Assembly (NCBI RefSeq): GCF_036227485.1 | Contig: NZ_CP109479.1 | Location: forward strand, 4,216,001 to 4,280,000 | DNA length: 64,000 nt | Reading direction: 5' to 3' | Source of the DNA: Streptomyces sp. NBC_01451 | Lineage (GTDB): Bacteria; Actinomycetota; Actinomycetes; Streptomycetales; Streptomycetaceae | In this document: positions 1 through 64,000 of the stretch, piece after piece | Layout: every line of letters begins with the position of its first letter | How positions within the stretch are numbered: the stretch's first letter is position 1 | The notes under the pieces: model-generated | The model's input: only the letters and a program-made list of their open reading frames with translations | What the model was told of the DNA's origin: nothing | Databases searched by the model: none | Translations under genes and position numbers: made by a program

Positions 1-158
1 GCGGCTGCCGCGCGGACGTCCGCCGTGTCGGCGTCCGTCGCGTGGGCGGCCTGCGCACCGGCTCCCAGCGGGAGCAGGAGCACGGCGGCGACGGAACACA
101 GCGCTCTTCGCAGGCTGAGGCGGTCGCGGAAGTAGCGGAGGTCGGGGAAGCGGAACAT
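1..158 (-). CDS. Secreted protein, N-terminal fragment (runs off left edge)
   Basis: Only the first 52 residues are inside the window. They look like an export signal: a basic start (MFRFPDLRYFRDR, then LRR), a hydrophobic core (residues 19-32, ALCSVAAVLLLPLG) and an Ala-x-Ala site near residues 35-37, followed by a hydrophilic mature start. The ATG is preceded by a GAGAGGA ribosome site. The gene lies 134 bases downstream of the DrrB-like permease in the same direction, but nothing shows they are functionally linked. The mature domain is not visible, so no function is offered. Confidence 0.7.
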   Translation of the reverse strand, partial: MFRFPDLRYFRDRLSLRRALCSVAAVLLLPLGAGAQAAHATDADTADVRAAA

Positions 159-292
159 GTCGCTCGTTCCTCTCGGGAGGCGCGGCCCCGGAATCGATGG
201 GAGCGCTCCCACGCGCCGCGCACCTCCCAGGAAACTGACACAACATGCCCACGTCAATACTTGCGGCACGTCCACGCCTCACCCGGAACGCG

Positions 293-1140
293 TCACCGGC
301 TCAGCCGCTGGAACCTCCGCACCGCCAACGGCAGGAAGACCAGGGTCAGTACGGCCGGCCACGCGCCCGCCATCAGCAGCGCGTGCCGCTCGACCCACGA
401 GCCGCCGGTCACCCCCGGCGCCCCGAACAGTTCGCGGGCGGCCGAGGCCGTCGACGAGATCGGGTTCCACAGGGCGACCTGGCCCAGCCAGTCGGGCATC
501 AGCTGCGGCGACACGAAGATGCTGGAGATCATCGTCAGCGGGAAGACCACCGCGAACAGCCCGCCCGCCTGCTCGGGGCTGGGCACGACCAGGCCGAGCC
601 ACACCCCGGCCCAGATCAGCGCGAACCGCAGCCACAGCAGCAGTCCGAAGGCCTGTACGAAGCCCGGTCCGCCGTCCGGCCGCCACCCCATGCCGTACGC
701 GGTGGACATCATGATGCCCAGCTCGGCGCAGGCCACGATCAGGTCCGTCACCCCCCGCCCGGCGACCACGGCCGACGGCGCCATGGGCATCGAACGGAAT
801 CGGTCGATGACACCCTTCTTGGAGTCGTACACGACGACGGTCGCCGTGGTGACGAACCCGAAGGCCATCGTCATCACGAACATCCCCGGCATCAGGAACT
901 CCTTGTAGTCACCGCCGCCGGGCACCTTCATCGCGTTGCCGAACACATAGCCGTACAGCAGCACCGACAGGATCGGGAAGCCCAACTGCCAGACGATGCT
1001 GACGGGTTGGCGCGCGTAGTGGGTGAGACCTCGGCGTACGACGTTCCAGCAGTCGGCGAGCGTCCAGTACAGCCGGCCGTGCCGCGGCCCGGCCCGGCGC
1101 GAACCACGCCGCTCACCCGTCCGGGACACCTCCACAGCAC

Positions 1141-1144
<4 letters not shown>
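293..1144 (-). CDS. DrrB-type ABC-2 transporter permease
   Basis: This 283-residue protein is the membrane half of a DrrAB-type drug exporter. About six hydrophobic segments follow a short cytoplasmic N-terminus: residues about 50-70 ([19 protein letters not shown]), then 85-105, and four more to the C-terminus. The family hallmark around residue 105-125 ([21 protein letters not shown]) is the cytoplasmic loop thought to contact the ATPase. The start overlaps the end of the ATPase gene by 4 bases (ATGA), so the two are translationally coupled. Substrate cannot be read from sequence; the divergent TetR regulator suggests induction by an exported compound. Confidence 0.93.
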
Positions 1145-2223
<1,079 letters not shown>

Positions 2224-2261
2224 GCCGCCCTCCCGTTCCGCCGGTTCCTCCCTGCCCGCTT

Positions 2262-2309
2262 CGAACTGAGTACACCGTACTCGTTTACGCGTACGGTGTA
2301 CTCAGTTCG
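2262..2309. promoter_or_regulatory. Large inverted repeat, predicted TetR operator
   Basis: Two perfect 19-base arms (2262-2280, CGAACTGAGTACACCGTAC, and its complement at 2291-2309) flank a 10-base spacer. The element fills the gap between the divergent drrA-like and TetR genes, so one regulator could silence both. A -10-like TAGGCT (2311-2316) ends 7 bases before the TetR ATG, suggesting a leaderless transcript. Confidence 0.88.
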
Positions 2310-2323
2310 CTAGGCTCGGCCCT

Positions 2324-3184
2324 ATGACAAGCGGTACGGACGGCAACGACGGTACGAAGACCAGTGGCAGCGGAGACATCGCCCGCACCCTCGAACTGCT
2401 GTGGGACACCGGCGCGCGCCCCAGTCGTGGCCCCAGACCCGGTCTCACCATCGACCGGATCGTGGAAACGGCCGTCCGGATCGCGGACGAGGAAGGGCTG
2501 GACGCGGTCTCCATGCGCCGCGTCTCCACCGAACTCGGCACCGGCACCATGTCCCTCTACCGCTACGTTCCCGGCAAGGGCGAGCTGCTCGACCTGATGC
2601 TCGACCGCGTCCAGCGCCGCTCCCCGGCGACCCCCGGGGCTCCTACGCCCCCGGCCGACGACGGCGGCTGGCGCGGCACCCTGGAGGCCATGGCCCGCTC
2701 CACCCTCGACCTCTACCGCCGCCACCCCTGGCTGCTCCAGGTCAACCAGTCCCGCCCGATCCTCGGCCCCGGCACCCTCGACGGCCTGGAGAGCGTGCTC
2801 ACGCGCATCAGGCCGATGGGGCTGCCGGACCCCGAACTGGTCTCGGCGGTCGTCATGGTCGACGGGTACGTCGTCGGGGCCGCCCGCACCCAGGTCCACC
2901 AGCGGGAGGCGGAGCGCCGGACGGGCCTGCCGGACCGGGAGTTCTGGCGAGCCCAACTCCCTTTCCTGGAAGGGATCATGGCCACCGGCCGCTACCCGGC
3001 CCTCGCCTCCCTGACGGAGGACACCTTCGATCCCGCCTTCGACCACTTCGAGTTCGGCCTGCAACGCGTCCTGGACGGGCTGGAGGCGTGGGTGGAGCAG
3101 CGTGGACAGGAGAAGGGGCAGCGCACGCCGTCGGCGGCTACGACGGCCGGCGCCGGAGCCGCTTCAGCCCGAGATAGGCGATGA
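2324..3184 (+). CDS. TetR-family transcriptional regulator
   Basis: This 286-residue repressor is divergent from the drrAB-like pair. Residues about 35-85 form the TetR helix-turn-helix (IDRIVETAVRIADEEGLDAV ... STELGTGTMSLYRYVPGKGE), ending in the typical LYRYVPGKGELLDLMLD helix. The C-terminal half resembles the TetR C-terminal ligand domain of the tetracycline class (YVVGAARTQVH). No ribosome site is seen; the ATG lies directly downstream of a TAGGCT -10 element, so the mRNA is probably leaderless. It most likely binds the 2262-2309 palindrome and controls itself and the efflux pump. The 3' end overlaps the convergent secreted-protein gene by 47 bases. Confidence 0.94.
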   Translation: MTSGTDGNDGTKTSGSGDIARTLELLWDTGARPSRGPRPGLTIDRIVETAVRIADEEGLDAVSMRRVSTELGTGTMSLYRYVPGKGELLDLMLDRVQRRSPATPGAPTPPADDGGWRGTLEAMARSTLDLYRRHPWLLQVNQSRPILGPGTLDGLESVLTRIRPMGLPDPELVSAVVMVDGYVVGAARTQVHQREAERRTGLPDREFWRAQLPFLEGIMATGRYPALASLTEDTFDPAFDHFEFGLQRVLDGLEAWVEQRGQEKGQRTPSAATTAGAGAASARDRR

Positions 3185-4121
3185 AGAGCACGCCGACCGC
3201 GATGGCCCCGGTCCTGACGTTCCCTTCCGTGCCCCCGCCCGCCCCGCCGCCCGAGGCCGAACTCCCGTTGCCGGAAGCCGAGTCGGAGTCACCGGACGTG
3301 CCGTACGAGGGGGCGTCCTCGGCCTCGACCCCGCTCTCGGCGCCCTCGCTCCCGTACATGATCTTGGACCCGTCGCGGCTGTACGTGACCGACTCACCCT
3401 GCCCCTGCAAGGGCACGTCGAGCTGCCCCTGCCGCTTGAGCCTGCCGCCGTTCCAGGCGTAGGAGACGCCGCCGAAGTACCCGCGTACGGCCAACTGCTG
3501 CCCGTCGGGCGAGAAGGCGGCGTCGGTGGCCCACATGTCGACGGCGGCGACGGGCCGGAAGACGTTGGTGCCGGAGGACGACAGCTTGGCCGGGCCGGCG
3601 TAGAGATGCCCGCCGTCCTCCTGCTTGTCGATGATGTAGACGCGCCCGGTCCTCGGGTGCACGACGAGGGACTCGGCGTCGCGCGAACCGTCCGAGTACT
3701 TCACGACGTACTGCGTGGCGCGGATCGTCTGGTTCTTGAGCACCTTGGGCTCGGTGAGTTGGTAGATCCAGACATAGTCCCAGGTCACACCGTCGTTGTC
3801 GCCGATGTCGCCGACGTAGATCTGGTTGTTCGGCCCGATGGAGATCGCCTCGATGTCGCGGGGCGTGCCCACGCCGGTCATGGTGACGGTGGCGACGGTC
3901 CGCCCGGTCGCGCTGTCGATCGCGTACAGGAAGGCGCCGTCGTCACTGTCGTTGTGGGTCCAGTAGATGCCGGGGTGCTGGCGGGAGGCCGCGAGACCGC
4001 TGGACTCGGTGATCCGCGGGTCCTTGATGGTGAAGTCCTGGTCACCGTCGGCAGCGGAGGCGGGTGCGGCGAGCACCCCGACGAGTAGGCCCCCGGCGAG
4101 GAGGGCGAGCGATCGGCGCAT
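3138..4121 (-). CDS. Secreted beta-propeller-like protein with C-terminal membrane anchor
   Basis: This 327-residue protein starts with a signal peptide (MRRSLALLAGGLLVGVLAAPASA) and ends with a Gly/Ser-rich spacer (residues about 270-300) followed by one hydrophobic segment (TGAIAVGVLFIAYLGL) and a basic tail KRLRRRPS. The exported part carries repeated propeller-like strands (IYVGDIGDNDG, GRVYIIDKQEDG, AAFSPDGQQLAVRGY) resembling esterase-like/TolB-type folds. No catalytic residues are evident. The ATG at 4121 has a TTGAGGG ribosome site and begins the signal peptide directly; upstream in-frame codons were rejected. Function unknown. Confidence 0.88.
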   Translation of the reverse strand: MRRSLALLAGGLLVGVLAAPASAADGDQDFTIKDPRITESSGLAASRQHPGIYWTHNDSDDGAFLYAIDSATGRTVATVTMTGVGTPRDIEAISIGPNNQIYVGDIGDNDGVTWDYVWIYQLTEPKVLKNQTIRATQYVVKYSDGSRDAESLVVHPRTGRVYIIDKQEDGGHLYAGPAKLSSSGTNVFRPVAAVDMWATDAAFSPDGQQLAVRGYFGGVSYAWNGGRLKRQGQLDVPLQGQGESVTYSRDGSKIMYGSEGAESGVEAEDAPSYGTSGDSDSASGNGSSASGGGAGGGTEGNVRTGAIAVGVLFIAYLGLKRLRRRPS

Positions 4122-4354
4122 GCCCTCAAGCGTGCCATCCCGCCGCTCGATACGAGGCCCATGACCCTGAGCGCCCACCGGATCGGTCGCGAACCGACTG
4201 CCGGCCGGCCGTGGGCCAGCGGCCGGATCGGCCGCCGATCGACTGCTCGCTGACGTACAACTGCCCGCAAGCTGACATACACCTGACACCGGGTGGCCTG
4301 ACTCACACACCGCACGCGTCCCACACCCCTCCCCCCATCCCGCATCATGAGCGG

Positions 4355-5038
4355 ATGCTCAGGTTGATGCCCGTAGGCGACTCCATGACGATCGGCAGTG
4401 CCGGCGAACACACCTGGCGCTACCGGATGTGGCAGCACCTGCGGGAGACGTACGGCGGCCCGTTCCGGATCGTCGGCCCGCGCGAGGCGCTGTACGACAA
4501 GGCGACGGACACCGCCGACTCGTACGAGTACGCAGACCCGGAATTCCCCCGCGCCCACCTGGCCGGCTGGGGTGAGGGCTGGCACCACATCACCCCGCTG
4601 ATCGCGGACGCGGTACGCGCCCACAAGCCGGATGTCCTCCTGGTCTCCCTGGGCCTGATCGACCTGGGCTTCTACACGGACGCCGAACAGACGGCGGACA
4701 ACGCGCGCCTCTTCGTGGCCGAGGCACGACGGTCCAACCCGCGCATCGCCATCGCCCTGCTCCCGGTGATCCCCAACGTCCGCGCGGAGACCGACCCGCC
4801 CTTCGCCGCCCAGGTCACCCGCTTCAACGAACTCCTGGCGAAGGCCGCTGCCGACCTGGACGAGCCCCGCTCCCCTCTGCTCCTGACGTCGCCGCCGCCC
4901 TCGTACGACATCCACCACGACACGTACGACGGCACGCACCCCAACGCGAACGGCGAGCACAAGATCGCGGGCGCGTTCGCGGACTCGCTGTACGAGGCCT
5001 GGGATCTCGGGGACCGGTACGGGGCCGAAACCGACTGA
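4355..5038 (+). CDS. SGNH/GDSL-family hydrolase (cytoplasmic)
   Basis: A 227-residue GDSL-type esterase fold. Block I is MPVGDSMT, with the nucleophile at Ser10; block V is YDGTHPNANGEHKIA with the Asp192/His195 pair. Block III, usually GxND, reads VSLGLIDLGF, so the oxyanion-hole Asn is replaced by Ile. No signal peptide is present, so it should act in the cytoplasm. It diverges from the secreted propeller-like gene; the 233-base gap holds a small palindrome (GATCGG-CCG-CCGATC). The ATG at 4355 has only a weak ribosome site; ATG 4367 is possible. Confidence 0.9.
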   Translation: MLRLMPVGDSMTIGSAGEHTWRYRMWQHLRETYGGPFRIVGPREALYDKATDTADSYEYADPEFPRAHLAGWGEGWHHITPLIADAVRAHKPDVLLVSLGLIDLGFYTDAEQTADNARLFVAEARRSNPRIAIALLPVIPNVRAETDPPFAAQVTRFNELLAKAAADLDEPRSPLLLTSPPPSYDIHHDTYDGTHPNANGEHKIAGAFADSLYEAWDLGDRYGAETD

Positions 5039-5126
5039 CCGAATCCGGGCGTGCCCTGGTCACCGTGCGTATCGTTGTACCGCACGGCTGCGCTTGTCCG
5101 GGGCACAGCCGGGGAGGAGTGCCACG

Positions 5127-5723
5127 GTGACCGTCCTTGAAGACAGGATCGAGATGGCCGACATCGCCGACAACAGCGACAAGCTGACGCTTGAGATGAT
5201 GTTCGAGTGGCTTGAGAAGAGCCCCATCCCCGACGGATACAGGGTCGAGATCGTCGGAGGGAACATCTTCATGTCGCCACAGCGGGACACCCACTGGGAG
5301 ATCATCCTGGACATCGTCGAGCAGTTGCGCACCAAGTACCCGCGCAAGCGCGTGAAGTCCGACGTCCGCATCGACTACCCGGGCCACCTCAACGGCTTCT
5401 CCTCCGACGTCACGCTCATGACCGAAGGTGCCGAGAAGAGCGACAAGGGCCTATGGCGCTGTCAGGACGTCGAGTTCGTCGCCGAGGTGATCTCGAAGAG
5501 GACCGCCGCCAACGACTACGGCCCGAAGAAGACCGCCTACGCCGAGGCCGAGGTCCCCGTCTACCTCATCGCCGATCCGTACCAGGGCAGGTGCTTCCTG
5601 TACACCCACCCCAAGAACGGCGAGTACGCGACCGAGACGAAGCTCCCCTTCGGAGACGACGTGGACCTCGGCGACACCGTCGTCGACCTCGTCCTCAGGA
5701 CGGACGAGTTCCCCCAGGACTAG
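5127..5723 (+). CDS. Uma2-family (DUF820) PD-(D/E)XK nuclease-fold protein
   Basis: 198 residues matching the Uma2/DUF820 family, very common in Streptomyces and cyanobacteria and without a settled role. Typical features are RVEIVGGNIFMSP, an Asp in SSDVTLM and the core FVAEVISKRTAANDYGPKKTAYAEAEVPVYLIADP, which carries the candidate catalytic Glu and Lys. The GTG start at 5127 has an ideal GGGGAGGAG ribosome site; an upstream ATG (5094) lacks one. It stands alone, and a paralog lies at 50873. After it, 5724-6028 contains no gene that I can support. Confidence 0.9.
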   Translation: MTVLEDRIEMADIADNSDKLTLEMMFEWLEKSPIPDGYRVEIVGGNIFMSPQRDTHWEIILDIVEQLRTKYPRKRVKSDVRIDYPGHLNGFSSDVTLMTEGAEKSDKGLWRCQDVEFVAEVISKRTAANDYGPKKTAYAEAEVPVYLIADPYQGRCFLYTHPKNGEYATETKLPFGDDVDLGDTVVDLVLRTDEFPQD

Positions 5724-6028
5724 GGCCGGTCCGAGGGTCCGCCGCCCGTGGCCCGGCCTCTCGAAGAGCCGCAGCCCGTCCCCGGGAAGCGCGGGTACGA
5801 CGTGCGGTTGCAGTTCGTCGATGAGCCCTCCTCCCCCGCGAGGTACTGCCGAACCGTGTTCGCCCCGGCCCGGCGCCGTCCCCGCCTGGGTTTTCGAGGG
5901 TGACGCCGGTGCCGGCTCCGGCGAGACCCACATCACATTCGCTCACGCATGTCACATCCGGCCGAGCCCTCCCGTCGTGCATGTGCAACGCCCCGACACA
6001 GGCAGCACCAAAGACGGAGGAGCCCACC

Positions 6029-6508
6029 ATGGAAGCCCGTTTGAACCTCTTCGCCAGCCCCGTCGCCGCCAAGGCCACGAAGCACCTCGTCGCGGCAGCC
6101 AAGGCGGCCTCGGACTCGGGCCTGCCGGTCACGACACAGGAGCTGGTGAGGCTCCGCGCCAGCCAGATCAACGGCTGCGGTTTCTGCACCGACATGCACA
6201 CCAAGGACGCCGCCGCCGCGGGCGAGACCGCGCAGCGCCTCCACCTGGTCGCGGCCTGGCGCGAGGCCAAGGTCTTCACCGACGCGGAGCGCGCCGCGCT
6301 GGAGCTGACGGAGCAGGGCACCCGCATCGCGGACGCGGCCGGCGGTGTCACGGACGAGGCCTGGGCGAACGCCGCCAAGTACTACGACGAGGAGCAGCTC
6401 ACGGCCCTGGTCCTCACCATCACCCTCATCAACGCCTTCAACCGGATGAACGTCATCGTCCAGCAGCCCGCCGGCGACTACGAGCCCGGCATGTTCGCCC
6501 AGCTCTGA
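6029..6508 (+). CDS. Carboxymuconolactone decarboxylase/AhpD-like peroxidase
   Basis: 159-residue AhpD-like protein of the CMD family. The catalytic motif is NGCGFCTDMHTKDA (CxxC with the downstream His), which supports a hydroperoxide-reducing role. Segment QELVRLRASQING before it and NAFNRMNVIVQQPAGDYEPG at the C-terminus are standard for the family. The ATG at 6029 follows a GGAGGAG ribosome site. It is a single gene; a strong GC hairpin follows the stop. These proteins are often controlled by ECF sigma factors, but none is encoded nearby. Confidence 0.93.
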   Translation: MEARLNLFASPVAAKATKHLVAAAKAASDSGLPVTTQELVRLRASQINGCGFCTDMHTKDAAAAGETAQRLHLVAAWREAKVFTDAERAALELTEQGTRIADAAGGVTDEAWANAAKYYDEEQLTALVLTITLINAFNRMNVIVQQPAGDYEPGMFAQL

Positions 6509-6547
6509 CGACGGCGACGCACCCTGCGCCGGGCGGGCGAGAGGGGT

Positions 6548-6578
6548 GGGGCCGCCCGGCAGCGGGCGGGGCGGCCCC
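6548..6578. terminator. Bidirectional hairpin terminator
   Basis: Arms GGGGCCGCC (6548-6556) and GGCGGCCCC (6570-6578) pair perfectly across 13 bases. It lies between the stops of the convergent CMD gene and SnoaL gene, so it can end both transcripts. Confidence 0.7.
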
Positions 6579-6583
6579 GTCAC

Positions 6584-7561
6584 TCAGAACATCGTGTTGT
6601 CGTTCGCCGAGGTGGCCGGCACATCCTGGAGCACGTCCCAGTGCTCGACGATCTTCCCGCCCCGCACCCGGAACAGGTCCACGACGGCCTGCCCACGCTC
6701 GCCCGGCGCGTTCACGTAGTGGCTGTGCACGGCGACCAGATCCCCTTCCGCCACCACCCGCTTCCGGGAGACGGCCAGCTCCGGGAAGGCCCGGAAGTAC
6801 CCCCCGAGCCCTTCCCGCGCGCCGGCCACACCGTCCGCGATGCCGGGATTGTGCTGGTGGTACTCGGCCCCCCAGTACGTGTCGAGCGCGGACAGGTCCT
6901 TGTCGACGATGAGCCGGTCGAACGCCTTGGTCACGAGCTTCTTGTTGTAGGCGGTGAGCAGGCGCGGCCCCGGCTGCTCGCTCTTCGGCCAACTGACCGT
7001 CGAGAACATGTCGTTGCCGTTGGCGCTGGTGTCCGGCACGTTCTGCCCGGTGTCCCAGTGCTCGGCGATCCTTCCGTCCCGGAACCGGAAGATGTCGAAG
7101 ACGGCCGAGCCCCGGCTCCCCGGCGTCAGTACGACGTTGGAGTGCACGAGGACGAGGTCGCCCTCGGAGATGACCCGCTTGACGTCGTACTTCGCCGCGG
7201 GGAACTGCTGGTGCACCCCGGTGGCCAGGTTCTTCAGCGGCCCGGAGCCATCGGCCGCGAGCGGGTTGTGCTGGATGTAGTCGGCCCGCACGAACCGGTC
7301 CACGATCGCGGTGTCACCCCGCTCGAACACACCCTTGAGGACGCGTACGGCGACGTCCTTCTGATAGTCGAGCCGCGCCCCGTCACCCACGCATCCGGCA
7401 CCATGACGCCCACCCGCGGACGGCGAGGCGACGGCGGGCACGGTCGCGGCGCCCAGCAGGGCGGACACGGCGAGCGCGGCGACGAGGACACGGCGGACAG
7501 GCGTACGCAGGACGGGCGTACGCGGAGCGGGCATGTGGGGGGCCGGCATGTGGGGGGTCAC
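6584..7561 (-). CDS. Secreted tandem SnoaL-like (NTF2 fold) protein
   Basis: A 325-residue exported protein built of two SnoaL-like domains. An Ala-rich signal (VLVAALAVSALLGAATVPAVA) precedes domain 1 (about 65-190) and domain 2 (about 205-325). Both repeat the same landmarks: YIQHNP/YHQHNP, EGDLVLVHS/EGDLVAVHS, EHWDTGQNVP/EHWDVLQDVP and the closing TSANGNDMF/TSANDNTMF. The two halves thus arose by duplication. The GTG at 7561 has a GGGAGA ribosome site. SnoaL-like domains bind small polyketide- or steroid-like molecules or act as isomerases; the ligand here is unknown. Confidence 0.92.
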   Translation of the reverse strand: MTPHMPAPHMPAPRTPVLRTPVRRVLVAALAVSALLGAATVPAVASPSAGGRHGAGCVGDGARLDYQKDVAVRVLKGVFERGDTAIVDRFVRADYIQHNPLAADGSGPLKNLATGVHQQFPAAKYDVKRVISEGDLVLVHSNVVLTPGSRGSAVFDIFRFRDGRIAEHWDTGQNVPDTSANGNDMFSTVSWPKSEQPGPRLLTAYNKKLVTKAFDRLIVDKDLSALDTYWGAEYHQHNPGIADGVAGAREGLGGYFRAFPELAVSRKRVVAEGDLVAVHSHYVNAPGERGQAVVDLFRVRGGKIVEHWDVLQDVPATSANDNTMF

Positions 7562-7737
7562 GATGCTCTCCCTCTCTCGGGATGTCTGGAGCGAACAGAA
7601 TCTTGAAACTTAAAGCGAGTAACGCTGTGCATACGTAAGCACTAACCGAGAGATAGCGTCAAGGCCTGATTTGCCCTGCCCGCACCGCCCGACCCGCCCT
7701 TGCCTAGAGCGCACTCCACGACGTTGGCTGGACAGTC

Positions 7738-8730
7738 ATGAAGTACACGCAGCTCGGACGCACAGGACTCAAGGTCAGCCGACTCGTCCTCGGGACCATG
7801 AACTTCGGCCCCCAGACCGACGAGGCCGACAGCCACGCGATCATGGACGCGGCCCTGGACACAGGGATCAACTTCTTCGACACGGCCAATGTCTACGGCT
7901 GGGGCGAGAACAAGGGCCGTACGGAATCGATCATCGGGAACTGGTTCGCCAAGGGCGGTGAGCGGCGCGACAAGGTGGTCCTCGCCACCAAGATGTACGG
8001 CAACATGGCCGCCGAGGGCGACGCGTGGCCCAACCACGACAAGCTCTCCGCGCTCAACATCCGCCGTGCGGTGGACGCGTCACTGAAGCGCCTCCGGACC
8101 GACTACATCGACGTCTACCAGTTCCACCACATCGACCGCGCGACTCCCTTCGAGGAGATCTGGCAGGCGATCGACGTGCTCGTACGGCAGGGGAAGATCC
8201 TCTACGCGGGGTCGAGCAACTTCCCGGGGTACAAGATCGCCCAGGCCAACGAGATCGCCGCCCGGCGCGGCGGCACCATCGGGCTCGTCAGCGAGCAGTG
8301 CCTCTACAACCTCGTCGAGCGGCGCGCCGAGATGGAGGTCATCCCGGCCGCGCAGGAGTACGGACTCGGGGTCATCCCCTGGTCGCCGTTGCAGGGCGGA
8401 CTGCTCGGCGGCGTCATCAAGAAGGAGGTCCAGGGCGGCCGGCGTGCGAGTGGCCGCGCGGCCGACACCCTCGCCGACCCCACCTCACGCGCCCAGATCC
8501 AGGCGTACGAGGACCTGCTCGAAAAGCACGGCATCGAGCCCGGCGAGGCGGCTCTCGCCTGGCTGCTGACCCGCCCGGGCATCACCGGCCCGATCGTCGG
8601 CCCCCGCACCGCGGAACAGCTCCGGTCCGCGCTGCGCGCCGTCGAGCTGGAGCTGAGCGACGACCTGCTGACCTCGCTCGACGAGATCTTCCCGGGCCCG
8701 GGGCCGTCACCGGAGGCCTTCGCCTGGTGA
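7738..8730 (+). CDS. Aldo/keto reductase
   Basis: 330-residue NADPH-dependent oxidoreductase with the full AKR tetrad: Asp48 and Tyr53 in FFDTANVYG, Lys85 in VLATK and His130 in YQFHHID. The strand and helix order is typical (MNFGPQTDEAD, GKILYAGSSN, ITGPIVGPRT, the last a cofactor phosphate site). It resembles the YajO/Gfo-type stress AKRs that reduce aldehydes. It is divergent from the SnoaL gene across a 176-base gap with relatively AT-rich promoter-like sequence; its ribosome site is weak. A hairpin terminator follows at 8770. Confidence 0.94.
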   Translation: MKYTQLGRTGLKVSRLVLGTMNFGPQTDEADSHAIMDAALDTGINFFDTANVYGWGENKGRTESIIGNWFAKGGERRDKVVLATKMYGNMAAEGDAWPNHDKLSALNIRRAVDASLKRLRTDYIDVYQFHHIDRATPFEEIWQAIDVLVRQGKILYAGSSNFPGYKIAQANEIAARRGGTIGLVSEQCLYNLVERRAEMEVIPAAQEYGLGVIPWSPLQGGLLGGVIKKEVQGGRRASGRAADTLADPTSRAQIQAYEDLLEKHGIEPGEAALAWLLTRPGITGPIVGPRTAEQLRSALRAVELELSDDLLTSLDEIFPGPGPSPEAFAW

Positions 8731-8769
8731 GCGGGCAGCAGCCGTAGCAGGCGGGCGGCGGCGCGGAAG

Positions 8770-8812
8770 GCGACGTGAGCGAGGTTCCTGCCCACGGAAC
8801 CTCCCGCGTCGC
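8770..8812. terminator. Hairpin terminator between convergent genes
   Basis: GAGGTTCC (8781-8788) pairs with GGAACCTC (8796-8803) around a 7-base loop, with an outer GCGACG/CGTCGC pair. It lies after the aldo/keto reductase and the small minus-strand gene. Confidence 0.65.
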
Positions 8813-8843
8813 TTCCCGCCCGCTTCCCACGCCGCTTACGGCG

Positions 8844-8933
8844 TCACTTCCCGACGGCCGCCGCCACCCCGACCACCACGAACATCAGCACGAGCGCACC
8901 GGCCATCACCCGGTTCCGGATTTTCGGATTCAC
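8844..8933 (-). CDS. 29-residue membrane microprotein
   Basis: A GTG-started reading frame of 29 codons giving VNPKIRNRVMAGALVLMF followed by VVVGVAAAVGK: a short basic head, one membrane-spanning helix and a Lys end. It lies 10 bases downstream of the ThpR stop on the same strand, so it would be cotranscribed with it. The tidy polar-head/TM organisation and absence of wasted codons suggest a real gene, and I recall similar tiny proteins annotated in streptomycetes. No function is known. Confidence 0.55.
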   Translation of the reverse strand: MNPKIRNRVMAGALVLMFVVVGVAAAVGK

Positions 8934-8943
8934 GCCGCCGAGC

Positions 8944-9534
8944 CTAACCGGCCGCGCCGAGAGACCAGCGGGCGACCACCTCGTACCGGGGCTGCTCCCC
9001 CGGCACCCCCGACTTCGGCAGATTGCTGCGTACCAGCGCCAGGTCGTCCACCGTCCATGTGCGGCTCGTGAACGCGTCCAGGGCCTCGACGTACGGCCGC
9101 ACCTCGAAGGCGTCACGGCTGCGCGCCACGGTGAGGTGGGGCTTGTACTGCCGGTGGTCCCCCATGTCGACACCCGACTTCCGCCCCGCCGCCTCCGCCC
9201 GGTCGGCCAGCAGGCGCAGCGCGTTCACCTCACCGGCGGCGCCCGCCCACAGCGCCCGCCCGTGCCCGAACTGCCCGCCGCCGCGCACCGACAGCGCGAA
9301 CGCGTCGGTACGGTGGGCGGCCCGCGCCAGCCGCTCCGACAGTTCCGGTACGACGTCCTCGTCCACCTCGCCGTAGAAGGCGAGGGTGAAGTGCCAGCCG
9401 GGTACGCCGGTCCAGCGCAGCCCGTCCGCGCCCGGCAGCCTCCTCAACGCGGCCACGGCGTCGGCGAGTTGCCCGGAGACGTCCTCGGGCGGCAGTACGG
9501 CGGCGAACAGTCTGACGGTGTTCATGGCACTCAT
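8944..9534 (-). CDS. thpR: RNA 2',3'-cyclic phosphodiesterase (2'-5' RNA ligase family)
   Basis: About 196 residues of the two-histidine 2H phosphoesterase fold. The two active-site motifs are HFTLAFYGEV and HLTVARSRD. The enzyme hydrolyses RNA 2',3'-cyclic phosphates and can ligate tRNA halves in vitro. It lies 14 bases downstream of the MFS stop on the same strand. The start is uncertain: ATG 9534, ATG 9525 and a GTG at 9552 that overlaps the MFS stop as GTGA are all in frame. The head MNTVRLFAAVLPPED is where the family homology begins. Confidence 0.9.
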   Translation of the reverse strand: MSAMNTVRLFAAVLPPEDVSGQLADAVAALRRLPGADGLRWTGVPGWHFTLAFYGEVDEDVVPELSERLARAAHRTDAFALSVRGGGQFGHGRALWAGAAGEVNALRLLADRAEAAGRKSGVDMGDHRQYKPHLTVARSRDAFEVRPYVEALDAFTSRTWTVDDLALVRSNLPKSGVPGEQPRYEVVARWSLGAAG

Positions 9535-9548
9535 GGCGCTCACCGTAC

Positions 9549-11255
9549 TCACGCCACGGAGGAAACCGTCTCCCGCCGGTCCTCTTCCCGCACTCCTTGC
9601 ACCTCTTGCGCTCCCTGCGCTTCCCGCACCTCTTGCGCTTGCTGGTCCCGGCGCTTGACGAGGCTGACGCGCGGGTGTCCGGAGTTCCAGACGGCGGAGA
9701 CCTTCAGGCCGCCCACCCGGGCCAGGACCAGGCCGACGGTCAGGGCGGCGGCCGTCGCGACGATGCCGCCGAAGGCGAGGCCGACCCGGGGGCCGTACGC
9801 GTCCGTGATCCAGCCGACGACCGGTGCGCCCAGCGGCGTACCGCCCATGAAGACCATCATGAACAGGGCCATGACCCGGCCGCGCATGGCCGGGTCGGTG
9901 GCCATCTGGACCGCGGTGTTCGCCGTGACGTTGACCGTGAGGCCGGCGATCCCGATCGGCACCATCAGCAGCGCGAACAGCCACAGCGACGGGGCCACGG
10001 CGGCCACGATCTCCAGCGCGCCGAAGGCCACGGCCGCCGCGACGAGGACGCGCAGCCTCGCCGTACCGCGCCGGGCCGCGAGCAGGGCGCCGGCCAGGGA
10101 GCCGACCGCCATCAGGGTGTTGAAGAAGCTGTACGCGCCGGCGCCCGCGTGGAACACGTCGTCCGCGTACGCCGAGAGGACGACCGGGAAGTTGAAGCCG
10201 AAGGTGCCGATGAACCCGATGAGGACGATCGGCCAGATCAGCTCGGGTCGCCCGGCGACATAGTGCAGGCCCTCGCGCAGCTGCCCCTTGGCACGCGGCG
10301 CCCGCTCCACGGCGCGCAGTTCACGGCCTCGCATGAGAAGCAGGGCGGCGATGGGAGCGACGAAGGACAGGCCGTTGAAGAGGAAGGCCCAGCCCGTGCC
10401 GACGCCGGTGATCATCACACCGGCGACGGCGGGTCCGACGAGGCGTGCGGACTGGAAGTTCGCGGAGTTGAGACTGACGGCGTTCTGGAGCTGGTCGGGC
10501 TCGACCATCTCGGACACGAAGGACTGCCGGGCCGGGTTGTCGACGACCGTGGCGAGCCCGACGGCGAAGGCGGCGAGGTAGACGTGCCAGACCTCGACGT
10601 CACCCGTGAGGGTCAGGACGGCGAGCGCGAGGCCGGTGACGGCCATCATCGCCTGCGTGACGAGCAGCGTGGGGCGCTTGGGCAGCCGGTCGACGAGGAC
10701 ACCGCCGTACAGGCCGAAGAGCAGCATCGGCAGGAACTGCAACGCCGTCGTGATGCCGACGGCGGTGGAGGAGCCGGTGAGGCTCAGGACCAGCCAGTCC
10801 TGGGCGATGCGCTGCATCCAGGTGCCGATGTTGGAGACGACCTGGCCGAGAAAGAAGAGTCGGTAGTTCCGGACCTTCAGGGAACCGAACATGGCGGTAC
10901 GGGAGCCCGACCGGCCACGGGACTCCGCCTCGACGGAAGGCCCGGGGAGCCCGGCAGCCGACTCCGGGCGACCGGCCGGCTCCGGTCGACCGACGGGCGC
11001 ATCGGAAGCCACGGGTGCGGTGGGGGTCGCGGGTGCGGTGGGGCTCACCGGCGCCGAGGGGGGCACGGGTGCGGTGGGGGTCACCGGCCCGGCGGAGGTC
11101 ACGGGCCCGGAGGGGGTCACGGGCACAGCAGAGGTGACCGGCGGCTCGGGGGTCACCAGCGGCTCGGGGGTCGCGGGTGCGGTGGGGTGGGGGGTGGGCT
11201 GGGGGTCGTGGGCGGCTGGTGCGGGTGCGGAGTCTGCTCCGGTTCCCGAACTCAA
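9549..11255 (-). CDS. MFS efflux transporter with long Pro/Val/Thr-rich N-terminus
   Basis: A 568-residue major facilitator. Residues about 120-530 hold twelve membrane helices of the enterobactin-exporter/MFS_3 type (GQVVSNIGTWMQRIAQDWLV, then DRLPKRPTLL). The first 115 residues are low-complexity, built from loose repeats of the PVTP/PVTSAGPV kind, and probably stay disordered in the cytoplasm. The TTG start at 11255 has a textbook AAGGAGG ribosome site 9 bases upstream, so the odd N-terminus is translated. It lies 30 bases downstream of a MarR gene, which probably controls it. A drug-efflux role is inferred. Confidence 0.92.
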   Translation of the reverse strand: MSSGTGADSAPAPAAHDPQPTPHPTAPATPEPLVTPEPPVTSAVPVTPSGPVTSAGPVTPTAPVPPSAPVSPTAPATPTAPVASDAPVGRPEPAGRPESAAGLPGPSVEAESRGRSGSRTAMFGSLKVRNYRLFFLGQVVSNIGTWMQRIAQDWLVLSLTGSSTAVGITTALQFLPMLLFGLYGGVLVDRLPKRPTLLVTQAMMAVTGLALAVLTLTGDVEVWHVYLAAFAVGLATVVDNPARQSFVSEMVEPDQLQNAVSLNSANFQSARLVGPAVAGVMITGVGTGWAFLFNGLSFVAPIAALLLMRGRELRAVERAPRAKGQLREGLHYVAGRPELIWPIVLIGFIGTFGFNFPVVLSAYADDVFHAGAGAYSFFNTLMAVGSLAGALLAARRGTARLRVLVAAAVAFGALEIVAAVAPSLWLFALLMVPIGIAGLTVNVTANTAVQMATDPAMRGRVMALFMMVFMGGTPLGAPVVGWITDAYGPRVGLAFGGIVATAAALTVGLVLARVGGLKVSAVWNSGHPRVSLVKRRDQQAQEVREAQGAQEVQGVREEDRRETVSSVA

Positions 11256-11285
11256 AGTTGATCGCCTCCTTGCTGGTCACTGCTT

Positions 11286-11723
11286 CTACAGATGCGCGAG
11301 CTTCTCCAGTACGGGGGCGGCGGCGCGCAGTTTGGCCCACTCGTCCTCGTCCAGGTCCTCGACCAGACCGGCCAGCCAGGCGTTCCGCCTGCGGCGGCTC
11401 TCTTCGAGCATCGCCTCGGCCGTCTCGGTCTGGGTGACGACCTTCTGGCGCCGGTCCTCGGGATGCGGCTCCAGCCTGACCAGGCCCTTGCCCTCCAGCA
11501 ACGCGACGATACGAGTCATGGAGGGCGGCTGCACATGCTCCTTGCGGGCCAGCTCGCCCGGCGTGGCCGAGCCGCAGCGGGCAAGGGTGCCCAGCACCGA
11601 CATCTCGGTTGGGCTCAGCGACTCGTCGACACGCTGGTGCTTGAGTCGGCGCGACAGGCGCATCACGGCGGAGCGCAGGGAGTTCACGGCGGCAGCGTCG
11701 TCGCCATGGGTTAGGTCAGGCAT
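11286..11723 (-). CDS. MarR-family transcriptional regulator
   Basis: 145 residues with the MarR winged helix: LSPTEMSVLGTLARCGSATP, the recognition segment ELARKEHVQPPSMTRIVALL and the wing GLVRLEPHPEDRRQKVV. It is the first gene of an operon with the MFS exporter and ThpR. The promoter region carries a palindromic site (11728-11756), so autorepression and repression of the exporter are expected, released by a small phenolic-type ligand. The ATG at 11723 has no strong ribosome site. Confidence 0.94.
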   Translation of the reverse strand: MPDLTHGDDAAAVNSLRSAVMRLSRRLKHQRVDESLSPTEMSVLGTLARCGSATPGELARKEHVQPPSMTRIVALLEGKGLVRLEPHPEDRRQKVVTQTETAEAMLEESRRRRNAWLAGLVEDLDEDEWAKLRAAAPVLEKLAHL

Positions 11724-11727
11724 GTTC

Positions 11728-11756
11728 TTTAGCGTAACTCATTACTCTGACTAAAG
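11728..11756. promoter_or_regulatory. Candidate MarR operator
   Basis: An AT-rich nested inverted repeat just before the marR start: outer CTTTAG (11728-11733) and CTAAAG (11751-11756), and inner GTAA-CTCA-TTAC (11734-11745). Its position overlapping the promoter suits a repressor site. Confidence 0.6.
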
Positions 11757-11878
11757 ACCACCCGGAACACGCCGAGATGCCCGTGACAAGGGCCACGGAA
11801 CCTCCACATCACCCATACGAGTGAACCGACCACAAAAAGCCCCCCGCCGCCCCGCACCGGCCCGCGACCCTCGTCTCC

Positions 11879-12061
11879 ATGGGGACCAGCGTGCTCAGCC
11901 TGCGGATAGACGGGGAGCTGCTCGACCGGCTCCGGGACCATGCGGCGAAGAGGGGGATGAGCGTGCAGGACTACGTGGTCCGGACACTCGTCCGCGACGA
12001 CTTCGACGAGCGGTTCCAGACCGCCGTCGAGGAGACGGAGAAGTTCTACGGGGTGCCGTGA
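11879..12061 (+). CDS. Ribbon-helix-helix (CopG/Arc-like) small protein
   Basis: 60 residues with a clear ribbon-helix-helix pattern: strand SVLSLRID, helix ELLDRLRDHAAKRG, then MSVQDYVVRTLV, followed by an acidic tail. Such proteins bind DNA as dimers and are often antitoxins, but no toxin gene is adjacent: the next gene is a DUF2530 membrane protein. The ATG at 11879 lacks a ribosome site, and GTG 11889 is an alternative. It is probably a solo regulator. Confidence 0.78.
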   Translation: MGTSVLSLRIDGELLDRLRDHAAKRGMSVQDYVVRTLVRDDFDERFQTAVEETEKFYGVP

Positions 12062-12115
12062 GCGGGGCGCACGGCCCCGCCGAGCGGCCCAAGAGCCGCC
12101 TCGTAAGCTGTGCGC

Positions 12116-12412
12116 ATGGCGAAGTGGACACCGAAGCACGAGGCGCCGGAGCCCCTGGAGGGCCCCGTCGTCGCCACCATCACGGGACTCACGATCCTCT
12201 GGTTCGTCCTCTTCCTGGCCCAGCTCCCCTTCTACGGCTGGTACGAGGACCACGACCACGAGTGGTGGGTCTGGACCTGCCTCGCGGGCACAGCACTGGG
12301 CCTGATCGGCATCTGGTACGTCCGGGGACGGGACGCGGCGATCAAGAGGACGCAGGCGGAGCGTTCCAGCCACTCCAGCCCGTCTGGGGGTCCCTCCTCC
12401 GAGGGAGATTGA
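12116..12412 (+). CDS. DUF2530 two-helix membrane protein
   Basis: 98 residues with the DUF2530 layout: PLEGPVVATITGL, then two membrane helices (ILWFVLFLAQLPF and WWVWTCLAGTALGLIGIWYV) and a basic end GRDAAIKR. Function unknown; the family is actinobacterial. The last 13 codons or so (from HSSPSGG) are not family sequence. They are read from the dispersed palindromic repeat that begins at about 12371, so the repeat insertion replaced the natural C-terminus. Confidence 0.85.
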   Translation: MAKWTPKHEAPEPLEGPVVATITGLTILWFVLFLAQLPFYGWYEDHDHEWWVWTCLAGTALGLIGIWYVRGRDAAIKRTQAERSSHSSPSGGPSSEGD

Positions 12413-12498
12413 GGACAAGGCCCGTTCAGGGCCGCAAGGGGGGTCTGGGGGCGCAGCCACCAGGAAGGGGACGGGAAGGGTAGGGGCGGCGGGGGCGA
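12371..12498. repeat. Dispersed palindromic repeat family A, copy 1 (long form)
   Basis: Begins CACTCCAGCCCGTC and runs through a GGGTCCCTCC-TCC-GAGGGAG-type hairpin, a GGCCC/GGGCC hairpin, a CTGG(G)GGC-GCA-GCC(A)CCAG hairpin with one mismatch and the tail GTAGGGGCGGCGGGGGCG. Same orientation as three other copies at 31784, 38971 and 61135. It overlaps the 3' end of the DUF2530 gene and may act as terminator. Confidence 0.85.
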
Positions 12499-12655
12499 AC
12501 CCAACAACCGTGCCCCCCATCCACTTACCCACCGAACCCCTACGCACCCCCGACTACAACCACCGCACCACTCTTCACCCCACCTCTCCTCCCCAGGTCG
12601 GATCTTTGCCGCCCTCACCGGGTGAAGCCGCAAATCCGCACGTACCGTCGAACAC

Positions 12656-15094
12656 ATGACGCACATCGATGCCGGCGCCGAACTCGATCCTGTGCACCCC
12701 ACCCCACCGCCCGCCCCCCTGCCCAGCGCCACGCCGGGCAGGGACGCCCCACCCCGCGCCCGCGCCCACGGCCTGACCCCCGCCGAAGTCGCCGACCGCG
12801 TCACCCGCGGCGAGGTCAACGACATCCCCGTGCGCAGCAGCCGCAGCATCGCCGAGATAGTCCGTGCCAACGTCTTCACCCGGTTCAACGCGATCATCGG
12901 CGTGCTCTGGCTGATCACGATGTTCGTCGCCCCGTTCCAGGACACCCTGTTCGGATACGTCATCCTCGCCAACACCGGCATCGGCATCATCCAGGAGTGG
13001 CGGGCGAAGAAGACCCTCGACTCCCTCGCCGTGATCGGCGAAGCCAGACCCACCGTCCGGCGCGACGGCGTCGCCACCGAGGTCAGCACCTCCGACATCG
13101 TCCTCGGGGACGTCATCGAGATCGGCCCCGGCGACAGGATCGTCGTGGACGGCGAGTGCGTCGAGGCCGACGGGCTGGAGATCGACGAGTCGCTGCTCAC
13201 CGGCGAGGCCGACCCCGTCGTCAAACAGCCCGGCGATCAGGTCATGTCGGGCAGTTTCGTCGTCGCGGGCGGTGGCGCCTTCACGGCCACGAAGGTCGGC
13301 CGCGAGGCGTACGCGGCCCAACTCGCCGAAGAAGCCTCCCGTTTCACGCTCGTCCACTCGGAACTCCGTACCGGAATCTCGACGATCCTCAAGTACGTGA
13401 CCTGGATGATGCTGCCGGCCGCGATCGGCCTGTGCATCACCCAACTGGTCGTCAAGGAAAACGACTTGAAGGACTCGATCGCCCGTACTGTCGGCGGCAT
13501 CGTCCCCATGGTCCCCGAGGGCCTCGTCCTCCTGACCTCCGTCGCCTTCGCGATCGGGGTCATCCGGCTCGGCCGACAGCAGTGCCTGGTGCAGGAGTTG
13601 CCCGCGATCGAGGGCCTCGCCCGCGTCGACACGGTCTGCCTGGACAAGACCGGCACGCTGACCGAGGGCGGCATGGACGTGACCGAGCTGCGCCCCCTCG
13701 ACGGCGGCGACGAGACGTACATACGGCGGGTCCTGGGCGCGCTCGGCGAGTCCGACCCCCGCCCGAACGCCTCCCTCCAGGCCATCATCGACGCGTACCC
13801 GGACAGCGAGGACTGGCGCTGCACCGAATCGCTGCCGTTTTCCTCGGCGCGCAAGTACAGCGGAGCGTCGTTCAGCGAGGGCAACGGGGAGACGAGCACG
13901 TGGCTGCTGGGCGCCCCGGACGTACTGCTTTCCCCCGAGGCCCCGGCCCTCGCCGAAACCGACCGCCTCAACCGGGCCGGCCTGCGCGTCCTTCTCCTCA
14001 CCCGCACCACCCGCGAACTCGACCACCCGGACGTGGCCACCGGCACCACCCCCACCGCCCTGGTCGTCCTGGAGCAGCGCCTGCGCCCCGACGCGGCGGA
14101 CACGCTCCGCTACTTCGCCGAGCAGGACGTCGACGCGAAGGTCATCTCGGGCGACAACGCGGTGTCGGTGGGCGCGGTGGCCGGCAAACTGGGCCTGACC
14201 GGCGCGACGGTCGACGCCCGCCAACTCCCCTCCACTCAGAGCGACATGGCTCAGGCGCTCGACGAGGGGACGGTCTTCGGCCGGGTCACCCCGCAGCAGA
14301 AGCGGGACATGGTGGGCGCGTTGCAGTCACGTGGACACACGGTGGCGATGACGGGCGACGGCGTGAACGACGTACTGGCTCTGAAGGACGCCGACATCGG
14401 CGTGGCCATGGGATCTGGCTCGGAGGCGACGAGGGCCGTGGCCCAGATCGTCCTCCTCAACAACAGCTTCGCGACTCTGCCTTCGGTGGTCGCGGAGGGC
14501 CGCAGGGTCATCGGGAACATCACCCGAGTGGCGACGCTGTTCCTCGTGAAGACGGTCTACTCGGTGCTCCTGGCCGTCCTGGTGGTCTGCTTCCAGGTCG
14601 AATACCCCTTCCTCCCACGCCACTTGACGCTGCTCTCCACCCTGACGATCGGCGTCCCGGCCTTCTTCCTGGCCCTGGCCCCCAACAAGGAACGCGCGAA
14701 ACCCCACTTCGTACGGCGGGTCATGCGCTACTCGATCCCGGGCGGTGTGCTGGCGGCAGTGGCAACCTTCGCCACCTACCTGACAGCCCGTCACCACTAC
14801 ACCGGAGAGGGCTCGCTGGACGCGGAGACGAGCGCGGCGACCCTCACCCTGTTCCTGATCTCGATGTGGGTGCTGGCGATCGTCGCCCGTCCCTACACGT
14901 GGTGGCGGATCGTCCTGGTCGCGTCGATGGGCGCGGGTTTCCTGCTGGTGCTCGTCGTACCGTCGCTCCAGGAGTTCTTCGCGCTGAAGCTGGTGGGCGT
15001 GACGATGCCGTGGGTCGCGGTGGGTATCGCGGCGGTGGCGGCGGCCACCCTGGAGGTCCTGTGGAGGTGGGTGGACCGCCGCTTCCCCGCGTAG
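12656..15094 (+). CDS. ctpE: CtpE-type P-type cation (probably Ca2+) ATPase
   Basis: 812-residue P-type ATPase. The phosphorylated Asp330 lies in CLDKTGTLTEGG; the actuator loop reads SLLTGEADPV (near 184) and the hinge TGDGVNDVLALKDAD near 566. The membrane ion-site helix reads PMVPEGLVLLTSVAFAIG, the pattern of mycobacterial CtpE, which has been linked to calcium uptake. The head with ADRVTRGEVNDIPVRSSRS and VRANVFTRFNAIIG is also CtpE-like. About 55% of the N-terminal 40 residues are Pro/Ala-rich. No metal-binding N-terminal domain is present. Ion specificity is inferred from family only. It is monocistronic. Confidence 0.9.
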   Translation: MTHIDAGAELDPVHPTPPPAPLPSATPGRDAPPRARAHGLTPAEVADRVTRGEVNDIPVRSSRSIAEIVRANVFTRFNAIIGVLWLITMFVAPFQDTLFGYVILANTGIGIIQEWRAKKTLDSLAVIGEARPTVRRDGVATEVSTSDIVLGDVIEIGPGDRIVVDGECVEADGLEIDESLLTGEADPVVKQPGDQVMSGSFVVAGGGAFTATKVGREAYAAQLAEEASRFTLVHSELRTGISTILKYVTWMMLPAAIGLCITQLVVKENDLKDSIARTVGGIVPMVPEGLVLLTSVAFAIGVIRLGRQQCLVQELPAIEGLARVDTVCLDKTGTLTEGGMDVTELRPLDGGDETYIRRVLGALGESDPRPNASLQAIIDAYPDSEDWRCTESLPFSSARKYSGASFSEGNGETSTWLLGAPDVLLSPEAPALAETDRLNRAGLRVLLLTRTTRELDHPDVATGTTPTALVVLEQRLRPDAADTLRYFAEQDVDAKVISGDNAVSVGAVAGKLGLTGATVDARQLPSTQSDMAQALDEGTVFGRVTPQQKRDMVGALQSRGHTVAMTGDGVNDVLALKDADIGVAMGSGSEATRAVAQIVLLNNSFATLPSVVAEGRRVIGNITRVATLFLVKTVYSVLLAVLVVCFQVEYPFLPRHLTLLSTLTIGVPAFFLALAPNKERAKPHFVRRVMRYSIPGGVLAAVATFATYLTARHHYTGEGSLDAETSAATLTLFLISMWVLAIVARPYTWWRIVLVASMGAGFLLVLVVPSLQEFFALKLVGVTMPWVAVGIAAVAAATLEVLWRWVDRRFPA

Positions 15095-15138
15095 TTCTCA
15101 CCGGTACCGGTTGTGCGGGACAGGGCTTGCCTCTTGGC

Positions 15139-16068
15139 CTACTTCACGTCGATGAAGTCCGCGGCGGCGCTCGCGCCCACGGTGGTCGCGGTGCCCGCGA
15201 AGACGTAGCGGAAGAAGCCGTCGGCGGTCGCCTTGACGGTGGTCTTCAGGTCGCCCTTGGTCGTCGTCTTGATGGTCTTGACGACGGTGTAGGTGCTGGT
15301 GCCGTTCTTCCGGAACTGCAACTGCACCGGCTGGGTCGCGTACCCGGTGTAGTTGGGCCCGTCCCAGTTGGCGCGGGTCAGCTTGCCGGTGACGGTGATC
15401 GTCCTGCCCTTGACGACGGGCTCCGGCGTGGCGTTGACCGTCAGCTTCGAGAGGCGCCGCACGGTCGTGGTGCCGAGGTCGCCCTGCTGGGCGATGCCGA
15501 CCTTGGACGGGTCGAAGGTATCGCTCTCGGGGTCCTGCCCGTTGAAGGCGATGGCCAGGGCACCCGCCGTCCAACGGGCACCGGCGTCGGTGTTGGTCAG
15601 GTCGCCCTCGCCGGGGTAGATGTCGAGGTTGGCCTTGCAGTTCGCGGTCGTCGTGGACGTCGCGGTGCAGGTGCCGGCGTTCTCACCGAAGATCACGTTC
15701 TCCGGCTTCGCGAAGTCGCCCCGGTACAGGTACGGGCCGCTGTCGAAGTCGGAGGCCTTGATGTCGACCTCGGTGCCGTGGGTCAGCGTGTAGGTGACCG
15801 GAACGACGAGGTGACCGCCGGCGCCGGCGTTGATCGACTTGGCGACCTTGAGGTTGGAGAAGGAGACGTTCAGCTTGTACGGCTCGGCGGCGGCGACCGG
15901 CGAGGTGACGAACGCCGTCTTGCCGCCGGTCCCCAGAATCTTCGCGACGGTCGCACGGTAGGCGGAGTCGCCGCCGGAGGCGTGGACATCGGCCTGCGCG
16001 GCCGGCACGGCGAGAGCGGAGAGGGCCAGGGCGCCGGAGACGGCGGCCACGGTGGCACGTATACGCAT
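15139..16068 (-). CDS. Exported surface-type protein, paralog 1 of 3
   Basis: 309-residue secreted protein with signal MRIRATVAAVSGALALSALA and an AQA cleavage site. The middle varies between paralogs; the last 95 residues form a shared Ig-like module (TPEPVVKGRTITVTGKLTRA ... VQLQFRKNGTSTYTVVKTIK ... YVFAGTATT) that ends in FIDVK. Three tandem copies occur (here, 16641 and 17856). The ATG at 16068 has a GGGGAA ribosome site shared by all three. It is preceded by a roughly 95-base leader and an ACAACC-N17-ATCTGA promoter. Function unknown; cell-surface or extracellular structural role is a guess. Confidence 0.85.
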   Translation of the reverse strand: MRIRATVAAVSGALALSALAVPAAQADVHASGGDSAYRATVAKILGTGGKTAFVTSPVAAAEPYKLNVSFSNLKVAKSINAGAGGHLVVPVTYTLTHGTEVDIKASDFDSGPYLYRGDFAKPENVIFGENAGTCTATSTTTANCKANLDIYPGEGDLTNTDAGARWTAGALAIAFNGQDPESDTFDPSKVGIAQQGDLGTTTVRRLSKLTVNATPEPVVKGRTITVTGKLTRANWDGPNYTGYATQPVQLQFRKNGTSTYTVVKTIKTTTKGDLKTTVKATADGFFRYVFAGTATTVGASAAADFIDVK

Positions 16069-16168
16069 GCGTGTTCCCCACATGGAGAAGGGACCCGACG
16101 GCGACCGTCCGCATGGCGCGCGCTCGCCCCGGGGCCCGGGTGATCGTGGAGCCTGATGGCCCCCATGA

Positions 16169-16197
16169 TCAGATTCGTCACGGGAGCGGTTGGTTGT
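16169..16197 (-). promoter_or_regulatory. Shared unusual promoter, copy 1
   Basis: On the minus strand ACAACC (16197-16192) is followed by exactly 17 bases and ATCTGA (16174-16169). The same two hexamers and spacing occur upstream of paralogs 2 and 3, with extra identity in the spacer (CCGTGACG). This suggests one dedicated sigma factor or activator. Confidence 0.7.
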
Positions 16198-16423
16198 GCG
16201 CAGGGGACGTAATTTTGCGCACCCCTTACACATGGATCCGCCGCCGGCCCCGAGAACACGGGGGCCGACGGCGGTTGCACGAACTTCGCCCACCCAAAGG
16301 ACGATTCAGGTGATCCGGGCGATTCAGACCACTTGGCGCCGGTACGGGACCTGCGGCGCTGGGCCTGCCGCTCGCCCCCTCGCCGGGAGCCGCGCGGGCC
16401 GGGTCGCGTCCGCGCGGGTGCGG

Positions 16424-16615
16424 TCAGTCGACCGCGCGCATTACCAGCCGCACGACTCCCATGACTCCTCGCCCGATCCACCCGAGCAGACCTGTCTCCA
16501 CAGCCAGCTCGGCAGCGTCCGCGGCCGTGTCACCCCGGTCCGACCGGGAAGGGCACCGGGAACAGGAACGGGGCCAACGGCGCTTTCCCGCACCGCACTT
16601 CCTGCACACCGCCAT
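16424..16615 (-). CDS. Small zinc-ribbon protein with C-terminal hydrophobic helix
   Basis: 63 residues. Two Cys pairs (CRKCG near residue 4 and CSRCP near 18) suit one zinc. An Ala-rich acidic linker leads to a hydrophobic helix (TGLLGWIGRGVMGVVRLVMR) that could sit on or in the membrane. The ATG at 16615 has a GGGAGGGG ribosome site, and the gene begins 25 bases after the stop of paralog 2, so they probably share an mRNA. Function unknown. Confidence 0.7.
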   Translation of the reverse strand: MAVCRKCGAGKRRWPRSCSRCPSRSDRGDTAADAAELAVETGLLGWIGRGVMGVVRLVMRAVD

Positions 16616-16640
16616 GACTTCGGCCCCTCCCTGACTCCGC

Positions 16641-17573
16641 TTACTTCACATCGATGAAGTCGGGCGCGGCACCGAGGGCACCGGTGGTCGCCGTCCCGGT
16701 GAAGACGTACCGGAAGTACCCGTCGACCGTCGCCTTGACGGTGGTCTTCAGGTCACCCTTGGTCGTCGTCTTGATGGTCTTGACGACGGTGTAGGCGCTG
16801 CTGCCGTTCTTCCGGAACTGGAGCTGCACCGGCTGGCTGGCGTAGCCGGTGTAGTTGGCGCCGTCCCAGTTGGCGCGGGTCAGCTTGCCGGTGACGGTGA
16901 TCGTCTTGCCCTTGACGACGGGCTCCGGGGTGGCGTTGACCGTCAGCTTCGCGGCACGCAGGAGGTTGGGGCCGGCGATGAGGTCCTTCTCGACGACCCC
17001 GACCTTGGTGGCGTCGAAGTCGTCGCTGCCGAGGTCCTGACCGTTCCAGGCTTCGGCGTAGGCGAACGCCTTCCACTTTCCGGCGCTCTCGTTGTACAGG
17101 TCCCGCGTCGGGTGGATCACGATGGACTGGGTGCAGTTGGCGACGGTCGCCGACGCGGCCGTGCAGTGGGCCCAGTCGTCGCCGAACAGCCCGAAGTCGG
17201 AATCGACGTACGTGGCGCCGTAGTACAGCTCGACGTCGGTGAAGAAGTCCTCGGCGGTGATGTCGACGTCGGCGCCGTGGGTCAGCGTGTAGGTGATCGG
17301 CACGGTGATCGTGCCGGTGATGCCCGCGACGATCGACCTGCCGTTGTTGATCTTGATGTTGGAGAAGGAGGCGTTCAGGGCGTACGGCTTGCCGGGATCG
17401 TCGGCGGCGGCCGAGGCACTGAACGCGGACTTGCCGGAGACGGCCCGGCCGGCCTCAAGAATCTTGGCGGCATCCGCGCGGGACACAGAACCGTCGGCCT
17501 GCGCGGCAGGCACGGCAAGGGCGGAGAGGGCCAGGGCGCCGGAGACGGCGGCCACGGTGGCACGTATGCGCAT
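16641..17573 (-). CDS. Exported surface-type protein, paralog 2 of 3
   Basis: 310 residues, with nearly the same signal (MRIRATVAAVSGALALSALA) and C-terminal Ig-like module (TPEPVVKGKTITVTGKLTRA, then FIDVK) as paralog 1. The central 150 residues differ, including ADAAKILEAGRAVSGKSAFS and a YGATYVDSDFGLFGD stretch. Paralogs 1 and 2 have near-identical signal and C-terminal DNA over long stretches, pointing to recent duplication or gene conversion. The start has the same GGGGAACACGC leader end, and the same promoter type lies 104 bases upstream. Confidence 0.85.
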   Translation of the reverse strand: MRIRATVAAVSGALALSALAVPAAQADGSVSRADAAKILEAGRAVSGKSAFSASAAADDPGKPYALNASFSNIKINNGRSIVAGITGTITVPITYTLTHGADVDITAEDFFTDVELYYGATYVDSDFGLFGDDWAHCTAASATVANCTQSIVIHPTRDLYNESAGKWKAFAYAEAWNGQDLGSDDFDATKVGVVEKDLIAGPNLLRAAKLTVNATPEPVVKGKTITVTGKLTRANWDGANYTGYASQPVQLQFRKNGSSAYTVVKTIKTTTKGDLKTTVKATVDGYFRYVFTGTATTGALGAAPDFIDVK

Positions 17574-17676
17574 GCGTGTTCCCCAGTTGGAGAAGGGGGG
17601 CCCGACGGTGGTCGTCCTCGCGGCTCGTCAGCACACCTGGGGCCCAAGTGATCGTGGGGTCAGTTGACCCGCATGC

Positions 17677-17705
17677 TCAGATCCGTGACGGGCGGGAATG
17701 GTTGT
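17677..17705 (-). promoter_or_regulatory. Shared unusual promoter, copy 2
   Basis: ACAACC (17705-17700), 17 bases, then ATCTGA (17682-17677) on the minus strand. The spacer ATTCCCGCCCGTCACGG differs from copy 3 by a single position. The 5' leader then reads CGATCACTTGGGCCC, also echoed in the other two copies. Confidence 0.72.
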
Positions 17706-17790
17706 ACGGGTGGTGCGGATTTTCGGACCGCTTCACATGTGATGTCCGTCACGCTTGAACCACCCCGGGCTGAACCTACGACCGGAGAAG

Positions 17791-17830
17791 ACGTTGGCCC
17801 CGCCGGAATCCCTTCCGCCGGGGCCAACGT
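17791..17830 (-). terminator. Hairpin terminator of paralog 3
   Basis: Two 18-base arms (17791-17808 and 17813-17830, ACGTTGGCCCCG.CGGAA) match at 17 positions around a TCCC loop. It lies 26 bases beyond the minus-strand stop at 17856 and before the promoter of paralog 2. Confidence 0.8.
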
Positions 17831-17855
17831 CGTACCGCCTGTGAATCGGAGGCGT

Positions 17856-18662
17856 CTACTTCACGTCGATGACGTCCCCGACCGCGTTGATCGGCGCAGT
17901 CGTCGACGAGCCCGCGAAGGCGTAGCGGTACGTGCCGTCGACCGACGCCTTGACCGTGGTCTTCAGGGCGCCGGCGGCACCCGCCTTGATGGTCTTGACG
18001 GTGGTGAAGGTGGTGGCGCCCTTCTTCTTGAACTGGAGCGTCACCGGGGCGTTGACGTAGCCCGTGTACTTGCCGGTGTCCCAGTTGGCACGGGTCAGGG
18101 TGCCCTTGACCGTGATGGTCGCGCCCTTCCGGACCGGCTCCGGGGTGGCGTCGGTGTTGAGCTTCGAGTGGAACTTGATCTGGGTGGTGCCGAGGCCGCT
18201 CTGGGTCTTGACGCCGCCTTCGTCCGTGGTGGAGATGGCGACGGCGCCCACCTTCCACGTACGGGCGTCGGTGTTCCGGAGGTTGGCCTCGTCGCCGCCG
18301 GCGTGCAGGTCGATGAAGCCCTTGCAGCTGGCGGTGGTCGACGAGGTGGCCGTGCAGGTGCCCGGCTCGTCGCCGATCAGGCGGATGTTGTCGACGCTGA
18401 GGGAGGCGCCGACGTAGAGGGCCGGACCGGTGAGGAGGTTGTCCGAGCCGATGTCGAGGCCGGCGGCGTGCTTGAACGTGTACGTCACCGGCACGGAGGT
18501 CGTCGCCGCGGCGCGGGCGACGATCGGCTTGCCGTTGTTGACCGTCACCTTGGTGAAGGTGACGTCGGGAGCTGCCGCCGGGGCGGCCTGCGCGGCAGGC
18601 ACGACGAAGGCGGAGAGGGCCAGGGCGCCGGTGACGGCGGCCACGGTGGCACGTATGCGCAT
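17856..18662 (-). CDS. Exported surface-type protein, paralog 3 of 3
   Basis: 268 residues; signal MRIRATVAAVTGALALSAFV with an AQA site and the same C-terminal Ig-like module (TPEPVRKGATITVKGTLTRA, then VIDVK), but more diverged and shorter in the middle than paralogs 1 and 2. The sequence VTYTFKHAAGLDIGSDNL corresponds to VTYTLTHGTEVDIKASDF of paralog 1, so the homology extends through the centre. The ribosome site is GGGGAA. The same promoter sits 117 bases upstream, and a strong hairpin follows the stop. Confidence 0.85.
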   Translation of the reverse strand: MRIRATVAAVTGALALSAFVVPAAQAAPAAAPDVTFTKVTVNNGKPIVARAAATTSVPVTYTFKHAAGLDIGSDNLLTGPALYVGASLSVDNIRLIGDEPGTCTATSSTTASCKGFIDLHAGGDEANLRNTDARTWKVGAVAISTTDEGGVKTQSGLGTTQIKFHSKLNTDATPEPVRKGATITVKGTLTRANWDTGKYTGYVNAPVTLQFKKKGATTFTTVKTIKAGAAGALKTTVKASVDGTYRYAFAGSSTTAPINAVGDVIDVK

Positions 18663-18778
18663 GCGTTTCCCCAAGTGGAGAAAGGGGGCCCGGTGGTGCG
18701 CGTCCGTACGGAGTCCGTCCGCACGGCGCGCAGTCGCACCCGGGCCCGAGTGATCGGGGAGTCTCTTGACTCGCTCAC

Positions 18779-18807
18779 TCAGATCCGTGACGGATGGGAA
18801 TGGTTGT
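18779..18807 (-). promoter_or_regulatory. Shared unusual promoter, copy 3
   Basis: ACAACC (18807-18802), 17 bases, then ATCTGA (18784-18779) on the minus strand. The sequence around it (CCGTACAACCATTCCC) is identical to copy 2. The long leader to the ATG at 18662 contains the CGATCAC-YYGGGCCC box seen in all copies. Confidence 0.72.
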
Positions 18808-18892
18808 ACGGAAGTTGCGGAATGTTGTGCGGAACACAGGGATTTTGTGTTCGCATTACCGTCTTTGTGCGGCGATGACGAGCCGATGACCC

Positions 18893-18921
18893 GGCGCGGA
18901 GACCACTACAGCCTCCGCGCC
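18893..18921 (-). terminator. Hairpin terminator of the GHKL ATPase gene
   Basis: GGCGCGGAG (18893-18901) and CTCCGCGCC (18913-18921) pair perfectly across an 11-base loop, 27 bases beyond the stop at 18948. Confidence 0.7.
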
Positions 18922-18947
18922 GCCCCACCAAGCCTCTTGCCCCCGCC

Positions 18948-21900
18948 TCAGTCGAACCAGCGGTCCCGCGCCAGTTCCGTCGTCCTCGACGGGTCCTCGA
19001 TGAGCGCCGCCACCTCGAACCGCCGCGGCCACTGTCCGGCCGCCCAGGCGAGCCCGGCCGCGACGCCCTCCAGAGTCGAGGCGTGGACCACGCCGTCCCG
19101 CGTCCGGCGCCAGTCCAGCTCCACGCCGTCGACGACGAGCTCGTCGTGCTCGACGTACGTGGCCGGGGTCGCCGGACCGAGCAGTACCCGTACCGACTCC
19201 GGTACGTCGTGCTCCGCGCCCTCGGACGTCACCTCGCCCGTCACCGACTCGCTCAGCCGCCGCACCTGGAACAGTTCCGCCAGCTCGGCGGCCCGCGCCG
19301 GGCGTACGGGGAGCAGCGGCACCCCCGATGTGAAGGGCAGCAGGTCGGGTGAGTCGACCACCACGGCGTCCGCCGCGTCCACCACCTCGATGTGCCCGTC
19401 GACCACGGCCCGCAAGTCGTCGGGCAGCGTGACCTGTTCCGGGTCGAGGTCGGCCAACGCCCCGTAGAGGGCGTGCAGTTGGGCGCCGCTCACCTCCCGC
19501 TCGGGGTCGGCGAGGCGGTCCAGCAGTTCGGCGGCGCCGCCCGGCTCGTCGAGGAGGGCGGCCACCGACGTCCGTACGCCCAGCGCCCGCAGCACCTGCT
19601 CGTCGTCGAACCCGGTGGCGTCGGCCTCCTCGTACAGGCCGCGCAGGAGCGGGTCGCCGCCCGCCGCCAGGAGACCGGCGGGCCTGCGCCCGTCCAGCAC
19701 CGGGTTTCCGCGCAACCACCAGGCCGTGTACGGCCGTACGAGTTCATGCGTGCCGTCGGGCAGCAGGACGCGCACCGGCTGGACGATCGCGTCCCGCAGG
19801 GGCGGCTGGGCGAGGAGGGCGAGGGCCTGGGGCCAGCGGTCGTCGTCCACGAGGTCCAGGTCGCGTACGGCGACCAGTTCCGTGGCGACGGGAGGCACCG
19901 GCGAGTCGGGGAAGCGGTCGAGGATGTCCTCGCTCCACACGTCGACGGCGTCGAGCAGGCCGGGGTCGTCGGGTTCGGCGAAGTCGCTGTCCCGGGGCTC
20001 CAGTTCGTCCGGGTCGAGGACGACATCGGTGGCGCGTACGAGGGCGAAGGTCGCGAGGACACCGCAGGCGGCCAGCGGCTGCTCGCCCCACCTGTCCGCC
20101 AACTCACCGTCCACCGTGGCCAGTTCACCTTCCCGGATCACCTGGGCGAACGGGCTGCCGGGCAGGACGAGTTCACCGGCGGGGGACAGCTCGCCGTCCT
20201 CGTCGGGGAGGGCGAGGGCGCCGAGCCAGGGCTCGTCGCCGGGTTCGAGGTCCGCGTCCCGGACGAGGGCGAGGACCGTGTCGGCCAACTCCTCGGCGTC
20301 CGGGGTGCCTTCGTCGTCCCATGACAGGCCGACGGAGTCCTCGTCGAGGGAGGCGGCGACGGCGGCCCGTACCTGCGGGGTGGTGAGGACGGCGCGCGGG
20401 GTGGCCGGGAGGGCGCCGAGCTTCTCCAGGAGGGGGTGGGCGGCGTCCGGGTGGGCGACCTTGAGGCCGAGGCGGGCGAGCGTCTCGGGGGCGGGGCCCT
20501 CCACCTCGCCACCGATGGGCAGCAGTACCTGGCGGGGGCCGATGGTCGTACGCCCGTCGGCGAGCGGCACGGGCAGCCCGGTCAGCCGGTCGGGGTCGAC
20601 GCCGGCCAGGCTGTCGTACAGCCGGTGCCACCACTCGGGCGCCTTCTCCAGGCCGGCGAGCCGGTCGACGGCTTCGGTCAGGGGAACCCGGGCGACTCCC
20701 AACGTCCGTAGTTCCACCCGGCGTTCGAGCCCGGCGGGCAGCAGCGTGGGCAGCACCTCGGCGAGGACGCGGACCGTCTCGACCCCGGCGCCCTCGACGA
20801 CCTCCGCGTCCCGGGGGCGCAGGGCGGAGGGCAGTTCCTCGTCGTCCCCCGGGTCGAGTGCGGGCGGGAGGAAGGCGGTGCGCGGCAGCCGTTCCAGGAT
20901 GGCCTGGCGCAACTGCCCGTCCAGCTCGCTCTTTCCCAGCGGGCCGGGCACGAGCGCGATGATGCCCTCCCCCACCGGGTGCCAGTCGGCGAGGAGTTCG
21001 GTGTACGCGTCGGCGGCGCGCCCCACCAGGAAGTCGGTGAGCGGGCCGGGCGCGGCATGCCGGCGGGCGGTGTCCAGCGGGAGCGAGGCGATGAGCAACG
21101 CCGGTACGCCCAGCGGTTCGTCGCTCGGTGTGGGCGCGTGCACGACGGGGCTGGTCCGGGGCGGCACGGGAGCCCCGTCCACGTCGACGGGCACGGCCCA
21201 GGTGACCGACCAGTGCGGACGCAGCCGCTCCTCGACCGGCCGCCCGGCCAACAGGGCGGCCTCCAGGGGCCCGTGCGCGGAGACGGTACGCCAGCGGCTC
21301 GTACCGTCCCGGGAGTCCTCCACGAGGGTCAGGACGCCGTCTGTACGCCGGTTGAGGGTGCGCGTCTGCTCCCCCGCCTCGATGACGACCTCTTCGAGAC
21401 CGGGCAACGTCAGCAGAAGCGCGTCGTCGACGCCGTTCAGCAGCCGCTCCGCGAGAGCCTCGGCGGCGGTGTCGCGCAGCGGGAGGATGACGGCCGTGTC
21501 GTACGGGGTCGGCGCGGTGCCCTCGGCGGCGAACGGCAGCCGGAGGAGGGGTACATGGCCGTCGCGCCGCCGGATCTCGTCACCGAGTCCGGGGCTGTGC
21601 CGGGCGGTCTCGGCGGCCAGCTCGCGGGCCTCGGCGAGCGCCCACCGCACACCCCCGTGCCGGCCGACGACGGCGGGCTCGTCGCTGACGGCGAGGACGG
21701 CGGCGAAGCCGACGCCGAACCGTCCGACGGCGGCCGTCCCCTTACCCCCCTCGACACCCTCGCCGTCCCTGCCCTCCTGGGCGTCCCGCTTGGCCGAGGC
21801 GCGCAGGGTCGACAGGGACTCGACACCGGTGGCGTCCAGCGGGGCACCGGTGTTGGCGGCGACGAGGACACCGTCGCGGAGGGTGAGCCGGAACCTGCCC

Positions 21901-22115
21901 GGCACCCCGGCCCGCGCGGCGGCGTCGGCGGCGTTCTGGGCAAGCTCGACGACGAGCCGGTCCCGGTAGCCGCCGAGGACGAGATCCTCCTCGGCGTTGG
22001 CGTCCTCACGGAACCGGGCGGGGCTGGTGGCCCACGCGTCCAGAACGCCCCGGCGCAGACGGGCCGTACCGAAAGGATCCGAGCCCTCAGCTGCCGGTCG
22101 CACGAACTTGCTCAC
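18948..22115 (-). CDS. Sacsin/HSP90-like GHKL ATPase domain protein
   Basis: A 1055-residue protein whose first 250 residues carry an HSP90-type ATP site: N-box VVELAQNAADAAARAG (near 55), the G1-type loop LVAANTGAPLDATGVESLS and the lid glycines GRFGVGFAAVLAVSDEP. The rest is a large acidic Leu/Asp/Glu-rich region of repeated helical segments with no familiar enzyme motif. This matches the sacsin N-terminal-like ATPase proteins of actinobacteria, suspected chaperones. The GTG at 22115 follows GAGGAGAG. It diverges from the SPFH gene, and the two may share regulation through the intervening repeats. Confidence 0.88.
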   Translation of the reverse strand: MSKFVRPAAEGSDPFGTARLRRGVLDAWATSPARFREDANAEEDLVLGGYRDRLVVELAQNAADAAARAGVPGRFRLTLRDGVLVAANTGAPLDATGVESLSTLRASAKRDAQEGRDGEGVEGGKGTAAVGRFGVGFAAVLAVSDEPAVVGRHGGVRWALAEARELAAETARHSPGLGDEIRRRDGHVPLLRLPFAAEGTAPTPYDTAVILPLRDTAAEALAERLLNGVDDALLLTLPGLEEVVIEAGEQTRTLNRRTDGVLTLVEDSRDGTSRWRTVSAHGPLEAALLAGRPVEERLRPHWSVTWAVPVDVDGAPVPPRTSPVVHAPTPSDEPLGVPALLIASLPLDTARRHAAPGPLTDFLVGRAADAYTELLADWHPVGEGIIALVPGPLGKSELDGQLRQAILERLPRTAFLPPALDPGDDEELPSALRPRDAEVVEGAGVETVRVLAEVLPTLLPAGLERRVELRTLGVARVPLTEAVDRLAGLEKAPEWWHRLYDSLAGVDPDRLTGLPVPLADGRTTIGPRQVLLPIGGEVEGPAPETLARLGLKVAHPDAAHPLLEKLGALPATPRAVLTTPQVRAAVAASLDEDSVGLSWDDEGTPDAEELADTVLALVRDADLEPGDEPWLGALALPDEDGELSPAGELVLPGSPFAQVIREGELATVDGELADRWGEQPLAACGVLATFALVRATDVVLDPDELEPRDSDFAEPDDPGLLDAVDVWSEDILDRFPDSPVPPVATELVAVRDLDLVDDDRWPQALALLAQPPLRDAIVQPVRVLLPDGTHELVRPYTAWWLRGNPVLDGRRPAGLLAAGGDPLLRGLYEEADATGFDDEQVLRALGVRTSVAALLDEPGGAAELLDRLADPEREVSGAQLHALYGALADLDPEQVTLPDDLRAVVDGHIEVVDAADAVVVDSPDLLPFTSGVPLLPVRPARAAELAELFQVRRLSESVTGEVTSEGAEHDVPESVRVLLGPATPATYVEHDELVVDGVELDWRRTRDGVVHASTLEGVAAGLAWAAGQWPRRFEVAALIEDPSRTTELARDRWFD

Positions 22116-22239
22116 GTACGTTCACTCTCCTCATCGGCGTGAGCAAGAAGGTACCCCGCGCCGGGCGGGGCACCCGCCCACCGGCCCCGGTCGGCCCCAG
22201 GGGACGCACACACCCCACGCATCCCCGCACATCCCGGGA

Positions 22240-22283
22240 GACGCAAGAGAGACACAAGGGGGACACAACGGGGACACAAGGCC
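22240..22283. repeat. Four 11-bp direct repeats (GACACAA core)
   Basis: Units GACGCAAGAGA, GACACAAGGGG, GACACAACGGG and GACACAAGGCC follow one another at exactly 11-base steps, about one helical turn. They sit between the divergent GHKL ATPase and SPFH genes. Heptamers at 11-base pitch are the arrangement bound by SARP-type activators. Confidence 0.65.
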
Positions 22284-22343
22284 TGCACCGGCGCCTTTAC
22301 CATTCCCAGCGGATCGCGCCCGAGGCGGCGCCGGTCCGCGAAC

Positions 22344-22360
22344 CAGGTACGCGGTACCTG
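22344..22360. promoter_or_regulatory. Perfect inverted repeat before SPFH gene
   Basis: CAGGTAC-GCG-GTACCTG ends only a few bases before the ribosome site of the SPFH gene. It could be an operator or a hairpin limiting translation. Confidence 0.5.
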
Positions 22361-22379
22361 TTCCTGAGGGGGGATTTCC

Positions 22380-23267
22380 GTGTTCGTGCTGTCCATACTG
22401 CTGCTCATAGCGGCGGTCGTGCTGTTTCTCGTCGGCCGTGGCCGGGAGACCGGCGGCTGGAAGGTCGGGGCGGCGCTCAGCGCCGTCGCGGCCGTGCTGG
22501 CCGGTGTCTTCTCGTGCGTCCATGTCGTGCGCGCCTACGAGGTCGGGGTACCGGTGACCTTCGGCAAGGTCGGGGAACCGCTGACCTCCGGTATCCAGTT
22601 CAAGTCGCCGTTCACCGACGTCACGTCCTTCTCCACCCGTCCCGTGGACCTCGACATGTACGGCAAGGACGTGGTCGAGGTCCGCTCGGCGCAGGGCGGG
22701 GTGCTGTACGCGGACGTCACCATCAAGTGGGCCGTCATCCCGGCCAGGGCGGTCGAGCTGTACCGGCTGGCGGGCAGCGAGGAGGCCGTCCAGGAGCGGC
22801 TGGTGGTGCCGGACAGCCGCGAGATCATCCGTAACGTCTTCGCGAAGCACACCAGCGAGGAGGGTTACGCCTCCGCCCGCGAGCAGATCGGCTCGGAGAT
22901 CGCCACCCTCGTCAAGGCGCGGCTGGCACCGCGCGGAATCGACGTCACCAACGTCAATCTGCGCAACGTGAAGCCGTCGGACAAGCTCCAGGAACAGATA
23001 GACAAGAAGATCCAGCAGGAGCAGGACACCGAGCGGGCCGTCGAGGCGGCGCGTACGGCCAAGGCGGAGGCCGAGCGCAAGCGGATCGAGGCGGAGGGCA
23101 TCGCCCGCGCCAACGGGATCCTCTCGAAGTCGCTGAGCGACAAGGTGCTGTACAACCAGTGCCTGGAGGCCTACAAGGAAGCCGCCAAGTACAACGCGGT
23201 GTACGCGGTGCCGTGCGGCACGGACGCGAACGGCACCCCGGTCATCGTGGACAGCACCAAGAAGTAG
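22380..23267 (+). CDS. SPFH/band-7 (prohibitin-like) membrane protein
   Basis: 295 residues. Two N-terminal hydrophobic segments (FVLSILLLIAAVVLFLVGRG and VGAALSAVAAVLAGVFSCVH) anchor it; an SPFH domain follows (about 48-210, ending RGIDVTNVNLRNVKPSDK). Then comes an Ala/Glu-rich coiled coil (EQIDKKIQQEQDTERAVEAA to about 265). Such proteins form large membrane-bound rings or scaffolds and can chaperone membrane proteins. The GTG start at 22380 has a TGAGGGGGG ribosome site. Confidence 0.92.
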   Translation: MFVLSILLLIAAVVLFLVGRGRETGGWKVGAALSAVAAVLAGVFSCVHVVRAYEVGVPVTFGKVGEPLTSGIQFKSPFTDVTSFSTRPVDLDMYGKDVVEVRSAQGGVLYADVTIKWAVIPARAVELYRLAGSEEAVQERLVVPDSREIIRNVFAKHTSEEGYASAREQIGSEIATLVKARLAPRGIDVTNVNLRNVKPSDKLQEQIDKKIQQEQDTERAVEAARTAKAEAERKRIEAEGIARANGILSKSLSDKVLYNQCLEAYKEAAKYNAVYAVPCGTDANGTPVIVDSTKK

Positions 23268-23289
23268 TCGGCCGGAGCCCGTAGGAAAC

Positions 23290-23318
23290 GACCCCGCCGA
23301 GCAGGCCTCGGCGGGGTC
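23290..23318. terminator. Bidirectional hairpin terminator
   Basis: GACCCCGCCGAG (23290-23301) and CTCGGCGGGGTC (23307-23318) form a perfect 12-bp stem with a 5-base loop between the convergent SPFH and DUF3027 genes. Confidence 0.85.
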
Positions 23319-23348
23319 GCGCACTCTCCAGGAACCACCTGCCGGGAA

Positions 23349-24302
23349 CTACGAGTGCCCGAGGTCCGCCGTGTCCCCGTCCGCGTCCGTCCCGCCCACC
23401 GACACCGATCCGGAGTCCGCCGCGGGCCGCAGGGGGAACGGGTCCACCATCGTCTCGTCGATGACGTGCGGCGGCGGAACCGGCGGCTTCGGCATCACCG
23501 CTGCCTCCGAGTGGCCCCCGCAGCCGTACGCCAGGGACACCACACGCCCGTCAGCCGGGGCGAACTCGTTCGTACACACACCGAACGCCTGTCCGAGCGA
23601 CCCGCCGATCGCCACGAGGAACCCGCAGCTCACGCATGTCGCCGGCGCGGCCTGGGCCATGGGCGTCGTGGGGCCGTACGCGTCCTCCCAGCGGTCGGCG
23701 GCGCTGTGCAGGCCGTACCGCGACAGGACACGCGCCCTGCGCATGCCCAGTTCCTCCGCCACCGCCGCGATGGAACCGCGCGCCGGTACGACGGTGAAGC
23801 GGGCCGGTGAGCCCGGCGTGATGTCCGCGTCCTCGGCCTCCGCCAGATCCGCGGCCAGTGCCACCGAAGCCGCGGCCGACCCCAGTACGGAGTTCGGCAG
23901 GGGCTCGTCCTCGCCCGAGTAGCCGGGCTCCAGACGCAGATCCTCCGCGTCCGTCGGGAGCAGGTCCCCGGGGCCCATGTCCCCGGGGCGCAGACGCTCG
24001 CTCCAGGGCACCCACTCCGGGGCCTGGAGGGCGTCGGGGCCCGGCAGGAGCACCACTTCGTTCAGGGTGACCAGCTTGGCCCGGGACGCCCGGGCGACCG
24101 TCACCGCCCAGCGCCAGCCCCGGTAGCCGAACTCCTTGCACTCGAAGAAGTGCGTGACGACACGGTCGCCTTCTGACATCAGGCCGGCGTGTTCACCCAC
24201 CACGCCTGGCGCCGCCGCATCCTCCGCCGCCGAAAGGGCGAGGTCGACGGCCTCGGCGCACAGGCGGTCGGGGGTGCGGCTTCGCGTTGTCGCTGCGCTC
24301 AC
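23349..24302 (-). CDS. DUF3027 protein
   Basis: 317 residues matching the actinobacterial DUF3027 family. Landmarks are the first helix RLCAEAVDLALSAAEDAAAPG, the conserved VTHFFECKEFGYRGWRWAVTV, ALQAPEWVPWSERLRPGDMG and a late CVSCGF...GVCTNEFAPADG metal-site-like segment followed by CGGHSEA. The GTG start at 24302 is taken because similarity begins there; an upstream in-frame codon would add ten basic residues. Role unknown. Upstream 24303-24905 has no supported gene, only the direct repeats listed. Confidence 0.88.
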   Translation of the reverse strand: MSAATTRSRTPDRLCAEAVDLALSAAEDAAAPGVVGEHAGLMSEGDRVVTHFFECKEFGYRGWRWAVTVARASRAKLVTLNEVVLLPGPDALQAPEWVPWSERLRPGDMGPGDLLPTDAEDLRLEPGYSGEDEPLPNSVLGSAAASVALAADLAEAEDADITPGSPARFTVVPARGSIAAVAEELGMRRARVLSRYGLHSAADRWEDAYGPTTPMAQAAPATCVSCGFLVAIGGSLGQAFGVCTNEFAPADGRVVSLAYGCGGHSEAAVMPKPPVPPPHVIDETMVDPFPLRPAADSGSVSVGGTDADGDTADLGHS

Positions 24303-24669
24303 AGGTATCGCTTCTCTCCTACGCCGTCTCACGAGTGCGCCCGTCCCGACGGGGTGCGATCGGTTGCGAACGGAGCGGACCGGAGGACCGCGTCAACGTT
24401 CACGCCCGATCGCGCTCGGGCGCACCTACGTCATCCATTCTGCGGGATGGCCGAGAGGCGCGCGGCCGAGAACAACCGCCACTGCGCGCTACGCACGCTA
24501 CCTTCTCCAGCGCCCGTGGCCCACACCGACGGGACGGTTCGTGGCGACCGACATCCAACCGTGGCAACTCCGGCCCCCCTTCCCCTGGTCCTTCTCTCGC
24601 CTCTCGCCCCACTCTTCCCAGCCCTCGATGGCCGGAAAACACCCCACCGAAACAGTCCGGGAGAACTCC

Positions 24670-24713
24670 GGGAGATCTCCGGCGGATCCACTGGGAGATC
24701 TCCCGGCGGATCC
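24670..24713. repeat. Two direct repeats with GGAGATCTCC palindromes
   Basis: A 20-base unit GGGAGATCTCCGGCGGATCC (24670-24689) recurs with one extra C at 24693-24713 after three bases. Each holds a GGAGATCTCC palindrome. It is in the 600-base gap before the MFS gene; no gene was supported there. Confidence 0.6.
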
Positions 24714-24905
24714 CTGAGGCGCGCCGGGGCCGCCTAGGGGCCGCCCTAGGGGCCCCCGGTGCACCCGAGGGACGCCCGGGACAGGTCTGAGGGACCCTCA
24801 TACGCCGCCGAGAGACCCGCCCAACCCCGTTCTCCCCCACCCCACTCGGCCCCTATACGCGTGGTAACCGCACTAGGTACGCCGTTCTCGGGGCACTATG
24901 GCGGG

Positions 24906-26360
24906 GTGGCAACCGAGAGGTCGCCCCACGGCGCCACCGGGACCGGTGGGACCCAGGGGCACAACCGGAGCGGCACCGGCACCAAGAGCGGCCGGCGTGG
25001 CGTACGGGACCGGATGAACGGGTCCGTACGTGCGGTCGGCCGCGCCCTGCACTTCCCGGTGACCGGTACGGCCCGGGGCATCCGCAAGGCCACCCACGCG
25101 CACGGGGCCGGAGAGTCCGGGCTCGGCAAGCTCATCGAACTGCACGCGGTGAACGGCGCCGGCGACGTCATGATCACCATCGCCCTCGCCTCCACCGTGT
25201 TCTTCTCCGTCCCCACCGACGAGGCACGCGGGCGCGTGGCCATCTACCTCGGCATCACCATGGCGCCCTTCACTCTCCTGGCCCCCGTGATCGGCCCCCT
25301 CCTCGACCGGCTCCCGCACGGCCGCCGCGCCGCGATGGCCGGCGCGATGCTCGCCCGCGCCCTCCTCGCCCTGCTGCTGGCCGGCGCGGTCGCCACCGGC
25401 AGCATCGAGCTGTACCCGGCCGCGCTGGGCGTCCTGGTCGCCTCGAAGGCGTACGGCGTGGTCCGCAGCGCCGTCGTACCCCGTCTCCTGCCGCCCGGGT
25501 TCTCCCTGGTGAAGGCCAATTCGCGGGTCACGCTGAGCGGGCTGCTCGCCACCGGTGTGGCCGCGCCCATCGGCGCCGGACTCCAGGCCATCGGCCCGCG
25601 CTGGCCGCTCTACGGCGCCTTCGTGATCTTCATCGCGGGTACGTTCCTGTCCTTCACGCTCCCCCACAAGGTGGACTCCGCCAAGGGCGAGGACATCGCC
25701 CTGCTGGCCGCCGACCCTGAGCATCTGCACGGCCCGCACCGCCGCGAGACCCTGCGCCGACCGGGCCTGCGCACGGTCGGTACGGCCGTCACGCACGCCC
25801 TGGCGGCCAACGCCGCCCTGCGCTGCCTGTCCGGCTTCCTGATCTTCTTCCTCGCCTTCCTGCTCCGCGAGCATCCGCTGACCGGGGAGAGCGCCGCGTG
25901 GTCGCTGGGCATGGTCGCCGTCGCGGCCGGCGTCGGCAACGCGCTCGGTACGGCGGTCGGGGCGGCCGTGAAGCAGCGTGCGCCGGAGCTGATCGTCGTG
26001 ACGGTCGTCGCCGTGGTCCTCGGCGCGGCGATCGTGGCCGCGGTCTTCTTCGGCGCCGCCCTGGTCGCCTGTCTGGCCGCGGTCGCCGGGTTCTGCCAGG
26101 CCCTCGCCAAGCTGTCCCTGGACGCGCTGATCCAGCGGGACGTCCCCGAACACGTCCGCTCCTCCGCGTTCGCCCGCTCGGAGACACTGCTCCAGATGGC
26201 CTGGGTGCTCGGCGGCGCGATCGGCATCGCACTGCCGCTGGTGGGCGAGCTGGGCCTCGGGGTGGCCGCCGCGATCGTCGCCACGGGCTGGCTGACCACC
26301 GTCAAGGGCCTGGTCGGCTCGGCCCGCCACGGGGGCCGGGCGCACCCCCGGGTCGCCTGA
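24906..26360 (+). CDS. MFS transporter
   Basis: 484 residues with about twelve membrane helices (first MITIALASTVFFSVP near residue 80; last ALPLVGELGLGVAAAIVATG). The typical inter-helix loop PLLDRLPHGRRAAMAGAML is visible. The N-terminal 60 residues are Gly/Thr-rich then RGIRKATHAHGAGESGLGK. The GTG at 24906 is proposed because the RGVRDR-type head appears in relatives; there is no ribosome site and a leaderless message is possible. ATG 25014 would give 448 residues. Substrate unknown. It lies next to the DUF2771 lipoprotein gene. Confidence 0.85.
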   Translation: MATERSPHGATGTGGTQGHNRSGTGTKSGRRGVRDRMNGSVRAVGRALHFPVTGTARGIRKATHAHGAGESGLGKLIELHAVNGAGDVMITIALASTVFFSVPTDEARGRVAIYLGITMAPFTLLAPVIGPLLDRLPHGRRAAMAGAMLARALLALLLAGAVATGSIELYPAALGVLVASKAYGVVRSAVVPRLLPPGFSLVKANSRVTLSGLLATGVAAPIGAGLQAIGPRWPLYGAFVIFIAGTFLSFTLPHKVDSAKGEDIALLAADPEHLHGPHRRETLRRPGLRTVGTAVTHALAANAALRCLSGFLIFFLAFLLREHPLTGESAAWSLGMVAVAAGVGNALGTAVGAAVKQRAPELIVVTVVAVVLGAAIVAAVFFGAALVACLAAVAGFCQALAKLSLDALIQRDVPEHVRSSAFARSETLLQMAWVLGGAIGIALPLVGELGLGVAAAIVATGWLTTVKGLVGSARHGGRAHPRVA

Positions 26361-26454
26361 CACCGCTCGGCGGGGGCCGGGACCGCACCCGCCGGTGCCC
26401 GGCACGCCGTACCCACGTGACAACCGTGCCGCGGGTGCCCGATAGCCTTCGGCC

Positions 26455-26955
26455 ATGACCTCGTTGCGTTCCGCTTCCACTGCGCGCCGTCGCCGCGCTG
26501 TTGCCGCCGTCGGCGCCGTTGGTGCCGGACTGCTCGTCCTGTCCGCCTGCGACAAGCCGACGCCGATCTCCACGATCACCGTCGGCACCTCCTCGGTGAG
26601 CTCGGAGGCCTCCTGCTACGCCGACGGCGACGGCAAGGAGCTGAAGACGGCCGAGCTGACGGAGTGCCTCAAGAAGGACACCGCCAAGGACGCGGACATC
26701 AAGAGCATCAAGGTCGACCCGGACGAGAACGTGCGCTTCGGCGTCGACCCGAAGATCGCCGACGAGGGCTGGACGATCCTGCTGAACGGCAACCCGCTGA
26801 CCGACTCCAGCACCAAGACGTACCGCACGATCCCGGGCAGCGTGTTCTTCAACGCCCAGTACGGCGCCCAGGGCGACTCGACGCTCGTCTCCATCAAGGA
26901 GGGCGAGAACAACGTCAAGGGCGTGTGGTCGTTCCGGCTGAAGAAGGACTCCTGA
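26455..26955 (+). CDS. DUF2771 lipoprotein
   Basis: 166 residues with a basic N-region, an Ala/Gly/Val hydrophobic stretch and a lipobox LSAC (lipidated Cys near residue 32). The mature part (CYADGDGKELKTAELTECLK ... SVFFNAQYGAQGDSTLVSIK) matches the actinobacterial DUF2771 family of cell-surface proteins of unknown function. A TAGCCT -10-like element lies 8 bases before the ATG, suggesting a leaderless message. The end overlaps the mqnB start by 31 bases, so these genes form an operon with mqnD. Confidence 0.9.
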   Translation: MTSLRSASTARRRRAVAAVGAVGAGLLVLSACDKPTPISTITVGTSSVSSEASCYADGDGKELKTAELTECLKKDTAKDADIKSIKVDPDENVRFGVDPKIADEGWTILLNGNPLTDSSTKTYRTIPGSVFFNAQYGAQGDSTLVSIKEGENNVKGVWSFRLKKDS

Positions 26956-27677
26956 CGATCTCGGGGGTACGAGTCCTCGTCGCCACCGCGGTCCCCGCCG
27001 AACGGGACGCGGTGGCACAGGCGTTCGATTCCGCTGAGGGCAACACCACCGACCCGACGTTCGACGTCATCGCCGCGGGAGTCGGTCCCGCCGCCTCCGC
27101 CGCGGCCGTCGCCTCGGCGCTCACCGCCGCCGCCCTCAGCGGCACCCCGTACGACCTGGTCGTCTCGGCGGGCATCGCCGGTGGTTTCCAGCCGCAGGCG
27201 CCGGTCGGCTCACTGGTCGTCGCCGACGAGATCACCGTCGCGGACCTGGGCGCCGAGACCCCGGACGGGTTCGTCCCGGTCACCGCGCTCGGCTTCGGCG
27301 CCGTCACCCACCGTCCGCCGGAATCACTCGTACGGGATCTCACGGTCGCGACCGGCGCTCTCCCGGGCGCCGTACTGACCGTCTCCACCGTCACCGGCAG
27401 CGCCGAACGCGCCGCCGAACTGGGCGCCCGGCACCCGGGTGCGCTGGCCGAGGCGATGGAGGGCTTCGGGGTCGCCGAGGCCGCCGCCGCGCACGGTGTG
27501 CCGGTGCTGGAGATCCGGGCCGTGTCCAACCCCGTCGGCCCCCGCGACCGCGCCGCCTGGCGCATCGGCGACGCGCTCACGGCACTGACGGACGCCTTCG
27601 GGAAGCTCGCCCCCGTACTGGAGAGTTGGAACCCGCATGAGCACCGACATGAGCACCCCCGTGACCCCGCGAGCTGA
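26925..27677 (+). CDS. mqnB: Futalosine hydrolase
   Basis: About 250 residues of the MTA/SAH-nucleosidase fold that splits futalosine to dehypoxanthine futalosine and hypoxanthine in menaquinone synthesis. Motifs: VLVATAVPAERDAV, VIAAGVGPAASAAAVA, DLVVSAGIAGGFQPQAPVG and EAMEGFGVAEAAAAHGVPVL. The start is unclear: homology begins at a GTA (VRVLVAT). The nearest in-frame start is the GTG at 26925 inside the lipoprotein gene, with AAGG before it. It overlaps mqnD by 41 bases, consistent with coupling. Confidence 0.88.
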   Translation: MVVPAEEGLLTISGVRVLVATAVPAERDAVAQAFDSAEGNTTDPTFDVIAAGVGPAASAAAVASALTAAALSGTPYDLVVSAGIAGGFQPQAPVGSLVVADEITVADLGAETPDGFVPVTALGFGAVTHRPPESLVRDLTVATGALPGAVLTVSTVTGSAERAAELGARHPGALAEAMEGFGVAEAAAAHGVPVLEIRAVSNPVGPRDRAAWRIGDALTALTDAFGKLAPVLESWNPHEHRHEHPRDPAS

Positions 27678-28518
27678 ACACGCGCTGCGGATCGCGTACT
27701 CGCCCTGCCCGAACGACACCTTCGTCTTCGACGCCTGGGCCCATGGCCGGGTGCCGGACGCGCCCGCGCTCGACGTGACGTTCGCGGACATCGACATCAC
27801 CAACGGCATGGCCGAGCGCGGCGAGTTCGACGTACTGAAGGTGTCGTACGCCGTGCTGCCGTACGTCCTCGACGAGTACGCGCTGCTGCCCTGCGGGGGC
27901 GCGCTGGGGCGGGGCTGCGGGCCGCTGGTGCTCACCCGGGAGGCGGGGGCCGACCTGACCGGGCGCACGGTCGCGGTGCCGAGCGAGCGGTCGACGGCGT
28001 ACCTGCTGTTCCGGCTGTGGGCGGCCGACACGATCCCCGGCGGGGTCGGGGAGGTCGTCGTGATGCCGTTCCACGAGATCATGCCCGCCGTGCGGGACGG
28101 GAAGGTCGACGCCGGGCTGGTCATCCACGAGGCGCGCTTCACGTACGGGAACTACGGGCTGCACCGGCTCGCGGACATGGGCGAGCACTGGGAGGCGACG
28201 ACCGGGCTGCCGATCCCGCTCGGCGCGATCATCGCCAAGCGGTCGCTGGGAGCCCGGACGCTGCACCTGCTGGCCCGGGCGGCCCGGACGTCCGTACGGG
28301 CCGCCTGGGACGACCCTGAGGCCTCCCGGGCCTATGTCCTGGAGCACGCGCAGGAGATGGACCCGAAGGTCGCCGATCAGCACATCGGGCTGTACGTCAA
28401 CGAGTTCACCGCCGACCTCGGCGAGGACGGCTACGCAGCGGTGCGAGGGCTGCTCACACGCGCGGCGGCCGAGGGGCTGGTGCCGCCCCTCGGCCCGAAC
28501 GCACTCGATTTCCCCTAG
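27637..28518 (+). CDS. mqnD: 1,4-dihydroxy-6-naphthoate synthase
   Basis: 293-residue enzyme that cleaves cyclic dehypoxanthine futalosine to 1,4-dihydroxy-6-naphthoate. The periplasmic-binding-protein-like fold shows RIAYSPCPNDTFVFDAWAHG, the early GMAERGEFDVLKVSYAVLPY and VDAGLVIHEARFTYGNYGL, all typical for MqnD. The two candidate starts are ATG 27637 (GGAG ribosome site) and ATG 27649. Together with mqnB this marks a futalosine-type menaquinone pathway, the usual route in streptomycetes. Confidence 0.95.
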   Translation: MSTDMSTPVTPRAEHALRIAYSPCPNDTFVFDAWAHGRVPDAPALDVTFADIDITNGMAERGEFDVLKVSYAVLPYVLDEYALLPCGGALGRGCGPLVLTREAGADLTGRTVAVPSERSTAYLLFRLWAADTIPGGVGEVVVMPFHEIMPAVRDGKVDAGLVIHEARFTYGNYGLHRLADMGEHWEATTGLPIPLGAIIAKRSLGARTLHLLARAARTSVRAAWDDPEASRAYVLEHAQEMDPKVADQHIGLYVNEFTADLGEDGYAAVRGLLTRAAAEGLVPPLGPNALDFP

Positions 28519-28542
28519 GAATCTCCGGAAACGCCTTACACG

Positions 28543-28926
28543 TCACACGTCCAGCTGGTCGGCGACCGCCCGCAGCAGGCCCGCGATCTTCGCACCCGAG
28601 GTCTTCTCGGGGTAACGGCCCCTTTCCAGCATCGGCGTGATGTTCTCCAGGACGGTCGTCAAGTCCTGGACGATGGAGGCCAGTTCGTCGGGCTTCTTGC
28701 GCTGTGCCGCCGCGACCGACGGGGTCGGGTCCAGGATCACGACGGAAAGCGCCTGGTCACCGCGTTGGCCGGCGACAACCCCGAACTCCACGCGCTGGCC
28801 CGGCTTGAGGGAATCGACTCCGGCGGGCAGTACCGAGGAATGGACGAAGACGTCACCGCCGTCATCGCGGGAGAGAAAGCCGAAACCCTTCTCACTGTTG
28901 AACCACTTGACCTTGCCGGTGGGCAC
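28543..28926 (-). CDS. Cold-shock domain protein with C-terminal extension
   Basis: 127 residues. The first 67 are a cold-shock domain with RNA-binding motifs KGFGFL (RNP1) and DVFVHSS (RNP2), the pattern of CspA-family RNA chaperones. A further 60-residue helical tail ([20 protein letters not shown] ... [14 protein letters not shown]) is seen in actinobacterial relatives and is of unknown use. The GTG start at 28926 follows GAGGAACAGAC. Six 10-bp repeats lie in the leader just upstream. The gene converges on mqnD with only 24 bases between. Confidence 0.93.
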
Positions 28927-28960
28927 GTCTGTTCCTCGTCCTCATACTCGTCGGAAAACT

Positions 28961-29020
28961 GCTTCGGGCTGCTTGAATCTGCTACGAAGTGCTTCGAAGC
29001 GCTTCGAACTGCTGGCGGGA
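28961..29020 (-). repeat. Six in-phase 10-bp repeats in the cold-shock leader
   Basis: Ten-base units beginning GCT (GCTTCGGGCT, GCTTGAATCT, GCTACGAAGT, GCTTCGAAGC, GCTTCGAACT, GCTGGCGGGA) follow each other without gaps. Units 4-5 include the perfect palindrome TTCGAAGCGCTTCGAA (28993-29008). They lie 35-95 bases upstream of the cold-shock GTG, in the expected 5' leader or promoter. Confidence 0.75.
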
Positions 29021-29142
29021 AAACGGGTCTTGATAGCACTTGGGCGGGTCGTGAGACCCGCCGGTACCAAGGCTAATGGTCCGCAGGCCGGTGACAAGAC
29101 GTCGCCGGGTTGTTCCTTCGGGCAGGGAACTACCCTGGTCGA

Positions 29143-29400
29143 GTGCGTGACAAAACCCAAACGAATTCCGCCGCGGCCGGAGATCGGCTGATCCGTGTCG
29201 GTGCCATCGTGTTCTTCGTCGGTGCGGTGGCCACTTTGGTCACCGTGGCCCCATTCCTCCTCGGGGCGAAGCCATTCCCGACGTTCATGTTCGGCTTGAG
29301 CATGCTGATGGGCGTCGGCTTCCTTGTCGCGGGCGCCGGGGTGCTCCGGTCGGTGGCCGAGGGACGCCGTCAGGCGCGGGCGGCCGTCGCGTCCGAGTAG
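29143..29400 (+). CDS. Small two-helix membrane protein
   Basis: 85 residues; a polar head is followed by two membrane helices (VGAIVFFVGAVATLVTVAPFLL and FMFGLSMLMGVGFLVAGAGVL) and a basic end GRRQARAAV. Function unknown. The GTG at 29143 sits 6 bases after a TACCCT -10-like element, with TTGTTC at 29110, so the message is probably leaderless. The end overlaps the convergent HAD gene by 31 bases. Confidence 0.75.
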   Translation: MRDKTQTNSAAAGDRLIRVGAIVFFVGAVATLVTVAPFLLGAKPFPTFMFGLSMLMGVGFLVAGAGVLRSVAEGRRQARAAVASE

Positions 29401-30077
29401 CCGGGGTCTCCCGGGTCTCCCGGGTCTCCCAGGTCCCCCGGGTCCCCGGGATAGGAGGCCAGCCAGGCCGGGAAGTGGGTGAGGTCGTCGAGGACGACGT
29501 CCGCGCCCGCCGCGCGCAGCTCAGCGGCGTCACAGGGCCCGGTGGGCACGGCCACCGACAGGGCACCGGCGGCCCGGGCACCGCGTACGTCTCCGACGTG
29601 GTCGCCGACGTACACGCTCGCGCCCTGCTCGCGCAGCGCCACCGCCTTCTGCTCGGCCCACAGGTTCCCGATGACCGCGTCGGGCTCGATGCCGAGGTGT
29701 TCGAGGTGGAGCTTGGCGTTCGGCTCGTACTTGGCGGTGACGACGATCGCCCTTCCGCCGGACTCCCGCACGGCCGCGATGGCCTCGCGGGCGCCGGTCA
29801 TCGCGGGGGTCGCGGTGATGGCGATGGCCGGATACATCGCCCGGTAGAGGTCGCTCATCTCCGCGATCCGATCGGCCGAAAACCAGTGCACGAGCTCGTC
29901 CGCGAGGGGCGGACCGAGCCGGGTGACGGCCAGATCGGCGTCGATGTACGTGCCCGTGCGCTCGGCGAGCGCCACGTAGCAGGCGTGGATGCCGGGCCGG
30001 GAGTCGATGAGGGTCATGTCGAGGTCGAACCCGACGGTGAGCGCGCCGGAGGGTGTCGGCAAGGGCATGGATGTCAT
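29370..30077 (-). CDS. HAD-superfamily hydrolase (phosphoglycolate phosphatase-like)
   Basis: 235 residues. The HAD nucleophile motif is VGFDLDMTLIDSRPG (motif I Asp-x-Asp), motif II VVTAKYEP, motif III lysine in AEQKAVAL and motif IV VYVGDHVGDVRGARAAG. A helical cap lies between. Phosphate-ester hydrolysis is expected; substrate unknown. The C-terminus ends in PGDPGDLGDPGDPGDPGY, encoded by repeated GGGTCTCCC units (29403-29453), a lineage-specific extension. The ATG at 30077 was chosen among three close in-frame ATGs. Confidence 0.88.
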   Translation of the reverse strand: MTSMPLPTPSGALTVGFDLDMTLIDSRPGIHACYVALAERTGTYIDADLAVTRLGPPLADELVHWFSADRIAEMSDLYRAMYPAIAITATPAMTGAREAIAAVRESGGRAIVVTAKYEPNAKLHLEHLGIEPDAVIGNLWAEQKAVALREQGASVYVGDHVGDVRGARAAGALSVAVPTGPCDAAELRAAGADVVLDDLTHFPAWLASYPGDPGDLGDPGDPGDPGYSDATAARA

Positions 30078-30382
30078 ATGCACCATTGTGCGGGAGCAGG
30101 CAGGGACAACGGCGACAGCGACCGCGGGCCCACCCGGCCCGGACACCGAGAGCGAAGGAACGCCCAGCGCTGACGCGGCCGGCGCGAGGACGCCCAGCGC
30201 TGAAGCGGTCAGCGCGAGGCCGGCCCGAACGGGCACTGGGAGCGCGGGGATGCTCGGCGCGAGGACGCCCAACGCGCACGCGGCCGGTCCGGGAGCCGGG
30301 AGCGCAGGAACGCCCGGCGCGGAGACGGTCAGCTGGGAACCGGGAGCGCAGAGGCGATCAGCTCGGAGGCGGTCAGCGCGAG

Positions 30383-30575
30383 GACGCCCGGCGCGGTGAC
30401 GCCCGGCGCGGTGACGCCCGGCGCGGTGACGCCCGGCGCGGTGACGCCCGGCGCGGTGACGCTCGGCGCGGATGCGGCCGACGCGGATGCGGCCGACGCG
30501 GATGCGGCCGACGCGGATGCGGCCGACGCGGATGCGGCCGACGCGGATGCGGCCGGCGCGGATGCGGCCGGCGCA
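30383..30575. repeat. 15-bp minisatellite of two unit types
   Basis: Five copies of GACGCCCGGCGCGGT (30383-30457) with one variant, then seven copies of GATGCGGCCGACGCG (30471-30575), the last two changed. Unit length 15 keeps frames open, so long reading frames here are artefacts. Degenerate relatives extend on both sides (about 30110-30690). It fills the space between the HAD and the membrane-protein genes on the same strand. Confidence 0.9.
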
Positions 30576-30670
30576 GGCAATAGGAGCACAGGGACGGCCG
30601 ACGCGGACGCCGGGAACGCGGGAACGCCCAGCAGGTGCCGGTCAGCGCGGGCCGGTCGGCGTGGTGCCCG

Positions 30671-31717
30671 TCAGCGTGGGCGTTGGGAGCGCCAGGTGAG
30701 GTACAGGGCGGAGATGATCGCGGCGCCCTTCACCACCCATGGCCAGGTCTGGCTGAGGGCCTCGTTCATGTGGCCCTCGGCGATGGGGGCGCCCCAGCGG
30801 CCCTGTGCGCGGCCCCAGAGCCAGCCCGCACCGGCCGCGACCGCCGCTCCGGGCAGGTAGACGACCGCCCACTTCGTCTCGGCCTGGGAGAGCCGGCGCG
30901 AGGCGTAGGCGATGGCCCAGCCGATGAGGAGGGCGTAGACGCTGCCGAGGACCGCTCCCGCGACGAGGAGGCCGGCGGCGAGGAGGAGCAGCGGGTTGCT
31001 CCAGGTGCCGGAGAGGAGGGGGAGGCGCAGTCGGCGCCGTCGTCGGCGGGGCGCGTCCGGGACCTCGCCGGCGTCATCGCCTTCGGCAGCGGACGCCTCG
31101 GCCTCCTCGGCCTCGACTGCTTCGTCCTCCGGCTTCGGCTTCTGCGGCTTGGGCGGCGGCTTGAGCAGGTCGGGGATCTCCACCCCGCCGACGAACCCGG
31201 CCGGGAGACCGTCCGCGTCCGCGAGCGGGCCCCTGCGGCCCGCCAGCCACCAGTCCGCGTTCCCGAGTTCGTCGGTACCCGCGAGATGGGGCGGGGCGGG
31301 GTCGCCCCCGGAGGGGAACGGGGCGAACGGCTCCGCGGCGTCCGCTTCCTTGCCGGTCTCCGCCGGACGCAGGCGCGGTACGAGTCGCCCGAGCCCCTTC
31401 CCCTTGCGCGGCGGGTCCTCGCGGTCACGCTGTACGGGTACGGAGGCACGCGGCGCCTCGGGCACCTCGGGCTCGCCGGGCGCACCTCGGCCGGGACCCG
31501 CGCCGGCCACGACCTCGTCGGGGGTGCCGATGCGGTCGAGGATGCGGCGTACGGAGGCGGGGCTGTCGACCGGGGCCTTGGCGCGGCGCCGGTCGATCTC
31601 CGTGCGCAGCCCCGAGACGAGACGCATCCGCTCGCCGGACGGCAACTGCCGCTGCTGGGCCAGGTCTCCGACCCTGCTCAGATACTCGTAGACGACCTGG
31701 TCGCTCTCGATACCCAC
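30671..31717 (-). CDS. Membrane protein with HAAS-like N-terminal domain
   Basis: About 348 residues. The N-terminus (RMRLVSGLRTEIDRRRA, then SVRRILDRIGTPDEVVAGA) resembles a HAAS signalling-type domain. A long Pro/charged middle region (GEPEVPEAPRASVPVQ, KPPPKPQKPKPEDEAVEA) leads to three membrane helices after RRRRRRLRL (LLLLAAGLLVAGAVLGSVYA, AVVYLPGAAVAAGAGWLWG, VVKGAAIISALYL). The GTG at 31717 (start GIESDQVVYEYL) is preferred; ATG 31738 is an alternative. Function unknown. It diverges from the helicase-associated gene across a repeat. Confidence 0.82.
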   Translation of the reverse strand: MGIESDQVVYEYLSRVGDLAQQRQLPSGERMRLVSGLRTEIDRRRAKAPVDSPASVRRILDRIGTPDEVVAGAGPGRGAPGEPEVPEAPRASVPVQRDREDPPRKGKGLGRLVPRLRPAETGKEADAAEPFAPFPSGGDPAPPHLAGTDELGNADWWLAGRRGPLADADGLPAGFVGGVEIPDLLKPPPKPQKPKPEDEAVEAEEAEASAAEGDDAGEVPDAPRRRRRRLRLPLLSGTWSNPLLLLAAGLLVAGAVLGSVYALLIGWAIAYASRRLSQAETKWAVVYLPGAAVAAGAGWLWGRAQGRWGAPIAEGHMNEALSQTWPWVVKGAAIISALYLTWRSQRPR

Positions 31718-31783
31718 GAAGCCAGACGTTACCGGCATCTCCACCGAGCACGGGCGGCACCTCTTCGGCCCGGCCGGCGCCCT

Positions 31784-31872
31784 CAGCCCGTCCGGGGGTC
31801 CCCCCTCTGGGGGAGATTGTGGACGAGGCCGCTTCAGGGCCGATGCGGGGGTCCGGGGGCGCAGCCCCGGTG
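31784..31872. repeat. Dispersed palindromic repeat family A, copy 2 (long form)
   Basis: CAGCCCGTCCGGGGG leads into a GGTCCCCCC-TCT-GGGGGAG-type hairpin, TTGTGGACGAGGCCGCTTCAGG-like core and a CCGGGG/CCCCGG hairpin. It lies between two divergent genes, unlike the other copies. The final tail GTAGGGGCGGCGG is missing. Confidence 0.78.
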
Positions 31873-31940
31873 ACGTCCACACCAGCCGACCCGCACCGAC
31901 GAGAGACACCTCACCGCACCCACCCGCTACCGTGGGCGGG

Positions 31941-34520
31941 ATGAGCACCGAGGAGACACCGGCGCCGCGTTCCCTCGCGGAGGCGCTTCGCGCACGGGAC
32001 GACGCGTCCCTGGCCGCGCTGCTGCGCACGCGTCCGGACCTCATCACCCCCGTCCCCACCGACCTCACCCAGCTGGCTACCCGTGCCGGCACCCGCGCGT
32101 CGGTCGTGCGTGCCCTGGAGCGCCTGGACAGGTTCACGCTCCAGACGGCACAGGCGCTGGCCGTGGCCCCGGACCCGGCGTCGTACGACGGTCTGCTGGC
32201 CCTCCTCGCGGGCGACGCCGCCGATCCGGCGGTCACCGCCGCCCTCCCCCGCGCCCTCGGCGTGCTGCGCGAGCAGGCCCTGGTGTGGGGCGGTACGGAC
32301 CGGCTGCGTCTCGTCCGCACCGCTCGTGAGCTGCTGGCGCCCTCGCCGCAGCATCCGTCCCCGACGGGGCTCGGTCCGACGGTCGCGGAGGCGACGGCGG
32401 GGATGTCGCCGGGCCGGGTCCAGGAGATCGTGGCGGCGGCGGGGCTCACGTCGACGCACGACGCGGTGAGCGCGGTGGCCTCGCTGACCGCGCTGTTCAC
32501 CGACCGCGGGCGGATGGCCGCGCTGCTCGACAGTGCCGCCTCGGACTCCGTGGACGTACTGCGGCGGCTCGTCTGGGGGCCGCCGTACGGCCAGGTCACC
32601 GCCGATCCGGCGCCCCACCTGCGCTGGCTGCTGGACCGGGGTCTGCTGCTCCCCACCTCGCCCGGAACGGTGGTGCTGCCGCGCGAGGTGGCCCTGCATC
32701 TGCGCGACGGCCGGGCGCACCGCACGACCGAGCCGTTGCCGCCGGGGATCGAGCCCGCCGCGACCCATCGTCCACAGGTTGTGGACAACGCGGCGGCCGG
32801 GCAGGCGTACACGGCGCTCGCGACCGTCGAGGAGCTGCTGAAGGACTGGGACGAGGGCGGCCCGGCGGTGCTGCGGGCCGGCGGGCTGAGCGTCCGTGAC
32901 CTCAAGCGGACGGCCGTCGCCCTGGACGTGTCCGAGCCGGTGGCCGCGTTCTGGGTCGAACTCGCCTACGCGGCAGGCCTGTTGGCGTCCGACGGCGAGG
33001 CCGACGAGCGGTACGCGGCGACCCCCGCGTACGACGAGTGGCTGGAGTGGCCCTCGGCACAGCGGTGGGCACGGCTCGCGGAGGCGTGGCTGACGGCGAC
33101 CCGGACGCCCGGTGTGATCGGCGGCCGGGACGCCAAGGACCGTACGCTGTCCGCCCTCGGCCCGGGTCTGGACCGGTCGGCGGCGCCGGAGGTACGGCAC
33201 CGGGTGCTGGCCCTGCTGGCCGCTCTCCCGGAGGGCACGGCCCCGACCGTCGACTCGGTGCTGGCCCGTCTGCGCTGGGAGCGTCCGACGCGCGGCCCGC
33301 AGCAGGACCGGGAGGGCGACGAGGACCTGCGCACCAGGCTCGCCCGCTGGACCCTGGCCGAGGCGGAGTCGCTGGGCGTCACGGGACGGGGGGCACTGTC
33401 GTCCCAGGGCCGGGCGCTGCTGGGCCTGCCCGCCGCGCCGGTGAAGGCGCCCGAGCCGACCGGCCCGGGCGACAAACTCCCGGTCCACCACCACGACCAC
33501 CACACCCATGCCGCCTCTTCCACCTCTTCCACCCATCCAGCCCCCGAGCCCCTCTCGGCGTCCGAGCAGGCCGTCGCCTCGGCCGCCGCGGCCCGCCTGC
33601 TCACCCCTCTCCTGCCCGAACCGCTCGACCACGTCCTCCTCCAGGCGGACCTGACGGCGGTGGCCCCCGGCCCCCTCAAGCGCCCGCTGGCCGACATGCT
33701 CGGCGTGCTCGCGGACGTCGAGTCGAAGGGCGGCGCGACGGTCTACCGCTTCACCCCGGGTTCCGTACGCCGTGCCCTGGACGCGGGCCGCGCCGCCTCC
33801 GACCTGCACGACTTCCTGACCGCCCACTCCCGTACGCCGGTCCCGCAGCCCCTCGCCTACCTCATCGACGACGTCGCGCGCAGACACGGACACCTGCGGA
33901 TCGGCGCGGCCTCGGCCTACGTGCGCTGCGACGACGACGCGGTGCTCAGCGAGATCCTCGCCGACAAGCGGTCCGCGAACCTGCGCCTGCGGCGCCTGGC
34001 GCCCACGGTGCTGGCCGCCCAGACCGACCCGGCGGCACTCCTCGACGGTCTGCGCGCGATGGGCTTCGCCCCGGCCGCCGAGTCGGCCGAGGGAGACGTC
34101 CTGATCACCCGCGCCCACGCCCACCGCACCCCGCCCCGCACAGCCCCGGACCCGGTACCGGACGGCCCGCCGGCCCCCGACTCCACACTCCTCTCGGCGG
34201 CGATCCGGGCGATCCGGGCGGGCGACCTGGCCTCGACGACCCCGCGCAGACCGACGGAGACACCGGCCGCGAACGGCGACCTCCCGCGCACCAGCCCGGC
34301 CGAGACCCTGGCCACCATGCAGGCCGCGGTGATGACCGGCGAGGCCGTGTGGATCGGCTACGTCAACGCCGAGGGCGCCGCCAGCCAGCGCGTCATCGCC
34401 CCCATCCGCGTGGAGGGCGGCTTCGTGACGGCGTACGACCACACGGCGGACGAGGTACGGACGTACCCCCTGCACCGGGTCACCGGCGTGGCCGAGCTGG
34501 CGGAGGACGTGGACGGCTGA
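31941..34520 (+). CDS. Helicase-associated protein (no visible helicase motifs)
   Basis: 859 residues of the actinobacterial family that precedes XPB helicases. The chain is mostly helical with repeated HTH/winged-helix-like segments (SVVRALERLDRFTLQTAQAL, DLKRTAVALDVSEPVAAFWV, PLAYLIDDVARRHGHLRIG) and a His-rich linker (VHHHDHHTHAAS, near 520). The last 150 residues have a WYL-like module (AVWIGYVNAEGAASQRVIAP), often binding nucleic acid or ligands. No Walker A motif is present. It probably works with the XPB protein encoded next. ATG 31941 follows a TACCGT -10-like element. Confidence 0.85.
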   Translation: MSTEETPAPRSLAEALRARDDASLAALLRTRPDLITPVPTDLTQLATRAGTRASVVRALERLDRFTLQTAQALAVAPDPASYDGLLALLAGDAADPAVTAALPRALGVLREQALVWGGTDRLRLVRTARELLAPSPQHPSPTGLGPTVAEATAGMSPGRVQEIVAAAGLTSTHDAVSAVASLTALFTDRGRMAALLDSAASDSVDVLRRLVWGPPYGQVTADPAPHLRWLLDRGLLLPTSPGTVVLPREVALHLRDGRAHRTTEPLPPGIEPAATHRPQVVDNAAAGQAYTALATVEELLKDWDEGGPAVLRAGGLSVRDLKRTAVALDVSEPVAAFWVELAYAAGLLASDGEADERYAATPAYDEWLEWPSAQRWARLAEAWLTATRTPGVIGGRDAKDRTLSALGPGLDRSAAPEVRHRVLALLAALPEGTAPTVDSVLARLRWERPTRGPQQDREGDEDLRTRLARWTLAEAESLGVTGRGALSSQGRALLGLPAAPVKAPEPTGPGDKLPVHHHDHHTHAASSTSSTHPAPEPLSASEQAVASAAAARLLTPLLPEPLDHVLLQADLTAVAPGPLKRPLADMLGVLADVESKGGATVYRFTPGSVRRALDAGRAASDLHDFLTAHSRTPVPQPLAYLIDDVARRHGHLRIGAASAYVRCDDDAVLSEILADKRSANLRLRRLAPTVLAAQTDPAALLDGLRAMGFAPAAESAEGDVLITRAHAHRTPPRTAPDPVPDGPPAPDSTLLSAAIRAIRAGDLASTTPRRPTETPAANGDLPRTSPAETLATMQAAVMTGEAVWIGYVNAEGAASQRVIAPIRVEGGFVTAYDHTADEVRTYPLHRVTGVAELAEDVDG

Positions 34521-34654
34521 GGGAGATGGGCGGCTGAGCGGGACGGGTGGCGGGCGGGGGGCCGGGCGGCTGACGGCGGCCGGGACCCGCCCGTCGGCCG
34601 GTAGGGCACACTGGACGTTTGGCCGTAGGCCGTACGGAAGGGATGTGCACGTAC

Positions 34655-36325
34655 GTGAATGGTCCACTTATCGTCCAGTCGGACAAAACCCTGCTCCTTG
34701 AGGTCGACCACGAGCAGGCCGGCGAGTGTCGTCGGGCCATCGCGCCGTTCGCCGAGCTGGAGCGGGCGCCGGAGCACATCCACACCTACCGGGTGACCCC
34801 GCTGGGCCTGTGGAACGCGCGGGCCGCCGGGCACGACGCCGAACAGGTCGTCGACGCGCTCGTGCAGTACAGCCGCTACCCCGTGCCGCACGCGCTGCTC
34901 GTCGACATCGCCGAGACGATGGACCGCTACGGCCGGCTGACCCTCTCCAAGCATCCGGCGCACGGGCTGGTCCTCACGACCACCGACCGTCCGATCCTCG
35001 AAGAGATCCTGCGTTCGAAGCGGATCATCCCGCTCGTCGGCGCCCGGCTCGACCCCGACACCGTGGCCGTGCATCCCTCCGAGCGCGGGCAGATCAAGCA
35101 GGTGCTGCTGAAGCTGGGCTGGCCGGCCGAGGACCTCGCCGGGTACGTCGACGGCGAGGCGCACGCGATCGAGCTGGCCGAGGACGGGTGGGCGCTGCGC
35201 CCCTACCAGCAGCAGGCCGTGGAGAACTTCTGGCACGGCGGCAGCGGAGTGGTCGTCCTTCCGTGCGGGGCGGGCAAGACACTGGTCGGGGCCGGGTCCA
35301 TGGCCCAGGCGAAGGCCACCACGCTCATCCTCGTCACGAACACCGTCTCGGCCCGGCAGTGGAAGCACGAGCTGGTGAAGCGGACGTCGCTGACCGAGGA
35401 GGAGATCGGCGAGTACAGCGGGACCCGGAAGGAGATCCGGCCCGTCACCATCGCGACCTACCAGGTGCTCACGACCCGCCGCAAGGGCGTCTATCCGCAC
35501 CTGGAGCTGTTCGACTCCCGCGACTGGGGGCTCATCATCTACGACGAGGTGCATCTGCTGCCCGCGCCCGTCTTCAAGTTCACCGCCGATCTTCAGGCCA
35601 GGCGCCGGCTCGGACTTACCGCGACCCTCGTACGGGAGGACGGGCGCGAGTCGGACGTCTTCTCGCTCATCGGGCCGAAGCGGTTCGACGCGCCCTGGAA
35701 GGAGATCGAGGCGCAGGGCTACATCGCGCCCGCGGACTGCGTCGAGGTGCGGGTCAACCTGACGGAGTCCGAGCGGCTCGCCTACGCCACCGCCGAGACC
35801 GAGGAGAAGTACCGCTTCTGCGCGACCACCGCGACCAAGCGCAAGGTCACGGAGGCGATCGTGCGGCGCTTCGCCGGGCAGCAGATCCTCGTCATCGGCC
35901 AGTACATCGACCAGCTCGACGAACTGGGCGAGCACCTGAACGCGCCCGTCATCAAGGGCGAGACACCGAACTCGCAGCGCGAGAAACTCTTCGACGCGTT
36001 CCGCCAGGGCGAGATCAGCGTCCTGGTCGTGTCCAAGGTCGCGAACTTCTCCATCGACCTGCCCGAGGCCACCGTGGCCATCCAGGTCTCCGGCACCTTC
36101 GGGTCACGGCAGGAGGAGGCCCAGCGGCTGGGCCGCGTACTGCGGCCGAAGGCCGACGGGCACAAGGCCCACTTCTACTCGGTGGTCGCCCGGGACACCC
36201 TCGACCAGGACTTCGCCGCGCACCGCCAGCGGTTCCTCGCGGAGCAGGGATACGCCTACCGGATCATGGACGCGGACGAGCTGCTGGCGGGGGACGCAGG
36301 AGGCACCGAGGGAACCACGGGCTGA
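34655..36325 (+). CDS. XPB/Ssl2-type DNA helicase
   Basis: 556-residue SF2 helicase. N-terminal damage-recognition-type domain (VQSDKTLLLEVDHEQAGECR ...), then motif I VVLPCGAGKTLVGAGSM, motif II YDEVHLLPAPVFK (DEVH), motif III GLTATLVRED and motifs V-VI (SGTFGSRQEEAQRLGRVLRP). Bacterial XPB unwinds DNA 3' to 5' and acts in damage repair with nuclease partners. The GTG at 34655 (reads NGPLIVQSD) matches the usual start; the nearby ATG 34643 has a badly spaced ribosome site. It shares direction with the helicase-associated gene 134 bases upstream. Confidence 0.93.
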   Translation: MNGPLIVQSDKTLLLEVDHEQAGECRRAIAPFAELERAPEHIHTYRVTPLGLWNARAAGHDAEQVVDALVQYSRYPVPHALLVDIAETMDRYGRLTLSKHPAHGLVLTTTDRPILEEILRSKRIIPLVGARLDPDTVAVHPSERGQIKQVLLKLGWPAEDLAGYVDGEAHAIELAEDGWALRPYQQQAVENFWHGGSGVVVLPCGAGKTLVGAGSMAQAKATTLILVTNTVSARQWKHELVKRTSLTEEEIGEYSGTRKEIRPVTIATYQVLTTRRKGVYPHLELFDSRDWGLIIYDEVHLLPAPVFKFTADLQARRRLGLTATLVREDGRESDVFSLIGPKRFDAPWKEIEAQGYIAPADCVEVRVNLTESERLAYATAETEEKYRFCATTATKRKVTEAIVRRFAGQQILVIGQYIDQLDELGEHLNAPVIKGETPNSQREKLFDAFRQGEISVLVVSKVANFSIDLPEATVAIQVSGTFGSRQEEAQRLGRVLRPKADGHKAHFYSVVARDTLDQDFAAHRQRFLAEQGYAYRIMDADELLAGDAGGTEGTTG

Positions 36326-36337
36326 GGGGTACGCCGC

Positions 36338-36532
36338 TCACCTGCGGCGCACGCCCGCCTCCTCCCCGTACTCGCCGAGGAGTACGACGCTCAGGGTGGC
36401 GCCGGCGAACACCCTGACGGCGCGGAGGGCGTCGCCGAAGGGGTGCCGGTGGCCGCCCCGCACGGGGGTGGCGCCGGAGCGGACGGAAGCCACGGAGGCT
36501 ACGGACGCGGGGGTGAAGGATGCTGCGCTCAT
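36338..36532 (-). CDS. Small hypothetical protein with one hydrophobic segment
   Basis: 64 residues: a Ser/Ala/Val-rich start (MSAASFTPASVASVASVRSG), a His/basic stretch (GGHRHPFGD), a hydrophobic segment (RVFAGATLSVVLLGEYG) and a basic end EEAGVRRR. It converges with the XPB gene (13-base gap) and diverges from HelR. The ribosome site is weak. The structured C-terminal half looks like a real microprotein, but function is unknown. Confidence 0.5.
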   Translation of the reverse strand: MSAASFTPASVASVASVRSGATPVRGGHRHPFGDALRAVRVFAGATLSVVLLGEYGEEAGVRRR

Positions 36533-36828
36533 GTATCCATGGTTGCTTCCGGCGCCGCCGGTGCCATCGGCCTGCGGGTCCAACCTCCGTCGTCCCCCTG
36601 TACGACTCCGGGTGGACGTCTCCCCCACAGGAAGGTGGAGTCCGCCCCCTAGGGGACTGCGGATGCCGTACACCGAATATTGATTGGCCTCCGCCTCCTC
36701 CCGTCCCCTAGGATCTCCGATCTTGCCCGCCTCCCGTCGTGGAGCGCCGCCGCCCGGACGGAAACCGGTCGGCTTCTCGACGTCACACCCCAGCAGCAGA
36801 TTCGCAGCAGGTATCCGGAGGCACCCCC

Positions 36829-38925
36829 TTGTCCAGCCCCGTCCCCGTTTCCGACGACCCGATTTCCGGCGACGCGACCGCCGACAACCCGACCGCCGAC
36901 AACCCGCTCGGCCGGGAACGCTCCCATCTCGCCGCCTCCCGAGCGGCCCTGCGCGCGATGCGTGAGGACGCGGAGTCCCTCGACATCAGGGACGTCACCG
37001 CGAACTGGGTCAACGCGGCGGTCCTCTCCCACCAGATCGGCGAGCGGATCAAGGCCCTCGCCGACCTCAGTCACACCCCGCTGTTCTTCGGCCGCCTCGA
37101 CTACCTGCACGCTCCTGGCGCCGAGCAGGCCGAGGGCGCGGAGGGCGAGCAGTTCTACATCGGGCGCCGGCACGTCCACGACGCCGACGGCGACCCCATG
37201 GTCATCGACTGGCGCGCGCCGGTGTCCCAGCCGTTCTACCGGGCCTCGAAGACGGACCCGCTGGACGTCGCCCTGCGCCGCCGCTTCGGCTACACCGGCG
37301 GAGACCTCACCGCGTACGAGGACGAGCACCTCTCCGACCCCACCGAGTCGGCGGCGACCAGCAAACTCCTCCAGCAGGAGATCGAGCGCCCGCGCGTGGG
37401 CCCGATGCGCGACATCGTGGCCACCATCCAGCCCGAACAGGACGAGATCGTACGCAGCGGGCTGGGCGGCTCGGTGTGCGTACAGGGGGGTCCCGGCACC
37501 GGAAAGACGGCAGTCGGTCTGCACCGGGTCGCGTATCTCCTCTACGCCCACCGCGAGCGCCTGGCCCGCACCGGCACCCTCGTCATCGGGCCGAACAGCT
37601 CCTTCCTCCACTACATCGAGCAAGTGCTGCCCGCGCTGGGCGAGTTGGAGGTCAAGCAGGCCACCGTCGACGACCTGGTGGCCCATGTCGAGGTGACCGG
37701 CACGGACGACGCGGCGGCGGCGATCGTCAAGGGCGACGCGAGGATGGCGGACGTCCTCCGGAACGCCGTCTACTCCCACGTGACGCTGCCCACCGAGCCC
37801 GTGATGGTCGTACGGGGTTCCCGGCGCTGGCGCATCCCCGCCTACGAACTGGAGGGCATCGTCAGGGAGTTGCTGGACCGCGGGATTCGCTACGGCGCCG
37901 CCCGCGAGGCCCTGCCGCAGCGCATCGCGCACGTGGTGCTGGTGCAGATGGAACGCTCGGGCGAGGCCCCGGACGACCGTGTGCAGGACGCCGTCGCCCG
38001 CAACGCGGCGGTGAAAGCCGCCGTGAAGGCGGTCTGGCCGCCCGTCGACCCCGCGAAACTCGTCCTGCGCCTGCTCACCGACGCCGACTTCCTGGCCGAG
38101 CACGCGGCCGGGATCCTCGACGAGGACGAGCAGCGGGAGATCCTCCGGACGAAGCCCGTACGGTCGGTGAAGGCGGCCAGGTGGTCGGCCGCGGACGCCG
38201 TGCTGATCGACGAGACGATCGACCTGGTCCAGCGCACGCACTCGCTCGGGCATGTCGTCCTGGACGAGGCGCAGGACCTCTCGCCGATGCAGTACCGGGC
38301 GGTGGGCCGGCGCTGCACGACCGGTTCGGCGACCGTCCTCGGCGACCTCGCGCAGGGCACCACGCCCTGGGCGACGAGGAGTTGGGACGAGGCTCTGGCC
38401 CACCTGGGCAAGCCGGACGCCGTGATCGAGGAACTGACGGCCGGTTTCCGCGTCCCGACGGACGTCATCACGTACGCCTCCCGGCTGCTCCCGCACATCG
38501 CCCCGGGTCTGACGCCGGTGGCGTCGGTGCGTGAGAACCCGGGTTTCTTCGACGTGCGGCAGATCGGCGACGACGCGGGTGAAGTGGTCGCCGCCTGCGA
38601 GGAGTTGCTGCGCAACGAGGGCTCGACCGGCCTGATCGCGGCGGACGCCCGTGTCCCGGCGCTGGCGAAGGCACTCACGGCGGCGGGCATCGGCCACCTC
38701 TCCCCGGGCGAGGAGACGACACAGGAGACCCGGCTGACCCTGGTCCCGGCGTCCCTCGCGAAGGGGCTGGAGTACGACTACGTGGTCCTCGACGAACCCC
38801 GGGCGGTTGTCGACGGCGAACCGGACGAGCGCACCGGCCTGCGGCGCCTGTACGTGGCCCTGACCCGAGCGGTGTCGGGGCTGATCGTGACCCACACGGC
38901 ACCCCTACCGGGCGAGCTGGCCTGA
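36829..38925 (+). CDS. helR: HelR/HelD-type RNA polymerase-associated ATPase
   Basis: 698-residue UvrD-like SF1 protein. It starts with a coiled-coil-like arm (HLAASRAALRAMREDAESLD), then Walker A QGGPGTGKTAVGLHRVAYLL, motif II VVLDEAQDLSPMQYRAVGRR, motif III GDLAQGTTPW and the late LTLVPASLAKGLEYDYVVLD and LYVALTRAVSG. In streptomycetes HelR frees stalled or rifamycin-bound RNA polymerase. The TTG start at 36829 has a perfect GGAGG ribosome site 7 bases upstream; longer ATG starts have none. Upstream is a CCCCT-AGGGG palindrome (36646-36655). Confidence 0.9.
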   Translation: MSSPVPVSDDPISGDATADNPTADNPLGRERSHLAASRAALRAMREDAESLDIRDVTANWVNAAVLSHQIGERIKALADLSHTPLFFGRLDYLHAPGAEQAEGAEGEQFYIGRRHVHDADGDPMVIDWRAPVSQPFYRASKTDPLDVALRRRFGYTGGDLTAYEDEHLSDPTESAATSKLLQQEIERPRVGPMRDIVATIQPEQDEIVRSGLGGSVCVQGGPGTGKTAVGLHRVAYLLYAHRERLARTGTLVIGPNSSFLHYIEQVLPALGELEVKQATVDDLVAHVEVTGTDDAAAAIVKGDARMADVLRNAVYSHVTLPTEPVMVVRGSRRWRIPAYELEGIVRELLDRGIRYGAAREALPQRIAHVVLVQMERSGEAPDDRVQDAVARNAAVKAAVKAVWPPVDPAKLVLRLLTDADFLAEHAAGILDEDEQREILRTKPVRSVKAARWSAADAVLIDETIDLVQRTHSLGHVVLDEAQDLSPMQYRAVGRRCTTGSATVLGDLAQGTTPWATRSWDEALAHLGKPDAVIEELTAGFRVPTDVITYASRLLPHIAPGLTPVASVRENPGFFDVRQIGDDAGEVVAACEELLRNEGSTGLIAADARVPALAKALTAAGIGHLSPGEETTQETRLTLVPASLAKGLEYDYVVLDEPRAVVDGEPDERTGLRRLYVALTRAVSGLIVTHTAPLPGELA

Positions 38926-38970
38926 CGGCTGCCGTCCAGCCCGGGCCCGGGCACTCCAGCCCAGGCCCAG

Positions 38971-39085
38971 GCACTCCAGCCCGTCCGGCGCTTGAGGACA
39001 AGGCCCCTTCAGGGCCGACAGCGGGGGCCCGGGGGCGCAGCCCCCAGGAACAGGACGGGACGGGTAGGGGCGGCGGGGGCGAGAA
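38971..39085. repeat. Dispersed palindromic repeat family A, copy 3 (short form)
   Basis: GCACTCCAGCCCGTCCGGCG then CTTGAGGACAAGGCCCCTTC, a GGCCC/GGGCC hairpin, a GGGGGC-GCA-GCCCCC hairpin and the tail GTAGGGGCGGCGGGGGCGAG. It lies between the stops of the convergent HelR and CutC genes and probably terminates both. Confidence 0.85.
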
Positions 39086-39106
39086 ACACCCCCGGACACG
39101 CCCCCC

Positions 39107-39799
39107 TCAGCCCGCGTCCAGCACCCCCCGCCACTCCGCGACCGCCCCCACCGACACCGGTCTCCCCCACCCCTCCGGCCGGGCCGCACCCCCGATGTGG
39201 AAGGCGTCCACACCCGCGGCCCGCAGCAGCGGCACATGCTCCAGACGCAACCCGCCCCCCACCAGCAGCCGTTGCTCATACCCCGGCTCCCCGCGCCGGG
39301 CCGCCTCCGCGAGCAGCGTGGGAAGCCCTTCGTCGACGCCGGCCGCCGATCCGGCGGTGAGGTAGGTGTCGAGACCGGGGAGCCCGTCGAGCTGCTTGCG
39401 CAGGGCGTCCCGGTCGACGGCGTGGTCGATCGCCCGGTGGAACGTCCACCGGCAGCCGTCGATCTCGCCCACGACCCGCTCGACCGCGGCGAGATCGACA
39501 CCACCGTCCGCCCCCAGGAACCCCAGGACGAACTCCTCCGCGCCCACCGCCCGCAACTCCCCGGCGACCCCGGCCAACCGGTCGACATCCCCCGCGCCGA
39601 ACCCGTCGGCCAGCCGCAGCATCACCCGCAGCGGGATGTCGACGACGGCCCGGATCCCGGCGAAGGCCGCGACCGTCGGGGTGAGCCCGTCGGCGGCCAT
39701 GTCGGTGACCAGCTCCAGCCGGTCCGCCCCTCCGGCCCGGGCGGCGACGGCGTCCTCGACACCGAGGGCGATCACCTCCAGGACTGCGCGCTGGCTCAT
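39107..39799 (-). CDS. cutC: Copper homeostasis protein CutC
   Basis: 230 residues of the CutC TIM-barrel family. Typical features are LEVIALGVEDAVAARAGGAD, RLELVTDMAADGLTPTVAAF, IPLRVMLR, EFVLGFLGADGGVDLAAVER, TFHRAIDHA and the closing LLVGGGLRLEHVPLLRAAGV. The family was named from copper sensitivity in E. coli, but its molecular role is debated. ATG 39799 follows GGGAAGGG. It stands alone. Confidence 0.93.
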   Translation of the reverse strand: MSQRAVLEVIALGVEDAVAARAGGADRLELVTDMAADGLTPTVAAFAGIRAVVDIPLRVMLRLADGFGAGDVDRLAGVAGELRAVGAEEFVLGFLGADGGVDLAAVERVVGEIDGCRWTFHRAIDHAVDRDALRKQLDGLPGLDTYLTAGSAAGVDEGLPTLLAEAARRGEPGYEQRLLVGGGLRLEHVPLLRAAGVDAFHIGGAARPEGWGRPVSVGAVAEWRGVLDAG

Positions 39800-39919
39800 C
39801 GGACCCCTTCCCTCTTGGATTCCCCTTGGAGCGACTGCATGGCGACCATCTGGCAGCCGTTCGGCGACTACAGGTCTAGTCCAATCCAAGAATACGCCCG
39901 CGCGCCCCGTCCCCGTCAC

Positions 39920-40646
39920 TCACCCGCCGAACATGTTCAGCTCCCCCGCCTCCACCCCCGCCAGCTCGTACGCGTATGCCCCCGCGCTCTCCCCGGTCAT
40001 CGGCCGCCCCGCGTACAACCGCATCAGCGCCGCACCACCCCCGATGTACCGCCCCGGTGTCCGGGTCCCCGACGCATCCCCCAGCCACAACGGCTGGTCC
40101 AGCTCGTCGACGTCGGCATGGACCGGCACCAGCCCGCGCACCCGGCTCAGCCGCGCCAGCAGAGTCAGCGCGTAAGGCAGCCCGGGCCCCGCACAGGCCC
40201 CGGGCTCACCGAACGCCTCCCGTACGTCCCCGGCGTGCACCCTCCCCCACTGCCTCAAAGGCGTGGGGGGACCCCCACCCCAGCGCAGCCCCGTACAGCA
40301 CCCCGCCGGCCCCGGCGATCACAGCCCCGGCCTCGCTCATCCCCTTCTCCAGCTCGTCCACGACCTGCGCGTTCGTCCAGTCACCCCGCTCGGCGATGTC
40401 CAGGTCGTTCGACTCGGGGGAGAACACGCCCTTCTCGAACCGCCCCTCCACCACCCTCGACAGCACGGCCGAGCAGTGCGCGACCACATCCCGCACGGTC
40501 CACTCGGGACACCCGGCGGTCACGATCCCGAAGTCGGCCTCGGGACGGGCCCGCAGCAGCGGTATCAGCGCGTCGCGCTCGACGGTCAGGAGCCGCCCGG
40601 GCAGCTCGGGGTCTCGTACGTCACGTTCATCGGCAGAAAACGTCAT
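39920..40646 (-). pseudogene. Mycothiol-dependent maleylpyruvate-isomerase-like gene broken by a repeat
   Basis: The N-terminal half (MTFSADERDVRDPELPGR ... VRDVVAHCSAVLSRVVEGRF) carries the metal-binding His of MDMPI/DinB-like proteins, and the downstream half (HAGDVREAFGEPGACAGPG ... YAYELAGVEAGELNMFGG) carries the other site. Both match one family, but they are in different frames. Between them is a 40-base GC-palindromic element (40242-40281) whose removal would join ALYGAALG to the VHAGDVREAF part. The first half runs into a stop 15 residues beyond the element. Either an inactivated gene or a sequencing problem at the repeat. Confidence 0.8.
40242..40281. repeat. 40-bp GC-palindromic element inserted in a gene
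   Basis: Reads CTCCCCCACTGCC, TCAAAGGCGTGGGG, then GGACCCCCACCCC on the plus strand, with GGGGGACCCCC-type self-complementarity. It splits the MDMPI-like gene. From memory, very similar short elements recur in streptomycete genomes, usually between genes. Confidence 0.7.
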
Positions 40647-40692
40647 GCCTCCCACGCCAGTGGCGGACGCGTCCGCCCGGGAGAATGCCCGC

Positions 40693-41469
40693 ATGCCCGA
40701 TCAAGCCGACCTCGACGCTCTCCGTACCCGCTGGACCCGGTCCCTGGAAGCGGCCCGCCCCGGCGACGCCGAGGAGCTTCCCGACCCCGTCCCCTACGCC
40801 GACAACCTCCTCACCCGCTACCAGGAACCCCACCGCCGCTACCACACGCTCACCCACCTCACCGCGGTCCTCGACCACATCGACGTACTGGAAGCCGACG
40901 TGCGGGACGCCGACGTGCCGGAAGCGGAGCAAGCCGACACACCCGCCCCCGACCTCACTCCCGCCCCTGCGCCTGCCTCTCCCCCTCCTCCTGCTCCCGC
41001 CCTCGACCTCTCCCTGGTCCGCCTCGCCGCCTGGTTCCACGACGCCGTGTACGCGCCCGACCGCTCGGAGAACGAGGAGCGCTCCGCCCGTCTCGCCGAG
41101 CGGGCCCTTCCCGAGGCGGGCGTCTCCCCGGCGGGCACCGCGGAGGTGGCCCGTCTGGTACGCCTCACCGTCACCCACGCCCCCGCGCCCGGCGACCGCA
41201 ACGGCGAGGTCCTGTGCGACGCGGACCTCGCGATCCTGGCCGCACCCCAGGACACGTACGCCGCGTACACGGCCGCCGTCCGCGAGGAGTACGCCTTCGT
41301 CCCGGAGGACGCCTTCAGGCAGGGCCGGGCAGCCGTACTGCGTCAACTCCTGGCCCTGCCAAAGCTGTTCCGGACGCCGTACGGCACGCGGCACTGGGAG
41401 AAGGCGGCGCGCGCCAACATCGCGGCGGAGCTGAAGCGGCTGGCCGAAGCGGGCTCGGGGCCGGTTTAA
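40693..41469 (+). CDS. HD-superfamily phosphohydrolase-like protein
   Basis: 258 residues of the predicted metal-dependent HD family. Motifs are RYHTLTHLTAVLDHID, LVRLAAWFHDAVYAPDRSEN (HD pair), RLTVTHAP and LCDADLAIL. A Pro/Ala-rich insert (TPAPDLTPAPAPASPPPPAP, near 100) separates the first two, longer than usual. Substrate unknown. ATG 40693 is used. It is divergent from the broken MDMPI gene. Confidence 0.88.
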   Translation: MPDQADLDALRTRWTRSLEAARPGDAEELPDPVPYADNLLTRYQEPHRRYHTLTHLTAVLDHIDVLEADVRDADVPEAEQADTPAPDLTPAPAPASPPPPAPALDLSLVRLAAWFHDAVYAPDRSENEERSARLAERALPEAGVSPAGTAEVARLVRLTVTHAPAPGDRNGEVLCDADLAILAAPQDTYAAYTAAVREEYAFVPEDAFRQGRAAVLRQLLALPKLFRTPYGTRHWEKAARANIAAELKRLAEAGSGPV

Positions 41470-41508
41470 TCCGTGTCCGTCACCGCACCCACCACCTATC
41501 CTCGCCGC

Positions 41509-42603
41509 ATGCTGAGCATGGGCGGGAACGAAGTGGACGAGGCTGTCGCGGGCGCGGTGGCGCTGCTGGGGCAGGCGCTGGACCGGGACTGGGCGGAGAT
41601 CAAGGCGGGGCGGCTGGAGTGGAGCTGCCGTCGGACGGCGGAGCATGTCGCGAGTGATCTCATCGCGTACGCCGGGCAGTTGGCGGGGCGGGCGAAGAGC
41701 ACGTACGTCCCCTTCCAGATCGGCATCGACGGCCGCGAGGGCGGTATGGACCCCGCCGACAACGCGGGCATCCTCGATGTCATCACGACGACCGGCGCCC
41801 TGCTCACCGCCGCCGTCCGTACCGCACCCCGTGACGCGCGCGGCTTCCATCCGTACCCCTTCCGCAGCGCGAACCGCGAGGGCTTCGCCGCGATGGGCAT
41901 CGCCGAAGTGCTGCTGCACACCCACGACATGGCGGAGGGCCTGGGGCTGCCGTACGAAGCGCCCGCGCACCTGGCGGAGTTCGTCCTCACCCGGATCTTC
42001 CCGCACGTCCGGCCCGGCCCCGACCACTGGCGGAACCTGCTCTGGGCGACCGGCCGCGCCGAGCTCCCCGGCCGCGCCCGGCCCACCGGGTGGCACTGGA
42101 CCAACAATCTCGTCCTGGACACCGAACGGCTCCGCCTGGAGGGCGTCACCCCGGCCGCCGCCGCCGATCTGAGCGTGGGCGGCACCGGCGGCTTCGACTG
42201 GATCGAGGGCGGCCCGTTCGAGGGCACACGGGAGGCCGCCGGGATGACGACGAAGGCCTATGAAGCGGGCGTACACCGCCCGGAGTTCGGCCTGTTCGTC
42301 CTGGTGCGGCGGGAGGACGACCGCGCGGTCGGCGGCATGGGCTTCCACGGCGCTCCCGACGAGGAGGGCAAGGCCGAGGTCGGCTACGACCTCGCGGAAG
42401 CCGCCCGCGGCAACGGCTACGCCACGGAGGCGCTGCGCACACTGGCGGAATGGGCCCTGGCCCGGGACGACGTGAGGTCGCTGTTCGCGACGATCGAGCC
42501 GCGGAACGTCCCGTCCCAGGGGGTGATCGCCCGCGTCGGATTCGTGCCGGTGAGCGCGGAACCCGACGAGGAGGGCCTACAGGCCTACGAGTTGCGCGGC
42601 TGA
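41509..42603 (+). CDS. Fusion of MDMPI/DinB-like domain and GNAT acetyltransferase
   Basis: 364 residues. Residues about 1-240 are a mycothiol-dependent-enzyme fold (EHVASDLIAYAGQLAGRAKS, LLHTHDMAEGLGLPYEAP, with the His residues of the metal site). Residues about 250-364 form a GNAT domain (FGLFVLVRREDDRAVGGMGF, VGYDLAEAARGNGYATEAL as the acetyl-CoA loop, IEPRNVPSQGVIARVGFV). The N-terminal part has RSANREGFAAMGIAEV. A TATCCT -10-like element sits 6 bases before ATG 41509, so the message may be leaderless; GTG 41473 is an alternative start. The 3' end overlaps the DUF4031 gene by 19 bases. Confidence 0.88.
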   Translation: MLSMGGNEVDEAVAGAVALLGQALDRDWAEIKAGRLEWSCRRTAEHVASDLIAYAGQLAGRAKSTYVPFQIGIDGREGGMDPADNAGILDVITTTGALLTAAVRTAPRDARGFHPYPFRSANREGFAAMGIAEVLLHTHDMAEGLGLPYEAPAHLAEFVLTRIFPHVRPGPDHWRNLLWATGRAELPGRARPTGWHWTNNLVLDTERLRLEGVTPAAAADLSVGGTGGFDWIEGGPFEGTREAAGMTTKAYEAGVHRPEFGLFVLVRREDDRAVGGMGFHGAPDEEGKAEVGYDLAEAARGNGYATEALRTLAEWALARDDVRSLFATIEPRNVPSQGVIARVGFVPVSAEPDEEGLQAYELRG

Positions 42604-42920
42604 CGCCCAGGCCGACCGGACCCGCCGGACCCGCCCGGCCCGCCAGGCCCCTCCGGCCCGCCCGCCGTCTTCCGCCTGCGCAGTCCCGCCCCGTGCAGCA
42701 GCCGCACCACCTCGCGGCTGCTGACCTCCACCGCCCCCGCGGCCACCACGTCCCCGTACCGATGCGACGGGATGTCGTAGTGGTCGCGCTCGAAGGCCCG
42801 CCGGGGTACGCCCAACTCGTCGGCGAACGTGTGCAGTTCCTCGTACGAGACATCGCTGACGAGGTGGGACCACACGCGGCCGTGGCCGGGCCAGACGGGC
42901 GGGTCTATGTAGATGGTCAC
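42585..42920 (-). CDS. DUF4031 protein
   Basis: 111 residues of DUF4031, usually starting VTIYIDPPVWPGHGRVWSHL and continuing SYEELHTFADELGVPRRAFE and DHYDIPSHRYGDVVAAGAVE. The last 25 residues (GGPEGPGGPGGSGGSGRPGR) are low-complexity and Gly/Pro-rich. GTG 42920 overlaps the preceding stop as GTGA, so it is coupled to the upstream gene. Role unknown. Confidence 0.88.
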   Translation of the reverse strand: MTIYIDPPVWPGHGRVWSHLVSDVSYEELHTFADELGVPRRAFERDHYDIPSHRYGDVVAAGAVEVSSREVVRLLHGAGLRRRKTAGGPEGPGGPGGSGGSGRPGRQPRNS

Positions 42921-43321
42921 GAGGACGCCGTCCCGCCCGAGGCGGTGCCCAGCGCCCCGACCGCCGCGACCCGCACCCCCGCCTTGTGGCACACCCACTG
43001 GGGATCGGGGCCCAACTCCGGTTCCACCTCAAGGGCGTGCGGGTCGCCGCCGCCGCAGACCGGGCAGAGCGGCCAGCGGCCGTAGGTCTCCAGCAGTGCG
43101 TCCTGGACGTCCTGGGCGACCAGCCCGGCCACGAAGTCCGCGCCGTCCGGCCACTGCTCGACCCACCAGCGGCGCTGTACGACCGACTCCTCGACCATCG
43201 AGACGACATCCGCCTCGGCGACCTCGCGCGCGGCCAGGTCGGCGAGGACGAGGGCGCGTGCCGCGTGCAACGCCTGCTCCAGGCGGGTGATGGAGGCCTC
43301 GGGGTCGCCGGTGGGGGTCAT
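42917..43321 (-). CDS. Conserved hypothetical with CxxC
   Basis: 134 residues, acidic, with ITRLEQALHAARALVLADLA helices, SVVQRRWWVEQWPDGADFVA and a CPVCGGGDPHALEVEPELG segment later paired with WVCHKAG; the Cys/His residues could bind zinc. It is the first gene of a two-gene operon with DUF4031 (GTGA overlap). A CACAAT -10-like box lies 7 bases before the ATG. Function not recognised. Confidence 0.75.
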   Translation of the reverse strand: MTPTGDPEASITRLEQALHAARALVLADLAAREVAEADVVSMVEESVVQRRWWVEQWPDGADFVAGLVAQDVQDALLETYGRWPLCPVCGGGDPHALEVEPELGPDPQWVCHKAGVRVAAVGALGTASGGTASS

Positions 43322-43359
43322 GCACCCATTGTGCGCACTCTTGACCGTACGTCCGAATC

Positions 43360-43404
43360 GAAAATATCTTTCATCATGTGAGCCGAGACGTGAAGGAAAT
43401 TTTC
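43360..43404. promoter_or_regulatory. Two palindromic sites flanking the RpiR start
   Basis: GAAAATATCTTTC (43360-43372) and GGAAATTTTC (43395-43404) are near-palindromic, AT-rich sites of the MurR/RpiR type on either side of the GTG. They are likely operators for autoregulation and murQ. TATCTT inside the first could serve as a -10 element. Confidence 0.6.
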
Positions 43405-44358
43405 GGAGCAGCGGCGGGCACGGTCGGTGGAGCCGGCGGATCCGGCGGACCGGGTGTCACCCCGCCCGCGCCCGCCGCCCTCGCCGCCAAGGTGCGGACG
43501 CTGGCGCCCTCCATGACGCGCTCCATGCAGCGCGTCGCGGAGGCGGTCGCCGCGGACCCGGCCGGCTGCGCGGCCCTCACGGTCACCGGTCTCGCCGAAC
43601 TCACCGGCACCAGCGAGGCGACGGTCGTCCGTACGTCCCGGCTCCTCGGCTATCCCGGCTACCGCGACCTGCGCCTCGCCCTCGCGGGCCTGGCCGCCCA
43701 GCAGCAGTCGGGGCGCTCCCCCGCCGTGACGGCCGACATCGCGGTCGACGACCCGATCGCGGACGTCGTGGCGAAACTGGCGTACGACGAGCAGCAGACC
43801 CTCGCCGACACGGCCGCCGGGCTGGACACGGCCCAGCTGTCCGCCGCCGTCGGCGCACTGGCCGCCGCCCGGCGCATCGACATCTACGGTGTCGGCGCCT
43901 CCGGTCTGGTCGCCCAGGACCTCACCCAGAAGCTGCTGCGCATAGGGCTGATAGCGCACGCCCACAGCGACCCGCACCTCGCCGTCACCAACGCCGTGCA
44001 ACTGCGCGCGAAGGACGTCGCCGTCGCGATCACGCACTCCGGGTCGACCGGGGACGTGATCGAGCCACTGCGCGTCGCCTTCGAACACGGGGCCACGACC
44101 GTCGCGATCACCGGGCGGCCCGACGGACCCGTCTCGCAGTACGCCGACCACATCCTGACCACCTCCACGGCCCGCGAGAGCGAACTGCGCCCGGCTGCCA
44201 TGTCGTCGCGCACCAGCCAACTCCTCGTCGTGGACTGCCTGTTCATAGGCGTGGCGCAGCGAACGTACGAGACGGCCGCGCCCGCGCTCTCCGCCTCCTA
44301 CGAAGCCCTCGCCCACCGCCACACCCCGCGCAGCAGCGGCACGGCAGCACGCCGCTAG
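43378..44358 (+). CDS. MurR/RpiR-family transcriptional regulator
   Basis: 326 residues. After a Gly/Pro-rich start, residues about 38-110 form the RpiR HTH (MTRSMQRVAEAVAADPAGCA, VTGLAELTGTSEATVVRTSR). The SIS sugar-phosphate domain follows (RIDIYGVGASGLVAQDLTQK, VAITHSGSTGDVIEPLRVAF, AITGRPDGPVSQYADHILTT). It precedes murQ, so it probably senses MurNAc-6-phosphate or GlcNAc-6-phosphate and controls murein recycling. GTG 43378 lies directly after a promoter-like AT-rich box. Confidence 0.93.
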   Translation: MSRDVKEIFGAAAGTVGGAGGSGGPGVTPPAPAALAAKVRTLAPSMTRSMQRVAEAVAADPAGCAALTVTGLAELTGTSEATVVRTSRLLGYPGYRDLRLALAGLAAQQQSGRSPAVTADIAVDDPIADVVAKLAYDEQQTLADTAAGLDTAQLSAAVGALAAARRIDIYGVGASGLVAQDLTQKLLRIGLIAHAHSDPHLAVTNAVQLRAKDVAVAITHSGSTGDVIEPLRVAFEHGATTVAITGRPDGPVSQYADHILTTSTARESELRPAAMSSRTSQLLVVDCLFIGVAQRTYETAAPALSASYEALAHRHTPRSSGTAARR

Positions 44359-44466
44359 GCCCGCCCGCGCCCGGACGTCTCCCCGTCCGGGCCGCACACC
44401 GACAGCCACAACACCGGTGGCCGCGCCGACACACCGGCACCGGAAGATCCGAAAGAGCAGCACGCC

Positions 44467-45414
44467 ATGACCTCAACCGCTGACGCCTCCTCCAACCACC
44501 GCGCCCTGAAAGAGGAGTTGGAGTCGCTGACGACGGAGGCGTTCCGCCCGGAGCTGGCCGACATCGACCAGTTGCCCACCCTCGACATCGCCAGGCTGAT
44601 GAACGCCGAGGACACGACCGTCCCGGCCGCCGTCGCCGAACGGCTCCCGGAGATCGCCGCCGCGATCGACGCCCTGGCCGCCCGGATGGCACGCGGGGGC
44701 CGCCTGGTCTACGCGGGCGCCGGTACGCCGGGCCGGCTCGGCGTGCTGGACGCCTCCGAGTGCCCGCCCACCTTCAACACCGACCCCGCGCAGGTCACGG
44801 GCGTGATCGCGGGCGGCCCCGAGGCCATGGTCACCTCCGTCGAGGGCGCCGAGGACTCCAAGGAGCTGGCCGCCGGTGACCTCGACGCGCTCGGCGTCAC
44901 CGGACTCGACACAGTGGTCGGCGTCTCGGCGTCCGGCCGTACGCCGTACGCGGTCGGCGCCGTCGAACACGCCCGCGCGCTGGGCGCGTTGACGATCGGC
45001 CTGTCCTGCAACGCGCACAGCGCGCTCGCGGCGGCGGCCGACCACGGCATCGAGGTCGTCGTCGGCCCCGAACTGCTGACCGGCTCGACCCGGCTCAAGG
45101 CGGGCACGGCCCAGAAGCTGGTCCTCAACATGCTGTCGACGATCACGATGATCCGGCTCGGCAAGACGTACGGGAACCTGATGGTCGACGTACGGGCGTC
45201 GAACGAGAAGCTCCGGGCCCGCTCCCGCCGGATCGTCGCCCTGGCTACCGGTGCGGGCGACGACGAGATCGAGGCGGCGCTCGCGGCGACGGACGGGGAG
45301 ACGAAGAACGCGATCCTCGTCGTCCTCGGCTCGGTCGACGGCCCGACGGCAGCGCGTCTCCTCGCGGAGAACGACGGCCACCTGCGCGCCGCACTGGCGG
45401 CTGCACCCCACTGA
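44467..45414 (+). CDS. murQ: N-acetylmuramic acid 6-phosphate etherase
   Basis: 315 residues; cleaves the lactyl ether of MurNAc-6-phosphate to give GlcNAc-6-phosphate and lactate in peptidoglycan recycling. SIS-domain motifs are GGRLVYAGAGTPGRLGVLDA, SECPPTFNTDP, AGGPEAMVTSVEGAEDSKEL, VVGVSASGRTPYAVGA and the late TAQKLVLNMLSTITMIRLGK. It fits with nagK in amino-sugar salvage. ATG 44467 follows AAAGAGCAG. It is 108 bases downstream of the RpiR regulator. Confidence 0.95.
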   Translation: MTSTADASSNHRALKEELESLTTEAFRPELADIDQLPTLDIARLMNAEDTTVPAAVAERLPEIAAAIDALAARMARGGRLVYAGAGTPGRLGVLDASECPPTFNTDPAQVTGVIAGGPEAMVTSVEGAEDSKELAAGDLDALGVTGLDTVVGVSASGRTPYAVGAVEHARALGALTIGLSCNAHSALAAAADHGIEVVVGPELLTGSTRLKAGTAQKLVLNMLSTITMIRLGKTYGNLMVDVRASNEKLRARSRRIVALATGAGDDEIEAALAATDGETKNAILVVLGSVDGPTAARLLAENDGHLRAALAAAPH

Positions 45415-45491
45415 CTCCCGCGGACTCCCGCCGCCCCTCTGACTCCCCGCTGATTCACTCACCCGTTCGCGGGTCGGGCAGGATGGGCGCC

Positions 45492-46025
45492 ATGACCGAG
45501 ATCCACACCCCTCGCCTCCTCCTCCGCCGCTGGACCGACGACGACCTCGTGCCCCTGTCGGAGATCCTCGCGGACTCCCAGGTCATGCGGTGGATCGACG
45601 ACGGTTCGGTGCGCGACCTGGAGTACGCGGCGGAGGCCATCGAGCGGTGGGAGGAGGAGTGGGACGAGGAGGGTTTCGGCCTCTTCGCCGTCGAACTGCT
45701 CGCCTCGGGTGAACTGATCGGCGCCGTCGGTCTGTCCGTGCCCGCGTTCCTGCCGGAGGTGGCGCACGACGTCGCGATCAGCTGGCTGCTCGGCTCCCAG
45801 TTCTGGGGCCAGGGCTACGCCTCCGAGGCCGCCCACGCCACCCTGGAGTTCGCCCTCCAGGACCGCGGCCTCGACCGCGTGATCAGCATCAGCAGAGGCG
45901 GCGACGACGCCTCCGAGAACATCATCCGCAAGCTGGGCCTGACGGAGGAACGGGACACGACCCACCCGGTGTACGGCCACCAGCTGCTCGTGCACGCGAT
46001 CGACCTGACGGAGTTCGAGGCGTAG
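45492..46025 (+). CDS. GNAT-family N-acetyltransferase (RimJ/RimL type)
   Basis: 177 residues. The head TPRLLLRRWTDDDLVPLSEI and the acetyl-CoA site WLLGSQFWGQGYASEAAHAT mark a RimJ/RimL-like GNAT. Later RVISISRGGDDASENIIRKL and VYGHQLLVHAID follow family order. The substrate may be an N-terminal residue or small molecule. ATG 45492 is used; ATG 45483 is in frame. It stands in the same direction as murQ, 77 bases later. Confidence 0.9.
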   Translation: MTEIHTPRLLLRRWTDDDLVPLSEILADSQVMRWIDDGSVRDLEYAAEAIERWEEEWDEEGFGLFAVELLASGELIGAVGLSVPAFLPEVAHDVAISWLLGSQFWGQGYASEAAHATLEFALQDRGLDRVISISRGGDDASENIIRKLGLTEERDTTHPVYGHQLLVHAIDLTEFEA

Positions 46026-46204
46026 CCCGACCCGGCCGGCATACGCGCACCCGCGCCCGCGTTGTCAGTGGCGTGTGCGACGGTTGAGTCCGCCGGGCGC
46101 TGACCGCCCGACGCAACGCACGCACGCCTTCGGATACGCAGGCGTTCAGACACGCAGGTACTCAGCGCAGTTACGCAGGTACGCACGCCGAAGGGACGAG
46201 AACC

Positions 46205-46795
46205 GTGAACCACGCCCAGCTGACCGCCCTCGGGCGAGCCCTGCGCGTCCTCGGCGAGCACGGGGACGCGCTCGGCGGCGACACCGCCGACGCGAAACTG
46301 CACGAGATCAAGGCCGACCTGAAAAGGGCCCTGGCGATCCTGGACGACACGGTGACCGGCTCGGCGCCCACCACCCGCTGCGCCGAGCACCCCAACGGCC
46401 CGGTCGACGAGAGCGCGAGCGACCTCTGCCTGCTCTGCGAGACCCGCCGCCGCAGCGCCCGCCGCTCCCAACAGAACGGCACGTATCCGCAGGCCCGCCA
46501 CACCGACCCGGACACGGCACCCCCCGAGCGCACGATGTCCCGCTACGGCGTACGCGCCGACCGTCCCGAGTCCCAGCAGCGCTGGATCCCCGAGGTGTGG
46601 ACCGGCCAGAACTGGCAGCTCTGCGGCACCCCGCGCCGCGACCGCCAGGAGGCCGAGCGCTACCTCTCCGCCGAGCGCCGCGCCCCCCGCCCCGGAATCG
46701 CCTACCGCCTGGTCCACGAGTTCACCGACTACGAGGTCCTGCGCATCTGGGGCACACCGATGAAGGTGGACATCGAGCCGATGGGGAACCTGTAG
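46205..46795 (+). CDS. Conserved hypothetical protein
   Basis: 196 residues. A helical N-terminus (NHAQLTALGRALRVLGEHGD), a Cys-pair segment (CAEHPNGPVDESASDLCLLC) that could bind zinc, a disordered basic middle and a C-terminal domain with IPEVWTGQNWQLCGTPRRDR and YRLVHEFTDYEVLRIWG. I do not recognise the family. GTG 46205 has GGGACGAGAA. The upstream region has ACGCAGG direct repeats at 46136, 46152 and 46173. Confidence 0.68.
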   Translation: MNHAQLTALGRALRVLGEHGDALGGDTADAKLHEIKADLKRALAILDDTVTGSAPTTRCAEHPNGPVDESASDLCLLCETRRRSARRSQQNGTYPQARHTDPDTAPPERTMSRYGVRADRPESQQRWIPEVWTGQNWQLCGTPRRDRQEAERYLSAERRAPRPGIAYRLVHEFTDYEVLRIWGTPMKVDIEPMGNL

Positions 46796-46842
46796 TCCTC
46801 CCCGGCAGCCTCTCCGGTCAGAAAAGCCCTCCGTGCCCTCGC

Positions 46843-47262
46843 TCACGGCACGGACCCACGCTCCACGACCCACTCGACGGGCTGCCCTGTGATGTCGGCG
46901 ATGTGCTCGAAGTCGCCGTCGTAGTGCAGCACCGTCACTCCGTACCGCTCAGCCGTGGCAGCGATCAGCAGGTCCGGGATGGACGCCTCGCGGTGCATGC
47001 CTTTCTCCGCCAGAAGCCCTTGGACCTCGATGGCCCGAGCGCCGATCTCATCGGTGAGAGGCAGCCACTCGAAGCCCTTGCGGACCGACCGACCCGCCGC
47101 ATGCTCTTCGCCGTTACGAGCGCTGAACAGGATCTCGAGGTCGATCACAGCGCACGCCGCCAGGAGCCCCCGCTGCACAAGTGGCATCAACACAGACCTG
47201 ACCGACGGGTTTCCGGTACGCGCCCACACACTCTTGTCGACGAGATACCGCTCTACCGCCAC
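46843..47262 (-). CDS. vapC: VapC-like PIN-domain toxin
   Basis: 139 residues of the PIN ribonuclease fold. The acidic active-site residues appear in YLVDKSVW, in AVIDLEILFSARN, in SIPDLLIAATAERYGV and in LHYDGDFEHIA. It should cleave RNA, commonly tRNA or rRNA, unless bound by its antitoxin. The start overlaps the end of the antitoxin gene by 10 bases, the usual VapBC coupling. A small hairpin CCGTGCC/GGCACGG covers the stop. Confidence 0.9.
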   Translation of the reverse strand: MAVERYLVDKSVWARTGNPSVRSVLMPLVQRGLLAACAVIDLEILFSARNGEEHAAGRSVRKGFEWLPLTDEIGARAIEVQGLLAEKGMHREASIPDLLIAATAERYGVTVLHYDGDFEHIADITGQPVEWVVERGSVP

Positions 47263-47459
47263 GCCTTCGCCATCACTTCCGGATCGCCGAGGTCGCTGAA
47301 GACCCCGTCTTCCAGCATGTCCATGAACCGCTGCCGCTTCGCCGCCGCCACGAACTCCGCCAGGGCGCCGTTCACCGTGGCTCGCTTGGTCGTGGTGCCC
47401 AGTATTTCCGCGGCCTCGGCAATGAGTGCATCATCGAGGTCGATCATGGTACGCGACAC
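47253..47459 (-). CDS. vapB: VapB-like antitoxin
   Basis: 68 residues with a short ribbon-helix-helix head (TMIDLDDALIAEAAEILGTT, then TKRATVNGALAEFV) followed by the toxin-binding tail (KRQRFMDMLEDGVFSDLGDP). This is the common streptomycete VapB pattern. GTG 47459 has a GGAGG ribosome site 5 bases away; ATG 47471 upstream lacks one. The pair likely represses itself. Confidence 0.88.
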   Translation of the reverse strand: MSRTMIDLDDALIAEAAEILGTTTKRATVNGALAEFVAAAKRQRFMDMLEDGVFSDLGDPEVMAKAWR

Positions 47460-47477
47460 AGCTTCCTCCATACACAC

Positions 47478-47510
47478 GATTCCCTCTCCTCAGTATGCAT
47501 CGATTCCCTC
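47478..47510. promoter_or_regulatory. Direct repeats upstream of vapBC
   Basis: CGATTCCCTC occurs at 47478-47487 and 47501-47510 on the plus strand, 23 bases apart, with an ATGCAT palindrome between. Position just upstream of vapB suits an operator for the VapBC complex. Confidence 0.5.
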
Positions 47511-47683
47511 AGAAATGGTGCCCTGAGCAATTCCCGCAGCTCGGCTCCGACCGGCCGGACCGCAAACCTTGATCCACACGACCGGGTGAACCAGGTCCCT
47601 CGTCCGAGGCAATGTGGCCGGATCAGCGGCCGGTGATCATCAATGCTGCCGGTGACCGCATCAGCACTTCGCCGGGAGTCTCC

Positions 47684-47974
47684 TTGAACGTCCGCCGCTT
47701 CCTGACCACCGCCCTCGCCGTCGTCGGCCCCCTCACCGGCGCCCTGGTGCTCGCCGTCGCCACACCGGCGGCCACCGCCGCCGCGAACCCCTGCGGGTTC
47801 TACGAGACGGGCAGCGACGCGTACTACAACCACTGCACGGGCGACGGCTCCCGCATCGTCATCGAGGTCGAGGTGTGGGGCCCGAACTACGAGAAGTGCG
47901 TGGCCCCCGGCGACACCTGGCTCGGCAGCAGCAGCAAGATCGACGGCGCGTTCTACACCGGCCGCCTCTGCTGA
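47684..47974 (+). CDS. Small secreted Cys-rich protein
   Basis: 96 residues: signal peptide (basic head then FLTTALAVVGPLTGALVLAV with an ATA site) and a short mature domain with four cysteines (PCGFYETGSD, YYNHCTGDGS, NYEKCVAPGD, final LC), probably two disulfides. It resembles small streptomycete secreted proteins of unknown role. The TTG at 47684 has GGGAG just upstream. Alternative starts further up would bury the signal. Confidence 0.75.
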   Translation: MNVRRFLTTALAVVGPLTGALVLAVATPAATAAANPCGFYETGSDAYYNHCTGDGSRIVIEVEVWGPNYEKCVAPGDTWLGSSSKIDGAFYTGRLC

Positions 47975-47997
47975 CCTGGCCTGACCTGAGTTGAACT

Positions 47998-48028
47998 GAT
48001 CCGGCCCGGCCCCCGGCCGGGCCGGATC
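47998..48028. terminator. Perfect hairpin terminator
   Basis: Arms of 14 bases (GATCCGGCCCGGCC and its complement GGCCGGGCCGGATC) with a CCC loop between the secreted-protein gene and the convergent gene at 48043. Strong and bidirectional. Confidence 0.85.
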
Positions 48029-48042
48029 ACCCGCCACCCGAC

Positions 48043-48246
48043 TCACGGCAGCCGCCCCTCCCGATTGACCCGCCGCACCCGCGCCCGCAGCAGGTCCCCC
48101 GGCGGCACGTCCCCCAGCGCCTCCGGCGGACAGTCCCACTCGCACCCGCCGCCCACGGGCCGCAGCTGCACGTATCCGCCCTCGCGCCCCATGACCTCCC
48201 CGATGCGCCCGTCGCGCACGTCGAGGGCGTACGTCACCTCACGCAC
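48043..48246 (-). CDS. Small conserved hypothetical protein
   Basis: 67 residues: REVTYALDVRDGRIGEVMGR, then GYVQLRPVGGGCEWDCPPEA and GDLLRARVRRVN. Compact, largely beta; the single CEWDC pair is a visible feature. GTG 48246 is preceded by GGGGGAGGG and overlaps the end of the gene before it by 8 bases, so the two are coupled. Function not recognised. It neighbours the XRE-DUF397 regulator pair. Confidence 0.68.
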   Translation of the reverse strand: MREVTYALDVRDGRIGEVMGREGGYVQLRPVGGGCEWDCPPEALGDVPPGDLLRARVRRVNREGRLP

Positions 48247-48484
48247 CCTCGCCCTCCCCCACGGCCACACCCTCCAGCACGGCGGCCAGCCGCGTCGCCG
48301 TACGGACGTTGCAGCGCCCGAGAGCCACCAGCGCGAACGGCTCCCTGCTCGCCCCGCTCACCGGGTCGACGCCCAGCGACGGCAGAACCACGCCGACCCC
48401 TTCCAGCGCCGCCCGCAACCGCGCCACGATCTCCTCGGTCGTCAGCAGCCGCCCGTCCGACATCAGCTCCGTCACGCCGCCCAT
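48239..48484 (-). CDS. Small conserved hypothetical protein
   Basis: 81 residues: GRLLTTEEIVARLRAALEGV, LPSLGVDPVSGASREPFALV, NVRTATRLAAVLEGVAVGEG. Compact helical form; function not recognised. ATG 48484 follows GGAGAGGA closely, with GTG 48475 as an alternative. It is divergent from the XRE regulator and coupled to the 67-residue protein. Confidence 0.65.
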   Translation of the reverse strand: MGGVTELMSDGRLLTTEEIVARLRAALEGVGVVLPSLGVDPVSGASREPFALVALGRCNVRTATRLAAVLEGVAVGEGEGA

Positions 48485-48595
48485 TCCTCTCCACTCTGAG
48501 TGTTCACTTTCTCCACACAGCGTGGCGGTCACCCGTCTAACCTGGCCAGAGACGACATCCCAACAACCCCATGTGTCCGACAGGGAGTTGCCGCC

Positions 48596-49438
48596 ATGGC
48601 AGGTTCGAAGGACCTCGACCCCTCCTCCTCACCCCGTGCCTTCCTGGGCGCCGAACTCCGCCACGCCCGCGAGGCGGCGGGCCTGAGCCAGGACGAACTG
48701 GGCCGACCCCTCTTCGTCAGCGGTTCGTTCATCGGGCAGATGGAAGCCGGCACCCGGCGGATGATGCACGAGTACGCCGTCCAGATAGACCAGATCCTGG
48801 GCACGAAGGACTTCTTCGAGCGCAACTGCGCTGCGCTGGCCAAGTCGAAGTACCCGGACCACTTCGCCGAGGCGGCGGAGGCTGAGGCGATGGCTGCGGC
48901 CATCAGGCAGCACTCCCATCTCCTCATCCCCGGGTTGCTCCAGACGGCGGCGTACGCGGCGGCGGTGTTCCGCGCGTACAAGCCGACAGCTTCGGACACC
49001 GAGATCGACCAAGACGTGGCCAGCCGCCTCGACCGCACCCGTCTCCTCGACAACCCAACAACCCCTTTGTTGTGGTCGGTTCTGGACGAGGCGGTGCTCC
49101 GGCGGGTGGTCGGCGGCGCGGCCGTGATGGCGGAGGCGTTGCGACATGTCGCCGCACTGATCCGGCAGCATCGGATCATCGTGCAGGTACTGCCGTTCGG
49201 CTCCGGGGCTCACGCCTCGATGACCGGCTCGCTGAAGCTCATGGAGTTCGACGACGCACCCCCGCTCTCCTTCGTCGAGGGTCCGAACATGGGAAAGCTC
49301 CTGGACGACCCGGCCACCGTCGCCCGCCACACCCTCACCTTCAACCTCCTCCAGGCGGCGGCACTTTCGCCTCAAGATTCACTGGCCCTCATCGAGTCGG
49401 TGGCGCACGATTACGAACATGGAGAAGAACACTCTTGA
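48596..49438 (+). CDS. XRE-family regulator with DUF5753/Scr1-type C-terminus
   Basis: 280 residues. An HTH_31-type head (LGAELRHAREAAGLSQDELG, VSGSFIGQMEAGTRR) leads to a long C-terminal region (LIPGLLQTAAYAAAVFRAYK, VLDEAVLRRVVGGAAVMAEA, IIVQVLPFGSGAHASMTGSL) of the DUF5753 type. It is adjacent to a DUF397 gene, a pairing that recurs many times in every Streptomyces genome and includes the developmental WhiJ/AbaA-like systems. ATG 48596 has AGGGAG. The stop overlaps the DUF397 start by 20 bases. Confidence 0.92.
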   Translation: MAGSKDLDPSSSPRAFLGAELRHAREAAGLSQDELGRPLFVSGSFIGQMEAGTRRMMHEYAVQIDQILGTKDFFERNCAALAKSKYPDHFAEAAEAEAMAAAIRQHSHLLIPGLLQTAAYAAAVFRAYKPTASDTEIDQDVASRLDRTRLLDNPTTPLLWSVLDEAVLRRVVGGAAVMAEALRHVAALIRQHRIIVQVLPFGSGAHASMTGSLKLMEFDDAPPLSFVEGPNMGKLLDDPATVARHTLTFNLLQAAALSPQDSLALIESVAHDYEHGEEHS

Positions 49439-49682
49439 GCACGCCCTGAGCACGGCCACCTGGCACAAGTCGTCGTACAGCGGCGGCGAGGGCGGGAACT
49501 GCCTTGAGGTCGCCCGCTGGCGCAAGTCGTCGTACAGCGGCGGCGAGGGCGGCGACTGCCTGGAAGTGGCCGACGGCCACCCCGCCCTCGTCCCCGTCCG
49601 CGACTCCAAGAACCCGCAGGGCCCGAAGCTCGCGTTCCGGGCGGAGGCGTGGTCGGCATTCGTCGAGAACCTCAAGCCCTGA
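49419..49682 (+). CDS. DUF397 protein with duplicated core motif
   Basis: 87 residues. DUF397 proteins partner with XRE-DUF5753 regulators. The core W(H/R)KSSYSGGEGG(N/D)CLEVA is present twice, residues about 15-31 and 34-50, from a 57-base in-frame tandem duplication. The rest is normal: DGHPALVPVRDSKNPQGP and AFRAEAWSAFVENLK. ATG 49419 overlaps the regulator gene by 20 bases, so both proteins are made together. Confidence 0.92.
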   Translation: MEKNTLEHALSTATWHKSSYSGGEGGNCLEVARWRKSSYSGGEGGDCLEVADGHPALVPVRDSKNPQGPKLAFRAEAWSAFVENLKP

Positions 49683-49853
49683 GCATCCTCAACTCCCCCC
49701 GAACCTCCCTGAGCTTCGGGATTCGGGCATCGAGCCCTGTTTCTGAGGATTGGGAGGTGGGTCTCAACCCACCCACCCTCCCCGCGTGTTGACTTGACGC
49801 GTTCGGCTTGCCACGCAGAGTCACGAGGAGCTAGCGTGCCGAAATAACGAACA

Positions 49854-49886
49854 ACCCCCGCCAGGTGCGTCAACACCTGCGGGGGT
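49854..49886 (+). terminator. Hairpin terminator or attenuator
   Basis: CCCCCGCCAGGTG (49855-49867) pairs with CACCTGCGGGGG (49874-49885) with one bulge. It is 170 bases after the DUF397 stop and only 31 bases before the next gene start, so it may act as an attenuator for it. Confidence 0.65.
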
Positions 49887-49916
49887 CTGACCTCAGAGAT
49901 CGAAACGAGCGATCCC

Positions 49917-50813
49917 GTGGCTGAAGCCAACTTTAGTGCTGCCGTCCTGCCCGCGCACGCGACCCCGCCCCATCCGATGGCGAATCCGGGTTACGGCAAG
50001 CGCGAGGCCCCCGACCAACGCCCCCGCACGAACCACGACTTCGCGCATCTGCCGCCGCGCGAGGCAGCGGTCGCCGCGTACATCGACCGGTTGCCCGGCG
50101 GGGCCGACATCTCCGTGAAGACGCTGGCCAAGCACCTCCCGTACGGCCAGTGCGCGCTCCGCACGACCCTCAACAACCTTCGCCGGGCGGGCCATCTGCG
50201 CCGGGGCCGCGAACATCTGACCGGCACCGGCAGTCAACTGTGGATCACCCGAACGTGGTTCACCCGCACGGCACGCGGCGACGACTGGTGGGCGAGGTTC
50301 ACGCGGGGCGACGTACCGACGGAGTACGAGGCGGAGTCCCCGGAGGAACCAGGCAGCCGCCGTCCGACCCGCTCCCGCGCGTTCATCCTGCTCGCCGCCC
50401 TCGGCCGTACCGCCCCCGCCCTGTCCCTGTCCGAGGCGGACTGCGCGGCGCTGGCCCCGTTGGTCGGGGAGTGGTTCGAGCGCGGGGCGAACGAGGAGTC
50501 CGTACGGCACGCCCTGACCGCCGGCCTGCCGACCCCGGTCCACTCCCCGGCCGCCCTGATCCGCAGGCGCCTGACCAGCAAGCTCCCGCCCGAGCCTGCC
50601 GCCGTACGGCCGCCGCTGCGAATGCTGGAGTGCGCGAAGTGCGGGGTGCCGGGGCGGGCGAAGGCGCTGGCGGGGGGCGTGTGCGGGGAGTGTCGGGGCG
50701 AGTGCGCTCCCGCTCACCGCGATACGCCCCCGCTCGCACCGACAATCCACGCCCGGGCAGCGGAAATTCGCGCTGCGATGGCCCGGAAGCGCCAGGAAAG
50801 GACACTCGTATGA
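49917..50813 (+). CDS. Helix-turn-helix protein with C-terminal zinc ribbon
   Basis: 298 residues. The middle has a winged-helix-like region (AAVAAYIDRLPGGADISVKT, CALRTTLNNLRRAGHLRRGR) like the MarR-like HTH proteins common in streptomycete accessory regions. A helical domain (LSLSEADCAALAPLVGEWFE ...) and a zinc ribbon (ECAKCGVPGRAKALAGGVCG ECR) follow. DNA binding is likely; target unknown. GTG 49917 has GAACGAGCG-like context; a strong hairpin lies just upstream. It precedes the second Uma2 gene. Confidence 0.75.
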   Translation: MAEANFSAAVLPAHATPPHPMANPGYGKREAPDQRPRTNHDFAHLPPREAAVAAYIDRLPGGADISVKTLAKHLPYGQCALRTTLNNLRRAGHLRRGREHLTGTGSQLWITRTWFTRTARGDDWWARFTRGDVPTEYEAESPEEPGSRRPTRSRAFILLAALGRTAPALSLSEADCAALAPLVGEWFERGANEESVRHALTAGLPTPVHSPAALIRRRLTSKLPPEPAAVRPPLRMLECAKCGVPGRAKALAGGVCGECRGECAPAHRDTPPLAPTIHARAAEIRAAMARKRQERTLV

Positions 50814-50872
50814 CAGCTCCAACGGTCCGGCAAGGCCACTCCAGGGCACGATGTGAGGAAGGAGGCAATGCC

Positions 50873-51553
50873 ATGACCCCTGACACCGCTGACCGCCCGC
50901 AGATGTCCGTCGAGGACTTCGAGGAACTCGTCCGCAGGGCTCCGCGCGAGCTGCGGAACCGTCTGGAGTTCCTCGGCGGAAGGCTGTGCATCCGCCACGG
51001 CCCGCTCGACGTCGACGAATTCGAGGAACTTGCCGCCGTGGCTCCCGAAACCGTGCGGCTGGAGTACATCAACGGAAAAGTAAGGGTCAAGGCCATGCCG
51101 GACGGCAACCACACGTCGATCTACATGTGGCTGCTTCGCCAGTGCATGCAGCAGCGCCCTGACCTCGACCTCGCACCCGAACGGGGCGTCAAGGCCGAGG
51201 CCTACCGGAAGGGTCGCGCGCGCACCGACGGCTTCCTGGCACCCGTGGACCACTTCAAGGGCCACCGAGAGTGGTCCAACCCCGACGGCGCCCTCATGGC
51301 CGTGGAGATCACCTCCCACGACCGGGACACCGACCAGCGCGACCGCATCGACAAGCCCGTCGGCTACGCGGCGGCCGACATCCCCGTCTACCTTCTCGTC
51401 GACCGCGACAACAACACCGTCACGGTGTTCAGCGAGCCGAAGGACGGCCGATACCAGCAGGTCTCGCCCTACCCCTGGGGGGCCACCGTGGCGATCCCGC
51501 ACCCCGTGGGAATCACCCTCGACACCGAGCAGCTCAAGGCCTACGCCGACTGA
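50873..51553 (+). CDS. Uma2-family (DUF820) protein, second copy
   Basis: 226 residues of DUF820. The acidic Asp occurs in RTDGFLAP and the core MAVEITSHDRDTDQRDRIDK PVGYAAADIPVYLLVDR carries candidate Glu and Lys. It has an extra 60-residue N-terminal segment (MTPDTADRPQMSVEDFEELV RRAPRELRNRLE) not seen in the paralog at 5127. ATG 50873 has a strong GGAAGGAGG site. A GGGCGGC hairpin follows. Function unknown, as for the family. Confidence 0.9.
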   Translation: MTPDTADRPQMSVEDFEELVRRAPRELRNRLEFLGGRLCIRHGPLDVDEFEELAAVAPETVRLEYINGKVRVKAMPDGNHTSIYMWLLRQCMQQRPDLDLAPERGVKAEAYRKGRARTDGFLAPVDHFKGHREWSNPDGALMAVEITSHDRDTDQRDRIDKPVGYAAADIPVYLLVDRDNNTVTVFSEPKDGRYQQVSPYPWGATVAIPHPVGITLDTEQLKAYAD

Positions 51554-51573
51554 AGCCCTGCCGACACCGCGAA

Positions 51574-51598
51574 GGGCGGCCCCGAAAAGGAGCCGCCC
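51574..51598. terminator. Short hairpin terminator
   Basis: GGGCGGC (51574-51580) pairs with GCCGCCC (51592-51598) across 11 bases, between the convergent Uma2 and ene-reductase genes. Confidence 0.6.
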
Positions 51599-51631
51599 AC
51601 CGACAACCGCACAACCGTGACTCGACTCGGC

Positions 51632-52756
51632 TCAGCTCAAAGACCCCAGCGCCGCCGCGTCGTAGGCCTTCAGCTCGCCCGTCCTGTCCCCCAGGACCTT
51701 CGCCGCCCACTCCGGGTCCTGGAGCAGCGCGCGGCCCACGGCCACGAGGTCGAACTCCTCGTTCTCCAGGCGGTCCAGGAGGTCGTCGATGCTCTTGAGC
51801 GGCGCGCCCTCGCCCGCGAAGCCCCGAATGAAGTCGCCGTCGAGGCCGACCGAGCCGACGGTGATCGTGGGCCTGCCGGTGAGCTTCCTCGTCCAGCCGG
51901 CCAGGTTGAGGTCCGAGCCGTCGAACTCGGGGAGCCAGTAGCGGCGCGTCGAGGCGTGGAAGGCGTCCACGCCCGCTGCCGCGAGCGGGGTCAGGATCGA
52001 CTCCAGCTCCTCGGGGGTCTCGCCGATGCGGGCGTCGAAGGCACCCGACTTCCACTGCGAGTACCGGAAGATGATCGGGAACGACGCGGAGACGGCCTCG
52101 CGCACGGCGGCCACGATCTCCGCCGCGAACTTCGTACGGGCGACCGGGTCACCCCCGTACGCGTCCGTGCGGCGGTTGGTGCCTGCCCACAGGAACTGGT
52201 CGATCAGGTAGCCGTGGGCGCCGTGCAGTTCGACTCCGTCGAAGCCGAGGCGCTCGGCGGCGACCGCGGCCTCGACGAACGCGTCGATGACGTCGTCGAG
52301 GTCCTCCTGCGTCATCTCCTTGCCCGCACCGGCGGTGCCGTCCAGCCGCAGTCCGGACGGGCCGACCGGCGGGGCGTCGGCGAACGGGGGCTGCCCGGCC
52401 TCCCTGACCATGCCGATGTGCCACAGCTGCGGCACGATCCGCCCGCCGGCCGCGTGCACGGCGTCGGCGACCTTCGCCCAGCCCGCGAGCTGCTCCTCGC
52501 CGTGGAAACGGGGGACGCCGTCGCTGTCACCGGCGGATTCGTGTCCGACGTAGGTGCCCTCGGTGACGATCAGGCCGACCCCGGCGCCCGCGCGGCGCGC
52601 GTAGTACGAGGCGACGTTCTCGCCGGGGACGCCACCGGGCGAGAACTTGCGTGTCATCGGCGCCATCACGATCCGGTTCGGCACGGTCAGGCCGTTCAGC
52701 GTGACGGGGCGGGACAGGATCTGGGCCGCGCGGGAGGTCTGGGCGGGGGCTGTCAC
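51632..52756 (-). CDS. Old yellow enzyme-type ene-reductase (NADH:flavin oxidoreductase)
   Basis: 374 residues of the FMN-dependent OYE family. Typical features are TLNGLTVPNRIVMAPMTRKF, LWHIGMVREAG, AERLGFDGVELHGAHGYLID (ligand His), AGTNRRTDAYGGD, TVGSVGLDG and DLVAVGRALLQDPEWAAK. It reduces activated alkenes or xenobiotics; the native substrate is unknown. GTG 52756 has an AGGAG site. It is monocistronic upstream of groEL's terminator. Confidence 0.93.
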   Translation of the reverse strand: MTAPAQTSRAAQILSRPVTLNGLTVPNRIVMAPMTRKFSPGGVPGENVASYYARRAGAGVGLIVTEGTYVGHESAGDSDGVPRFHGEEQLAGWAKVADAVHAAGGRIVPQLWHIGMVREAGQPPFADAPPVGPSGLRLDGTAGAGKEMTQEDLDDVIDAFVEAAVAAERLGFDGVELHGAHGYLIDQFLWAGTNRRTDAYGGDPVARTKFAAEIVAAVREAVSASFPIIFRYSQWKSGAFDARIGETPEELESILTPLAAAGVDAFHASTRRYWLPEFDGSDLNLAGWTRKLTGRPTITVGSVGLDGDFIRGFAGEGAPLKSIDDLLDRLENEEFDLVAVGRALLQDPEWAAKVLGDRTGELKAYDAAALGSLS

Positions 52757-52958
52757 GTGGGGGCTCCTGGGGAGGGGACGGAAGATGAGCGGAGGTGCGG
52801 GCGCACGACACATACGCGTACATGCATGCACGTGCATCAACTGCCGACTGTCGCCCTCCATTCCGGCCCGCGGGCAAGGACTGATGTGATCCCGGCCACT
52901 GCGCGCGACACCTCACGGTCCCCGGAGTACCCGGAGTCCCCCGGGGTCCCGCAAACGC

Positions 52959-53003
52959 CCGAGGGCGGCACCCTCCCCGTAAGGAGAAGGGTGCCGCCCT
53001 CGG
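52959..53003 (-). terminator. Strong terminator of groEL
   Basis: A perfect 16-base stem (CCGAGGGCGGCACCCT, 52959-52974, with its complement at 52988-53003) around a 13-base loop, 31 bases downstream of the groEL stop. Confidence 0.85.
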
Positions 53004-53033
53004 TACGAAGGACGGTGATCAACCAGAGGTCGA

Positions 53034-54770
<1,737 letters not shown>

Positions 54771-54790
54771 TCACCCACCCGGTCCTTCAG

Positions 54791-54853
54791 TTGTCACTCT
54801 CACCTTCAGAGTGCTAACGCCAATGATTAGCACTCGCCCCTGCCGAGTGCAAG
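54791..54853 (-). promoter_or_regulatory. Two in-phase CIRCE (HrcA) operators with promoter
   Basis: On the minus strand the distal CIRCE CTTGCACTC-N9-GAGTGCTAA (54853-54827) is followed by 9 bases and the proximal TTAGCACTC-N9-GAGTGACAA (54817-54791). All arms and spacers are 9 bases. The distal element holds a -35 TTGCAC and -10 TAATCA at 17-base spacing, so HrcA would block the promoter. Confidence 0.9.
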
Positions 54854-54914
54854 CGGCTCTCGAAGATCCGCAGGTGAACAGGGGGGTACCTACGGGCCGG
54901 TAGGCATGCCGACG

Positions 54915-55001
54915 GACTCCCCGACAGACTGCCCGCGGGGAGTCGGCGGACATGCCGATGGGCCCGCACCCCGTGAGGTCCCACGAGGTACGAGCCCATC
55001 G
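54915..55001 (-). terminator. Two tandem hairpins after the cold-shock gene
   Basis: CGATGGGC (54956-54963) pairs with GCCCATCG (54994-55001), then GACTCCCC (54915-54922) pairs with GGGGAGTC (54937-54944). They separate the cold-shock gene (stop 55055) from the groEL promoter. Confidence 0.6.
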
Positions 55002-55054
55002 AATCCTTCAACGAAGGAAGAAGAACGTCGCTTGCGATGCGCCGGCGCGTTGCT

Positions 55055-55261
55055 TCAGCTGGTCGCCAGACGGACCATGTCCGCCTGCGGCCCCTTCTGG
55101 CCCTGCGAGATCTCGAAATCGACCCGCTGACCTTCCTCGAGGGTGCGGTAGCCGTCCATCTGAATCGCGCTGTAGTGGACGAAAACATCCGCACCACCGT
55201 CGACCGCGATGAAGCCGTACCCCTTCTCCGCGTTGAACCACTTGACGGTGCCCTGAGCCAT
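55055..55261 (-). CDS. Cold-shock protein, CspA family
   Basis: 68 residues, a minimal cold-shock domain with KGYGFIAVD (RNP1) and DVFVHYSAI (RNP2), VKWFNAEK at the start and [19 protein letters not shown]-chaperone function is expected. ATG 55261 has GGGGAG. A hairpin in its leader (55291-55313) may affect translation. It is on the same strand as groEL, 138 bases upstream of the distal CIRCE end but probably separate. Confidence 0.95.
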
Positions 55262-55290
55262 GCCTAACTCCCCTATTACTGGCCCTTGCA

Positions 55291-55313
55291 CGGATCCGCA
55301 CTTCGCGGATCCG
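55291..55313 (-). promoter_or_regulatory. Leader hairpin of the cold-shock gene
   Basis: CGGATCCGC (55291-55299) and GCGGATCCG (55305-55313) form a perfect 9-bp stem with a 5-base loop, 30-52 bases upstream of the ATG. Leader structure is typical of cold-shock mRNAs. The rest of 55314-55616 shows no supported gene. Confidence 0.55.
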
Positions 55314-55616
55314 GGTCAGACCTCACCCCCCCAACCGGTGGAGGTGTGCGCCGGAACGCGTCGACCGCGGCCGAATGTATCTGTCCAACTGCCCTCTGCA
55401 ACAGGTCAGTCGGACGAGAAATCCGGGCACACCAGGTCAGTAAATATGCGGAGAATTCACGCGGATTCAGGGCAAGACGGGCCCCGCAAAGAGAACAAAA
55501 AACGCAAAAGGCCTGCACACTTTGGCTACTTCTCGTTGGGTGCGCGGCAGGAATTAATACGCGTGCGGCGAGCGAAGTGGTGCGGCTTCCCAAACTGTAC
55601 CGCGCTCAACCATACA

Positions 55617-55655
55617 GAATTGCCCCCTCCGCTTCTCTCACGGAGGGGGCAATTC
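55617..55655 (-). terminator. Perfect 15-bp hairpin terminator
   Basis: GAATTGCCCCCTCCG (55617-55631) pairs with CGGAGGGGGCAATTC (55641-55655) over a 9-base loop, 59 bases after the stop of the sulfur-carrier gene. A second small stem TCGGTAA/TTACCGA precedes it. Confidence 0.85.
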
Positions 55656-55713
55656 GATGAACTCTCGGTAATCGATGTTACCGACGGTTACTACTGGCCG
55701 GTATCAACGGGCC

Positions 55714-55989
55714 TCAGCCGCCGGCGACGGCCGGGATGATCGACACGCCCGCACCGTCCGGCGTCGCCGTCTCCAGCCCCTGCTCGAAGCGGACGTCGTC
55801 GTCGTTGACGTACACGTTGACGAAGCGCCGCAGCTTCCCCTGGTCGTCGAGCACCCGGGCGGCGATCCCGGTGTGGTTCTTCTCCAGATCGGCGATGACC
55901 TCGGCGAGGGTCCCGCCCTCGGCGGCCACCTCGGCCTGCCCACCGGTGTAGGTACGCAGAATGGTGGGGATGCGGACGGAAACGCTCAC
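55714..55989 (-). CDS. CysO-like ubiquitin-fold sulfur-carrier protein
   Basis: 91 residues with the beta-grasp fold of ThiS/MoaD/CysO and the essential C-terminal Gly-Gly (SIIPAVAGG), where a thiocarboxylate is formed. It resembles mycobacterial CysO through VRIPTILRTYTGGQAEVAA, ADLEKNHTGIAARVLDDQGK and RRFVNVYVNDDDVRFEQGLE. It follows the ThrC-like gene in the same direction (93-base gap), so it shares a transcription unit under the SAM riboswitch. It probably donates sulfur for methionine or cysteine synthesis. Confidence 0.9.
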   Translation of the reverse strand: MSVSVRIPTILRTYTGGQAEVAAEGGTLAEVIADLEKNHTGIAARVLDDQGKLRRFVNVYVNDDDVRFEQGLETATPDGAGVSIIPAVAGG

Positions 55990-56012
55990 GATGTGACCTC
56001 CGGTCAGGTGGA

Positions 56013-56056
56013 GCGCCCCAAAGGGGCGCGGGGAACTGCGCGACCAGCCCCCACCG
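56013..56056. repeat. Dispersed repeat family B, copy 1
   Basis: GCGCCCC-AAA-GGGGCGC palindrome followed by GGGGAACTGCGCGACCAGCC and CCCACCG. A 35-base stretch (56022-56056) is identical to the copy at 63943-63977. It sits between the ThrC-like stop and the sulfur-carrier start, and could reduce downstream expression. Confidence 0.8.
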
Positions 56057-56082
56057 GCGGCGCAGACGAACGACGACCTCTT

Positions 56083-57474
56083 TTAAGAAGCGAGCCCAGC
56101 CTCACGGAACGACTCAAGACTGGGCCGAATCGTCGCAGTCAGCCCGGTATCGGCCACCGCGTCCAACGTCTTCAGACCGTCACCGGTGTTCAGCACCACG
56201 GTCGTGAGGGTCGGGTCCAGCAGTCCGTTCTCGATCAGCTTCTTCGTGACACCCACGGTCACACCACCGGCGGTCTCCGCGAAGATCCCCTCCGTGCGGG
56301 CGAGCAGCCGGATCGCGTCGACCACCTGCTCGTCGTTCACGTCCTCCACCGCCCCGCCGGTCCGCCGCGCGATGTCCAGCACGTACGGCCCGTCCGCCGG
56401 GTTGCCGATCGCCAGGGACTTGGCGATGGTGTTGGGCTTCTGCGGCCGTACGACGTCGTGCCCGGCCTTGTAGGCCACGGACACCGGCGAGCAGCCCTCC
56501 GCCTGGGCGCCGAAGATCTTGTACGGCTTGTCGGCGACCAGCCCGAGCTTGATCAGCTCCTGGAGACCCTTGTCGATCTTCGTGAGCTGCGACCCGGAGG
56601 CGATGGGCACGACGAGCTGGTCGGGCAGCTGCCAGCCGAGCTGCTCGCAGATCTCGTACGCCAGGGTCTTGGAGCCCTCGGCGTAGTAGGGCCGCAGGTT
56701 GACGTTGACGAAGCCCCAGCCCTCGCCGGCCGGGTCGCCGATCAGCTCGGAGCAGAAGCGGTTCACGTCGTCGTAGTTGCCCTCGATGCCGACGAGCTCG
56801 CCGCCGTACACCGCGGCCATGACGACCTTGCCCTGCTCCAGGTCGTGCGGGATGAACACGCAGGAGCGGAAACCGGCCCGGGCGGCGGCGGCGCCGACGG
56901 CACCGGCCAGGTTGCCCGTGGAGGAGCAGGAGAGAGTGGTGAAGCCGAAGGCGCGGGCGGCCTCGATGGCCTGGGCGACGACCCGGTCCTTGAAGGAGTG
57001 CGTCGGGTTGCCGGAGTCGTCCTTGACGAAGAGCTTGCCGGCGTCGACACCCAGCTCGCGGGCGAGGTTGTCGGCCTGGACGAGCTTGGTCCAGCCGGGA
57101 TTGATGTTCGGCTTCTCGGCGACGTTCGCGGGGACGGGCAGAAGGGGCGCGTAGCGCCAGATGTTCGCGGGTCCCGCTTCGATGCGCTTGCGGAGTTCCT
57201 CGGTGTCGGCCGCCGAGTGGACGGCGAAGTCGTAGGCGATCTCCAGGGGGCCGAAACACTCCTCGCAGGCGAACACCGGACCGAGGGGGACGCGGTGGCC
57301 GCATTCGCGGCAGGACAGCGCCACGGCGGGGCCGAGATCAACGGAGGTGACGGAGTCAGTGGTGACGGAGCAGGACAGCGCCACGGCGGGGCCGAGATCA
57401 ACGGAGGTGACGGAGTCAGTGGTGACGGAGCCGGAAGTGGTGCTCTCGGTGCTCAGAGCAGTTTGCGCAGCCAT
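56083..57474 (-). CDS. thrC: Threonine-synthase-like PLP enzyme, SAM-riboswitch controlled; possibly homocysteine synthase
   Basis: 463 residues. A zinc-ribbon head (CRECGHRVPLGPVFACEECF) is followed by the PLP fold with Lys in NPTHSFKDRVVAQAIEAARA, SCSSTGNLAGAVGAAAARAG, VPIASGSQLTKIDKG and GVTVGVTKKLIENG. Family members take O-phosphohomoserine to threonine. Here a SAM-I riboswitch lies in its leader and a CysO-like sulfur carrier gene follows, arguing for sulfur metabolism. The N-terminus holds a perfect 60-base tandem duplication including the first zinc Cys segment (SVDLGPAVALSC twice). ATG 57474 follows GGAAAGGG. Confidence 0.85.
   Translation of the reverse strand: MAAQTALSTESTTSGSVTTDSVTSVDLGPAVALSCSVTTDSVTSVDLGPAVALSCRECGHRVPLGPVFACEECFGPLEIAYDFAVHSAADTEELRKRIEAGPANIWRYAPLLPVPANVAEKPNINPGWTKLVQADNLARELGVDAGKLFVKDDSGNPTHSFKDRVVAQAIEAARAFGFTTLSCSSTGNLAGAVGAAAARAGFRSCVFIPHDLEQGKVVMAAVYGGELVGIEGNYDDVNRFCSELIGDPAGEGWGFVNVNLRPYYAEGSKTLAYEICEQLGWQLPDQLVVPIASGSQLTKIDKGLQELIKLGLVADKPYKIFGAQAEGCSPVSVAYKAGHDVVRPQKPNTIAKSLAIGNPADGPYVLDIARRTGGAVEDVNDEQVVDAIRLLARTEGIFAETAGGVTVGVTKKLIENGLLDPTLTTVVLNTGDGLKTLDAVADTGLTATIRPSLESFREAGLAS
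57311..57430. repeat. Perfect 60-bp tandem duplication inside thrC
   Basis: Two identical 60-base units (57311-57370 and 57371-57430), in frame (20 codons), in the N-terminus of the ThrC-like gene. Each encodes SVDLGPAVALSC with the surrounding VTTDSVT, so the first zinc-ligand-type Cys is repeated. Lack of any mismatch implies a recent event or an assembly artefact. Confidence 0.95.
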
Positions 57475-57490
57475 GGAGGCGAAGCCCTTT

Positions 57491-57635
57491 CCTCATCTTT
57501 CTCACGACGCGTTTCGCCATGAGACGGATTTGGCACCTTCCCGAGCCGGGAACCTCGCCGCATGACCTGCGACAGGATCGGCTGGAGGGTTGCCGGGGCT
57601 TCATCGGGCCGTATCCCTCTGCCCCTCTGGATGAG
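57491..57635 (-). promoter_or_regulatory. SAM-I (S-box) riboswitch
   Basis: The minus-strand leader of the ThrC-like gene shows the S-box core in order: P1 CTCATC (57635-57630) with AGAGG, AGAGGGATACGGCCCG, ATGAAGCCCCGGCAACC, a variable hairpin, GGTGCCAAATCCGTC, GAAAGATGAGG closing P1 (57497-57491). The ribosome site GGAAAGGG directly overlaps or abuts the 3' P1 strand, pointing to translational shut-off when SAM binds. No clear terminator hairpin follows. Confidence 0.93.
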
Positions 57636-57801
57636 CGGTATGAAGTTGTGAGGTTGTGAACACCGATGACCTCGGACATGCGATGGTCACCCGCGTTGTT
57701 CAAGACTGTAACCGAAGGCTTGGATGGTGGTGGGAGCCGTCCGAACCGCGAGATAGAAGATCGCTCGCGCTTCCCCCATGGAACGCAAGGGAGAGCCGCA
57801 C

Positions 57802-58746
57802 GTGCTGGAAGACGTCGAGCGCTGGCTGAACACACGCTCCTGGTCCGTTGGCGACCGCCCCCTGAAGAAGATCGTGGCCGCGAAACGTTCCTCGAACGCC
57901 ACGGTGAGTGTCGTACTGCCCGCGCTCAACGAGGAGGAGACGGTCGGCGAGATCGTGGCCGTCATCCGTCGCGACCTGATGCTGAAGGTCCCGCTCGTCG
58001 ACGAGATCGTCGTCATCGACTCGGGATCGACCGACCGCACCTCCGAGGTGGCCGCCGCGGCGGGCGCCCGCGTCGTCCACCGCGACGACATCCTGCCGCG
58101 CATCCCTGCCGTGCCGGGCAAGGGCGAGGTGCTGTGGCGCTCTCTCCTGGTCACCAGCGGGGACATCGTCTGCTTCATCGACGCGGACCTGAAGGAGTTC
58201 TCGTCGGACTTCGTCTCCGGGATCGTGGGCCCGCTGCTCACGGACCCGGGTGTCGACCTCGTCAAGGCGATGTACGACCGTCCGCTCGGCCAGGCGGCCG
58301 GACAGGGCGGCCGGGTGACGGAACTCATGGCGCGGCCCCTCCTCAACATGCACTGGCCGCAGCTGGCCGGCTTCGTCCAGCCGCTCGGCGGCGAGTACGC
58401 GGCCCGCCGCTCGCTCCTCGAACAGCTCCCGTTCCCCGTCGGCTACGGCGTGGAGCTGGGCATGCTGATCGACTCCCTGCACCTGGTGGGCCTGGACGCG
58501 TTGGCGCAGGTCGACGTGGGTGTGCGCAAGCACCGCCACCAGGACGGCCGCGCCCTGGGCCGGATGTCCGCCGCGATCTACCGCACCGCGCAGCTCCGGC
58601 TGGCCCGGGGCCATCTGATCCGCCCCTCGATCACTCAGTTCGAGCGCGGGGAGGACGGTTTCGAGCCGCGCACGTACTCGGTGGACACGGAGGAACGGCC
58701 GCCGATGGCGGACGTCGCGGAGTACGCGAGGAGGAAGGTCGCGTAG
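57802..58746 (+). CDS. gpgS: Glucosyl-3-phosphoglycerate synthase
   Basis: 314 residues; a GT2/GT81-type transferase making glucosyl-3-phosphoglycerate, the first step to glucosylglycerate or methylglucose polysaccharides. Motifs are VSVVLPALNEEETVGEIVAV, VVIDSGSTDRT, GKGEVLWRSLLVTSGDIVCF, the metal site FIDADLKEF and FVQPLGGEYAARRSLLEQL. The GTG at 57802 has GGGAGA at 7 bases; ATG 57778 lacks one. It precedes otsA in the same direction; both supply osmolyte-type sugars. Confidence 0.92.
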   Translation: MLEDVERWLNTRSWSVGDRPLKKIVAAKRSSNATVSVVLPALNEEETVGEIVAVIRRDLMLKVPLVDEIVVIDSGSTDRTSEVAAAAGARVVHRDDILPRIPAVPGKGEVLWRSLLVTSGDIVCFIDADLKEFSSDFVSGIVGPLLTDPGVDLVKAMYDRPLGQAAGQGGRVTELMARPLLNMHWPQLAGFVQPLGGEYAARRSLLEQLPFPVGYGVELGMLIDSLHLVGLDALAQVDVGVRKHRHQDGRALGRMSAAIYRTAQLRLARGHLIRPSITQFERGEDGFEPRTYSVDTEERPPMADVAEYARRKVA

Positions 58747-58800
58747 GCCGGCACAGCTCCGGTGCGGGTTCGTATACGGCTGATGCGTACGTGTGTACGT

Positions 58801-58827
58801 TTGAGCTTTTACGGGCCGGGCTAGGTT
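58801..58827 (+). promoter_or_regulatory. Promoter of otsA, leaderless
   Basis: TTGAGC (58801-58806) and TAGGTT (58822-58827) at 15-base spacing, with the otsA ATG 7 bases after the -10. No ribosome site is present, consistent with a leaderless message. Confidence 0.55.
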
Positions 58828-58834
58828 GAGCCCT

Positions 58835-60244
58835 ATGGCTTCGACGCATGGTGTGCAGAGTGGTCCGGGCGGATACCGAGTGCTGGTCGCGTCCAACCGC
58901 GGCCCGGTCACGTACGAGGTCCGTGAGGACGGCTCGCTGCACGCCCGGCGCGGCGGTGGCGGGCTGGTCTCCGGTCTGTCGGCGATCGGGTCGGACGCGG
59001 ACTCCCTGTGGGTCTGCTCCGCCCTCGGCGACGGCGACCGCGAGGCCGTCCGGCGCGGGGAGGCCGAGGCGGGCGTACGGATGCTCGACATCCCGGCCGA
59101 CGTGCACGCCGACGCGTACAACGGCATCGCGAACTCCGTGCTGTGGTTCGTGAACCACATGCTGTACCAGACCCCGCTGGAGCCGGTCTTCGACGCGGAG
59201 TTCCGGCGCCAGTGGGCGTCGTACGAGGCCTACAACCGCGCGTTCGCCCAGGCGCTGGCGGCGGAGGCGGCCGAGGGCGCGTCGGTGGTGGTCCAGGACT
59301 ACCACCTGTGCCTGGTCCCCGGGATGCTCCGCTCCCTCCGCCCCGACCTCCGCATCGGCCACTTCTCGCACACACCGTGGGCACCGGCGGACTACTTCCG
59401 GATGCTGCCGTACGACATCTCCGAGCAGCTCCTGCGCGGCATGCTCGGCGCGGACCGCCTCGGTTTCCTCACCCGCAGGTGGGCGGACGCGTTCACCGCC
59501 TGCTGCACGGACCTGGTCGGCGGGGTCGGCGACACGCGGATCGGGGTGCACGGGCTGGGCGCGGACGCGGACTTCCTGCGCGGGCGCGCGCACCAGCCGG
59601 ACGTCGAGGAGCGGATGGCCGCCCTGCGCGAGGAGATCGGCGGCAGCGACCGCAAGACGATCGTGCGGGTGGACCGTACCGAGCTGTCGAAGAACATCGT
59701 GCGGGGCCTGCTGGCCTACCGGCAGCTGCTGGAGGACCGCCCGGAGTGGCGGGAGCGGGTCGTGCACGTCGCGTTCGCCTACCCCTCCCGGCAGGACCTC
59801 GCCGTCTACCGCGACTACACGGCCGAGGTCCAGCGGGTGGCGGACGACATCAACAAGACGTACGGAACAGCGACCTGGACCCCGGTCGTCCTCCACGTCA
59901 AGGACGACTTCGCCCGCTCCCTGGCCGCCTACCGCCTCGCCGACGTGGCCCTCGTCAACCCCATCCGCGACGGCATGAACCTCGTCGCCAAGGAGATCCC
60001 GGTGGTCTCCGACGAGGGGTGCGCGCTGGTGCTGTCGCGGGAGGCGGGGGCGTACGAGGAGCTGGGCGAGGACGCGATCGTGGTGAACCCGTACGACGTG
60101 ACGCAGACGGCGCGGGCGCTGGAGGAGGCGCTGAACATGGGGGCCGGCGAACGGGCGGAGCGCACGAAGCGGCTGGCCGCGGCGGCGACCGCGCTGCCGC
60201 CGGCCCAGTGGTTCCTGGACCAGCTGAACGCGCTCAGCGACTGA
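58835..60244 (+). CDS. otsA: Trehalose-6-phosphate synthase
   Basis: 469-residue GT20 glycosyltransferase. Landmarks are VLVASNRGPVTYEVREDGSL, VQDYHLCLVPGMLRSLRPDL, IGHFSHTPWAP, RVDRTELSKNIVRGLLAYRQ, YRLADVALVNPIRDGMNLVA and KEIPVVSDEGCALVLSREAG. It makes trehalose-6-phosphate from nucleotide-glucose and glucose-6-phosphate. The stop overlaps the convergent otsB gene by 11 bases. It stands after gpgS, with its own promoter-like box. Confidence 0.93.
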   Translation: MASTHGVQSGPGGYRVLVASNRGPVTYEVREDGSLHARRGGGGLVSGLSAIGSDADSLWVCSALGDGDREAVRRGEAEAGVRMLDIPADVHADAYNGIANSVLWFVNHMLYQTPLEPVFDAEFRRQWASYEAYNRAFAQALAAEAAEGASVVVQDYHLCLVPGMLRSLRPDLRIGHFSHTPWAPADYFRMLPYDISEQLLRGMLGADRLGFLTRRWADAFTACCTDLVGGVGDTRIGVHGLGADADFLRGRAHQPDVEERMAALREEIGGSDRKTIVRVDRTELSKNIVRGLLAYRQLLEDRPEWRERVVHVAFAYPSRQDLAVYRDYTAEVQRVADDINKTYGTATWTPVVLHVKDDFARSLAAYRLADVALVNPIRDGMNLVAKEIPVVSDEGCALVLSREAGAYEELGEDAIVVNPYDVTQTARALEEALNMGAGERAERTKRLAAAATALPPAQWFLDQLNALSD

Positions 60245-61079
60245 CGACCGCCCGGCCGAGGGCCGTCAGCAGCTGTACGACACCTGCGGGGCCGTCGACG
60301 ACCAGGTCGGCGCGTTCCGCCAGTTCCGTCACCGCCTCGGTGCTGTTGCCGCTGCACACCAGCAGGCCCGGGACGCCGTTCTGGCGGAGCTTCTCCACCG
60401 CCGCGAACGCCGGGAGGTCGCCGAGGTCGTCGCCGGCGTAGAGGACCGAGGTGGCGCCGGTCTCGCGGAGGTACTTCTCCAGGGCGACGCCCTTGTCCAT
60501 GCCGGGCGGGCGCAGCTCCAGCACGAAGCGCCCGGGTTCGACGATCAGACCGTGTCCGGTCGCCAGGTCGGCGAGGGGCTCGCGCAGGGCCTCGAACGCG
60601 GCCTGCGGGTCCGCCGCGCGCCGGGTGTGCACGGCGAGGGCCCGGCCCTTCTCCTCGATCCAGGTGCCCTGCCAGGCACCGAACCGTTCGAGGAACCCGG
60701 GGAGTTCGGCGCGGACGGCGGCGACGCCGGGGTGCGGGGCGGGGGCGCTGACCGTGCCGGTCACGGCGTCCCAGCGTTCGGTGCCGTAGTGGCCCAGGAC
60801 GACGAGGTGCTCCAGACCGGGCACTCCGGCGAAACCGCCGTGCCGGACGGCGACACCGGCGGGGCGGCCGGTGAGGACGGCGACGGATGCGACGAGAGGG
60901 GCGAGGGCGGAGAGTGCGGGGAGGCTGTCGGGGTGGGCGCGGGCCTGCTCGGGGTCGGCGACGATCGGAGCGAGGGTCCCGTCGAAGTCGAGGACGACGA
61001 CGGCGCCGGCGGGCCGGGCAAGGATGGCATCCAGCCCGTCCCGGCCGGCCTGCGTCACGGGCGTGGGCAACGAGTCCAT
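60234..61079 (-). CDS. otsB: Trehalose-6-phosphate phosphatase
   Basis: 281-residue HAD enzyme that converts trehalose-6-phosphate to trehalose. HAD motifs are VVVLDFDGTLAPIVADPEQA (motif I), VLTGRP (motif II), KGVALEKYLRETG (motif III) and LYAGDDLGDLPAFAAVEKLR (motif IV). The cap domain holds YGTERWDAVTG. It completes the pathway with convergent otsA. The start ATG at 61079 is in a weakly marked context. Confidence 0.93.
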   Translation of the reverse strand: MDSLPTPVTQAGRDGLDAILARPAGAVVVLDFDGTLAPIVADPEQARAHPDSLPALSALAPLVASVAVLTGRPAGVAVRHGGFAGVPGLEHLVVLGHYGTERWDAVTGTVSAPAPHPGVAAVRAELPGFLERFGAWQGTWIEEKGRALAVHTRRAADPQAAFEALREPLADLATGHGLIVEPGRFVLELRPPGMDKGVALEKYLRETGATSVLYAGDDLGDLPAFAAVEKLRQNGVPGLLVCSGNSTEAVTELAERADLVVDGPAGVVQLLTALGRAVVSR

Positions 61080-61134
61080 GACTTCGACCCTACCCGTCCC
61101 GTCCCAGGGGACTCCGCCCCCGAACCCTCGCTCC

Positions 61135-61262
61135 TCAAACGCCGGAGAGGCCGGATTTCAGCCCGTCCGGCGCTTGAGGACGAGGCCCCTTAAGGGCCGA
61201 AAGCGAGGTCTGGGGGCGGCAGCCCCCAGGGACGGGACGGGTAGGGGCGGCGGGGGCGAGGA
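61135..61262. repeat. Dispersed palindromic repeat family A, copy 4 (short form)
   Basis: Starts with TCAAACGCCGGA (61135-61146), which pairs with TCCGGCGCTTGA further on, then AGGACGAGGCCCCTTAAGGG, a CTGGGGGC-GGCA-GCCCCCAG hairpin and GTAGGGGCGGCGGGGGCGAG. It lies between otsB and the DUF3263 gene, both minus strand. Confidence 0.87.
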
Positions 61263-61275
61263 AACCCGGCGTCGG

Positions 61276-61509
61276 CTATCGCTCGCCCCGCCGGACCTCC
61301 CGCACCCTCCGCAGCCTGTTCACCGTCACCGGGTCGCACGCCAGCGCCCGCTCGTCGTCCAGCAGCGCGTTGAGCAGCTGGTAGTAGCGCACCGGCGCCA
61401 ACCCCAGCTCCTCACGGATCGCCCGTTCCTTCGCACCCGGCCCCGCGAACCCCCGGCGCTCCAGCGCGAGAATGTCCTGTTCCCGTCGCCCCAGCTGCTG
61501 TCCGTCCAT
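61276..61509 (-). CDS. DUF3263 protein
   Basis: 77 residues: GQQLGRREQDILALERRGFA, GPGAKERAIREELGLAPVRY, YQLLNALLDDERALACDPVT, VNRLRRVREVRR. This is the DUF3263 family of actinobacteria, a helical HTH-like domain. The ATG at 61509 lies after TACGGT, a -10-like box, with no ribosome site, so probably leaderless. It is upstream of otsB on the same strand, separated by a family A repeat. Function unknown. Confidence 0.9.
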   Translation of the reverse strand: MDGQQLGRREQDILALERRGFAGPGAKERAIREELGLAPVRYYQLLNALLDDERALACDPVTVNRLRRVREVRRGER

Positions 61510-61608
61510 GACGGAAACCGTAGCCCCCGCCACCGACAGAGGAGAGGTCGTCGGCCTTCCGGATGCCGGGGTGGGTGGCCTCGAAGGCGGTGTCGACCCG
61601 GTTCCGGC

Positions 61609-62867
61609 CTACTCGGCGTTCTCCTCCGAGTTGGCCTGCTTCTGCAGCGTGGTGAGGACCGCCGCCGGGTCGCCGTCCGGCGCGAACGCCGTACCGATCC
61701 GCTGCTTGATGTCGGCACTGACCTGCGCCCAGGACGTCTTGCCGACCGGGTAGAGCTGGGCGGTCGGGAGTTCCTCCAGGAAGGGGGCGAGGTCCTTGTC
61801 CCGGGCCGCGGTGGACATCGTCCTGGAGGCGGAGGAGGTGACCGGCAGCAGGTCGTACTCGCGGGAGAAGGCGAGCACGTTCTTCTCGTCGTAGACGAAG
61901 TCGAGGAATTCGCCGGCCTCGCTCCGGTGGCCGTTCTTCCTGAAGGCCATCATCCAGTCGGCGACACCCATCGCGGACCGCGTCGAGCTCTTCTCGCCCG
62001 GCATCGGCACCATGCCGACGTCCACCCCCTTGGCCACCGCGGTCTTCATCAGCGAGGGATGGCCGTTGAGCATGCCGACCTCCCCGCGCGCGAAGGCGGC
62101 GAAGGCGGCGGCCCGGTTGAGCCTGCCGGGGGCGACGGGCCCGGTGAGGCCCTTGTCGACGAGTTCGTCCTTGAGCCAGGTGAACGTCCTGATGTTCTGC
62201 GGGGAGTCGATGCCGTAGGTGCCGACCTCGCTGGTGTAGCCGTCGCCGCCGCTGAGCAGCCACTGCATGGCCTCGGCCTGCGCCTCCTCCGGCCCGAGCG
62301 GGAGGGCGTACGGGTACTTCACGCCCTCCTCCTTCAGCGCGGCGGCGTCGGCGGCCAGCTCGCTCCAGGTGGTGGGCGGGGTGAGACCGGCCTCGGTGAA
62401 GAGCTTCTTGTTGAAGAAGAGGAGGCGGGTGGAGGCGGCGAAGGGCATGCCGTACTGGGTGCGGCTGACCTTTCCGGCGTCGGCCAGATGCCCGACGAAG
62501 TCGGCCTGCGTCGGGATGGAGAGGAGTTCGTCGGCCTGGTACAGCTCGCCCTTGGCCGCGTAGTCGGCGTACGCGCCGATCTGCGCCAGGTCGGGCGCGT
62601 CACCGGCGGCGACCATCTCCTTGACCTCGCGGTCGACGTCGTTCCAGGAGTGGACGCTGACGTCGACGCGCACATCCGGGTGGGTCTTCTCGTACTCCTC
62701 GACGAGGTCGTCCCAGTACTTCCGGGAGCTGTTGGCGCCGGAGTCGCCGTAGTCGGCGGCGACCAGCTGACCTCACCCGAGCCGGCTCCTCCGCAGCCAC
62801 CGAGTACCGCCGTCATCGCGAGGGCGGAGACCGCCGCGATCATGCCTGTCCTACGCCGCTGCACCAC
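61609..62867 (-). pseudogene. ABC sugar-binding lipoprotein, broken by a 1-base frameshift
   Basis: The first 33 codons read a lipoprotein signal (MVQRRRTGMIAAVSALAMTA, lipobox LGGC) in one frame, and the rest a substrate-binding protein of the sugar type in another (LVAADYGDSGANSSRKYWDD, SWNDVDREVKEMVAAGDAPD, MPFAASTRLLFFNKKLFTEA, GVADWMMAFRKNG). Adding one base near 62770, after GSGEV, restores one chain (GEVQLVAADYGDSG). All else is intact to SEENAE. No membrane or ATPase components are visible. This could be a real recent mutation or a sequencing error. GTG 62867 is the start. Confidence 0.88.
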
Positions 62868-62929
62868 AGAATCCCAACTGGTCGTTCACATACATGTTCA
62901 TTGGTACGTTCAATTTCTCCGTCATATAA

Positions 62930-62960
62930 GGTCTACACCACGTAAGTGGACTAGACCTCT
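62930..62960. promoter_or_regulatory. Two dre-like DasR sites
   Basis: GGTCTA-C-ACCA (62930-62940) and AGTGGACTAGACCTCT (62945-62960) both approximate the DasR consensus ACTGGTCTAGACCAGT (the second agrees at most positions). They lie between the lipoprotein gene and nagK, so DasR should control both, linking them to GlcNAc sensing. Confidence 0.78.
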
Positions 62961-62987
62961 TCCGGGTCGACGGGCCACACTGTCCCC

Positions 62988-63929
62988 GTGAGACATGTCA
63001 TCGCCCTCGACGTGGGCGGCACCGCGATGAAAGCCGCCCTCATCGGGCCGGACGGCGCTCTGCTCCACCAGACGCGCCGGGCGACCGGACGCGAGCGCGG
63101 CCCCGACGCCGTGGTCGAGGAGATCCTCGGCTTCGCCGCCGACCTGCGCGCCCACGGCATCGCCCACCTCGGCGAGAACGCCGCCGCCGCCGGAGTCTCC
63201 GTCCCCGGCATCGTCGACGCCGAACGCGGCCTCGCCGTCTACGCGGCGAACCTCGGCTGGCACGACGTACCCCTGCGCGACCTGCTCGCCGAACGGCTCG
63301 GCCTGCCGGTCGCCCTCGGCCACGACGTACGCACCGGCGGCCTCGCGGAGGGACGGATCGGGGCCGGCCAGGGAGCCGACCGCTTCTTCTTCGTCGCCCT
63401 CGGCACCGGGATCGCGGGCGCCATCGGCGTCGACGGCCGGGTGGAGGCGGGCGCGCACGGCTTCGCGGGCGAGATCGGCCACATCGTCGTACGGCCCGGC
63501 GGGACCCCGTGCCCGTGCGGCCAGCTCGGCTGTCTGGAACGGTACGCGTCGGCGGCGGCGGTGAGCGAGGCATGGGCCGCGGCTTCCGGCACCCCCGGCG
63601 CGGACGCGGCGGACTGCGCCGAAGCCGTCCGCTCCGGCGACCCGCGCGCCCACCGGGTCTGGCAGCACGCGGTCGACGCCCTCGCCGACGGCCTGGTCAC
63701 CGCCCTCACCCTGCTGGACCCGCGCACCCTGATCATCGGCGGCGGCCTGGCGGAAGCGGGCGACACCCTGTTCACAGCACTGCGCGCCGCCGTCCAGGAA
63801 CGGATCACCTTCCAGAAGCTTCCGGTCATCGCCCCCGCAGCCCTCGGAGACACGGCAGGCTGCCTGGGCGCGGGCCTGCTCGCCTGGGATCTCCTGACCA
63901 CCACAGACCTCACGGAGGTAACGCCCTGA
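62988..63929 (+). CDS. nagK: N-acetylglucosamine kinase (ROK family)
   Basis: 313-residue ROK kinase: ATP loop ALDVGGTAMKAALIGPDG, SVPGIVDAERGL, substrate region GHDVRTGGLAEGRIGAGQGA, FFFVALGTGIAGAIG, the zinc motif GEIGHIVVRPGGTPCPCGQL with CLERYAS, and LIIGGGLAEAGDTLF. By context (DasR sites, amino-sugar genes) and recollection of the streptomycete nagKA locus it phosphorylates GlcNAc. GTG 62988 has no ribosome site and a CACACT box just before, suggesting a leaderless message. What follows (63930 on) is repeat B, not an obvious nagA. Confidence 0.88.
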   Translation: MRHVIALDVGGTAMKAALIGPDGALLHQTRRATGRERGPDAVVEEILGFAADLRAHGIAHLGENAAAAGVSVPGIVDAERGLAVYAANLGWHDVPLRDLLAERLGLPVALGHDVRTGGLAEGRIGAGQGADRFFFVALGTGIAGAIGVDGRVEAGAHGFAGEIGHIVVRPGGTPCPCGQLGCLERYASAAAVSEAWAAASGTPGADAADCAEAVRSGDPRAHRVWQHAVDALADGLVTALTLLDPRTLIIGGGLAEAGDTLFTALRAAVQERITFQKLPVIAPAALGDTAGCLGAGLLAWDLLTTTDLTEVTP

Positions 63930-63942
63930 TGGCACCCGACCC

Positions 63943-63977
63943 AGGGGCGCGGGGAACTGCGCGACCAGCCCCCACCG
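63943..63977. repeat. Dispersed repeat family B, copy 2
   Basis: 35 bases (AGGGGCGCGGGGAACTGCGC, then GACCAGCCCCCACCG) identical to 56022-56056. It starts 14 bases after the nagK stop. A frame from ATG 63928 reads through it to the window edge and was not annotated. Confidence 0.85.
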
Positions 63978-64000
63978 TCCCGCACACTCCCCACAGCCTG

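Follow-up and report, generated by a model that had tools for sequence, protein, structure and literature searches.

Within the 64-kb stretch of Streptomyces DNA that we analyzed (the window), a SAM-I (S-box) riboswitch is followed on the minus strand by a PLP enzyme of the ThrC fold, a ubiquitin-like carrier and a 16-bp hairpin, in this order (Table 1). An earlier note on this DNA had claimed an S-box leader, a ThrC-fold enzyme and a ubiquitin-like carrier with a Gly-Gly end, all pointing in one direction, and each of these elements was recovered: the leader as an RF00162 match in an Rfam scan of the window (ending 2 bases beyond the limit given in that note), the enzyme as a reading frame with PF00291 and TIGR00260 matches, and the carrier as a reading frame with a PF02597 match and the end PAVAGG. 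We refer to the two genes as metM and metO. Next to the unit, at 57778-61079 of the window, lie genes for a glucosyl-3-phosphoglycerate synthase, an OtsA-like protein and a trehalose-phosphatase, the first of them divergent from metM.

Table 1. Features of the metM-metO locus, in window coordinates.
Feature	Position	Strand	Basis
SAM-I (S-box) riboswitch aptamer, metM leader	57490..57637	-	cmscan, RF00162
metM, PLP enzyme of ThrC fold (PLP lysine K162 by alignment)	56083..57474	-	ORF, PF00291, alignment to solved threonine synthases
Tandem duplication of 60 bp, perfect, in the metM coding start	57310..57429	-	sequence repeat
metM-metO spacer, 93 nt, with GCGCCCC/GGGGCGC hairpin repeat	55990..56082	-	repeat search
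metO, ubiquitin-like sulfur carrier with Gly-Gly end	55714..55989	-	ORF, PF02597
16-bp hairpin after metO (probable end of transcript)	55617..55655	-	folding

Riboswitch, enzyme and carrier

The leader covers all 108 model positions (1-108) of RF00162 and scores 77.6 bits (gathering score 44.4; E 1.6e-16), which places it in the SAM-I class. It is the sole Rfam match at the gathering threshold in the window and the sole SAM-I match reported genome-wide by a search with stricter filters that scored 12 of 614 first-look candidates. Because the aptamer lies so near to the start codon, with 15 nt between its end (57490) and the metM ATG (57474), and no terminator-like site was seen on this strand, the riboswitch likely controls metM at the level of translation, as far as layout alone can indicate. 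A transcription terminator in the leader was rejected on the same two grounds, the second of them weak evidence: the consensus scan of 55400-57850 returned no site on the minus strand and 2 sites on the plus strand (1.3 expected in shuffles), but a run of T is among its requirements, and the 16-bp hairpin behind metO escaped it as well. In a folding test, leaving out P1 made an AAAGGG-type site (defined by a regular expression of our own) more exposed in 103 of 107 leaders, whereas the window's own leader behaved in the opposite way (exposure 0.68 with P1 and 0.51 without). The modelled folds would thus lend translational control weak backing among the leaders compared and none in the window's own, and given the opposite direction seen there we claim no switching mechanism. 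A narrow leader pattern had retrieved 79 of 130 leaders and was replaced by a wider search that retrieved 108 of 110. The element on metM need not be the sole control of methionine metabolism here, since further leaders linked to SAM or methionine occur in S. lividans, among them a SAM-IV element before a cysteine desulfurase as well as metH and metK RNA motifs (PMC8079986). According to an excerpt of PMC4365011, streptomycetes are without a SAM riboswitch at metE, metH and metK.

MetM (463 aa from an ATG) is clearly of the ThrC fold as judged from its sequence, matching PF00291 with an E-value of 5.4e-65 and the NCBI thrC model TIGR00260 with 264.2 bits against a cut-off of 167.1, and it has the PLP lysine and core motifs in common with the solved threonine synthases to which it was aligned. 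These matches would also suit the name given in databases, with the enzyme as a second threonine synthase and the adjacent carrier working for cysteine or some other pathway: of the 120 best homologues listed, every named one is called threonine synthase, and a cyanobacterial homologue that is 51.6% identical to the Streptomyces protein makes threonine (PMC12172450). The active-site motifs, unlike those of ThrC at positions that are near-invariant in the MetM group, argue against this explanation. The alignment has 85 positions at which 127 or more of the 129 MetM proteins share a residue that is not the one in the genome's own ThrC; this was the one ThrC in the alignment, and the solved ThrC chains agree at the motifs named here (the 130th MetM protein, L148, was left out with its motif outside the filter). 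From ThrC to MetM, R161 changes to Tyr, T89 to Leu, G188-N189-A190 to Ala-Ser-Gly and G59, near the PLP lysine, to His; at the level of motifs, NSVNPVRIEGQKT becomes N-LRPYYAEGSKT, GNAGN becomes ASGSQ and STGNT becomes STGNL, with the PLP lysine kept. These differences would be in keeping with a nucleophile that has changed from water to a bulky carrier. MetM further has an N-terminal CxxC...CxxC stretch that is absent from the genome's own ThrC, and immediately ahead of this motif the tandem duplication adds 20 amino acids in the protein studied here, 1 of 129, with none seen in the other 128 compared.

MetO comprises 91 amino acids from a GTG and belongs to the ThiS family of carriers (PF02597, E 1.2e-16). 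A ThiS/MoaD-type protein with a C-terminal Gly-Gly is thereby encoded beside the enzyme, as is reported for the published MetM/MetO pair. Its closest solved structures are 3dwg_C and 4n6e_B, the former aligned over the whole length with 62.6% identity (E 1.4e-30) and entered as '9.5 kDa culture filtrate antigen cfp10A', which we take to be M. tuberculosis CysO. To the genome's own CysO, MetO is likewise 62.6% identical. The spacer between the genes folds in an ordinary way (z -0.67). Two exact copies of GCGCAGTTCCCCGCGCCCCT lie in the window, at 56022-56041 and 63943-63962, with 0.02 expected by chance at up to 3 mismatches, and this dispersed repeat or its hairpin precedes metO in 28 of 99 placed loci. 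The hairpin behind metO is the probable end of the transcript: the 76 nt around it fold with -38.2 kcal/mol (z -6.1), and among the 99 loci that our script placed out of 110 tried, 97 have a stem of at least 11 bp within 150 nt 3' of metO, compared with 7 of 63 random pieces.

Genomic setting and proposed route to homocysteine

The genome, a single 10.27-Mb contig that is 99.74% complete, holds a canonical thrC between hom and thrB at 2.80-2.81 Mb, as the earlier note had expected; the case that it had named against its own reading, a genome with no other thrC, does not hold. MetM is 36% identical to this protein and is a ThrC-fold PLP enzyme separate from it, the place between hom and thrB being occupied by the other gene. 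The hom-thrC-thrB cluster also speaks against a second threonine synthase, as do the SAM riboswitch found in every MetM genome that we sampled (see below) and the other CysO-like carrier that adjoins the cysteine-synthase gene; we consider that explanation extremely improbable. A third ThrC-like protein (L003:1450-2610, 386 aa) is unlinked and does not reach the cut-off of any threonine synthase model listed.

MetA, searched in this genome alone, gave no match, and MetX gave no full-length match here, with only 24.6 bits over a short piece. Two long matches to Cys/Met PLP enzymes were obtained, one above the cystathionine gamma-synthase and one above the cystathionine gamma-lyase cut-off. Plant transsulfuration starts from O-phosphohomoserine, and homocysteine might be made mainly in this plant-like manner, with MetM as a side route, if the MetB/CGL-like protein L006 (684.2 bits on the cystathionine gamma-synthase model, cut-off 513) used that substrate. 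We rate this as very improbable, given that a full cystathionine beta-synthase (CBS; L165, 708.5 bits, cut-off 510.25) makes reverse transsulfuration the simpler role for L006 and that the one SAM-I match reported for the genome sits on metM; because CBS is present, the MetB/CGL-like enzymes can be read as reverse transsulfuration. L004, near L006, was rejected as a cystathionine beta-synthase, as it resembles threonine ammonia-lyase. MetM is the only direct homocysteine route that we found in this genome.

The genome encodes four carriers: MetO, one CysO-like protein and, at 7.32 and 4.36 Mb, a further two that are taken to be putative ThiS and MoaD. Since the CysO-like carrier adjoins the cysteine-synthase gene at 6.08 Mb, in a separate cysO-cysM cluster, MetO is not the sole carrier of this kind and is not the one placed beside cysM. 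The CysO-like protein (L005:1152-1508) ends in Gly-Gly-Met-Ala and would need trimming to expose its Gly-Gly; Mec-like proteases trim such carriers. By eye, the reading frame upstream of it appears Mec-like. A MoeZ-like activating enzyme is also encoded (L167, of which a 235-aa piece was scanned).

Taken together, we are confident that riboswitch, enzyme and carrier form a further copy of the published MetM/MetO homocysteine-forming system. In the proposed route, a MoeZ-type enzyme would activate MetO to a C-terminal thiocarboxylate, while MetM would take O-phosphohomoserine, which is made by ThrB and common to threonine synthesis, and eliminate its phosphate; the sulfur borne by MetO would then attack the resulting PLP-bound intermediate to give homocysteine, to be methylated to methionine. 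The riboswitch would turn the pair down when SAM is plentiful and in this way set the share of O-phosphohomoserine that goes to methionine. The identity of the pair as MetM and MetO rests on strong circumstantial evidence, and we infer its substrate, sulfur transfer and product by analogy to the published proteins. The central proposal of the earlier note, homocysteine from O-phosphohomoserine and carrier-thiocarboxylate sulfur, is thus supported by genome content as well as by class-wide conservation of riboswitch and carrier, with the chemistry itself predicted from that analogy.

Conservation in Streptomyces and across the class

Of 129 loci searched by tblastn, 126 have a carrier gene on the strand of metM and within 1 kb 3' of it, comprising 109/109 from the Streptomyces sets (where L069 has just the title 'Actinobacteria bacterium') and 17 of 20 loci from 14 families, 1 of the 20 being from the window's own genus. 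This search replaced a pattern search that had found metO in 76 of 110 loci with at least 2 false calls (L045 and L055). With metO start codons chosen by a length rule, an exact 4-nt overlap of metM and metO occurs in 29 of 110 Streptomyces loci (the window counted among the 110) and in 6 of the 16 remaining ones, a sign of translational coupling. The overlaps together with a transcript entry from S. lividans (PMC8079986) would indicate cotranscription of the two genes in relatives, which do not bear out the lack of cotranscription that the earlier note had named as part of a further case against its reading. This tight linkage bears on whether the enzyme might make homocysteine from free sulfide with the neighboring carrier working mainly elsewhere, as might be suggested by the three loci (L136, L137 and L142) without metO downstream of metM in the tblastn search. 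Adjacency in all other loci, the recurrent overlaps and the use of MetO thiocarboxylate that was reportedly seen with MetM in vitro count against free sulfide, which we regard as quite improbable. In L136 and L137, metM is followed instead by a reading frame that by eye looks cold-shock-like, with a GroEL-like start after it in L136.

We further compared 296 genomes of the actinomycete class, which are related to each other so that Fisher p-values overstate their independence. A wide gap separated genomes with MetM (E-values of 3.8e-115 or better) from those without (3.1e-68 or worse), giving 189 with and 107 without. A SAM-I riboswitch was found in all 189 MetM genomes and in 12 of the 107 MetM-less ones, using stricter filters and 12 scored candidates per genome, so weak riboswitches in the latter may be missed. 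In 123/123 genomes with both positions among the matches listed, SAM-I lies directly upstream of metM on the same strand, its distance to the point where the metM match begins ranging from -45 to +86 nt.

The 12 exceptions hold 16 riboswitch matches, and for 9 of these the next open frame was scanned. One is the N-terminal part of a MetM-like protein cut short at the end of a contig (L149), so that its genome (G293), counted as MetM-less, probably belongs with the MetM genomes. Of the others, L150 is a cystathionine gamma-synthase (560.2 bits, cut-off 504.55), L158 resembles MetF, L155 weakly matches methionine synthase (77.9 bits, cut-off 406), L156 resembles nitrite/sulfite reductase, L151 and L154 are ABC ATPases with an aliphatic-sulfonate model as best match, L153 is a binding protein of the peptide/nickel type and L152 is a frame without family match; five of the nine are methionine or sulfur genes and two more may be. 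In G250, which lacks MetM and is negative for MetX, the riboswitch precedes L150, another methionine-route gene in the riboswitch's place.

Since none of the 296 genomes or 14 controls (Corynebacterium glutamicum included) reached the 500-bit family cut-off for MetX, we split genomes by E-value into positive (3.6e-93 or better) and negative (8.5e-9 or worse, or no match), keeping 8 intermediate ones (1e-25 to 1e-48) apart. MetM is present in 95 of 100 MetX-negative genomes and MetX in 101 of 107 MetM-less ones; both occur in 87 of the 189 MetM genomes, and MetM is therefore not always the sole route. Within the genus, MetM is found in 31/31 genomes with one strong match listed in each, while MetX is clear in 7, negative in 23 and intermediate in 1. 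Because of this uniform presence of MetM in the genus and the shared layout, orthology to MetM of S. albulus is likely.

Our results go slightly beyond what has been published in tying SAM-I to metM across the class, in the MetM loci without metO and in the duplication seen here alone. As a tentative and on balance rather unlikely extension, SAM-I might in effect be a metM element across the class and the main valve for O-phosphohomoserine between threonine and methionine, and some lineages might have dropped metO and run MetM on another carrier such as CysO, with one carrier then serving both cysteine and methionine.

Comparison with known systems

MetM with thiocarboxylated MetO reportedly converts O-phospho-L-homoserine to homocysteine, and metO is said to be the next gene after metM in S. 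albulus. The ThrC-like enzyme that the earlier note half-remembered from Streptomyces does exist: it is MetM, the Streptomyces homocysteine synthase of Hasebe et al. 2024 (Appl Environ Microbiol 90:e01247-24, as cited in PMC12172450). The same source mentions that metM of S. albulus has a SAM riboswitch upstream and names the metO of this species, so that ThrC-like enzyme, upstream riboswitch and carrier are all alike at our locus; the copy here differs in its 20-aa duplication ahead of the CxxC motif and in that its activity is predicted. The system itself is already known in print and we do not claim novelty for the route, so the value of our analysis lies in confirmation and breadth. A database 'threonine synthase' is very probably a methionine-route enzyme here and, by orthology, in 189 of 296 actinomycete genomes sampled. 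If true, this explains the homocysteine supply of Streptomyces without MetX (the 23 negative genomes of the genus) and corrects metabolic models. MetM is also the obvious candidate for organisms that lack a known homocysteine route, which include Acidimicrobium ferrooxidans (PMC5764234, PLoS Genet 2018).

A likely counterpart has been recorded in S. lividans TK24, where '(SAM)-SLIV_16930-SLIV_16925' appears in Table 3 of affected transcripts among RNA-seq-validated elements, that is, as an RF00162 leader before two genes as here (PMC8079986). From this we infer that SLIV_16930 and SLIV_16925 are metM and metO. The entry is filed under 'Threonine biosynthesis' and itself gives no methionine link; 21 of 22 elements were transcribed, the passage reporting this leaving the remaining one unnamed (PMC8079986).

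Canonical ThrC has the fold, the PLP lysine and the S/T-T-G-N and T-G-x-G-L-K motifs of MetM, which differs by its added CxxC...CxxC stretch and by the R161-to-Tyr and GNAGN-to-ASGSQ changes. CysO in turn has the carrier fold of MetO and a PAVAGG motif near its end, but the genome's own CysO adjoins a cysteine-synthase gene and continues past the Gly-Gly at which MetO stops; the CysO cysteine pathway has the gene order mec-cysO-cysM. Another protein-thiocarboxylate system for methionine synthesis works with an acyl-homoserine and a MetY-type enzyme, unlike the O-phosphohomoserine and ThrC fold of MetM/MetO. The use of a thiocarboxylate is what the two have in common (system cited in PMC6225789).
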